Assembly (NCBI GenBank): GCA_026415675.1
Contig: JAOAGQ010000026.1
Span: forward strand, 1-36,973
Reading direction: 5' to 3'
Source of the DNA: Syntrophorhabdaceae bacterium
Lineage (GTDB): Bacteria > Desulfobacterota > Syntrophorhabdia > Syntrophorhabdales > Syntrophorhabdaceae
DNA: 36,973 bases
The notes beneath the pieces were generated by a model that made no database searches, had not been told where the DNA came from, and saw only the letters and a list, made by a program, of their open reading frames with translations. A program made the translations under genes and the position numbers. Below are positions 1 through 36,973 of this stretch, one piece after another (position 1 is the first letter of the stretch; each line of letters opens with the position of its first letter).

Positions 1-122
1 TCGGAAGGGTGTGCTGCAGCCCCAATCCCTATGAGAAGGGAACTGAAAGATTATTAGCACGATGTATCTTCTTGTATTTTTACTAAGCTGCAGCCCCAAT
101 CCCTATGAGAAGGGAACTGAAA
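1..122 (+). CRISPR. Edge of a CRISPR array: two 36-bp repeats
   Basis: Two identical 36-bp direct repeats lie at 13-48 and 87-122, each beginning GCTGCAGCCCC and ending GGGAACTGAAA. They flank one complete 38-nt spacer at 49-86. Bases 1-12 are the end of a further spacer cut by the window edge. Inside the repeat TCCCT and AGGGA can form a short stem around ATGAGA. The last repeat is intact, so this is one physical end of the array. The orientation is uncertain; the plus strand is favoured because the repeat ends in GAAA, like many crRNA 5' handles, which would put the leader outside the window to the left. No cas gene is present here, so the type cannot be assigned. Confidence 0.85.
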
Positions 123-323
123 TGGGAGACATTGAAGAAGAGCGAGACAAAAAAAGAAAGTTGCAACCGCAAGCTTCGTTGCGATAATATAGAATATAGC
201 ATTGATTGTGATGGTCCTCTTATGCTGGTTGAAATTTAAAGCTCAGCGAGATAGGGTAGATGGTTGAGGTAAAAAGACCTCTCCGTAAAAGTTACAAAAA
301 TATAAATGAAAAGGAGGGTTATT
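123..323. other. Non-coding stretch between the CRISPR array and the MBL-fold gene
   Basis: This stretch carries no supported gene. A possible weak promoter for the downstream gene is TTGCAA at 161-166 and GATAAT at 183-188 with a 16-nt spacer. GCAAC and GTTGC form a short inverted repeat within 162-182, overlapping it. A strong ribosome binding site, AAGGAGGG at 311-318, precedes the ATG at 324. It could instead include the leader of the CRISPR array if that array is transcribed leftward. Confidence 0.4.
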
Positions 324-1295
324 ATGGGCAAAAAGAATAAAAAACAGGGTATTTCAAGGCGGGATTTTCTGGTTGGGTCGCTGGCTACCACAATCGGTTT
401 AATTGGGCATAAACACTTAAGTGCTCAAGTCCCACTTCAGCAGAAAAAGGGTGCCACAAGGGTTATTCTCCTCGGCACAGGAGGAGGACCGAGACCCAAT
501 AAGATGAGAAACCAGACGTCCCAGGTGGTTCTTGTGAATGATGTACCCTATATAGTAGATTGTGGTGGGGGAGTAAGCAGACAGCTTGTCTTTGCCAATG
601 TTCCACTGACAAGACTAAGGCATATTTTTATTACCCATCACCATTCAGATCATAATCTGGAATATGGAAGTCTCATATATAATGCCTGGGTAAGTGGTTT
701 TAAGGGTAAAATAGATGCATACGGACCACCACCTCTTGCAAAGATCACAAAGGCATTTTTTGAGACAAATGAATACGATATAAATATAAGAATCCCCGAC
801 GAGGGCAGGCCTCCTCTTGTACCTATGGTCTCAACCCATGAGATAAATAAGCCAGGCCTCGTAATGGAGGATGAAAATGTAAAGGTAACATCTGCTGTTG
901 TAAACCATCCACCTGTAGTTCCTTCTTTTGCATACCGTTTTGATACGAAGGATAGATCTATCGTATTCTCAGGGGATACAACACAATGCGATAGCCTTAT
1001 TGAATTGGCAAAGGGTGCGGATGTCCTTATACACGAGGTGATAAACAAGGGGGCCTTAGGGAGGCTCCTTGCCCGTGTACCAAATGCAGATAGACTTATC
1101 AAACATATTGTAGATAGCCATACAACAACAGAGGAGGTGGGTATGATCGCAAAGAAGGCAGGCGTTAAAAAGCTTGTATTGACCCACTTTGTGCCTGTGG
1201 ATGACCCAACCATCACAGATGAGATGTGGATAGGTCCTGCAAAGAGTCAATTTGATGGGGAGGTAATTGCGGCTAAGGATTTGCTCGAAGTATGA
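324..1295 (+). CDS. Tat-exported metallo-beta-lactamase-fold hydrolase (RNase Z/arylsulfatase-like)
   Basis: A 323-residue protein with a twin-arginine signal near the N terminus (SRRDFLVGSL, residues 11-20), followed by a hydrophobic stretch and an Ala-Gln region near 34, so export of a folded metalloprotein is expected. The metal-binding motif THHHSDH is at residues 104-110, with later FSGDTT and LTHFVP motifs, as in the RNase Z/AtsA-like branch of the superfamily. The substrate cannot be told from sequence; a periplasmic location argues against tRNA processing. The ATG at 324 is chosen over the in-frame ATG at 306 because AAGGAGGG lies at the right spacing before it and the upstream start precedes that site. 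The gene stands alone between a CRISPR array and rpoD. Confidence 0.85.
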   Translation: MGKKNKKQGISRRDFLVGSLATTIGLIGHKHLSAQVPLQQKKGATRVILLGTGGGPRPNKMRNQTSQVVLVNDVPYIVDCGGGVSRQLVFANVPLTRLRHIFITHHHSDHNLEYGSLIYNAWVSGFKGKIDAYGPPPLAKITKAFFETNEYDINIRIPDEGRPPLVPMVSTHEINKPGLVMEDENVKVTSAVVNHPPVVPSFAYRFDTKDRSIVFSGDTTQCDSLIELAKGADVLIHEVINKGALGRLLARVPNADRLIKHIVDSHTTTEEVGMIAKKAGVKKLVLTHFVPVDDPTITDEMWIGPAKSQFDGEVIAAKDLLEV

Positions 1296-1386
1296 TTGAT
1301 AAGGGCGGAGAGATATAACGGAAGCATAGAGTGGGTGTTGGCGTACAAGGGGATGACCATGTTAAGGAAAAGAGACACATACGGTC

Positions 1387-1415
1387 TTGACTAAATCGAG
1401 ATTGATTGTTATACT
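1387..1415 (+). promoter_or_regulatory. Sigma-70-type promoter of the rpoD gene
   Basis: TTGACT at 1387-1392 and TATACT at 1410-1415 are separated by exactly 17 nt, each one base from the sigma-70 consensus hexamer. Transcription would start near 1422, leaving a leader of about 75 nt that contains the hairpin at 1451-1480. Confidence 0.7.
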
Positions 1416-1450
1416 CTATATTATTGAAATCGAATAGACTAAAAAGAAAA

Positions 1451-1480
1451 AAAGAATGCCCTTTTTTGAGGGCATTCTTT
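1451..1480. terminator. Strong hairpin in the rpoD leader, terminator-like on the minus strand
   Basis: A perfect 11-bp stem pairs AAAGAATGCCC (1451-1461) with GGGCATTCTTT (1470-1480) around an 8-nt loop. On the minus strand it is followed by a run of U residues (the complement of 1441-1450), the form of an intrinsic terminator. On the plus strand the tail is only ACGTTTT. It sits between the rpoD promoter and the rpoD start at 1497, so it may protect or attenuate the leader, or stop antisense transcription leaving rpoD. Confidence 0.6.
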
Positions 1481-1496
1481 ACGTTTTGGGGTAATT

Positions 1497-3011
1497 ATGA
1501 CGATCAAAAACACAACCGAATTTAAACATCTTGTAGATTTAGGTATGGAAAAGGGTTATTTAACACCGGAAGAGATAAACGACTATCTTCCTCAAAACAT
1601 TTTCTCCCCTGAAGATATAGAGGATATTTTCGATTTCCTTTCTGAATCGAACATTGATGTTGTTGAAACGATCAAGGAAAAGATCGATGCCCACGAAGAG
1701 GAGGCACAGGATTGGGGAGATATAGAGCGTTTCCCTTCGGAAAGAACGGATAATATCATCTGGGCCTACCTCAAAGACATAGGAAGGGTCTCCCTTTTAT
1801 CCTCAGATGAGGAATACATTATCGCCAAAAAGATAGAGGAGGGGGAGAGGAAGATAAGGAATATCCTCTTTGACCTACCCCAGGGAATCAATGAACTTTT
1901 AGAGATTGCCCAGCAACTGAAAAAAGAGGAGATCAATATAATAGATGTGATAAAAAGCATCGATGAGATGAACTACACGAAAAAAGATGAAGAAAAATAC
2001 ACAAAGAAGACCTTATCTTACATAAGCACCATTAAAAACCTGTACGACAAAAAAGAGGAGTTGAGGCAGAGGATCCAAAAAGGGGAAGAACCCAACATAA
2101 AGCAGGCGGAAAAGAAATTGGCCGCAATCGAGGCAAAGATCGAAGACACACTGGTAAACCTGAAACTGAACAAGAAGGTGCTTGAAGAGATCATAAAAAA
2201 GATAAACAGACAGTTGAGCTTTATGGATGAAAAGGAAGCGGAGCTCGTAAAGAAAAGACTCGAGGAGATCAACGAAATAGAAAACGGGCTAAAGATAGTA
2301 AAGAACAGGCTGATCCAGGCAAATCTCAGGCTTGTGATAAACATCGCCAAGAAGTATCTCAACAGAGGCCTGTCCTTCCTCGACCTCATACAGGAGGGGA
2401 ATATGGGGTTGATGAAGGCCGCTGAAAAATATGATTATCAGAAGGGTTATAAATTTTCTACTTATTCAACATGGTGGATAAGACAGGCGATAACAAGGGC
2501 TATTGCCGATTATGCGAGAACAATAAGGGTACCCGTTCACGTCCTCGAGACGATGAACAAGATCACAAAGGTTACCATTTCTTTATATCAGGAACTGGGA
2601 AGGGAGCCGGCAATCGAGGAGATATCGGCAAAGGCAGGACTACCCCTGGAAAAGGTGAGAAAAATTATGAAGGTCTCCAATGAGCCTATATCGATTGAGA
2701 CTCCCATTGGTGACGATGAATCTAAACTCGGTGACTTTATCGCGGATCCAAAGTCTCCCTCCCCCTTTGCAGAACTCGTAAACGTATCGTTGAAAGAGGA
2801 GATCGATAAGGTGCTCTCAACCCTGACCCCGAGGGAAGAGAAGGTGATAAGGATGAGACTCGGGATAGGGGAGAAAACGGATTATACATTGGAAGAGGTG
2901 GGGGAGGTCTTTAGTCTGACCCGAGAGAGGATCAGACAGATTGAAGCAAAGGCTTTGAGAAAGCTAAAGCATCCTTCAAGGAGAAAGAGGCTCGAGAGTT
3001 TTCTGGAGTAG
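1497..3011 (+). CDS. rpoD: RNA polymerase primary sigma factor (sigma-70/SigA)
   Basis: A 504-residue primary sigma factor that directs RNA polymerase to housekeeping promoters. Region 1.2 is at about 84-117, a lysine/glutamate-rich non-conserved region at about 118-265, region 2 at about 270-345 ([20 protein letters not shown] and [20 protein letters not shown], the core-binding and -10 recognition helices), region 3 after [11 protein letters not shown], and region 4 at the C terminus with [14 protein letters not shown] and the -35 helix [19 protein letters not shown] short region 1.1-like N terminus is present. Initiation is at the ATG 16 nt after the leader hairpin with only a weak GGGG ahead. 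dnaG, the usual upstream neighbour, is absent. The gene is convergent with nrdG. Confidence 0.97.
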
Positions 3012-3028
3012 AGAAGGTCCGCTACTCC
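3005..3028. terminator. Candidate shared terminator between rpoD and nrdG
   Basis: GGAGTAG (3005-3011) pairs perfectly with CTACTCC (3022-3028) around a 10-nt loop. The two arms contain the stop codons of the two convergent genes, which are only 10 bp apart. On the plus strand the stem is followed by CCTTCTATTTTT, an imperfect U-rich tail; on the minus strand there is no U run. Confidence 0.4.
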
Positions 3029-3753
3029 CCTTCTATTTTTAAGGCAGGGTCTGTGTTTCCTTTTACAATCTCTGTAGCCTTTCTTCTTATTCTTTTCATC
3101 ATCTCTTCAGGAAAGGGTTTCACAGAAGAATAGGTGTTATCCAAAATATTTTTTATGGATTTGAAATCCTGGATATTGAAACGCTCTGCATTTTTAATAT
3201 CCTGGGCAACATCATAGACATCCTCTTCCTGGTGGAGGAAGGGGACAACGGTCATCCTGAACTCGTAATCTACATGACCTTCGAGCAAAAAATTTATACT
3301 TTCTCTTATTCTTTCTGTATCTATTTCCACGCCACACCATCTGCTGTACCGATCGATCGGACCTTTCACATCCATGGCCACATAGTCGATGAGCTTATCC
3401 TCGACAAGATCCTTTAAAACATAAGGGTTAGACCCGTTTGTATCCAGTTTTATTAAAAACCCCTCTTTTTTCAGTCTTTTTATAAAATTTTTGAGGTTTT
3501 TATGGATTGTCGGCTCCCCTCCTGTTATCACAACCCTCTCAACCCATACCTTGTATTTTCTCAAGGTCGAGAAGATGTAACCATGGGGTACATCTTCTAA
3601 CGTATCGGGGTTTAAGACGAGATCAGGATTGTGGCAGTAAGGGCATCTGAAATTACACCCCCCGGTGAAGAGAACCGAGGATAGATAACCCTTCCAATCT
3701 ATAAAGCTCGTTTCTATAAAACCTTTGACGGGGAGTCTATCTTTTATTGACAA
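3022..3753 (-). CDS. nrdG: Anaerobic ribonucleoside-triphosphate reductase activating protein (radical SAM)
   Basis: A 243-residue radical-SAM enzyme that installs the glycyl radical on NrdD. The cluster motif CNFRCPYC (Cys33, Cys37, Cys40) is followed by the glycine-rich VVITGGEPT motif and a full C-terminal part of the barrel. At 243 residues it is longer than the compact E. coli NrdG and resembles the NrdG2-type activases. It is the last gene of an nrdD, thioredoxin-like, nrdG operon, and its start overlaps the upstream gene by 17 bp, implying translational coupling. The assignment rests on the motif and on adjacency to nrdD. Confidence 0.92.
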   Translation of the reverse strand: MSIKDRLPVKGFIETSFIDWKGYLSSVLFTGGCNFRCPYCHNPDLVLNPDTLEDVPHGYIFSTLRKYKVWVERVVITGGEPTIHKNLKNFIKRLKKEGFLIKLDTNGSNPYVLKDLVEDKLIDYVAMDVKGPIDRYSRWCGVEIDTERIRESINFLLEGHVDYEFRMTVVPFLHQEEDVYDVAQDIKNAERFNIQDFKSIKNILDNTYSSVKPFPEEMMKRIRRKATEIVKGNTDPALKIEGE

Positions 3754-4000
3754 TATAAAGTACCTCCTCGATCTTAGGTACAGTCCCCCTCCACTCTTTC
3801 ACTAAGTTTTCTCCATCGTCTTCTATAAGAATGGTTGGCAGGGCCATCACCCTGTAGAACGTTGCCTCCGCGAGACCTTCTGCCGTCCCTACGTTGTAGG
3901 ATAGAGTATTTACCATGTGTTGTTTCAGGTTATCTTTCAGTTTTTTTGCACTGGGGCATAAAGGGCAATCATCTTTGTAGAAGATTTTTACAGTATCCAT
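3737..4000 (-). CDS. Small thioredoxin/glutaredoxin-like protein in the nrd operon
   Basis: An 87-residue thioredoxin-fold protein with an N-terminal CPLC redox motif (Cys12-Cys15, within DDCPLCPSAKK) after a short first beta strand, and a cis-proline-like LPTILI motif. The size fits glutaredoxin or NrdH-like carriers. Between nrdD and nrdG, it is a likely electron donor to the reductase; many class III enzymes use formate, but a thioredoxin-dependent subtype is known. ATG at 4000 is preferred over TTG at 4006, because AGGAGG ends directly against the TTG and is 6 nt from the ATG. Confidence 0.8.
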   Translation of the reverse strand: MDTVKIFYKDDCPLCPSAKKLKDNLKQHMVNTLSYNVGTAEGLAEATFYRVMALPTILIEDDGENLVKEWRGTVPKIEEVLYIVNKR

Positions 4001-4033
4001 GGTCAACCTCCTTTCTCATTCGCTTCCGACTTT

Positions 4034-6124
4034 CTATTCGTTAGCAACGAGCATCTTTTTTGAGAAATATTCTCCATTTCTATATCTGTCCTTTAATTCG
4101 CCGAGTTTACCCTTATTCCAGCCTGAAATCTTTGTGAAATACCCTGTAATCCTCGTGATGCCGTCTACATCATAGGAATGGCATGTGGGGGAAGGGCAGA
4201 ATTCGTGGAGTCCCCTGAAGGTCTTGCCGCATCTGTTGCATATGGTAAACTCGGGGGAGAAGGCTATCTGGTCATTCGTTGTGTATTTGAACGTCTTTAA
4301 AACAAAGTCTGCAATCGCCTCTTTTGTAGGATGGGATTCGCCGAGCCATATGTGGGAGATAGAACCTGCCTCTATCAGGGGATGGAATATCCCTTCGTTT
4401 GTTACCCGTTCGATGGGGTTTATATGGGATTTTATATTAAGGTGGGTGGAATTCGTGTAGTAGACCTCCCCTGTAGATATATCACCTTTGATCACCCGGG
4501 CGGATAAGGGGGAGAAGTGGTGGAGATCGAGCTTTGCGAATCTGTAACTTGTGCTCTCTGCTGGGGTCTGTTCGAGGACGACCTTGATCCCTTCCTGTTT
4601 TTCCATCTTTTCCGTCAGCAGTTTCATATGGGCTATAATCTTTAATCCGAATTTGAGCGCCCTTTTAGACTCGTGCAACTCTTCTCCGGTATGGACCTGC
4701 ACCATTTCGTTGAGTCCCACCATGCCTATCAGATGGGATGCCCTGTTAAACCTGAGATAGGGCATTCCGTCTCTGTTCATGGTCAGAAGGGAAAGGGGAC
4801 CGTTTTCTCCTAATGAGAGGAGTTTTTCAAGAAAGGCCCTTTTCTGTTTGTGGGCCTTAACCGCAAGAAGGAATCTCTCCCCGAGGAGATTGAATAGTTT
4901 TGTGTCATCCTTCTTGGCAGCGTAGGCAATTCTCGGCAGATTTATCGATACATTTTGGAGTGCACAGTACCTCATTCTCCATGGCTGTTTTGCATCGAGG
5001 AGGTCCTTTTCTTCAAGTTTGAAGCTTAAACGGCAGCATTCCGATATCTTGGCGGTCTCACCCCTGTCAAAAACAAAATATGTGTTACCTTTATCGGCAG
5101 CCACATCACAGATGTGGTAGAGAAAATCCATGTTACCTTCGGTCTTAAAGAATTTTTCTGTTATGTGGACAAGGGGTTTTGGAAAGAAGAAGGGTCTTCC
5201 CGAACCATCCCCTTCTTTATAGACTTCAAACAACTTCCAGACAAACCTCTGGGCCTCTTTCTCGTAATCACCGTAAGTTTTACCTGTAAACTTACCTGAT
5301 GGGCCAATGGCAGGGGTATCGACGAAGTGTTTCGGTACCTCCCAGTACAGGTTTATATCTGAGAAAATCGCCTGCCCTCCCCTTGCAACTGCCTGCTGGG
5401 AGAACTCGAAGACGAGCATCTGGGCGAGCTGCTTTACCTCTTCATCGCTCATACCTTCGAGATACGGGGCAAAAAAGATATTGACCGCATCCCATCCTAT
5501 GGCCCCGGCAAAATTACTCTGAAGGGCAGCGGCAAACTTGATCAAATGGGCGAGAAGGACTTCAGGGTGTTTTGCCGGTTTTGCCATGGACAGAGAGTGG
5601 GGGAGGTTAAGACCGAATTTCTTTATATACTCAAGGGACTGGCCACTGCAGTATGGACGATCTACAAAACCCAAGTCGTGGAGGTGTATATCTCCATTCA
5701 TGTGGGCATCCGCCACATCCAGTGAAAAGACTGAAAGGAGGGCATATTCCTTCTTTATCCTCTCCGCAAGGGTGAGGTTTGTGGCCTCAGGTCCATGGGG
5801 AACATTGGCATTTTCCTTGTTTGGATGGAGGATAAGGCTATCCACATCGTATATGGGCATACCAAGCCTTGTATGTTTTCTCCTTGCGTCTTCTAAGCCC
5901 TTTTCTATGAGCTTTGCGTTGACGAGTTCCCTGATAAGGGGGGCCGTTACCACCTTTACCCCTGATTTCCTTATCATGCCCTCCACTTCTTTGCTGATTT
6001 CGGTGGCGGTATCGAGGTCGATAAAGGTCTCCCTTATTAGGGCATCGACGATCTTCTCCCTATTCCAGTCCGATATGGTCTCTTCAGATGTCCTTACAAA
6101 AAGATTCAGGTCTGTCGTTTCCAT
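4034..6124 (-). CDS. nrdD: Anaerobic (class III) ribonucleoside-triphosphate reductase
   Basis: A 696-residue glycyl-radical enzyme that makes deoxyribonucleotides without oxygen. The N terminus (about residues 10-95) is an ATP-cone allosteric domain. The catalytic barrel includes the conserved region around DVADAHMNGDIHLHDLGFVD, and the C terminus has a zinc-ribbon cysteine set (CNRCGKTF, then CPSPTC) followed by RITGYF, whose Gly661 is the expected radical site. The length is normal for the family. A good AGAAGGGGG site precedes the ATG. It leads the three-gene operon, and its promoter is overlapped by two NrdR-type boxes, so repression when dNTPs are plentiful is expected. Confidence 0.96.
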   Translation of the reverse strand: METTDLNLFVRTSEETISDWNREKIVDALIRETFIDLDTATEISKEVEGMIRKSGVKVVTAPLIRELVNAKLIEKGLEDARRKHTRLGMPIYDVDSLILHPNKENANVPHGPEATNLTLAERIKKEYALLSVFSLDVADAHMNGDIHLHDLGFVDRPYCSGQSLEYIKKFGLNLPHSLSMAKPAKHPEVLLAHLIKFAAALQSNFAGAIGWDAVNIFFAPYLEGMSDEEVKQLAQMLVFEFSQQAVARGGQAIFSDINLYWEVPKHFVDTPAIGPSGKFTGKTYGDYEKEAQRFVWKLFEVYKEGDGSGRPFFFPKPLVHITEKFFKTEGNMDFLYHICDVAADKGNTYFVFDRGETAKISECCRLSFKLEEKDLLDAKQPWRMRYCALQNVSINLPRIAYAAKKDDTKLFNLLGERFLLAVKAHKQKRAFLEKLLSLGENGPLSLLTMNRDGMPYLRFNRASHLIGMVGLNEMVQVHTGEELHESKRALKFGLKIIAHMKLLTEKMEKQEGIKVVLEQTPAESTSYRFAKLDLHHFSPLSARVIKGDISTGEVYYTNSTHLNIKSHINPIERVTNEGIFHPLIEAGSISHIWLGESHPTKEAIADFVLKTFKYTTNDQIAFSPEFTICNRCGKTFRGLHEFCPSPTCHSYDVDGITRITGYFTKISGWNKGKLGELKDRYRNGEYFSKKMLVANE

Positions 6125-6164
6125 TAAGCCCCCTTCTAAAATTTAGCAATTAAGTCTTGTACTG

Positions 6165-6211
6165 ATACTATATTTAGTATAATTACAAAATGTCAATACT
6201 ATATATAGTAA
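6165..6211 (-). promoter_or_regulatory. nrdD promoter with two NrdR boxes
   Basis: Two near-palindromic 16-bp elements, ATACTATATTTAGTAT (6165-6180) and ATACTATATATAGTAA (6196-6211), match the NrdR-box pattern with a CTATAT core. Their starts are 31 bp apart, about three helical turns, as in characterised NrdR sites. On the minus strand TTGACA (complement of 6191-6196) and TATAGT (complement of 6167-6172), 18 nt apart, form the nrdD promoter. One box covers the -10 and the other abuts the -35. nrdR itself is not in this window. Confidence 0.78.
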
Positions 6212-6287
6212 AAGTTTATAAAAGTATATGTATTCGTGTCAAGTAAATTTTTGAGAAAAAACAAAGGATGTTTGTCTATGATATTTC

Positions 6288-6911
6288 TTATCTTTTTTCT
6301 AAGGATTCAAAACAGGGTATGCACATATATTTACCGAATATGCGCCTGATCCTCGTCTCCATTACCGATTCAGCACAGGATTCACAGGTTATACTCATCA
6401 TCCTTCTTGCCCTTTGAGGAACAGGGTATGGGGGTATTTTAAGTTCGAATAGCTCAGAGAAATCCGATTCAAGTATATATTTTATGGCAGCATCCCTCAA
6501 TGTTTGCCACTCTTCGTACTCCTTATCGCTTAAACCCTCCTCCTGTTGCTTTTTCGTGAGGGTTGCCATATCCCTCCCGGAGGGACCCATGACATTATTC
6601 TTTGCCACTATACGAATCCCTTTATCGTCTCTTCTTGAAAAGAACGTGAAAGCGATCTTTCCGTAGTCTTTAAAGATGAGGTTGCCTTTACCGAAGGTGC
6701 ACCCTGTTATAAACTGTATTGCGTCTACGGCACACATATCCGTCTCCACCACAGCAACGATCTCTTCATCGTAAGCCCTGCCCATCTTCTTTGCGATGTA
6801 GTCGGCAACCCTTATCCCTATGGCGAGCCCTGGACAGAAATGGCCGTGAAACTCTTCTGTTTTCTTTATAAGTACTCCGTCTATCCCTGTGTATGTGTTC
6901 TTATCGGACAT
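6288..6911 (-). CDS. FmdE-family protein with C-terminal zinc-ribbon cysteines
   Basis: A 207-residue member of the family named after the tungsten formylmethanofuran dehydrogenase subunit E. The signature EFHGHFCPGLAIG lies near residues 19-31, and TDMCAVDAIQFITGCTFGKG follows. The C terminus carries CESC and CIPC pairs in a TRAR/DksA-like zinc ribbon. In bacteria such proteins occur without the methanogenic enzyme, and their role is unsettled; molybdenum/tungsten enzyme maturation is one suggestion. An AAGGAGA site precedes the ATG. No formylmethanofuran dehydrogenase or molybdopterin genes are adjacent. Confidence 0.85.
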   Translation of the reverse strand: MSDKNTYTGIDGVLIKKTEEFHGHFCPGLAIGIRVADYIAKKMGRAYDEEIVAVVETDMCAVDAIQFITGCTFGKGNLIFKDYGKIAFTFFSRRDDKGIRIVAKNNVMGPSGRDMATLTKKQQEEGLSDKEYEEWQTLRDAAIKYILESDFSELFELKIPPYPVPQRARRMMSITCESCAESVMETRIRRIFGKYMCIPCFESLEKR

Positions 6912-7003
6912 GGCAATCTCCTTTGCATATTTTATATCAAGGGTCTCTCTATCTCACAAAAATAATACAAAATTATAAAATATAACACCAGTAAAATATA
7001 AAC

Positions 7004-7032
7004 TTGATTTATCAAAATGATAAAAGTATCAT
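7004..7032. promoter_or_regulatory. Two adjacent palindromes upstream of the ABC transporter genes
   Basis: TTGATTTATCAA (7004-7015) is a perfect inverted repeat with a 2-bp centre, and ATGATA-AAAG-TATCAT (7017-7032) is a second with 6-bp arms. They lie in an AT-rich intergenic region about 80 bp ahead of the ABC ATPase and could be operators of a metal-responsive repressor. The identity of the regulator is unknown. Confidence 0.35.
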
Positions 7033-7113
7033 ATTAGACAAAAAAATAATAGGTGTTATTAATAATAAAAATGTAGCAAAAAATCTATGTAAAGGGTTGT
7101 GTTAGGGGGTTTG

Positions 7114-7791
7114 ATGCACCATTCGGTGGAACTAAAGGGTGTAGATATTTCCATAGGGGGTCTCCCCCTTCTAAGGGATGTTAACATCGAGGCGATGCCA
7201 TGTGAGATGGTAGCGATAATAGGTGCTAACGGTACCGGGAAGACGACACTTCTCAAGGTGACAAATGGAACATTCAGGCCTGATAGAGGGAAGGTCTATG
7301 TAATGCATCAGGACCTTTTTGAACATAAAAAGCCGGAGGAATTGAGAAAAGAGATAGCGGTCGTCCCGCAGAAATCGAATAGCCTCCGTTTCCCCATAAA
7401 GGTTGAGGATGCCGTTCTTATGGGGAGGTACGGTAAGATAGGGATAATGAGAAGACCAAAGGAGGTTGACCGCTCAAAGGCATATGAGGCAATGAGCTTA
7501 ACAGGGATAACCTCTTTTGCAAAGAGGCTCGTCCACGAACTCTCCGGAGGGGAACAGCAGAAAGTGGCCCTTGCCCGGGCCCTTGCCCAGGAGCCACAGA
7601 TACTCCTCCTCGATGAGCCGACAACCTTTCTCGATGCTCCATCTAAAGCTGAGATTATGGAAACGATACATAATATGCACAGACAGAGACATTTAACGAC
7701 GATCATGGTATCCCACGAGGAGGAATGGGTGAAAAATTATGCAAATAAGGTATACCTCTTGAGAGATAAGGCCTGTTACAGGATAGTTTAG
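7114..7791 (+). CDS. ABC transporter ATP-binding protein (metal/ZnuC-like)
   Basis: A 225-residue ABC ATPase with Walker A GANGTGKT near residues 36-43, the ABC signature LSGGEQQ, Walker B ILLLDEPT and a switch histidine in MVSHEEE. It most resembles the ZnuC/MntB and iron-chelate ATPases. ATG at 7114 is chosen because AGGGGG (7104-7109) lies 4 nt before it; a GTG at 7099 in the same frame lies ahead of that site. It forms a two-gene operon with the substrate-binding protein 33 nt downstream. No membrane permease gene is adjacent, which is odd for such a system. Confidence 0.85.
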   Translation: MHHSVELKGVDISIGGLPLLRDVNIEAMPCEMVAIIGANGTGKTTLLKVTNGTFRPDRGKVYVMHQDLFEHKKPEELRKEIAVVPQKSNSLRFPIKVEDAVLMGRYGKIGIMRRPKEVDRSKAYEAMSLTGITSFAKRLVHELSGGEQQKVALARALAQEPQILLLDEPTTFLDAPSKAEIMETIHNMHRQRHLTTIMVSHEEEWVKNYANKVYLLRDKACYRIV

Positions 7792-7824
7792 AAGTTTTAA
7801 GTCTTAATAGAAGGAGGAACATCA

Positions 7825-8601
7825 ATGAGATTTTTGAGAAGGATTAACGCCTTTTGTTTTCTGTCCTTATGTTTCATGATAGCCATCTCTTCGTATATCT
7901 CTACCCCTGTGTACGGTGGAGATCATATCGTTGTTGCTTCAACATCCTTAACCGGGGCAATCGCCTATGCTGCCGGCGCTAAAGAAGTCCGAATAATCAC
8001 CCCAAACAGTGCAAAGCATCCCCCTGAATACGAATTGGTACCTTCGGATCTTTTAAAGCTCGAAGGGGCAAGTATTGTCGTTTACGCCGGTTATGAAAGG
8101 ATGGTATCGAGGCTTTTGGACACCTCGAAGGATAAGAGGCTCACACCTGTGCAGGTGAATACCGCCATGTCCCCGGAAAACATCATAGAACAGACCCGAA
8201 AGGTGGCAAGGGCGCTGAAGACAGAGGACAGACAGCAGGCCTGGGAGAAATCATTTACGGAAATGTTAAAAAACCTAAGAAAAAGACTGGAACCTTACAA
8301 TGAAAAGAAGGCCGTGGTGCACTTTCATGCCCAGCCTTATGTGAGGTGGGCAGGTTTATCGGTCGTTCAGGTGGTAAATCCAGGGGAGGTTTCCCCTAAG
8401 GCATTGACGGATGCCATTGCCAAAAAGCCGGATATTGTTGTCGATATCCTCCATTTTCCTGTTGCAAAAGACATAGCAATCAATGCAAAGGCCGCCTATG
8501 CCCTTATTATCAATTTCCCTGGGGTGGATGGCACAACGACTATTGACGATGTTTTCAACTACAATACAGAACAGATTTTAAAGGCGTTTAGCGGAAAATA
8601 G
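7825..8601 (+). CDS. Periplasmic metal-binding protein of ABC transporter (ZnuA/TroA family)
   Basis: A 258-residue protein with an N-terminal signal sequence (hydrophobic core at about 9-24, likely cleavage near YGGDH). It has the TroA-type fold order: an SAKHPPEYELVPSDL segment with the first metal-ligand histidine, then VVHFHAQPYVRWAGL with a second histidine. The later acidic or histidine ligands are less clear than in canonical ZnuA and there is no His-rich loop, so zinc is likely but not certain. RBS AAGGAGG precedes the ATG. The gene ends 3 bp from the convergent tonB-like gene. Confidence 0.8.
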   Translation: MRFLRRINAFCFLSLCFMIAISSYISTPVYGGDHIVVASTSLTGAIAYAAGAKEVRIITPNSAKHPPEYELVPSDLLKLEGASIVVYAGYERMVSRLLDTSKDKRLTPVQVNTAMSPENIIEQTRKVARALKTEDRQQAWEKSFTEMLKNLRKRLEPYNEKKAVVHFHAQPYVRWAGLSVVQVVNPGEVSPKALTDAIAKKPDIVVDILHFPVAKDIAINAKAAYALIINFPGVDGTTTIDDVFNYNTEQILKAFSGK

Positions 8602-8604
8602 GTT

Positions 8605-9480
8605 CTAATTCTCCTTCAGGCGAAAGGAGACGGGGAGTTGAATAGCGATATCGTGAATGGGGGTGTTCGTTAGGTTTGCCTTAATTAACGCCTCTTTTGC
8701 GGCACGATCGAGAAGGGCGGAGCCCGAACTTTTTAACACTTTTATATCTTTTATCTTTGCTTCCCTTGTTAGGGTGAAGGAAAGGATAACGGTCCCCTCT
8801 ATCCCCATCTCCCTTGCCCTTTCGGGATATACGAGGCCCTTCAAAACCGCCTCCCTTATAAAACCATAATCCCTTTTGATGTCCATAGTACCACCCCCTC
8901 TCCCTCCACCCCCACCTGATAGCTGATTATCCCTTGATGATACTGAGCTTTGGGGGTAGGAATTAAGGGACGAACCGATTCCTCCTGCGACCCCTTTTCC
9001 TGTGGAAGGGATATTTATGCCCTTCGCCCCTTCGTTATGGAGGGATGTTTCTGCCTTTCCGTAGCCTAAAATCTGTCCTTCCCGAGGATAAGACCCCGCA
9101 ATTACGTCCTGGTGTTCGGTGTTTTTTTGATCTATTGAGGATATCTTCCTCTGCTCTATAGTTTCTTCGATGTTGTTTTTTGTGTTTATGGGGTTAGGGT
9201 CTATTTTTTCCCTAAAGAGGACTTTATCGCCGGCAACATTATTCGCCCCCCTCCCCATCTCTTTTTTCTTTTTAATTTTGCCTTCTTTATCGATTTTATT
9301 TGCTTCTGAATAACCGGTTCCATCTTTCGAGATCACAACCTCAATACTCTCTGGATAAACGTTTCTATTACCTGTATTCAGGAAGGTTAAGAGATAGAGT
9401 ACGACAAAATGGATCAGAAAAGAGACGGTCAAGGCGGAAATTATTTCTTTTATATTGTTGTCTTTAACGGATAAGTTCAT
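8605..9480 (-). CDS. TonB-like energy transducer
   Basis: A 291-residue protein with the TonB plan: a single N-terminal membrane helix (about residues 13-36, SALTVSFLIHFVVLYLLTFL), a long low-complexity periplasmic linker with a glycine run near 190-197, and a C-terminal TonB domain (about 205-291) with VYPERAREMGIEGTVILSFT. It would pass proton-motive energy from ExbB/ExbD to outer-membrane receptors; no exbB, exbD or receptor gene is in this window. Transcripts would carry the cobalamin riboswitch upstream, so it probably serves B12 uptake. Confidence 0.87.
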   Translation of the reverse strand: MNLSVKDNNIKEIISALTVSFLIHFVVLYLLTFLNTGNRNVYPESIEVVISKDGTGYSEANKIDKEGKIKKKKEMGRGANNVAGDKVLFREKIDPNPINTKNNIEETIEQRKISSIDQKNTEHQDVIAGSYPREGQILGYGKAETSLHNEGAKGINIPSTGKGVAGGIGSSLNSYPQSSVSSRDNQLSGGGGGRGGGTMDIKRDYGFIREAVLKGLVYPERAREMGIEGTVILSFTLTREAKIKDIKVLKSSGSALLDRAAKEALIKANLTNTPIHDIAIQLPVSFRLKEN

Positions 9481-9577
9481 CTATTATTTTCCTTAGGCAC
9501 ATACTATATAAAAATTAATCAGATGAGATGGGTCGGTTACGGAAATCCTCCTTATGCCCGTAAGGCGATTTTTAAGA

Positions 9578-9735
9578 ATCCTATCCAAGGTTTCCTGACT
9601 AAGGGGTGATCAAGACGCCTTCCCATCCAAGATTAAGGACAGTGGCCGGTTTTAAACCATGTCTTGCCTTATACCCATCACAGTTGCGGCACAGTGGGAG
9701 ATTTTCACTTCCCTTCCCTTGAAGACAGGATCTAT
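9578..9735 (-). ncRNA. Cobalamin (B12) riboswitch upstream of the tonB-like gene
   Basis: Read on the minus strand, the class hallmarks occur in order: AAGGGAA, then GTGAAAAT with flanking GGGA/TCCC arms, CCGCAACTGTGA (complement of 9678-9689), the B12-box GCCACTG (9640-9646), GGGAAGGC (9617-9624) and AGTCAGGAAACC (9589-9600). ATCCT (9727-9731) and AGGAT (9578-9582) can close a P1 stem. The aptamer points at the tonB-like gene starting at 9480. A hairpin with CCTTA/TAAGG arms at 9550-9565 may belong to the expression platform; no clear terminator was seen. Confidence 0.9.
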
Positions 9736-9744
9736 GGTAACATT

Positions 9745-9772
9745 TTTATCATAGAGGAGTAGAATAAGACAA
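9745..9772 (-). promoter_or_regulatory. Candidate promoter for the riboswitch and tonB-like transcript
   Basis: On the minus strand TTGTCT (complement of 9767-9772) and GATAAA (complement of 9745-9750) are 16 nt apart. Transcription would begin near 9738, just ahead of the aptamer, which is the expected geometry. The match is only moderate. Confidence 0.4.
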
Positions 9773-9829
9773 GTTTTTTCTCGCAGAGGAATGGTTATTA
9801 GGAGTTATTAAAAAATATTTCTATGTGCG

Positions 9830-9880
9830 ATTTTATTTTGACAATTTTATTTTGACAGAGGAAAAAATGTTTTGTAAATT
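9830..9880 (+). promoter_or_regulatory. Promoter region of the acyl-CoA ligase gene with a duplicated -35 block
   Basis: ATTTTATTTTGACA occurs twice in perfect tandem at 9830-9843 and 9844-9857, giving two TTGACA elements. The second (9852-9857) lies 17 nt from TAAATT (9875-9880), a usable sigma-70 promoter. Further on, AAAGAC and GTCTTT (9913-9930) form an inverted repeat that could be an operator or leader hairpin. The rest of the 9481-9953 interval holds the riboswitch and no supported gene. Confidence 0.5.
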
Positions 9881-9953
9881 ATTATACCATTAGACCATTA
9901 ATTGATAAAATAAAAGACATAAAAGTCTTTATAACATCTAAAAGGAGAATCCG

Positions 9954-11459
9954 ATGAACCTCGCCAAAAATCTTGAATTGTCCTCGTTTTATTTTCCTGA
10001 ACGTCTTGCCATAAGAGAAGACTCAAAGGAATGGACGTACTCTTATTTAAACGAAAGGGCTAATCGTATCGCCACAGGTCTGATGAAGTTGGATGTGAAG
10101 CCCGGTGAGCTTGTGGCCCTTTGCGCTATGAACTCTGCAGACTGGATTGCCTTCTATTTCGGCGTATTAAAGACAGGTGCCGTTGCCGTGACCCTCTCCG
10201 GTCTGCTTACAGGGGATGAACTCACAAACCTCGTGAAACATTCAAGACCGAGAATCATATTTACCGATAAAGGAAAGCTCCAGGAGCTTAATAAGTTAAA
10301 AGATGACGGTATCGTCGAAAAGGTCATCTGTGAAGGGGGTGATTTAGACCTCGATAGACTCATAGATATGGGAGAGCCGACATTTGAGGCCATAGACAGG
10401 GAGAGAAGGGATGTGGCCGCTATTCTCTATACAGGTGGGACAACAGGGGTACCCAAGGGCGTGATGCTCACCCACGAGGGCATACTCTTTTCGAGTTGCA
10501 GCATAGCCTATTATGAACGTTCTACGGAAAAAGATGTGGCCCTCTGTTTCCTTCCATTCAACCATGTTTTCGGTCAGATCCATATCATGAACTCAACTAT
10601 CCTTACCGCGGGCTGCCTTGAACTTCTCCCTTCTTTTGATATGGATAGGGTCCTTTCCATATTGAAGGAGGGAAGGATCACGAAGTTCTTTTCCGTGCCC
10701 ACCGTGTATATAAGACTACTTAACCTGCCGGATTTGAAGAAGATTCTCGGTCCATTGCGCTACTGTTTCTCCGCCGGGGCAGCTATGGCGATGGAGATAG
10801 TAAAGCAATGGAAGGAGAGGACAGGGATTACCATTGCTGAATCGTACGGTATGACTGAGGCGATGCCGATTACCTTCAACCACTATTATCCGGAAAGGCA
10901 TGTTGTGGGCACCGTAGGTCAACCTGTCCTCGGGATGGAGGTACAGATCAGGGATACATCGGGGAATATCCTCGAACAGGGACATGAGGGAGAGGTCTGT
11001 GTGAGGGGTCCCAGTGTAATGAACGGGTATCTCAATAACCCCGAAGGAACAGAGGCGGCCTTCTGGAAAGGGGGATGGGTCCGTTCAGGGGATATAGGCG
11101 TCTACGATAAAAATGGATATCTCTCTATCGTGGATAGGCTAAAAGACTTGATCATCACAGGGGGTGAGAACGTCTATCCGAGAGAGGTGGAGGAGGCCCT
11201 GTACACCTATCCTTCTGTTGAGGAGTGTGCGGTTATAGGTCTGCCCGATAAAGAATGGGGGGAGCGTGTTGTGGCGTTTATAAAACCCAAGGCAGGAGAA
11301 AGTATAGATAAAGATAAATTGAAGGCCTTTTTAAAAACAAGACTTTCGCCTTTTAAGGTGCCGAAAGAATATAATGTTGTGAACGAACTCCCAAAGAGTC
11401 AGGCAGGAAAAATCTTAAAAAGGGAGATAAAAAGGCAACAACTGGAGAAGAGCAAATAA
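9954..11459 (+). CDS. Acyl-CoA synthetase / AMP-dependent ligase
   Basis: A 501-residue adenylate-forming ligase that activates a carboxylic acid to its acyl-CoA. Motifs are in order: the phosphate-binding loop YTGGTTGVPKGV (residues 159-170), PFNHVFGQ, the adenine-contacting ESYGMTEA, SGDIG with the hinge DRLKDLIITGGENVYPREVEE, and the catalytic lysine in SQAGKILKRE near the C terminus. Overall it resembles long-chain or medium-chain fatty acyl-CoA ligases, but chain length or aromatic preference cannot be read. RBS AAAAGGAG is 6 nt before the ATG. It heads a plus-strand run with the MetE-like gene 45 nt downstream, though that gene may have its own promoter. Confidence 0.9.
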   Translation: MNLAKNLELSSFYFPERLAIREDSKEWTYSYLNERANRIATGLMKLDVKPGELVALCAMNSADWIAFYFGVLKTGAVAVTLSGLLTGDELTNLVKHSRPRIIFTDKGKLQELNKLKDDGIVEKVICEGGDLDLDRLIDMGEPTFEAIDRERRDVAAILYTGGTTGVPKGVMLTHEGILFSSCSIAYYERSTEKDVALCFLPFNHVFGQIHIMNSTILTAGCLELLPSFDMDRVLSILKEGRITKFFSVPTVYIRLLNLPDLKKILGPLRYCFSAGAAMAMEIVKQWKERTGITIAESYGMTEAMPITFNHYYPERHVVGTVGQPVLGMEVQIRDTSGNILEQGHEGEVCVRGPSVMNGYLNNPEGTEAAFWKGGWVRSGDIGVYDKNGYLSIVDRLKDLIITGGENVYPREVEEALYTYPSVEECAVIGLPDKEWGERVVAFIKPKAGESIDKDKLKAFLKTRLSPFKVPKEYNVVNELPKSQAGKILKREIKRQQLEKSK

Positions 11460-11470
11460 GTTTTTTGGGA

Positions 11471-11499
11471 TTGACAATACCATATATTCCTGTTAATCA
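11471..11499 (+). promoter_or_regulatory. Candidate promoter immediately before the MetE-like gene
   Basis: TTGACA (11471-11476) and TAATCA (11494-11499) are 17 nt apart. The expected transcription start, near 11506, coincides with the ATG at 11505, and no Shine-Dalgarno sequence is visible ahead of that codon, suggesting a leaderless transcript. TGTTAA (11491-11496) and TTAACA (11509-11514) also form an inverted repeat around this point. Confidence 0.45.
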
Positions 11500-11504
11500 A
11501 TAAC

Positions 11505-12539
11505 ATGGTTAACAGGCTGGAATTCAAAGGTGAACTTGCCACAACCGCAATGGGGATAATGCCCCATGAGGACGTAGATAGGGCTTTAGCTATCGCCTTT
11601 ACCCTCGATATCCCCTTTTGGCCCCAACTCCCAAGACTCTCCTATTATGAGGATATGTATGTTCAGGCCCTGGAGGGTTTCCCGGGGGTTGTGATCGATG
11701 AAGAGCATACGAGGATCCACATCGATACGAACCGTTTTCTCGATGACCTCCCGGAATATCTCGAGAGGGAGGAAGATGAAAAGTATTACAGCCTTTCCGA
11801 AAAATTCTCCGTTGTATATAAAAAATTCCTCTCAAAAGACCTATCAGGCTACAGGGCCGTAAGAGGACAGTTCATAAGTCCTGTAAGTCTTACCCTTAAA
11901 GTCGTGGATGAGAACGACAAACCCATTGTATATAACGATGAGATAAGGGAACTTGCCTTTTCTTTCATCCAGAGGAAGGTAAATACCCAGTATAGGGAAC
12001 TAAAGGAGAGAAACAGAGGAGCCTTTGTATGGGTTGACGACCCAGGACTCGAATTCATTTTCAACGCCATGTGCGGTTATGATAATTTGAAGGCAAAAAG
12101 GGAGTTAGATCAGTTTTATGGAGGCATAGAAGGTCCCAGGGGGTTACACCTCTGTGGGAGACCCGACTGGGATTTCCTTTTATCTCTCGATATTGAGATA
12201 CTCTCTTTTAACTCCTATGCCTTCGGGGATATCTTCGTTACTTACGACAAGGTGAAAGGTTTTCTCGAGAGGGGTGGTATCATTAGCTGGGGCATTGTAC
12301 CTACTTATTTTGAGGAGTTTTCAAAGGAGGATGTGGAGAGTATCAAAAAAAGGCTTGAATCCATGTGGGGTGTCCTTGTGAAGAAAGGTATAGATATGGA
12401 AAGAATAGTGGAACAAAGTATACTTGCCCCGGCCACATGCAATCTTTTAAACCCCGACAAAACAATTACCGTTGAGAAATCCTTCGAGATGCTGAATACC
12501 CTCTCTTTTGAGTTGAAAGAAAAATATCTAAAAAGGTAG
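11505..12539 (+). CDS. MetE/UroD-fold methyltransferase-like protein
   Basis: A 344-residue single-domain protein resembling the C-terminal catalytic half of cobalamin-independent methionine synthase and the related uroporphyrinogen decarboxylase-fold methyltransferases. The N-terminal ATTAMGIMPHEDVDRAL and IPFWPQLPR segments are typical. Likely zinc ligands are His and Cys in LHLCGRPD and a later Cys in APATCNLLNPD. It lacks the N-terminal half of full MetE, so the methyl donor may be a corrinoid or other small-molecule carrier; the substrate is unknown. The ATG at 11505 is the only start preserving the conserved N terminus. Alternatives: a core MetE-like enzyme or a corrinoid-protein methyltransferase. 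Confidence 0.72.
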   Translation: MVNRLEFKGELATTAMGIMPHEDVDRALAIAFTLDIPFWPQLPRLSYYEDMYVQALEGFPGVVIDEEHTRIHIDTNRFLDDLPEYLEREEDEKYYSLSEKFSVVYKKFLSKDLSGYRAVRGQFISPVSLTLKVVDENDKPIVYNDEIRELAFSFIQRKVNTQYRELKERNRGAFVWVDDPGLEFIFNAMCGYDNLKAKRELDQFYGGIEGPRGLHLCGRPDWDFLLSLDIEILSFNSYAFGDIFVTYDKVKGFLERGGIISWGIVPTYFEEFSKEDVESIKKRLESMWGVLVKKGIDMERIVEQSILAPATCNLLNPDKTITVEKSFEMLNTLSFELKEKYLKR

Positions 12540-12600
12540 ATGGTGCGGATTAGTGCGTATGAGGTTTTCTATTTTCAAGTTATTTTCCGGAGTAATTTAG

Positions 12601-13452
12601 ATGAAGAGAATACACATTGTATGTAAAAAAGGCCACTCCCATGCAAGGAGGATAGCGAGTAAGACGATAGAAGAATTTGGATTGGAGAACGAGATCTTCC
12701 TCGATGAGGAATCCGCCCTTGCCATGGGATATGAAAAGACCGTGGAACTGGAACATATAGGGGAAGGGGCGGACATGATAGTCGTCCTCGGCGGGGACGG
12801 AACCCTCCTTGGTGTCTCAAGACACTTAAAAGGAAGAAATGTCCCCATACTCGGGGTGAACTTAGGAAGTCTCGGCTTTCTCACAGAGGTTTCGGTAGAG
12901 GAGTTTCCTTTCGTGCTTCAGAAGTGTTTGAGGGATGGCTTCGATACATCAAGGCGTATCATGCTCGATGTAAAGGTAGTAAGGGGGGATGAGAATATAT
13001 TCAGCCTCTCCATCTTGAATGATGCGGTTATAACGAAGGATGCCCTGGCAAGGATAATAGATGTTGCTACATACGTTGATGGAGAGTATCTAACCACCAT
13101 AAGGGGTGATGGTTTGATCATATCCACCCCGACAGGTTCAACGGGTTATACCCTCGCAGCAGGGGGTCCTATCATCTATCCCTCCTTGATGAATATGGTG
13201 GTTACCCCCATATGTCCCCATATGTTGACAAATAGACCTATCATCCTTCCCGAGTCGGTTACTATAAAGGCGGTTCTCCTATCTAAAGACGAAAGGGTGA
13301 TACTGACCCTTGACGGACAGATAGGCTTTCCCCTGGCGTATGAAGATGAAGTTATCGTGAAAGTTTCGGACAGGGTGATACACCTTATAAAGTCTTCGTT
13401 CAAGGGGTATTTTGAGATATTAAGGACAAAACTCAAGTGGGGGGAAAGGTAG
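12601..13452 (+). CDS. nadK: NAD kinase
   Basis: A 283-residue ATP-NAD kinase producing NADP. The GGDGT motif is at residues 64-68 and is followed by LGSLGFLTE. The conserved block RGDGLIISTPTGSTGYTLAAGGPI contains the NAD-binding and catalytic residues, and DGQ occurs near the C terminus. Length is normal. CGGAG lies 9 nt before the ATG. The gene is followed after 6 bp by recN, a common neighbourhood for nadK in bacteria, so the two are likely cotranscribed. Confidence 0.95.
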   Translation: MKRIHIVCKKGHSHARRIASKTIEEFGLENEIFLDEESALAMGYEKTVELEHIGEGADMIVVLGGDGTLLGVSRHLKGRNVPILGVNLGSLGFLTEVSVEEFPFVLQKCLRDGFDTSRRIMLDVKVVRGDENIFSLSILNDAVITKDALARIIDVATYVDGEYLTTIRGDGLIISTPTGSTGYTLAAGGPIIYPSLMNMVVTPICPHMLTNRPIILPESVTIKAVLLSKDERVILTLDGQIGFPLAYEDEVIVKVSDRVIHLIKSSFKGYFEILRTKLKWGER

Positions 13453-13458
13453 TACCTG

Positions 13459-15078
13459 ATGCTTTCCTTTCTTAAAGTGGCGGGTTTTGCCATTATCGAT
13501 GAGATACAGGTAGAATTTGAGGACGGCCTAAACGTAATAACAGGGGAGACAGGGGCAGGGAAATCTATCATTGTAAATGCCCTTGCCACCCTTATAAACT
13601 CAAAGGTATCCCAGGAGATGGTGAAAAGCGGTTCAAAGGGGGCAGAAGTAACAGGCTTTTTCCTCTACAATGGGGAGGAGTTTGTGATTAGAAGGACCAT
13701 AAGCCCTTCGGGAAGGTCAAGGGTATTTTTAAACGATAACCCGATAACAACAACGAGACTCGAGGAGTTAGGGGTATCGTTGATAAACATATACGGACAG
13801 AATGAGTTCCAGCACCTCCTCGACAAGAAGAACTACATTCAGATGATAGACCAAATGTTTGGCCTTGAGGATAAAAGGTTAGAACTATCCGAAAAGGTAA
13901 GGGAATTGAAGGTATTGAATGCTACCCTTACGAAGAAGAAGGGGGAGCTCGAGGGGAGAGAAAAGGAGATGGATCTCCTTGAGTTTCAGATTAAGGAGAT
14001 AGAAGAGGCAGACATAAAAGAGGGGGAAGAGGATTACATAAAGGAGAGGCTTAAGACCTTGAAGGAGGCGGATAAGATAAGACACACCATAAAAACAATC
14101 GGGGATGGCCTGTATGAAGGCGACGAAGCGATATACGGTATCTTAAAGGGTTTTATCTACCAGTTGAAGAACATGGGAAATATAAAACTGATGGATGGAT
14201 TGAGGGAGAAGGCGGAGACCCTCTCTTACCTGATCGAAGATATGATGCTGGATATAAGAAACATAGAAAAGGAGATAGAGATCGACCCCGATGAACGGGG
14301 TCGTCTCGAGGAGAGATTGTCGAAGATATACTCCCTTAAAGAGAAATACGGGAGAAATTTGAAAGAGATCCTCTCTTACTCCGAGAGGGCACGCTCAAGG
14401 CTTGATTATTTGAGATCCCTTTCGGAAGAGACGGAAAAGATTGAGAGAAAAAAAGAGGCGATGGAAGAGGAGGTATGCAGCCTTGCCCGGGAACTCTCCG
14501 AGCAGAGGAAGGAGAAGGCCCCTGTTATAGAGAGGAGGATCGTTGAAGAGCTCGGTTTTCTCTCGATGGAGGGCATAGATTTTAAGGTTGATATATCCGA
14601 TAAAGGCGATATAGATGAGGATGGGATGGATGATATAGACCTTTTGATAAGTACAAACCCAGGGGAGCCTTTAAGGCCTTTGAGAAAGATAGCATCAGGA
14701 GGTGAACTTTCGAGGATTATGCTTGCCATAAAAAAGGTGATAGGTGTAAAGGAAGAAAGGGTACTCATATTTGACGAGATAGATTCCGGTATCGGCGGAA
14801 AGGTGGCGGAGATGGTGGGGATGAGACTTAAGGAAATTTCCCGAAACCACCAGGTGATATGTATTACCCATCTACCCCAGATTGCGGTATACGGGGACCA
14901 CCATTTTCTTGTAGAGAAGATTAAGGGGGAAGACGGCACAAGGACCGTTATAAAAAGGCTTGAAAGGAAAGAGAGGATCATGGAGATAGCCCGGATGTTA
15001 GGGGGTGTTACAATCACAGAAAAGACCATCAAAAGGGCAGAGGAGATGCTGGAATATGCTGAGAAAAGCAAAAATTAA
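13459..15078 (+). CDS. recN: DNA repair protein RecN
   Basis: A 539-residue SMC-like ATPase of double-strand break repair. Walker A GETGAGKS is at residues 29-36, with the INIYGQNEFQHL motif following. Two long charged coiled-coil segments fill the middle, and the C terminus has the signature LRKIASGGELSRIMLAIK followed by Walker B VLIFDEIDSGIGG and a D-loop/H-loop (CITHLPQIA). The size is slightly shorter than the usual 550-570 residues. Its 3' end overlaps the acetyltransferase start by 23 bp. No SOS operator was seen; it appears to be read through from nadK. Confidence 0.96.
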   Translation: MLSFLKVAGFAIIDEIQVEFEDGLNVITGETGAGKSIIVNALATLINSKVSQEMVKSGSKGAEVTGFFLYNGEEFVIRRTISPSGRSRVFLNDNPITTTRLEELGVSLINIYGQNEFQHLLDKKNYIQMIDQMFGLEDKRLELSEKVRELKVLNATLTKKKGELEGREKEMDLLEFQIKEIEEADIKEGEEDYIKERLKTLKEADKIRHTIKTIGDGLYEGDEAIYGILKGFIYQLKNMGNIKLMDGLREKAETLSYLIEDMMLDIRNIEKEIEIDPDERGRLEERLSKIYSLKEKYGRNLKEILSYSERARSRLDYLRSLSEETEKIERKKEAMEEEVCSLARELSEQRKEKAPVIERRIVEELGFLSMEGIDFKVDISDKGDIDEDGMDDIDLLISTNPGEPLRPLRKIASGGELSRIMLAIKKVIGVKEERVLIFDEIDSGIGGKVAEMVGMRLKEISRNHQVICITHLPQIAVYGDHHFLVEKIKGEDGTRTVIKRLERKERIMEIARMLGGVTITEKTIKRAEEMLEYAEKSKN

Positions 15079-15508
15079 GGATATTAAATCGATACACAGT
15101 ATCATAAACCATGCGGCGGCAAGGGGGGAGATGCTGCCCCGTTCCCTGGGGGAACTATACGATAACATGAGGGACTATTTTGTCTTTGAATTAAACGGGG
15201 TGGTAGTGGGTACAGGGGCTTTACATATCTGCTGGGAGGATCTTGCGGAGATCCGTTCGGTTTGTGTAACGAAGGGGCACAGAAAAAAGGGTATAGGGAG
15301 GACGATCGTGGATGCCTGTATCGATGAGGCGATCACATACGATATAAAGAAGCTTTTTCTCCTCACATACCAGATTGAATTTTTTGAGAAGTGTGGTTTT
15401 TCTACGGTGGATAAAAGGGAGTTGCCCCAGAAGATATGGTCCGATTGCATTAAATGCCCCAAATTTCCGGCGTGTGACGAGATCGCCATGGTAAGAGAGT
15501 TAAGATGA
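15056..15508 (+). CDS. GNAT acetyltransferase, ArgA-like (N-acetylglutamate synthase type)
   Basis: A 150-residue GNAT protein. The sequence LPRSLGELYDNMRDYFVFEL, the acetyl-CoA loop VTKGHRKKGIGRTIV and the C-terminal SDCIKCPKFPACDE are typical of the short stand-alone N-acetylglutamate synthases that start arginine biosynthesis in many bacteria lacking the long kinase-fused form. The ATG at 15056 is chosen because the conserved domain starts immediately after it; an in-frame ATG at 15005 would lie deep in recN. No other arg genes are nearby, so substrate specificity is inferred from family resemblance. Confidence 0.78.
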   Translation: MLRKAKIKDIKSIHSIINHAAARGEMLPRSLGELYDNMRDYFVFELNGVVVGTGALHICWEDLAEIRSVCVTKGHRKKGIGRTIVDACIDEAITYDIKKLFLLTYQIEFFEKCGFSTVDKRELPQKIWSDCIKCPKFPACDEIAMVRELR

Positions 15509-15528
15509 CATAAATAAAAGAGGTAGAT

Positions 15529-16830
15529 ATGGATATAGGCAGGATAGAGAAAAAGGCAGGGCTTATATTTGACTCATACGAGGTATTTTATAAAAAGACA
15601 AGGGTGAAAAAGTTCGAAACAAGGGAAGGGGAACTCTCTTCGGCAGAGATAAAGGAGGAGGAAGGCATAGCCTTCCGGGCAATAAAGGATAACAGGATGA
15701 CCTTTTCATATACCCTTGACACATCCGATTATGGAATGGAAACCCTTGTGGATAACGCAGCCTCCCTTTTGCCCTATATGGAGAGAGATGAGACCTTCTA
15801 TTTTTCGGAAAAATGGCCTCAATATCCTGATATCAGGCAGTACGATGAGGCAGGTTTGAGGGAGGATGACAAGAAAAAGATAGATATGATTGCGGATATG
15901 GAGAAGGAGATACTCTCCTATGACAGGAGGATCGTGGCTACGAGAAACTGTGAGCTCAACGAAGCCGAGGTATTTATAAAAATTTTTAATTCAAAAGGGC
16001 TTTTTGCAGAGGGGAGAAAGACGGTCTATACCGTATCTGCCCTTGCCGTAGCGAAGGAGAGGGATGAGGTGTCGTGGTATGACTGGATATGGTCCAATAG
16101 CCTCTCCACAATGGATACGGAAAGATTGGGACGGATGATCGGGGAAAAGACCATCACCTTTTTATCGAGCAGGCAGATAGAGACAGGTGTCTATCAAGGC
16201 ATCCTTACCCCCCGTACATCCTGCGAGATACTGGAACTTCTATCGGGGAGTTTCCTCGGTGAGAACCTATACAAAGACAAGACGAAGCTAAAGGGGAGGC
16301 AGGGGCAACCATGCTTCTCATCCTGTGTAAACATAGTAGATTCGGGCATAAAGGGGATAGGGGCCTTTCCTTTTGATGGAGAAGGTACCCCTTCAAAGGA
16401 GAATGGGGTAGTAAGAGATGGGGTTTTCACCGGTTTTTTATACGACAGTTACTACGGTAAAAAACTGGGTGTAGCGACAACAGGTAATTCCGTAAGAGGG
16501 GGAGTGAAGGAGCCCCCCCGCTGTGGTATAAGGGGCCTCTACATAAAAGAGACAGAAGAGGATGTATTAGGGGCGATTAAAGAGGGCCTCATAATAGAGG
16601 ATCTCATGGGGACCCATATGGCAAACCCTGTCACCGGCGATTTTTCTCTCGGTGCCGCGGGCTATATCGTTAAAAATGGCGACAAAAGACCGTTTAAAGG
16701 GGTGATTTTCTCCGGGAATATATTCGATTTGATGAAAAATGTAAAAAAGGTGGGTTCAGATTTTATTTTTTTGGGGGGTTGTGGTTCCCCATCACTTTTG
16801 GTTGAGGGTTTAAAGATAAGCGGGGTTTAA
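15529..16830 (+). CDS. pmbA: PmbA/TldE family metalloprotease-associated protein
   Basis: A 433-residue member of the TldD/PmbA family. No HExxxH metal-binding motif is present, so this is the PmbA (TldE) non-catalytic partner rather than TldD. The conserved FDGEGTPSKENGVVRDGVFTGFLYDSYYGKKLG region (split here by position, about residues 282-316) and the TGNSVRGGVKEPP block are visible. In E. coli the TldD/TldE heterodimer degrades unfolded peptides and processes microcin B17 precursors. No tldD gene is adjacent. The 3' end overlaps the convergent MFS gene by 4 bp. Confidence 0.88.
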   Translation: MDIGRIEKKAGLIFDSYEVFYKKTRVKKFETREGELSSAEIKEEEGIAFRAIKDNRMTFSYTLDTSDYGMETLVDNAASLLPYMERDETFYFSEKWPQYPDIRQYDEAGLREDDKKKIDMIADMEKEILSYDRRIVATRNCELNEAEVFIKIFNSKGLFAEGRKTVYTVSALAVAKERDEVSWYDWIWSNSLSTMDTERLGRMIGEKTITFLSSRQIETGVYQGILTPRTSCEILELLSGSFLGENLYKDKTKLKGRQGQPCFSSCVNIVDSGIKGIGAFPFDGEGTPSKENGVVRDGVFTGFLYDSYYGKKLGVATTGNSVRGGVKEPPRCGIRGLYIKETEEDVLGAIKEGLIIEDLMGTHMANPVTGDFSLGAAGYIVKNGDKRPFKGVIFSGNIFDLMKNVKKVGSDFIFLGGCGSPSLLVEGLKISGV

Positions 16831-17981
16831 TATCCCTTTGACCTCGAGGGAAGGGTAAGGGCTATTAAAAAGGCACACAGGGGTAGAACGGTTAAACTTA
16901 CGATAGTATACGTTATACCGTAGATATCCCCTATCTTTCCAAGGATGGGGGCTGTAATCCCCCCTACCGTTATCGCAAGACCTAACGTTACCCCTGAGGC
17001 AAAACCAACCCTGTTCGGAAGATACCGCTGTCCCATCACTATGGAAGGGCTGAAAGACCCCGAGAGGGAGATGCCAAGGGGTACAAGGAGAAGGAGAAAG
17101 GCCCATATACTTTGAACGAATATAATGGTAGGGAGCATAAACGTAAGGGTGATGAGGCTTAAAAGTATCGTCCTCTTATAACCTATCTTATCACCGAGTT
17201 TACCCCCTATAAGGGTGCCCGTGACACCGGATGCAAGCAATATCGTCAAGGCAACCCCTCCTGTTGTCTTTGATTGTTTAAGGGCATTAATAAGATACAA
17301 CGGGAGAAAGGTATTTAGCCCGTAAAAAGTTATTGAACGGAATGAGATAGCGGCGGTTAATCGGACAAAGGGCCACCACTTATCCTTTCCTCCCCCTTTT
17401 GTTGTCTTACTCTTTTTATCCCCTGTTTTTTGATAGACCGGTAGCTGGTGTCTCGTGTAAAAGAAGAGTAGAGCCATAATGGTTACGGGGATTAAGAAGA
17501 AGAGGGTACCCTGCAAATCCCATAAAAAAAGGAAAAAAGTGGTGAGGATAGGCCCTATGGCAAAACCGAGCTGCCCCCCTATACCGAAGATACTCATGGC
17601 TGTGGCCTTTTTATCCCCGGCTATTATGTTTGTGAGACGGGCGGCCTCGGGATGAAAAGCGGCGATACCTATGCCACTCAATGCGGTCACAAAAAAGACT
17701 GACCAATAGTCAGGGGCTACCCCGATGAAGGCGATCCCTGCCCCGGAGATAAATACACCAAGGGGGATGAGCCAGGATTTTGAGAATCTGTCCGCAAGGT
17801 AGCCGAATAAAGGTTGAACAAGGGAGGAAGAGATATTGAGGGCAAAGACAATCCCTGCCGCATAGGCGTAAGAGAGGTTGAGTTTTGCGATGAGAAAGGG
17901 GAGCAAAACCGGTATGGCCCCCTGGTTTATGTCTGTTATTAGGTGCCCCATAGAGATAAGGGCGATGTAACCTTTTTTCAA
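16827..17981 (-). CDS. MFS transporter, fosmidomycin-resistance (Fsr)-like
   Basis: A 384-residue major facilitator with about 12 hydrophobic segments. The N-terminal GHLITDINQGAIPVLLPFLI, the LADRF loop motif between helices 2 and 3, and IGIAAFHPEAARLT with the GIGGQLGFAIGP stretch are characteristic of the Fsr/MFS efflux subfamily. A GKLGDKIGYKRT motif marks the second half. Export of a toxic small molecule is likely, but the substrate cannot be inferred. It is the last gene of the minus-strand run from purE, 40 bp after comM. Confidence 0.82.
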   Translation of the reverse strand: MKKGYIALISMGHLITDINQGAIPVLLPFLIAKLNLSYAYAAGIVFALNISSSLVQPLFGYLADRFSKSWLIPLGVFISGAGIAFIGVAPDYWSVFFVTALSGIGIAAFHPEAARLTNIIAGDKKATAMSIFGIGGQLGFAIGPILTTFFLFLWDLQGTLFFLIPVTIMALLFFYTRHQLPVYQKTGDKKSKTTKGGGKDKWWPFVRLTAAISFRSITFYGLNTFLPLYLINALKQSKTTGGVALTILLASGVTGTLIGGKLGDKIGYKRTILLSLITLTFMLPTIIFVQSIWAFLLLLVPLGISLSGSFSPSIVMGQRYLPNRVGFASGVTLGLAITVGGITAPILGKIGDIYGITYTIVSLTVLPLCAFLIALTLPSRSKGY

Positions 17982-18021
17982 AACTGTTCTCCTTTTTTCA
18001 TGATATGGAGCTTGAATGATA

Positions 18022-19554
18022 CTACAATATCAGTCTCTTGTCGAGGGCCCTGTACTGGATCGCCTCTGCAAGGTGTTCTTCCTCTATCGTCTCCTTTGCC
18101 TCGAGATCTGCTATTGTCCTTGCTACTTTTAAGATCCTGTGGTATGCCCTGGGGGAAAGGCCGAACCTCTCAACGGCTTTCTCGAGGAGTAACCTTCCCG
18201 AATCGTTGATAACACAGTATTTTTTTATCATCCTCGGGGTCATATGGCCGTTAAAATGTATGCTCTTTCCTTTAAAACGCATCTCCTGTATCTCCCTTGC
18301 CCCCATTACCCTTGCCCTTATCCTCTCCGAAGGCTCCTCCTCCTTTTCCCCTGATAATTCCCCTACCGTTATGGGAGGCACCTCGAGGTGTATATCAATC
18401 CTGTCAAAGAGGGGCCCGGAGATACGGGACCTATATTTTCTTATCTGGGAGGTATTACAGAGGCATGATTTCCTGTAATCCCCGAAATAGCCGCAGGGAC
18501 ATGGATTCATGGCGGCAACAAGCATAAACCGGGCAGGAAATGAGATGGAGTGTGCTGCCCTTGAGATGGTGACGAAGCCATCTTCTATGGGCTGCCTCAA
18601 AAGATCAAGGACGTTCCTTTTGAATTCGGGAAGTTCATCGAGGAAAAGGACACCGTTATGGGCAAGGCTTACCTCCCCTGGTTTGGGTATATGTCCACCC
18701 CCTATCAATCCCGCATCGGATATACTATGGTGAGGGGCCCTGAAAGGCCTGTTCTTGATTATGAATCTATCCGAGTCAAGAAGCCCTGCTATACTGTGTA
18801 TCCTCGTTGTTTCGATTATCTCCTCGTAACTTAAAGGGGGCAGTATGGAGGGCAATCTTCTTGCAAGCATGGTTTTCCCCGACCCAGGGGGACCTATCAT
18901 CAGTAGATTGTGGCCTCCGCTTGCGGATATTTCGAGGGCCCTCTTTGCCTGGCTTTGACCTTTTATATCTGCAAAATCGAGGTCCTCTCCGGAAGGGGGT
19001 AAGACCTCCATCCCCTCTGTTTTTACAAACTCCTGCAGTTCTCCTTCCCCCCTTAAAAAATGGACGAGATCTAGGAGGTGCTTTGATCCCAGTACCTTTA
19101 TATGTTTTACGAGGGTTGCCTCATTTCCGTTTTCGTAAGGTACTACTATGCTTCGAAAGCCCTCTTTATGGGCGAGCATGGCCATAGGGAGGATGCCTTT
19201 TATGCCCTTTATCTTTCCGTCGAGGGATAGTTCCCCTGTGAAGAGATAATCTCTCAACGTTTCCTGTTTCAGGATACCCATAGAAGTGAGAAGCCCCAGG
19301 GCGATAGGGAGATCAAAGGAAGAGCCCTCCTTTCTCACATCGGCAGGGGCGAGGTTTACGGTAATCCTGTCGTTTGGAAAATCAAAGCCTGCATTTCTGA
19401 TAGCGGATCTCACCCTTTCCTTGCTCTCTTTTATGGATGCCTCCGGAAGGCCAACGATATTGAAGGCAGGAAGACCGAAGGATATATCTACCTCAACATC
19501 CACCTTTATACCATCTATACCCGATACGGTAGCGGTAAAGATTTTTGAAATCAC
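18022..19554 (-). CDS. comM: Mg-chelatase-like AAA ATPase (ComM/YifB)
   Basis: A 510-residue ComM-family protein. The N-terminal ChlI-like domain (residues 1 to about 170) has [14 protein letters not shown] and the S5/Lon-like [15 protein letters not shown] block. The AAA core follows, with Walker A GPPGSGKT (221-228) and Walker [11 protein letters not shown], then a cysteine cluster in [10 protein letters not shown] and CLC, and a C-terminal helical lid with [20 protein letters not shown]. ComM is a branch-migration helicase in natural transformation of Vibrio and Acinetobacter; its role in non-competent bacteria is less clear. Confidence 0.95.
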
Positions 19555-19587
19555 AACCCCCTCCCCATGAGCTTATTAGATAAAGGC

Positions 19588-20331
19588 TCATACCAGTGAG
19601 TCTGTAATTATGGGCAGTATCGAAGAGGCATTACCCTTTAAAAAATAATCGGTAATGGAGGAAGTAAAAGGCGTCTCCTCTATGTTTATCTCAACTATCT
19701 TTGCCCCTTTAGACTTTGCGATATAGGGTATATTGGCAGCAGGGTAGACGACCCCGGATGTGCCTATGATGAGCATCACCTTACATCTCTCCGCCTCAAC
19801 GTTTGCCCTAAGCATCGCCTCCATCGGTATGCCTTCCCCGAAGAAGACAACATCGGGTTTGAGGGGGGTAAAACAGTTTTCGCATGATGGGTAAGGGAGT
19901 ATCTCAACAAACTCCCGGGTTAAGGGGTATCTTTTTGAACAGTTGAGGCAGACGAGCCATCTGTGGTTACCGTGGTATTCTATCACGTTTTTATTTCCCG
20001 CTACCCTGTGGAGTCCGTCCACATTCTGGGTAATCACGGCCTTCAGGTACCCAAGCTCTTCAAGTTTGCCCAGCGCGAGATGTGCAGGACTCGGAGCAGA
20101 ATCGAATATCACGTTTGACATCTCCCTTAGCATGACCCAGACCTTTTCGGGGTTTCTGTTGAAGGCACTGATATGGGCGTACTCCATGGGATCGTATCTT
20201 TCCCAGAGCCCCTGACCACCTCTGAAGGCGGGGATTCCACTGTCTACGGAGATACCTGCCCCTGTGAAGGCAACGACATAACCCCTCTCCTTTATTATAT
20301 TAGCGATTTTTAAGTAATCTTCAGAGACCAT
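19588..20331 (-). CDS. Sir2-family NAD-dependent protein deacylase
   Basis: A 247-residue sirtuin that removes acyl groups from lysine using NAD. GAGISVDSGIPAFRG is at residues 24-38, TQNVDGLH at 101-108, and the catalytic histidine is His120 in EYHG. Four zinc ligands occur as CLNC (128, 131) and CENC (150, 153). The Tyr-x-x-Arg pair of desuccinylase-type sirtuins is not evident after the FRGGQGLW segment, favouring deacetylation. The gene lies in a minus-strand run with purE, an S58 peptidase and comM; acyl-CoA ligases are frequent sirtuin targets, and one is encoded at 9954, but that link is speculative. Confidence 0.93.
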   Translation of the reverse strand: MVSEDYLKIANIIKERGYVVAFTGAGISVDSGIPAFRGGQGLWERYDPMEYAHISAFNRNPEKVWVMLREMSNVIFDSAPSPAHLALGKLEELGYLKAVITQNVDGLHRVAGNKNVIEYHGNHRWLVCLNCSKRYPLTREFVEILPYPSCENCFTPLKPDVVFFGEGIPMEAMLRANVEAERCKVMLIIGTSGVVYPAANIPYIAKSKGAKIVEINIEETPFTSSITDYFLKGNASSILPIITDSLV

Positions 20332-20354
20332 CTCTATCCCCTTTTATCGATAAT

Positions 20355-21332
20355 CTATGTGACCTTCCATCCCTTGTTCAGGTCTTTAAAGGCCGGTACA
20401 ATACCGAATCCATCCGCCTTTTTGACCGCCCTTTTTACCGCCTCGGCAATCACGAATTCTGCGAGGACCCCAACCTGATTTACATCTGCCTCGAAATCCC
20501 CCATCGATACACTGAAGATCAGATCCCCGTCGAAAGTGGTATGGACTGGACTTATCGTTTTAATGAGACCACCCTGGGCTATCTGGGCTATCTTTGTGAT
20601 CTCTTTTTTGTTGAACTTCCCATTTGTTGCAACAACCCCGAGGGTGGTATTTACAAGGCCAAACTCCTTTTTGACGATACCCTCCTTAAGGGAAGCCAAA
20701 GTGTTTGCGAAGGTCATGCTCTCCCTTGACACCCTTGCCCCGGCGATAATCTTTCCTGTGATATTGTCTATGATGTCACCGAAGGCATTAACCACGACAA
20801 GGGCACCGACAATGAGGCCATTGGGCAGGATTATACTGCTTGTGCCTACACCACCTTTCATTGCCCGGGATAGGTCGAAGAGTTTGCCCACCGTTGCCCC
20901 TGTCCCTGCCCCAACACTCCCTTCCTGAACAACTTGTCCGGCCTCCAGACAGGCCTTATACCCCATTTCGGCACTCGGTCTCGCATGGGGGTCACCGAAG
21001 AAAAGGTCGAATATGACCGCGGTTGGAACGATTGGTATCTTTGCGATACCCACATCAAAGCCTATACCCCTCTCTTCGAGAAAGTTCATAACACCCCCTG
21101 CTGCATCGAGACCGAAGGAGCTCCCTCCGCAGAGAAGGATTGCGTGGATATTCTCTACTATATGGCTTATATTGAGGGCATCTACCTGTCTTGTCCCGGA
21201 GGCACTACCCCTTATATCGAGGCCGCATACGGCACCCTTCTCAAAGAGGAGAACGGTACATCCGGTGTAACCTTTTAAATCTGTCGCATGGCCTACCTTT
21301 ACTCCGTCGAGATCCGTAATTGCATTCAACAT
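20355..21332 (-). CDS. S58 (P1/DmpA/NylC) family autoprocessing peptidase
   Basis: A 325-residue N-terminal-nucleophile hydrolase. The N terminus ITDLDGVKVGHATD and the GLDIRGSASGTR and GGSSFGLDAAGGV blocks match the DmpA/NylC family. The expected self-cleavage point is Asn228-Thr229 in LVNTTLGVVATN, which would expose Thr229 as nucleophile and leave two subunits. Family members are D-aminopeptidases, beta-peptidyl aminopeptidases or aminohexanoate-oligomer hydrolases; the sequence alone does not choose between them. It starts 23 bp downstream of purE. Confidence 0.88.
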   Translation of the reverse strand: MLNAITDLDGVKVGHATDLKGYTGCTVLLFEKGAVCGLDIRGSASGTRQVDALNISHIVENIHAILLCGGSSFGLDAAGGVMNFLEERGIGFDVGIAKIPIVPTAVIFDLFFGDPHARPSAEMGYKACLEAGQVVQEGSVGAGTGATVGKLFDLSRAMKGGVGTSSIILPNGLIVGALVVVNAFGDIIDNITGKIIAGARVSRESMTFANTLASLKEGIVKKEFGLVNTTLGVVATNGKFNKKEITKIAQIAQGGLIKTISPVHTTFDGDLIFSVSMGDFEADVNQVGVLAEFVIAEAVKRAVKKADGFGIVPAFKDLNKGWKVT

Positions 21333-21355
21333 GATGGATATCCTGAGAATAGAAC

Positions 21356-21859
21356 CTAAATCTTCTTTATAAAGGCATCCAGTTTTTCGTTTAATTCCTT
21401 ATTTTGCCTCTTCATATCCTCTTTGAGTCTGTTGAGTTTGGAGGTAACCTCAGGATATTTTATAGAGAGGATCTGACATGCGAGAATAGCTGCGTTTCTG
21501 AAGGCACCGACCGCAACCGTTGCTACAGGCACCCCTTTAGGCATCTGGACGATGGAGAGTAGGGCATCCAGTCCATCCAGAATCCCACCCTTAGTAGGAA
21601 CGCCTATAACAGGGAGAGTCGTATGGGCCGCAATGACTCCGGGGAGATGGGCTGCCATCCCCGCGACGGCTATGATCACCTCTATACCCCTTTCCCTTGC
21701 GTTCTTTGCATATTCTGTAGTCTTCTCCGGGTTTCTATGGGCGGATGATACATCCAGTATAAAAGGGACTTCCATCTCCTTTAAGAGTTTAACGCCGTCC
21801 TCAACAACAGGTAAATCGCTTTCACTTCCAAGAACTATCAAAATTTTAGGTGACTCCAA
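21356..21859 (-). CDS. purE: N5-carboxyaminoimidazole ribonucleotide mutase
   Basis: A 167-residue class I PurE that interconverts N5-CAIR and CAIR in purine synthesis. GSESDLPV is at residues 11-18, SAHRNPE (His41) and the [12 protein letters not shown] block at about 64-75 follow, and GVPTKGG is present. The start is a TTG preceded by AAGGAGG with a 6-nt spacing, and no other canonical start lies in the right position. purK and other pur genes are absent; the gene leads a mixed minus-strand operon. A TATAAT-type -10 lies on the minus strand (complement of 21882-21887). Confidence 0.95.
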
Positions 21860-21941
21860 AAAAACCTCCTTACTATTAAAATTATATTGTTAAATTTTTT
21901 TTGATTAATCTTAACGCAATTAAAAAAATTTTGCCATATTT

Positions 21942-21968
21942 TTGGAGATTATTTGATATAATCTCCAA
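21942..21968. promoter_or_regulatory. Perfect 10-bp inverted repeat over the crp/fnr-like gene promoter
   Basis: TTGGAGATTA (21942-21951) and TAATCTCCAA (21959-21968) are exact inverted copies around a 7-bp centre. The repeat covers a consensus TATAAT at 21957-21962 and ends 3 bp before the regulator's ATG. A plausible reading is an operator for autoregulation, with binding blocking transcription. Confidence 0.7.
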
Positions 21969-21971
21969 GGT

Positions 21972-22664
21972 ATGGATACAGGTAGTGCAGAAAAATTTAT
22001 CGGAGAATCACAGTTATTCAAGGGGCTTCGGGGGGATCAGATCAGGGAGATCGTAAAGATATCATCCCTCTCTCTGTTTAAAAAGGGAGAGATAGTCTTT
22101 TCCGAAGGGGAAGAGGCAGGGGGTTTCTATCTACTTAAGTCGGGCCACATCAAGATTTATAAAATTTCCTTTGAAGGGAAGGAGCAGATACTCCACCTGA
22201 TCACACCGGGTGAACCCTTTGGAGAGGCTCCAGTGTTCGCCGGGGAGAAATTTCCCGCAAACGCAGAGGCCCTGATCGATTCAGAGGCTTTCTTCTTCTC
22301 GAGACAGGCTTTTATAGAGCTTGTGACCAGGGATCCAACGATAGCCTTAAATATGCTTGCCCTTCTGTCGAGGAGGCTAAGGCAGTTTGCCCAGCTTGTG
22401 GAGAACCTCTCTCTGAAAGAGGTGCCCCAGAGGCTTGCCACCTATTTTCTTTCCCTGTCCGAGAATAAAGGGCATAAAGAGAGTCTGGAGCTCAATATAT
22501 CTAAGGGACAACTGGCGAGTATTCTCGGGACGATACCGGAGACCCTATCAAGGGTTTTGAGTAAAATGGTGAACCATTATCTTATAAGGGTACAGGGTCG
22601 TACCATAATCATCATGGACAGAAAAGGTCTCGAGGCATTAGCCTCAGGGGAGACAGTGCTTTAG
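21972..22664 (+). CDS. Crp/Fnr-family transcriptional regulator
   Basis: A 230-residue regulator with an N-terminal cyclic-nucleotide-binding-like beta roll (about 12-125, with PGEPFGEAPVF), a dimerisation helix (about 128-150) and a C-terminal HTH (about 165-215, with SKGQLASILGTIPETLSRVL). There is no cysteine in the protein, so it cannot hold an FNR-type iron-sulfur cluster; a small molecule or haem ligand is more likely. No good Shine-Dalgarno precedes the ATG and a TATAAT lies 9 nt before it, so the mRNA may be leaderless or nearly so. It is divergent from purE and overlaps the AI-2E-like gene by 4 bp at its 3' end. Confidence 0.92.
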   Translation: MDTGSAEKFIGESQLFKGLRGDQIREIVKISSLSLFKKGEIVFSEGEEAGGFYLLKSGHIKIYKISFEGKEQILHLITPGEPFGEAPVFAGEKFPANAEALIDSEAFFFSRQAFIELVTRDPTIALNMLALLSRRLRQFAQLVENLSLKEVPQRLATYFLSLSENKGHKESLELNISKGQLASILGTIPETLSRVLSKMVNHYLIRVQGRTIIIMDRKGLEALASGETVL

Positions 22665-23713
22665 TTTTTATATTCTTCTTGAAAATAGGTTCTAAACATA
22701 TCGAGGATAGATATAAAAAGGGCGACCACAAGGGGTCCCATTATAAAACCTATAAAGCCGAAGAGCTTAATCCCCCCGATTATGCTGAAAAATATGAGGA
22801 TTATGGGCATTTTCATCTTCCCTTTAATAAAGAGGGGTCTTAATATGTTATCCGCCATACTGATACCAAAGATACCGACTATGGTTAGAATAAGCGATTT
22901 TATATACAGGCCCTTTATGAGGAGGTATAGTGCGATCGGCCCCCACACCACGAAAGTTCCGAATAGGGGGATGAAGGAGGATAGAAAAATCGCAAGTCCC
23001 CATAGTACAGGGGAAGAGACATTCATAATCGAGAGGGTGATACCCCCTATGAACCCCTGCACCGCAGCAACGGTGATACCTCCATAGATCGTAGAGGTGA
23101 TGATATCCTTTGCCTGTGAAGCAAGACGTCTTTTTTCCCCCTCTGAAAAAGGAAAATAGACCCCCAGCTTTTCGATATAGTGGGGTCCATTTGTTAAAAT
23201 AAAAAAGACGGTGATCACCATGAATACAAAATCGAGGGCCGCAGAGAGGAAGTTGCTGAGCCCGCTTTTTACGATACCCATCGATTCTTTTCCAAGCTTT
23301 GTCAGGGTGTCTGCTACCCCTTTATAAAATTCTGCCTCCGATATCTTAAAGAGGGTCAATAACTTTGAGTTGATAACTTTAATCGATGGGTGATTAAGAA
23401 TCTCTTCTATCGTGTCGATTCGCTCTGATTTTAAGCCCTCTATGAAAGAGTTTACCTCTACCGTTAAAAGGTAGGTCAAATAAGAGAGAGGGCCGAATAT
23501 CAAAAAGAGGATGAAACATATGGTGATGGTAGAGGACAGGGTCTTCCACTTGACGTACCGCAGTATATAAAGGTATAGTGGGTAAAAGACTATAGAGATT
23601 ACCGTTGCCCATGCGAGAGCGGACAAAAAGGGCGAAATAATCCTATAGGTCAGATACCCAAATACCGCAACAAGGGATAAGAGGATCAGCGTGTAAAGGC
23701 TTTTCTTATTTAC
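22661..23713 (-). CDS. AI-2E/PerM-family membrane protein with uncertain start
   Basis: A protein of about 350 residues of the AI-2E transporter (UPF0118, PerM/YdiK/TqsA) family with about eight membrane helices, an extended periplasmic-type segment near 60-150, and the C-terminal GPLVVALFISILDMF block. The nearest canonical start is TTG at 23626, but the reading frame upstream encodes a further hydrophobic helix (LYTLILLSLVAVFGYLTY) expected in this family. In that extension no ATG, GTG or TTG follows the upstream stop. The best position for initiation is GTA at 23711-23713, 6 nt after GGGAGG and overlapping the stop of the preceding gene. Roles in the family range from signal export to ion transport. 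Confidence 0.82.
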   Translation of the reverse strand, partial: VNKKSLYTLILLSLVAVFGYLTYRIISPFLSALAWATVISIVFYPLYLYILRYVKWKTLSSTITICFILFLIFGPLSYLTYLLTVEVNSFIEGLKSERIDTIEEILNHPSIKVINSKLLTLFKISEAEFYKGVADTLTKLGKESMGIVKSGLSNFLSAALDFVFMVITVFFILTNGPHYIEKLGVYFPFSEGEKRRLASQAKDIITSTIYGGITVAAVQGFIGGITLSIMNVSSPVLWGLAIFLSSFIPLFGTFVVWGPIALYLLIKGLYIKSLILTIVGIFGISMADNILRPLFIKGKMKMPIILIFFSIIGGIKLFGFIGFIMGPLVVALFISILDMFRTYFQEEYKN

Positions 23714-24018
23714 GGAGTGCCTCCCTTCTCCTTTTCATATGCCTCTTTCCCTGCTTCAATCGCGGAAGCTACGATTGATTTTTCCTTCTCCAGTATCTCC
23801 TTGCCTTTTTCGATCGTGGTTGTAGCTATACCTTTCACCTGCTCAACGTAATGTTCCATCTTTTTCTTTGCATCTTCCGCTATCTCTTTGATCTGTTTTC
23901 TCGTTTCCTCCCCAGATTTGGGGGCAACGAGTAGGGCGATCCCTGCCCCTATGATACCACCGATAAAAAACGAAAGTATAATACAACCGGGGCTATGACC
24001 TTTTTCTTCTTCTGCCAT
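23710..24018 (-). CDS. YtxH-domain protein
   Basis: A 102-residue protein with one hydrophobic segment (about 12-32, IILSFFIGGIIGAGIALLVAP) followed by the typical PKSGEETRKQIKE motif and a charged helical tail. This matches the YtxH family, small membrane-anchored proteins linked to stress conditions in Firmicutes but without a fixed function. It sits between a DUF948 protein and the AI-2E-like gene, a recurrent arrangement for YtxH/DUF948 pairs. Its stop overlaps the inferred start of the AI-2E-like gene. Confidence 0.85.
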   Translation of the reverse strand: MAEEEKGHSPGCIILSFFIGGIIGAGIALLVAPKSGEETRKQIKEIAEDAKKKMEHYVEQVKGIATTTIEKGKEILEKEKSIVASAIEAGKEAYEKEKGGTP

Positions 24019-24039
24019 GATTACCTCCTTTTCTATTTT

Positions 24040-24429
24040 CTATTTTTTTCTATGCCTTAAGAATCCTGTTAACAACACCGCGGAACCGGCCTTTATAGCC
24101 GCCCTTAAACCTGAGAAACGGGAGGATGAGGCAGTTACCACACTGTTTAAGACCCTGCTTATATCCCTTATATTGTGCCCCGTTTCCCTCACAGAAGAGG
24201 ATAGCACCTTTATATCGTCGGTAATGGTCGTTACATTCTCCGTAAGACCCCTAATGCTTCTTAAGCTTTTTTTTACCTCTTCCAGGGTCTCTTCCAGGGA
24301 TGCTTCTGTTGTCTGTAAAAAATCGCAGGCCTTTCTCGAAGTCTTTTTGACCTCCAGGAGCACGTGTATAAACACACAGGCAACCACAACAATGGAGAGT
24401 GTAATGATACCAAAAAATATATTACCCAT
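24040..24429 (-). CDS. DUF948-family membrane-anchored coiled-coil protein
   Basis: A 129-residue protein with an N-terminal membrane helix (about 5-25) and a long amphipathic region rich in threonine, serine and leucine (about 30-105) resembling a chemoreceptor coiled coil. This is the DUF948 pattern. A short second hydrophobic stretch lies near the C terminus. The function is unknown; pairing with a YtxH protein directly downstream suggests a shared envelope role. Confidence 0.75.
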   Translation of the reverse strand: MGNIFFGIITLSIVVVACVFIHVLLEVKKTSRKACDFLQTTEASLEETLEEVKKSLRSIRGLTENVTTITDDIKVLSSSVRETGHNIRDISRVLNSVVTASSSRFSGLRAAIKAGSAVLLTGFLRHRKK

Positions 24430-24506
24430 AAAAGGCCCCTTTCTGATCGAGGTTTATATAAATTATAAACATTGAATCCCGTTTTGTTAAGGGAAAATCA
24501 CATTTT

Positions 24507-25724
24507 TCATGATTTTTTATGCAATATGAGGGAACCTCCTGCCCCAATAAAAGATACGAGGGCCGAGAGGAGAAAAGCATTCGTGAACGTCCCTGTTCCA
24601 TCCTTTATCAATCCTGCAATAGCAGGGCCTAAGGCCTGTCCGATACCGAAGAAGAGTGTTATAAAACCCAACCCAGCCGGGGCAAGCCTGCCTCCGACGG
24701 CATCTCCTGCTGCGGCTGCCATTATCGTTGGAATGGAGAATGCGGTGATGCCAAAGACCATAGAGGATATGTAAAAGCCTGTACTCTCTCTCCATAATGC
24801 GAATATTATGTAAGATAAAGCAAGTACAATAAAGGCAAACATAGAGCCATACCTTCTCCCCAGGACATCGGATATCCCTCCCCAGACTACACCACAGAAT
24901 ATACTAAAAAAACCGAGAAGGGCGAATATGCGACCCGCAAGGTCAGGGGGGTATCCTATTTCCTTTGTGAGGTAAGCAACAAAAAATGTAAGATAGATGA
25001 TGTATGAAAACCCATAGGTGAAATAGACGCCTCCCAGTTTCCATATCTCAGGCTCCCCTATAATATCCTTCCATGCGGAGAATAGGGTGACCCTCGCCCC
25101 CCCTTTCTCTTTTTCTTCACCGCCGTACATGGTTGTCCCTTTCTCTTTTGGGGTATTGCGGATGAGGCTTACGCAAACGAAGGAGAGTATAAAGACTGTG
25201 ATACCCATAAAAAACCAGGCGTATCTCCAGCCCCTCTCTCCAAAGGAAGAGATGATAGGGGGCAGTATAATCCCCGATGCAAAGAGTCCTGTCCCTATCC
25301 CTCCGGAGACTATTCCGGTGGCAAGCCCCCTTTTCTTTGCGACAAACCAGGCGGCCGGTAGGGCCATTATGGGGACGTAACTACTCCCGTTACCCATGCC
25401 TGTTAAAAGCCTCATGAGAAAGGCGAAGGTGAAAGAGCCCGCAAGGCCCGTTAAAAAAAGGGTGATCCCTATCAAAAGAAGGGAAAGAAAGACCACCTTT
25501 CTTACCCCGAATTTTGCCGCAAGAAACCCCCCAATGATTGCGAGGGAGAGATAACCTATAAAATTACCTGTACCGATTAAACCGAGCTGGGTATAGCTGA
25601 GTTTAAGGCCGTCCTTCATGTAGGGAAGGATCACCGAATAGGACATCCTTCCAAAACCATGGGCGAGGACGGTAACGAGAGAACCTGTTAGTGCAATGAT
25701 CCATGCGTAATGTATTCTTTTCAT
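24507..25724 (-). CDS. MFS transporter (OFA/monocarboxylate-like)
   Basis: A 405-residue major facilitator with about 12 membrane helices. The AKFGVRKV loop between helices 2 and 3, RLLTGMGNGSSYVPIMALPAAWF and RGLATGIVSGGIGTG are typical of the oxalate/formate or monocarboxylate-type branch. ATG at 25724 is preferred: AAGGAGGGG lies just ahead of it, and a promoter-like pair sits over the earlier in-frame ATG at 25760. The substrate is not determinable. The next gene, DUF948, starts 77 bp after its stop. Confidence 0.82.
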   Translation of the reverse strand: MKRIHYAWIIALTGSLVTVLAHGFGRMSYSVILPYMKDGLKLSYTQLGLIGTGNFIGYLSLAIIGGFLAAKFGVRKVVFLSLLLIGITLFLTGLAGSFTFAFLMRLLTGMGNGSSYVPIMALPAAWFVAKKRGLATGIVSGGIGTGLFASGIILPPIISSFGERGWRYAWFFMGITVFILSFVCVSLIRNTPKEKGTTMYGGEEKEKGGARVTLFSAWKDIIGEPEIWKLGGVYFTYGFSYIIYLTFFVAYLTKEIGYPPDLAGRIFALLGFFSIFCGVVWGGISDVLGRRYGSMFAFIVLALSYIIFALWRESTGFYISSMVFGITAFSIPTIMAAAAGDAVGGRLAPAGLGFITLFFGIGQALGPAIAGLIKDGTGTFTNAFLLSALVSFIGAGGSLILHKKS

Positions 25725-25745
25725 CCCTAACCCCTCCTTAACACA

Positions 25746-25774
25746 ATTCTTAAACTTCATGAGAAAAGTGTCAA
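25746..25774 (-). promoter_or_regulatory. Candidate promoter of the MFS gene
   Basis: On the minus strand TTGACA (complement of 25769-25774) and AAGAAT (complement of 25746-25751) are 17 nt apart. The -35 is consensus and the -10 is poor. It places transcription initiation close to 25739, upstream of the RBS and of the ATG at 25724. Confidence 0.4.
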
Positions 25775-25802
25775 CTGTTTTTTGTGAGGGGTAGGGGACG
25801 GA

Positions 25803-26021
25803 TTATACCGAGACTACCTCCTTGATCTCCGGTATCTCTTGTTTTAGTTGTTTTTCCACCCCCATTTTTAAGGTCATGAGACTCATGGGACAGCTTCCAC
25901 AGGCACCCTGTAGCTTTACCTTTACCACTCCATCTACTACATCGACGAGCTTTATATCCCCTCCATCCCTCTGTAAAAATGGCCTTATCTTTTCAATGGC
26001 CGCTTCTACCTTATCCTTCAT
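25803..26021 (-). CDS. NifU C-terminal-domain iron-sulfur scaffold protein
   Basis: A 72-residue stand-alone NifU C-terminal domain (NFU type) with the cluster-binding motif GACGSCPMS (CxxC at about residues 41-44) and RPFLQRDGGDIKLV ahead of it. Such proteins carry a 4Fe-4S cluster shared at a dimer interface and deliver it to apoproteins. It lies 14 bp downstream of hsp20 and would support the several iron-sulfur enzymes encoded here. No isc/suf genes are nearby. Confidence 0.93.
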   Translation of the reverse strand: MKDKVEAAIEKIRPFLQRDGGDIKLVDVVDGVVKVKLQGACGSCPMSLMTLKMGVEKQLKQEIPEIKEVVSV

Positions 26022-26035
26022 GGGTCCTCCTTTTT

Positions 26036-26485
26036 TTACTCTATCTCCACCTTTATCTCCTTTGGTATCACCCTGGGAGATTTTGGAACGGTTATCTTAA
26101 GGACACCGTCTTTATAGGTGGCCTTAGCCATATCACCGACTACATCCGTCGGTAACTGTATGATTCTCTGGAATGAACCATACACCCTCTCCGCCCTGTA
26201 ACAGGTTTCATCCTTGGACTCTTCCTCTTTCAATCTTTCCCCTTTGATTATGATCTTTTCATCTACTATGGAGATGCTCACATCCTTTGGGTTTATTCCA
26301 GGAATATCGATGGTAACGATCACATCCTTCTTTGTCTCATAGATATCGAGAGGGGGAAACCATCCACCCTCTGAGAGGGATTGGAAGCCGGATTTTCCAA
26401 AAAAGTCCTCAAACAGTTTGTCCATCTCTTCCTTTAAAGTCGGAAACTTTAGATCCCACAGACCCCTCCACGGCGTTAAAGTCAT
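26036..26485 (-). CDS. Small heat shock protein (Hsp20/alpha-crystallin)
   Basis: A 149-residue ATP-independent holdase chaperone. The alpha-crystallin domain spans about 45-140, beginning PPLDIYETKKDVIVTIDIPGI and containing IKGERLKEEE and the KDGVLKITVPK motif with the A-x-x-x-G-V-L-type consensus. A short N-terminal arm and an IPKEIKVE tail flank it. No CIRCE or ROSE-like element was seen in the 17-bp gap to the upstream gene, so control would come from the shared promoter. Confidence 0.95.
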   Translation of the reverse strand: MTLTPWRGLWDLKFPTLKEEMDKLFEDFFGKSGFQSLSEGGWFPPLDIYETKKDVIVTIDIPGINPKDVSISIVDEKIIIKGERLKEEESKDETCYRAERVYGSFQRIIQLPTDVVGDMAKATYKDGVLKITVPKSPRVIPKEIKVEIE

Positions 26486-26502
26486 AAGATCACCTCCTTA
26501 AA

Positions 26503-26781
26503 TCAACCGTTGTTTTTTATATCCCCTTCTTGAATCGCCCTTTTCCAGAAACTGACTATACCGAGGGGACGAAAGAAAAGCTGAACCATCTCCCATCCTT
26601 CATCGCCCATCCTGTTGAAGAGCCTTGATAGATTTTCAAGTTGCTCGGACCCAACATCGTGGACCTCGCATTCCCCATCAGGTCTACAGGCGTATACTAT
26701 ATTCTTTTCCGAATCGACGATGATATTCTCTTGAGCCAGATCTTCCATAGAAAAGATTTTAACGGAGTATTCGTATTTCAT
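26503..26781 (-). CDS. Small DUF4177-like protein
   Basis: A 92-residue protein beginning MKYEYSVKIFS and containing NRMGDEGWEMVQLFF and FWKRA, the layout of DUF4177 proteins, which have an N-terminal YEYxV strand and a later GWELV motif. An insert of about 35 residues with CRPDGECEVHD, including two cysteines, is unusual for such small domains. No function is known. It is first in the run with Hsp20 and the NifU domain protein. Confidence 0.6.
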   Translation of the reverse strand: MKYEYSVKIFSMEDLAQENIIVDSEKNIVYACRPDGECEVHDVGSEQLENLSRLFNRMGDEGWEMVQLFFRPLGIVSFWKRAIQEGDIKNNG

Positions 26782-26872
26782 AATCCTACCTCGTGACCGT
26801 TTTTATCATTTTTTCATTATATAATAATGCATTCGAGGCGCATTTTAAAGTATTATTATGATGGTGGTTGTT

Positions 26873-27784
26873 ATGGAATATACGCCCCTTTACGTAAAGA
26901 CCGCATCTGAAGGCAAGCTGGAAGAAAAAATCCAGATTCTTAAATCGATGCTATTATCGTGTACCCTCTGTCCAAGAAGATGCAGGGTAAACAGGGTTGA
27001 AGGGAAAAAGGGGTATTGTAATGCCCCATACGAATTATATATCTCCTCTGCCTTCCCCCATTTCGGGGAAGAGTCCCCCCTTGTAGGGAAAAACGGTTCG
27101 GGAACGATTTTTTTGACCCATTGTAACCTAAGATGCTCCTTCTGTCAGAACTATGAGATAAGTATATACGGCGAAGGCACCGAATGCTCAACGGAGAGGC
27201 TGGCGGAGGTCATGTTGAAACTGCAGGAAAGGGGGTGTCACAATATAAACCTTGTAACACCGACCCACTATGTACCACAGATATTGATGGCCCTCTCTTT
27301 TGCCGTAGAAAGGGGTCTTACTATCCCCCTCGTGTATAACTGTGGAGGATATGAGTCCATAGATGTGATAAAGATACTTGAGGGTATTATAGATATTTAT
27401 ATGCCCGATGTGAAGTTTCTCGATGGGTCCCTAAGTGAGAGATACTGTAATGCGAGAGATTACCCCGAGGTCGTAAAGGTTGTCTTAAAAGAGATGCAAC
27501 AACAGGTGGGGGATCTCGTGGTTGATGAGAAAGGGATTGGAAAGAGAGGACTACTCATCAGGCATCTTGTGATGCCAGGGGGTGGAGATGACTCAAAAAG
27601 GGTTCTCGATTTTATAAAAGAGAACATATCTGAAAATGCCTTTGTGAACATCATGGCCCAGTACCATCCCTGCTATAAATCCTTCGATATTCCCCCTTTG
27701 AACAGAAGGGTTTCGGAAAGAGAATTTTTGGATGTCTTATTTTACGCACAAAAGATAAATCTTATCAGGGCCTATCATCACTGA
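26873..27784 (+). CDS. Radical SAM protein, PflX-like (COG1313 type)
   Basis: A 303-residue radical-SAM protein with the cluster motif CNLRCSFC (Cys84, Cys88, Cys91). An N-terminal cysteine cluster CTLCPRRCRVNR...GYC precedes it, typical of the PflX group of uncharacterised homologues of pyruvate formate-lyase activating enzymes. Lacking an adjacent glycyl-radical enzyme, its target is unknown. The ATG at 26873 is favoured, with GGTGG at its upstream side; another in-frame ATG occurs at 26858. A TATAAT at 26820-26825 lies in the short divergent region it shares with the DUF4177-like gene. Confidence 0.85.
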   Translation: MEYTPLYVKTASEGKLEEKIQILKSMLLSCTLCPRRCRVNRVEGKKGYCNAPYELYISSAFPHFGEESPLVGKNGSGTIFLTHCNLRCSFCQNYEISIYGEGTECSTERLAEVMLKLQERGCHNINLVTPTHYVPQILMALSFAVERGLTIPLVYNCGGYESIDVIKILEGIIDIYMPDVKFLDGSLSERYCNARDYPEVVKVVLKEMQQQVGDLVVDEKGIGKRGLLIRHLVMPGGGDDSKRVLDFIKENISENAFVNIMAQYHPCYKSFDIPPLNRRVSEREFLDVLFYAQKINLIRAYHH

Positions 27785-28046
27785 GCCCTTTTCTCAGCGT
27801 TTCGTTCGCCTTCAAAACCTCTCTCGCATCCTTTCCTGTAATCTCCCAGCTATAACCCCCCTTCGCATCCTTTTTAAGCTTGATCCTTATATCTGCCTTC
27901 AGGCTTTTTCGAGCCTCTTCCAGCTCTTTTGAGTACCTTACCTCGAAGGGTTGTTCCTCGCCGATTTTCTGTTTTGCAGGTATCTCTGTCCCCTTGCCGC
28001 ATGAAAAAAGTGTTATGAGCATGAAAAAAACTGCTAAAAACCTCAT
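27765..28046 (-). CDS. Small predicted lipoprotein
   Basis: A 93-residue protein with an N-terminal signal (MRFLAVFFMLITLF) ending in a lipobox-like LFSC, so Cys16 would be lipidated. The mature part is charged, with KDAKGGYSWEITGKDAREVLKAN and no recognisable catalytic motif. Its 3' end overlaps the convergent radical-SAM gene by 20 bp, and it diverges from the alpha/beta hydrolase. The function is unknown. Confidence 0.65.
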   Translation of the reverse strand: MRFLAVFFMLITLFSCGKGTEIPAKQKIGEEQPFEVRYSKELEEARKSLKADIRIKLKKDAKGGYSWEITGKDAREVLKANETLRKGLSDDRP

Positions 28047-28103
28047 TATTTCATGATATAATCAGGGACTCTTAATTTTCAATATATTTTTTTGGAGTGT
28101 AAT

Positions 28104-28847
28104 ATGGATATCTTTGTCGAAAGGGAAGGAAAAGGGGAAAAGGTAGTCTTTATCCATGGGGCAGGGGGTAACGGAAGGTCCTGGTTTTTCCAGAAGGAAT
28201 ACTTGAAGGATGCCTTTGAGACAGTGGTGATAGACCTCCCGGGCCATGGGATGGATGGAGACGGTGCGGGGATGGATTCCATCGATGGTTACAGGGACTA
28301 TCTCTATCGGCTCGTCAAAACCCTGGGGATAGAGGGATGCTTTCTTGTTGGCCACTCTATGGGAGGGGCGATCGCCATGTCCTTTGCCCTTCAATACCCC
28401 GAGATCTTAAAAGGGCTCATCCTGATCACCACAGGGGCGAAACTCAGGGTGTTCCCTGAAATCCTGGAAGGTTTGAAGAAGGATAAAGAAAAGGCTGTAC
28501 GGATGATCATGGATTATGCCTTTTGGCACAAATCGCCGGAGAGGCTTAAGGAAAATGGGGTGAAAGAGATGATGAAGTGCAGGGCAGAGGTGATCCTCGG
28601 GGATTTTCTTGCCTGCGAAGGATTCGATGTAATGGATAGGGTTTACGGTATCAGGGTGCCTACCCTCATAATTGCAGGAAAATACGACCTTCTAACCCCG
28701 CCAAAATTTTCCGAATATCTCCACAGTCAGATAAAAGGTTCCCGTCTGGAGATCGTAGAGGATGCCGGGCACATGGTGACCCTTGAAAGACCTGAGGTGA
28801 TAAACCCTTTGATAAAGGGGTGGATTCAAGAAATTATAAGAAAATGA
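28104..28847 (+). CDS. Alpha/beta-fold hydrolase
   Basis: A 247-residue alpha/beta hydrolase. The oxyanion-hole segment VVFIHGAGGNGRSW, the nucleophile elbow VGHSMGGA (Ser in GHSMG), an acidic residue in IIAGKYDLLTP and the catalytic histidine in DAGHMVTLERP are all present and in order. The substrate (ester, thioester or other) cannot be predicted. The ATG at 28104 is used since GGAG lies 6 nt before it; a TTG at 28092 precedes that site. Confidence 0.9.
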   Translation: MDIFVEREGKGEKVVFIHGAGGNGRSWFFQKEYLKDAFETVVIDLPGHGMDGDGAGMDSIDGYRDYLYRLVKTLGIEGCFLVGHSMGGAIAMSFALQYPEILKGLILITTGAKLRVFPEILEGLKKDKEKAVRMIMDYAFWHKSPERLKENGVKEMMKCRAEVILGDFLACEGFDVMDRVYGIRVPTLIIAGKYDLLTPPKFSEYLHSQIKGSRLEIVEDAGHMVTLERPEVINPLIKGWIQEIIRK

Positions 28848-28870
28848 GATTAGAACAAAACTGACTTAAT

Positions 28871-29299
28871 ATGGATTATCACAGATTTAATGTAAGTCAT
28901 GAAAAATTAAGAGCTATTGAGAAGAAGATGGAGGAACTGGGGGTCAAAGAGTCTGATTTGATCGAGAGGTTTGTCCATTCTGGGGGGCACGGGGGGCAGA
29001 ATGTCAACAAGAGATACACCTGTGTCTATTTAAAGCATATCCCAACAGGCATAGAGGTAAAGTGTCAGAAGGAGCGTTCCCAGGCCCTGAACCGTTTTTT
29101 TGCGAGAAGGATACTTCTTGAAAAGATAGAAGACCTAATCAGGGGAAGGGAAGGGGAACTGCAGCAGAGGATTGAGAAGATAAGGAGGCAGAAAAGGAAA
29201 AGGTCGAAGAGGGCAAAGGAGAAGATGCTGGAGGAGAAGAAAAGGGAATCTATAAAAAAGAAAAGGAGAACATGGCCCATCTCCCTTGATGATTATTAA
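28871..29299 (+). CDS. Peptide-chain-release-factor-like GGQ protein
   Basis: A 142-residue protein with the peptidyl-tRNA hydrolysis motif in SGGHGGQNVNKRYT (GGQ at residues 41-43), followed by HIPTGIEVKCQKERSQALNR and a long, highly basic lysine/arginine-rich tail. It has the catalytic domain of class I release factors without codon-recognition domains, like ribosome rescue factors (ArfB/YaeJ, C12orf65 or related). It starts 23 bp after the hydrolase. The basic tail fits insertion into the empty mRNA channel. No rescue activity has been shown for this exact subgroup that I can cite. Confidence 0.82.
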   Translation: MDYHRFNVSHEKLRAIEKKMEELGVKESDLIERFVHSGGHGGQNVNKRYTCVYLKHIPTGIEVKCQKERSQALNRFFARRILLEKIEDLIRGREGELQQRIEKIRRQKRKRSKRAKEKMLEEKKRESIKKKRRTWPISLDDY

Positions 29300-29484
29300 C
29301 GATAGGCCCCCCTCTAATTTTCTTTCATTTTGCCTATTTTTCATCTATAATATAAGGAACAATATGTTCATATTAATACCTTCCCTTTTATCTTCAGAAA
29401 CTCTCTTTAAGAGACGTTGGTTATAGTTGAACCCGATTTCGAGATTCAAAGGAGACGGTATTATAAAAAAAGGAGGAAAGAAAT
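29300..29484. other. Intergenic region before slyD with a small dyad
   Basis: TATAAT at 29346-29351 could be a -10 with a weak -35 (TTTCAT, 29323-29328) at 17 nt. GAACA-ATA-TGTTC (29357-29369) is a perfect inverted repeat just downstream, and TCTCTT-T-AAGAGA (29402-29414) is a second. These may be operators; no gene was seen here. Confidence 0.35.
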
Positions 29485-29913
29485 ATGATACTTGCAAAGA
29501 TGAACGATACCGTAAAGGTACATTACACAGGTATGTTAAAGGATGGTACCGTCTTCGACTCCTCTCTGGACAGGGAACCCCTCGAATTTACGATAGGGGA
29601 AGGGATGGTAATACCTGGTTTTGAAAAAGGGGTAATCGGAATGCATGTAGGGGAGACAAAGGATATATCGATGACCCCGGATGAAGCATACGGTGAGTAC
29701 AGGGAAGACATGATCATCTCCGTAGACAGAGATAATATACCCCCCCATATCAAACCCGAGCCGGGGATGATACTCCAGATACATGCCCCCCATGGCGGTG
29801 TAACCTTTGTTAGGGTCCTCGATATGGATGAACAGGTGGTAAGGCTCGATGCGAACCATCCCCTTGCAGGAAAGGACCTTCTATTTAAGGTAGAGCTTGT
29901 AGAAATCCTGTAA
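29485..29913 (+). CDS. FKBP-type peptidyl-prolyl isomerase (SlyD-like)
   Basis: A 142-residue prolyl cis-trans isomerase and chaperone. The FKBP part is split by an insert-in-flap domain: N-terminal VKVHYTGMLKDGTVFDSS and MVIPGFEKGVIGMHVGETK, insert at about 68-120 including AYGEYREDM, and a C-terminal return strand with LAGKDLLFKVELVEIL. There is no histidine/cysteine-rich metal-binding tail as in E. coli SlyD. RBS AAAGGAGG precedes the ATG. Confidence 0.92.
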   Translation: MILAKMNDTVKVHYTGMLKDGTVFDSSLDREPLEFTIGEGMVIPGFEKGVIGMHVGETKDISMTPDEAYGEYREDMIISVDRDNIPPHIKPEPGMILQIHAPHGGVTFVRVLDMDEQVVRLDANHPLAGKDLLFKVELVEIL

Positions 29914-29964
29914 GGCATTTACATAAAAAACAAAAAAGGCAACATCAAAATATTTAACTTTTTT

Positions 29965-29991
29965 TTAAGTTTTTTTTCTTAATGCCGATAA
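29965..29991 (+). promoter_or_regulatory. Sigma-28 (FliA)-type promoter of the chemoreceptor gene
   Basis: TTAAGTTT (29965-29972), an 11-nt spacer and GCCGATAA (29984-29991) match the FliA consensus TAAAGTTT-N11-GCCGATAA at nearly every position, with the -10 exact. It lies 46 bp ahead of the chemoreceptor start, tying the receptor to the late flagellar regulon. No flagellar genes are in this window. Confidence 0.82.
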
Positions 29992-29992
29992 T

Positions 29993-30033
29993 ACCCCCAG
30001 ATGGATAGAGAAAAAATAAATTTTTCTGGGGGT
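29993..30033 (+). promoter_or_regulatory. Inverted repeat enclosing the chemoreceptor leader
   Basis: ACCCCCAGA (29993-30001) and TCTGGGGGT (30025-30033) are perfect 9-bp inverted copies; an inner AGAAAAA/TTTTTCT pair (30009-30015 and 30021-30027) could compete. The right arm contains the GGGGG that probably acts as the Shine-Dalgarno sequence. Since transcription should start near 29998-30001, the whole left arm may not be in the mRNA, so a role as RNA hairpin is doubtful. Confidence 0.35.
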
Positions 30034-30037
30034 CCCT

Positions 30038-31675
30038 ATGTTTTTAAAAAAGTTAAACTTAAATAACCTCACTATCAGTAGCAGGCTCTGTATTGGGCTC
30101 GGGATCATCATCCTCTTCATGGTGGTTCTCGTTGCAACGGGGATATGGAGCTTAACGACCATCAACAAAAAGCTCGACCAGATACTGAAGATAAACAACA
30201 CGAAGATTGAACTTGCCCACAACATCGAAAAGTCTGTAAACACCATCGACAAAAGCATCTTAACCGCAATCCTTGTGAACGACGAGAATGTGACAAAGGA
30301 AGAGAAGAAGAAGATAGAGGATGCAAGGGCAGTTTTTCAATCTTCCATTGAGAAACTTGAAAAACTGGAGAAATCGGCAAAGGGTAAGGACCTTATCGCA
30401 TCTATAAAAGAGAACTTTACCATCGCCCAGACGGCAAACGATAAGGCCTTCGAGCTTATAGCATCGGGTAATATGAACAACGCGGGGAACGTGATAACAG
30501 GCACCGTTCAGATATCCTCCATTCTGACAAAACAGTGTTCCGATATGGTGAAATACCAGGAAGAGAATACAGCCCAGGGGGCAAAAGAGGTCAATTCAAC
30601 GTATGTAAGGGCCTTTTATCTACTCCTTGGGATCGGCGGAATTGTCGTTGCCTTCGCGATCTTCCAGGCAATTTTCCTGACGAGGAGCATAACAAAGCCT
30701 TTGAACGAGGGTGTTTCCGTTGCGAACAGGATAGCGGATGGGGATCTGACCATTCAGATTGATGTCGATATGAAGGATGAGACAGGACAGCTTTTAAATG
30801 CCATGAAACATATGGTTGCAAAGCTGAAGAATATCATAAGTGAAGTTATGGTGGCGGCAACGGATATGTCATCTTCGAGCAAGAGGTTGAGCGAGAGTTC
30901 CGAACTCATGCTAAAGGGTGCGGCAGAACAGGCAAGCAGGGCAGCCCAGGTGGCAACCGCCTCTGAAGAGATGTCCCAGACGATCCTCGATATCGCAAAG
31001 AATACATCAAGTATAGAGTCATCGGCAACGGATACGGTAAAACTCGCTAAAGAAGGGGAGGTTGTCGTAGATAGGTCCGTCGAGAAGGTAAAGGCCATAG
31101 CCAAAACGATAGGGGAGTCGGCGGAACTGATAAAGTCCCTTGGGGCCCGCTCAACACAGATAGGGGAGATTATAAATGTGATAGACGATATAGCGGATCA
31201 GACAAACCTTCTCGCCTTGAATGCAGCGATTGAAGCGGCAAGGGCAGGAGAGGTAGGAAGAGGTTTTGCCGTTGTTGCAGATGAGGTAAAGAAACTCGCA
31301 GAAAGGGCAGGAAACTCAACGGCAGAAATAGGTAATATGATAAAAGCGATCCAGAATGAGGTTCACAGGGTTGTCATGTCTATGGAGAGCATAACAAAAG
31401 AGGTGTCGATGGGGGTTGACCTTTCTAACCAGGCAGGGGATGTATTGAGGAACATCGTTGCAAGTGTTGACCAGCTCCACGGGATGGTACAGCAGATTGC
31501 ATCTGCAACAGAAGAGATGGCGGCCACATCAGAAGAGATAAATAGAGACATAGAGACGATAGCCTCTGTCTCGAAAGACACATCCGGGAGCTCTGAGCAT
31601 GTTGCAAAGGCTTCTCAAGAGCTTGCCGACCTCTCTGTCAATCTTGAAAAGGTTGTAGGAGGTTTCCGTATTTAA
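30038..31675 (+). CDS. Methyl-accepting chemotaxis protein
   Basis: A 545-residue receptor: membrane helix at about 16-40 (LCIGLGIIILFMVVLVATGIW), a periplasmic four-helix-bundle ligand domain to about 187, a second helix at about 188-212, HAMP at about 212-265, then the long signalling coiled coil. The hairpin tip DDIADQTNLLALNAAIEAARAGE, followed by GRGFAVVADEVKKLAERA, is the CheA/CheW contact region. The ligand is unknown. A sigma-28-type promoter precedes it. No che genes are nearby, so it is an orphan receptor feeding a distant pathway. Confidence 0.96.
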   Translation: MFLKKLNLNNLTISSRLCIGLGIIILFMVVLVATGIWSLTTINKKLDQILKINNTKIELAHNIEKSVNTIDKSILTAILVNDENVTKEEKKKIEDARAVFQSSIEKLEKLEKSAKGKDLIASIKENFTIAQTANDKAFELIASGNMNNAGNVITGTVQISSILTKQCSDMVKYQEENTAQGAKEVNSTYVRAFYLLLGIGGIVVAFAIFQAIFLTRSITKPLNEGVSVANRIADGDLTIQIDVDMKDETGQLLNAMKHMVAKLKNIISEVMVAATDMSSSSKRLSESSELMLKGAAEQASRAAQVATASEEMSQTILDIAKNTSSIESSATDTVKLAKEGEVVVDRSVEKVKAIAKTIGESAELIKSLGARSTQIGEIINVIDDIADQTNLLALNAAIEAARAGEVGRGFAVVADEVKKLAERAGNSTAEIGNMIKAIQNEVHRVVMSMESITKEVSMGVDLSNQAGDVLRNIVASVDQLHGMVQQIASATEEMAATSEEINRDIETIASVSKDTSGSSEHVAKASQELADLSVNLEKVVGGFRI

Positions 31676-31680
31676 AATAG

Positions 31681-31720
31681 CCCAGTAAATCATAGGGGTT
31701 ATACCCCCTATAGTAATGGG
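31681..31720 (+). other. Extended stem-loop after the chemoreceptor gene
   Basis: ATAGGGG (31692-31698) pairs with CCCCTAT (31705-31711), and the flanking CCCA (31681-31684) and TGGG (31717-31720) can extend the structure. No U run follows, so this is not a clear terminator; it may protect mRNA ends. Confidence 0.4.
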
Positions 31721-31785
31721 CAATGAAACATATTGAAATAAAGGGTTTTTTTAGAGGATAAAAAAACGGGTATGGATTATAAGAT

Positions 31786-31815
31786 GGGGTAGTCGGTAGG
31801 GCTACCCCTTTGTTT
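31786..31815 (+). terminator. Candidate intrinsic terminator of the chemoreceptor transcript
   Basis: GGGGTAG (31786-31792) and CTACCCC (31802-31808) form a 7-bp stem with a 9-nt loop, followed by TTTGTTTA. It lies 110 bp beyond the stop codon. The remainder of the 31676-31945 interval has no supported gene. Confidence 0.5.
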
Positions 31816-31945
31816 ATACTGGTTTTTTTAAATGCCCACATCATAAGGGAAGCGCTAAATTATCAATAATATCATATAGATAAAAAGAGAAAATGACAAA
31901 TATTGAACAAGTTTTCAACAAAAATTGTGGAAAAATGCGAATTGG

Positions 31946-32410
31946 TTAAAATCCTGGTATATTCGAGAACTTAACAGCCCCTCCTACGGTTATGCCACAC
32001 TTTTTTGTCTTTCCCCCTTTGATCTCAAGGACGTATTTTGAAGGTTTAACCGATGGGATTGGTCTTTCATCGAGGGGTTTTGCGTTTTTTTCTATATGGA
32101 CGACCTTGAGATGGGCATCAATAAAGATCATATCGAGGGGTATATAGGTGTTCTTCATCCAGAAGGACCTCAATTCTTCCCCTTCGAAGATAAAGAGCAT
32201 ACCGCAACTATCACATAAGGATCTCCTGAACATAAGGCCTCTTGCGTGTTCTTCAGGGGTTGTGGCAAGTTCAACAATAAAACTGCAACGTTTGTTTCCA
32301 TTTCTGTCTAAAAATGAGACGACCCTCTCTTCGCTGTGAACATTCTCTGTGCCTGCGAAAAGAACGAGGAAGAAAAAGAGGGCCTTTATATAGAAGGGGC
32401 ATTTAACCAT
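31946..32410 (-). CDS. DUF192-family secreted protein
   Basis: A 154-residue protein with an N-terminal signal peptide (about 1-26, hydrophobic core ALFFFLVLFAGTE) and a DUF192 domain: VELATTPEEHARGLMFRRSL, GMLFIFEGEELRSFWMKNTYIPLDMIFID and YVLEIKGG. DUF192 proteins are small exported proteins of unknown role. Three cysteines in the mature part (in KRCSF and LCDSCGM) are unusual and may form a disulfide. It overlaps the DedA start by 8 bp and is the last gene of the moxR operon. Confidence 0.88.
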   Translation of the reverse strand: MVKCPFYIKALFFFLVLFAGTENVHSEERVVSFLDRNGNKRCSFIVELATTPEEHARGLMFRRSLCDSCGMLFIFEGEELRSFWMKNTYIPLDMIFIDAHLKVVHIEKNAKPLDERPIPSVKPSKYVLEIKGGKTKKCGITVGGAVKFSNIPGF

Positions 32411-33068
32411 CGGAGAGTCTCTTCTTCTTTTTCGTTTCGTGCCTTTGTTTTAGAAACTCTATTATCCCGGGCATGATGGAGATGATGATGATGGCGAGGA
32501 TCACGAGGCTAAAGTTTTTCTTTATTATGGGGAGGTTCCCAAAAAAATAGCCCGAGAAGACGCATATGGCGATCCATACAATACCCCCTATGACGTTATA
32601 GCTTATAAACTTCCAGTAGCTCATACTCCCTATCCCTGCAACAAAGGGGGCGAATGTCCTTATGATCGGTACAAACCTCGCTATTATGATCGTCTTTCCC
32701 CCGTACTTTTCGTAGAATTCATGGGTACGGTTTAGATATTCCCGGTTTAAAAAACGGACATCCTCACCGCTGAATATCTTTGGTCCCAATTTGGCGCCAA
32801 TCCAGTAATTGACCGTATCCCCGGCAATGGCGGCAACGGAGAGGAGGACAAACAGAAGAAAGACATCCAGTGCCCCGATCGCCGCAAAGGTACCGGCGGC
32901 AAAAAGAAGGGAATCACCAGGTAGGATAGGGGTTACGACAAGTCCTGTTTCACAGAATATGATGAGAAAAAGTATGAGATACGTCCATGTGCCGTAATCT
33001 TTTATGATGCTTCCGAGATGGACATCTATATGGATGACAAAATCAATTATATATCCGATCCACTCCAT
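32403..33068 (-). CDS. DedA-family membrane protein
   Basis: A 221-residue DedA protein with about five hydrophobic segments. Conserved blocks are FCETGLVVTPILPGDSLLFAAG near the N terminus and KYGGKTIIIARFVPIIRTFAPFVAGIGSM in the middle, with the acidic and arginine residues typical of the family. DedA proteins include flippases for undecaprenyl phosphate and phosphatidylethanolamine, needed for envelope homeostasis. It is encoded 32 bp after the TgpA-like gene. Confidence 0.92.
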   Translation of the reverse strand: MEWIGYIIDFVIHIDVHLGSIIKDYGTWTYLILFLIIFCETGLVVTPILPGDSLLFAAGTFAAIGALDVFLLFVLLSVAAIAGDTVNYWIGAKLGPKIFSGEDVRFLNREYLNRTHEFYEKYGGKTIIIARFVPIIRTFAPFVAGIGSMSYWKFISYNVIGGIVWIAICVFSGYFFGNLPIIKKNFSLVILAIIIISIMPGIIEFLKQRHETKKKKRLSDG

Positions 33069-33100
33069 TTCAACCTCTTTTCTGTTAAATAGCCTGTATA

Positions 33101-34549
33101 CTACAGGATATTCTCTTTTGAGTCAAATTTTTCCTTCAAACTATGAGATTTTTTACCGATGGAAAGGCGGATCTTAAGTAATTTAGGCCATTTCAGGGGG
33201 GTTTTTATTCTCTTTATCGCAGAGATTACAGAAGAGAGGTCGCTCTTGCCGATCTTTTTTCCTCCATATATCTCCTCACAGAAAGTATGGACGATAAGGG
33301 CGATCTCATGCCTTAACTCCGGAAAGTAACGTTCTACCTTAAGGGCAATATCAAAAGGTGTATCTCCCGGATGGATCCTGATCCCCGCCTTTCCAACAAA
33401 AGAGAGAAGACCCCGATACACATCGGATAACGTCTTATAACCCCTGCAAAGGGACATAAATCTATCGATGATACCTTCAAGGACATCCCTGAGAAGAAAC
33501 ATTATCCCAAAAAATGATGATTTTTTGACCATAACCCTCTTTTTTTCTTCAGTTTTTGAAAAGAGCCACCACATTAATAGGTATATAAAAAAGGTGGCCA
33601 TAATGAAAAAGAGCAAAAAGAAGAGCACCTTGATGCCCCAAAATAGAATCGTCTCTATCCATTGAAGCCAAGGATTCTCAGAATGGTATGGTGGGAGGGA
33701 TTTTTGAGTCTTATCTGAATGGACCTCTGGGTCAGATCTTATCTTACTTTTACCGAACATGAAAAGGAGAAAATATTTGAATACGGGGAAAATAAGCCTT
33801 GCCCCAAAGGTTGCCCCCTCAGCGGTATATGAGGCAGCATCCTTCATGAGGGGGAGGAATATGGAGGTGAAGGTTATAGATATGAGTAGAACCGTTGAGA
33901 CAAAAGCCATCATAATAGCAATACCCCTGTATCCTGAAATGTAATCCTTCTGTTCTACATGATCTTCTTCCCTTGCGATACCTATTGCAGGAAGACTTAA
34001 TAAGAAAAAGGGGAATACCATAAGGGATGAGACTTCATCATCCCCCTTTATGCCCCCTTTAGTTTCAAGGACGAGCTTTGTTAAATAAATACAGAAAAAG
34101 GCTGTAATACCTATATCAAAACGGGCGCATATACTGTAATAATCGAGCTTTCTCCTTGAGAAGGCGACCCCTGAGAACCAGTATAGAGAGACCCATATCA
34201 CGATAAAGATAAGGTGTAACCATTTATCCATCCTTTTCTCGAGAAAGAAAATGGAAAAAAGTCCGGTAAATCCAAGAATAGGTTCTAAAGGATAGAGGGT
34301 ATTATGGAGGGTCAAAAGGGTAGAGAAAGAAAAGGATAAAAGATGAAGAATCAGGATGTAGATAACCCTTAACCCCCTATTACGGGTAATCGAGGTGATA
34401 AAAGAGGCAAAAAAGAATATGGCGACCCCCCATAGAATGCCAAAGGGTTTCAAAGAGACAACCTTTGCGAAGAAGGCTCCCATAGCGTATAGCCAGCATA
34501 TCTCCATCCCTGCAGAGAGAAGATAGAAGGTTGCCCTATTCCCCTTCAT
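33101..34549 (-). CDS. TgpA-like multi-spanning membrane protein with a DUF4129-like tail and no transglutaminase core
   Basis: A 482-residue protein with about nine or ten membrane helices in residues 1-340, then a cytoplasmic C-terminal region (about 360-470). GDTPFDIALKVERYF, LRHEIALIVHTFCEEIYGG and a helical end resemble DUF4129, the C-terminal part of TgpA-type proteins. In normal TgpA (about 650-700 residues) a transglutaminase core with a Cys-His-Asp triad lies between membrane helices; here only a short lysine-rich region separates helices and no such motif was found. It overlaps the DUF58 gene by 4 bp. It may be a scaffolding membrane partner of the MoxR/DUF58 pair; the function is unknown. 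Confidence 0.6.
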   Translation of the reverse strand: MKGNRATFYLLSAGMEICWLYAMGAFFAKVVSLKPFGILWGVAIFFFASFITSITRNRGLRVIYILILHLLSFSFSTLLTLHNTLYPLEPILGFTGLFSIFFLEKRMDKWLHLIFIVIWVSLYWFSGVAFSRRKLDYYSICARFDIGITAFFCIYLTKLVLETKGGIKGDDEVSSLMVFPFFLLSLPAIGIAREEDHVEQKDYISGYRGIAIMMAFVSTVLLISITFTSIFLPLMKDAASYTAEGATFGARLIFPVFKYFLLFMFGKSKIRSDPEVHSDKTQKSLPPYHSENPWLQWIETILFWGIKVLFFLLFFIMATFFIYLLMWWLFSKTEEKKRVMVKKSSFFGIMFLLRDVLEGIIDRFMSLCRGYKTLSDVYRGLLSFVGKAGIRIHPGDTPFDIALKVERYFPELRHEIALIVHTFCEEIYGGKKIGKSDLSSVISAIKRIKTPLKWPKLLKIRLSIGKKSHSLKEKFDSKENIL

Positions 34550-35685
34550 CGGTTGGCCTCACGTCGGAGGGAAAGGATGTCCCTTAAGGTGAGGACGTAG
34601 AGTTTTGATGAACTATCCCTTGAAAACCTTTTCAGCATCTCTGAATTATCATTCTCTTCCATCGTGAAAAGGATGAATGTAGCCCTTCCCATCGAATATC
34701 CCCATTTTTCCAGCAACTCCTGAAAGGGGATTCCCCGTTTCATCTTAAGTCTTGCCAGCGCCTCAAGTATAGCCGATATCTGGTTGAAACCCCTTGAGAT
34801 GGGCACATAAGATGGATAATTTTCTATCTCACCATTTGTCATGAGTCCTGTGGGTAAGCCCCTACGTTCAAAGAGGACGGCCATTGAGGCCACGACCTCC
34901 AGTGTAGAATCAAAGACATCTCCATCGTTTACCTCGGAGAATTTATCTACATCAACGATTATGAGCAGCTTCTCATGCGTTGTCGAATCGAATATCTTTT
35001 CTTGGAGATGGTTCTTTTTTGCACTTGCCTTCCAGTGGATAAACCGGGCAGGTCTCTCCTGTTGATAATCCCTGGTACCGAGTATATAAACAGGATCTTT
35101 AACGGGGTTACTCTCCCCGGGTATTCCGAAGAATTCCTTACCTTTTGCGGGGAATAGTATAAGAGGTATAATTCTCGGGTATGCAACGATCTCAACCCCA
35201 TCCTTTATGCTTTTTTCACGCTGAAAAAAGGACAGAAGGTCTCCTGTTGATGACTTAATAGGTCCCAATTTGTATATACCCCTTTTTTCGAGGGGGAAAG
35301 ACCATGTGAAACGGCATTCTTGATACCACAGGAGGCTGCTGTTACCTTTATTCGAGATTTCCGAGTTACTTCCTTCCTTTCTTAAGGGAATCACTATCTC
35401 GATAGATACAGGCATTGCCTTTCTGTTTAAGACCAAAAGATCAACGGAGATACCCTCTCCGGCAAAGACCCTCGTTCTATGAGGGTGTATTTCGTAGTTT
35501 ACGTTGTAGTCGCTTAAATGGGCCCATGTTTTTAACCCCGATATGGAAGCGAAGAGCATAACGGAGAGAATGATGATATCCCTCTGGCTGTTTAAGAGGC
35601 CTATCACAAGGATAAGACCCACTATTCCAAGCATCATAGGAACGGTAAAAAGACTCGATACGCGCCTCGGGACTATGGTATCCAT
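34546..35685 (-). CDS. DUF58-domain protein
   Basis: A 379-residue protein with two N-terminal hydrophobic helices (about 15-55), a beta-rich middle section (to about 180) and the DUF58 signature RPARFIHWKASAKKNHLQEKIFD near 217-239, followed by a von Willebrand A-like fold (LLIIVDVDKF, later VVASMAVLFERRGL). Such proteins usually sit beside MoxR ATPases and a TgpA-like protein. The start is 11 bp after the moxR stop. Confidence 0.9.
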   Translation of the reverse strand: MDTIVPRRVSSLFTVPMMLGIVGLILVIGLLNSQRDIIILSVMLFASISGLKTWAHLSDYNVNYEIHPHRTRVFAGEGISVDLLVLNRKAMPVSIEIVIPLRKEGSNSEISNKGNSSLLWYQECRFTWSFPLEKRGIYKLGPIKSSTGDLLSFFQREKSIKDGVEIVAYPRIIPLILFPAKGKEFFGIPGESNPVKDPVYILGTRDYQQERPARFIHWKASAKKNHLQEKIFDSTTHEKLLIIVDVDKFSEVNDGDVFDSTLEVVASMAVLFERRGLPTGLMTNGEIENYPSYVPISRGFNQISAILEALARLKMKRGIPFQELLEKWGYSMGRATFILFTMEENDNSEMLKRFSRDSSSKLYVLTLRDILSLRREANR

Positions 35686-35696
35686 TTTTTTAGCCG

Positions 35697-36635
35697 TTAT
35701 GTCGGCAGGGCAGGAACCGGAGTGTCTTCCAGTATCTCCTCTATTATCTGACCCTGTGTCTTATTTTTAAGCCTTTCCTCATCTTTGAGGAGCAATCGAT
35801 GGGCCAAAACAGGTATGGCCAATCTCTTTATATCGTCGGGAAGGACATAGTCGCGTTCTCTTAATAAGGCATAGGCCTGTCCTGCCCGCATAAGACCCAA
35901 TGAACCCCTCGGACTTACCCCGAGTCTGAGGGTGTCTTTTGAGCGTGTAGCCGCCACGATGGATGTGATATATTCCATTACAGGGCGTGAGACGAGAATC
36001 GTTCTCCTTATCCACTGGAGGTTGACTATATCTTCCGGAGTTGCGGTAGGGGTGAGTTCTTTTAATGGATCTTTATTCTGAAACCTCTCGAGGATTGTGA
36101 TCTCTTCGTTCTTATCGGGGTACCCAAGATTTATCCTCATGAGAAACCTGTCGAGCTGGGCTTCGGGCAGGGGGAATGTGCCTTCCAGTTCTATGGGATT
36201 CTGGGTGGCAATAACGAAGAAGGGATGGGGTAGGGGATAGGTCTTTCCATCCACCGTTACCTGCCTCTCCTCCATACTCTCAAGGAGGCTCGACTGGGTT
36301 CTCGGTATGGTACGGTTTATCTCATCGGCGAGAAGGACATTCGTCATAACAGGCCCTGGCTGAAAGATGAACCTCCCCGAGTGTTGGTTGTATATATTAA
36401 ACCCTGTAATATCCGAGGGCAATAGATCAGGGGTGAACTGTACCCTTTTAAATGTTGCCCCTATGCTTCGGGCAAGGGATTTTGCGAGCAGGGTCTTGCC
36501 AAGACCGGGGATATCCTCTATCAGCACATGGCCTTCAGCGATTAAGCCTGTCAGGAGAAGCTCAATAGAACTCTCCTTTCCTACGATAACCCCTGAAATA
36601 TTATCGATGATCCTTTTGCATATCTCATATACCAT
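35697..36635 (-). CDS. MoxR-family AAA ATPase
   Basis: A 312-residue MoxR ATPase likely acting as a chaperone in assembly of envelope complexes. Walker A is IEDIPGLGKT (glycine-rich loop GLGKT), Walker B is LLADEINR, then SSLLESMEERQVTVDG, the sensor 1 block FFVIATQNPIELEGTFPLPEAQLDRF and a C-terminal lid with GVSPRGSLGLMRAGQAYAL. The ATG at 36635 is used; a GTG at 36644 in the same frame is a possible alternative, and neither has a clear Shine-Dalgarno sequence. It leads the operon moxR, DUF58, TgpA-like, DedA, DUF192. Confidence 0.93.
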   Translation of the reverse strand: MVYEICKRIIDNISGVIVGKESSIELLLTGLIAEGHVLIEDIPGLGKTLLAKSLARSIGATFKRVQFTPDLLPSDITGFNIYNQHSGRFIFQPGPVMTNVLLADEINRTIPRTQSSLLESMEERQVTVDGKTYPLPHPFFVIATQNPIELEGTFPLPEAQLDRFLMRINLGYPDKNEEITILERFQNKDPLKELTPTATPEDIVNLQWIRRTILVSRPVMEYITSIVAATRSKDTLRLGVSPRGSLGLMRAGQAYALLRERDYVLPDDIKRLAIPVLAHRLLLKDEERLKNKTQGQIIEEILEDTPVPALPT

Positions 36636-36861
36636 GGCTTGCACCGAATACCGAACAGTTGGAAAACATATATACCTTTATTTTGTCAAGAGAAAATTCC
36701 CAGTTTCCCCAATCCTTATTTTATTCCTACCTTATTCCTATGCGCGATAAAAAAATATGGAAAAATCAAAAAAATTGATATAACGTTTAGGGAAGTACTG
36801 CCATATTGGGGCTTTTGGCGTAAAATAATAGACTGATTAAATCATAATTGGAGGTATGGAA
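36636..36861. promoter_or_regulatory. Divergent regulatory region between moxR and the last gene
   Basis: An AT-rich 220-bp interval separates moxR (minus) from the gene starting at 36862 (plus). On the minus strand TTGACA (complement of 36684-36689) could be a -35 for moxR, but no convincing -10 lies at 16-18 nt. On the plus strand TAAAATAATAG (36822-36832) is -10-like. GGAGG (36850-36854) is the RBS of the last gene. No other feature was seen. Confidence 0.3.
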
Positions 36862-36973
36862 ATGAGAAACGAGCAGGATCCGGCACGGGCTTCCAATAGA
36901 ACCCGTGAGGAAATTCGCACAAGGGGTGCGATCTTCAACATCAACGAAGGTATCGATATCGAAAGTGGTAAAA
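36862..36973 (+). CDS. Start of an unidentified gene, truncated by the window end
   Basis: The first 37 codons of a protein beginning MRNEQDPARASNRTREEIRT, rich in Arg, Glu and Asn, with no hydrophobic stretch, so probably cytoplasmic. GGAGG lies 7 nt before this ATG; an ATG six nt upstream in the same frame sits directly against the GGAGG and is less likely. Too little is present to assign a family. Confidence 0.55.
   Translation, partial: MRNEQDPARASNRTREEIRTRGAIFNINEGIDIESGK

Follow-up and report, generated by a model that had tools for sequence, protein, structure and literature searches.

Regulation by a cobalamin (B12) riboswitch through a leader open reading frame, rather than on the gene itself, has a precedent in the ppe2 riboswitch of M. 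tuberculosis, for which dependence on an upstream open reading frame (uORF) has been shown (PMC11260477). This element is a proposed Class IIb variant from another phylum, with a longer, gene-overlapping uORF; it shares the idea of acting on a leader frame with a set of six-codon leaders described below for the family Syntrophorhabdaceae, and differs from the tonB leader studied in this work in that the latter lacks the uORF start. With regard to tonB, two loci elsewhere in the phylum carry a cobalamin riboswitch, placed directly before tonB-btuF-btuC-btuD in one (L073) and before btuF-btuC-btuD-exbB-exbD-tonB in the other (L074). As in the window (i.e., the whole stretch of 36,973 nt that was analyzed), a TonB of the PF03544 type is found under a cobalamin riboswitch in both, and B12 control of tonB is thus not unique to it; however, in these operons tonB accompanies the B12 ABC transporter, whereas in the window it is alone on its transcript. 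The kind of switch is therefore already known, and a lone tonB with its own B12 switch is what sets the window apart, an arrangement for which no report was found among the open-access papers searched.

The closest reference for the window is the B12 switch of the family itself, which we defined by comparing 46 leaders with a conserved hairpin. In these, the aptamer is followed by the near-invariant hairpin CCTTACGAGGNATA[AG]GG, with a 3' arm that extends into the Shine-Dalgarno sequence AAGGAGG, and in 30 of the 46 a longer ORF, mostly btuB, starts directly after both elements (a 39-codon ORF among them belongs to a sister-family genome). Such leaders represent the standard design, with the Shine-Dalgarno hidden by B12. 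A pattern search across 395 genomes of the phylum located the exact hairpin in Syntrophorhabdaceae and in one sister-family genome only.

In the window, the original prediction had read the hallmarks of a cobalamin riboswitch on the minus strand, upstream of a TonB-type gene, and had proposed a covariance-model search as a check. This search (cmscan) returned RF00174 with E 4.3e-13 over model positions 1-189 of 189, above the gathering score of 31.5 bits, a match that covers the whole aptamer, and no other Rfam match was found in the window (Table 1). The tonB aptamer forms 91% of the consensus pairs, compared with a family mean of 95%, and in a maximum-likelihood tree its terminal branch (0.28) equals that of this genome's own btuB aptamer (0.28), which argues against faster evolution than in a copy whose platform is intact. 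The aptamer is predicted to bind cobalamin.

The TonB-type assignment of the next gene was likewise confirmed: its product matched PF03544 (TonB_C) with 61.1 bits (cut-off, 24.6) and TIGR01352 with 57.7 bits, and its N-terminus provides a membrane segment, a hydrophobic stretch with an S-x3-H pair (S20, H24) that is invariant across ten aligned TonBs of the family. Among named TonB records, those most similar to it belong to metagenome-assembled genomes of Syntrophorhabdaceae. No annotatable gene was found between the aptamer and tonB; hence neither of the two outcomes named in the original prediction as refuting it, a failed covariance-model search and an intervening gene, was observed. The leader, predicted at 100 nt, measures 91 nt between the end of the aptamer and the ATG of tonB. 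An intrinsic terminator was considered as the expression platform and rejected, given that none was found on the minus strand, in agreement with the early view that the platform is not a classic terminator. Since the downstream neighbor at 7825-8601, encoding a ZnuA-like binding protein, is convergent to tonB, the tonB transcript is monocistronic; this neighbor is adjoined by an ABC ATPase gene, both within 7099-8601 (+).

Table 1. Features of the tonB locus in the window.
Feature	Position	Strand	Basis
Cobalamin riboswitch aptamer (RF00174), complete	9572..9771	-	61.7 bits; conserved core intact
B12 box AGTCAGGAAACCTT	9587..9600	-	Sequence; family alignment invariant except position 3
Candidate promoter TTATCA-16-TATAAT, extended -10, ~110 nt upstream of the aptamer	9881..9908	-	Predicted from consensus match only, 10/12
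Hairpin CCTTACGGGCATAAGG, overlapping SD1; probable ligand-controlled expression platform (P13-like)	9550..9565	-	Comparison of 46 family leaders
SD1, AAGGAGG; in relatives, located ahead of the btuB start codon	9547..9553	-	Family comparison
GTA where relatives have ATG or GTG, at equal offset from the hairpin	9538..9540	-	Family comparison
GTA frame, possible leader ORF, with TAA stop on the tonB Shine-Dalgarno	9493..9540	-	Open frame
TAAGGA, Shine-Dalgarno of tonB itself	9490..9495	-	Sequence
tonB, 291 aa, sole PF03544 TonB found in the genome	8605..9480	-	Profile matches

The genome searched, that of the window itself, comprises 2.56 Mb in 75 contigs and is 99% complete. Two cobalamin riboswitches were identified in it, one before tonB and a stronger one (73.9 vs. 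61.7 bits) before btuB-btuF-btuC-btuD on contig C1. A single TonB_C match was found in the genome, namely the window tonB, and a single TonB-dependent receptor with a Plug domain, the btuB of this operon, the B12 receptor BtuB being the only TonB client found. An extra PF00593 match was evaluated as a second receptor candidate and discarded as a TPR fusion lacking the plug; this gene (G000:C48:3655-4380, L175) encodes TPR repeats joined to a TonB-receptor-like beta-barrel. Since the sole plug-bearing receptor is BtuB and one TonB was found, the outer-membrane Ton pathway appears to be devoted to B12, and separate riboswitches precede the receptor and the transducer. Most members of the family have more than one receptor, and no cobalamin riboswitch was found within 1.5 kb of the other tonBs of the family (29 loci). 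Near a tonB homologue in one relative, at a distance of ~1 kb, an nhaA-I riboswitch candidate was observed (RF03057, 47.4 bits; L050, 485-543, minus strand).

Regarding the energizing motor, the genome yielded one ExbD match and three MotA/ExbB matches, of which one is a flagellar MotA (NCBIfam), another lies on contig C48, and the third pairs with ExbD. The best scores of this pair are to TolQ/TolR, just under both cut-offs, and a TolA-like gene follows it (motor operon at G000:C72, 562-2516; L009). In this genome, whose completeness of 99% leaves room for a missed pair, no dedicated ExbBD pair distinct from TolQR was found, nor any ExbBD partner under B12 control. The search for a BtuB-type receptor and ExbBD suggested in the original prediction hence recovered the receptor, behind a riboswitch, and only a TolQR-like pair in place of the motor. 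TonB is probably energized by this pair or shares it; interchange between ExbB and TolQ is on record in the passage of PMC3831626 that cites Braun (1989).

The leader of tonB matches the standard btuB switch, found in the btuB operon of this genome and in most family members, in its aptamer, B12 box, hairpin and Shine-Dalgarno as well as in their order and spacing. Nevertheless, it departs from this switch in that the hidden Shine-Dalgarno is not followed by a start codon, in that the hairpin loop has one base fewer than the family CCTTACGAGGNATAAGG, and in the identity of the gene, tonB, which starts 60 nt beyond the canonical start position with its own Shine-Dalgarno. The sequence that the hairpin hides is thus SD1 and not the Shine-Dalgarno of tonB; because no start follows SD1 and the tonB Shine-Dalgarno lies further on, direct sequestration of the tonB ribosome-binding site by the hairpin is ruled out for the locus as assembled, and the sequence does not establish direct riboswitch control of tonB translation. 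Other contacts in the leader were evaluated. A hairpin predicted over the tonB start was no better than expected, 31% of shuffled sequences being as strong; pairing between the hairpin 5' arm and the tonB Shine-Dalgarno, present in the minimum-energy fold, is not claimed, because the folds were no more stable than those of shuffles; and a leader peptide starting at the 9504 ATG was rejected, as no Shine-Dalgarno precedes it. Two further leaders, both from one genome (L168 and L173, genome G010), keep the conserved hairpin and lack a start codon where the family usually has it, as in the window.

The comparison of leaders also revealed a second arrangement. In 13 of the 46 (L114, L115, L118, L149, L151, L152, L154, L155, L159, L163, L164, L170 and L171), a uORF of exactly six codons is located behind the hidden Shine-Dalgarno, just after the B12 box. 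By chance, the first stop would fall on precisely that codon with a probability of ~0.04 per leader. The encoded peptides differ among leaders (MRPEDP, MRNDPP, VRNKPS, MRHHYP, MKPETS, which occurs twice, MKYHYP, VNPIPP, MRSEDP, MKQNPT, MRYHYP, MNLKYP and MKHNPA), and 11 of the 13 carry proline within their final two residues. These leaders occupy four places in the tree, and a single origin is not contradicted by well-supported branches. The gene, which begins 45-160 nt after the uORF, is btuB, a metE-like ORF or a GntR-type regulator, as named by eye from the translations. Regulators of the GntR type follow the riboswitch in L114 (with a thyX-like ORF behind), L149, L152, L159 and L164, and a TetR-like ORF lies downstream in L118, where the assignment is doubtful; a GntR-type regulator is an unusual target for a B12 riboswitch and may tie B12 status to another pathway.

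In several uORF leaders a hairpin covers the Shine-Dalgarno of the gene itself, and in 5 of the 11 leaders computed the ribosome-binding region of the gene resisted opening more than in nearly all shuffled versions of the gap (≤3% of which were as hard). Placing a ribosome on the uORF lowered the opening energy in all 11, although some lowering is expected from masking alone. The modeled energies suggest a relay from riboswitch to uORF to gene. A second kind of platform can tentatively be proposed on this basis, in which the switch would hide the Shine-Dalgarno of the six-codon uORF, a ribosome on the uORF would free that of the gene, and the tonB leader would be a derived form; we hold this to be possible, though on the doubtful side, and the same reserve applies to its corollary that the tonB leader start is non-canonical or was lost. 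The tonB leader itself has no six-codon uORF, since its start position reads GTA and the nearest TGA misses the required register by one base, and may be a degenerate or altered member of such a relay.

Considering these findings together, we regard a working cobalamin OFF switch for the only TonB of the genome as the likely explanation of the locus. The aptamer, the hairpin, SD1, tonB, the gene order and the genome inventory are read directly from the sequence. At low B12, the hairpin after the aptamer would open and leave SD1 free for ribosomal subunits to load on the leader; the loaded leader, together with the tonB start region, would be kept open, or translated, and TonB would be made. 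With B12 bound, the aptamer would stabilize the hairpin and hide SD1, and the output of tonB would fall together with that of btuB-btuF-btuC-btuD, under its own copy of the switch. Plentiful B12 would in this way shut down the whole Ton pathway, which is conceivable because BtuB is the only plug-bearing receptor found. We infer ligand binding, the direction of the switch and, most of all, the step that links SD1 to a tonB start so far beyond the expected start codon. Speaking against this explanation are the missing start codon behind SD1, the lost loop base, the hairpin over the tonB start that does no better than shuffles, and the lack of a nearby cobalamin riboswitch at the other 29 tonB loci of the family. 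Given that the riboswitch is real, TonB comes next with nothing between, and btuB has its own riboswitch, B12 control of the transducer in addition to the receptor is the natural reading. This claim of the original prediction is thus supported in part: two switches were found in the genome, but SD1 turned out not to belong to tonB; repression of tonB by B12 would still be the probable outcome.

A contrasting explanation is that the switch is vestigial, the aptamer and hairpin still folding, perhaps, with the link to tonB broken and tonB expressed constitutively from its own Shine-Dalgarno. The loss of the start codon, the loss of a loop base and the TGA out of register all fall inside one 40-nt stretch, and the tonB copy scores below the btuB copy, which speaks for decay. 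Against this, the aptamer core, its pairing and the SD1 hairpin have been retained, and the branch does not exceed that of the btuB copy in length, so we find a vestigial switch rather unlikely. The remaining readings concern how a working switch might reach tonB, and the confidence assigned to them overlaps with that in the OFF switch, since both are sub-forms of it. SD1 could drive a short frame that ends on the tonB Shine-Dalgarno, a proposal we would entertain only tentatively; it requires GTA to serve as a weak start or to be a GTG misread in the assembly, which we likewise take as a possibility and not as an expectation, and its output would come, with no greater assurance, either from termination-reinitiation or from a leader ribosome that keeps the tonB start open. 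The GTA is found exactly at the start position, its frame stays open for 16 codons (GTA + 15) and stops on the tonB Shine-Dalgarno 12 nt before the ATG, and a real uORF occupies the same place in 13 leaders of the family. On the other hand, such an open frame has a chance of ~0.25, the six-codon length was not kept in the tonB leader, and GTA is not known to serve as a start codon. Elsewhere, dependence of a B12 riboswitch on a uORF is proven in the case of ppe2 in M. tuberculosis (PMC11260477).

The other sub-form invokes transcriptional polarity: with SD1 hidden, the leader would be free of ribosomes and Rho would stop transcription in the C-rich, G-poor segment at 9546-9512, before tonB. 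This stretch, TTTCCGTAACCGACCCATCTCATCTGATTAA, is pyrimidine-rich, and an intrinsic terminator is absent; however, it is short, and Rho sites are not reliably recognizable from sequence, for which we consider polarity improbable.

The tonB switch makes sense as a new example of a switch already known. If it operates as proposed, a cell with BtuB as its only plug-bearing receptor would place the transducer under the same vitamin as the receptor operon while regulating the two separately, and would offer a clear-cut natural example of a single-substrate Ton system governed by one ligand. A more surprising by-product of this work is the set of six-codon uORF leaders in Syntrophorhabdaceae: the comparison of leaders points to a family of riboswitches for which a minimal uORF may be the means of action, and this would widen the known expression platforms.
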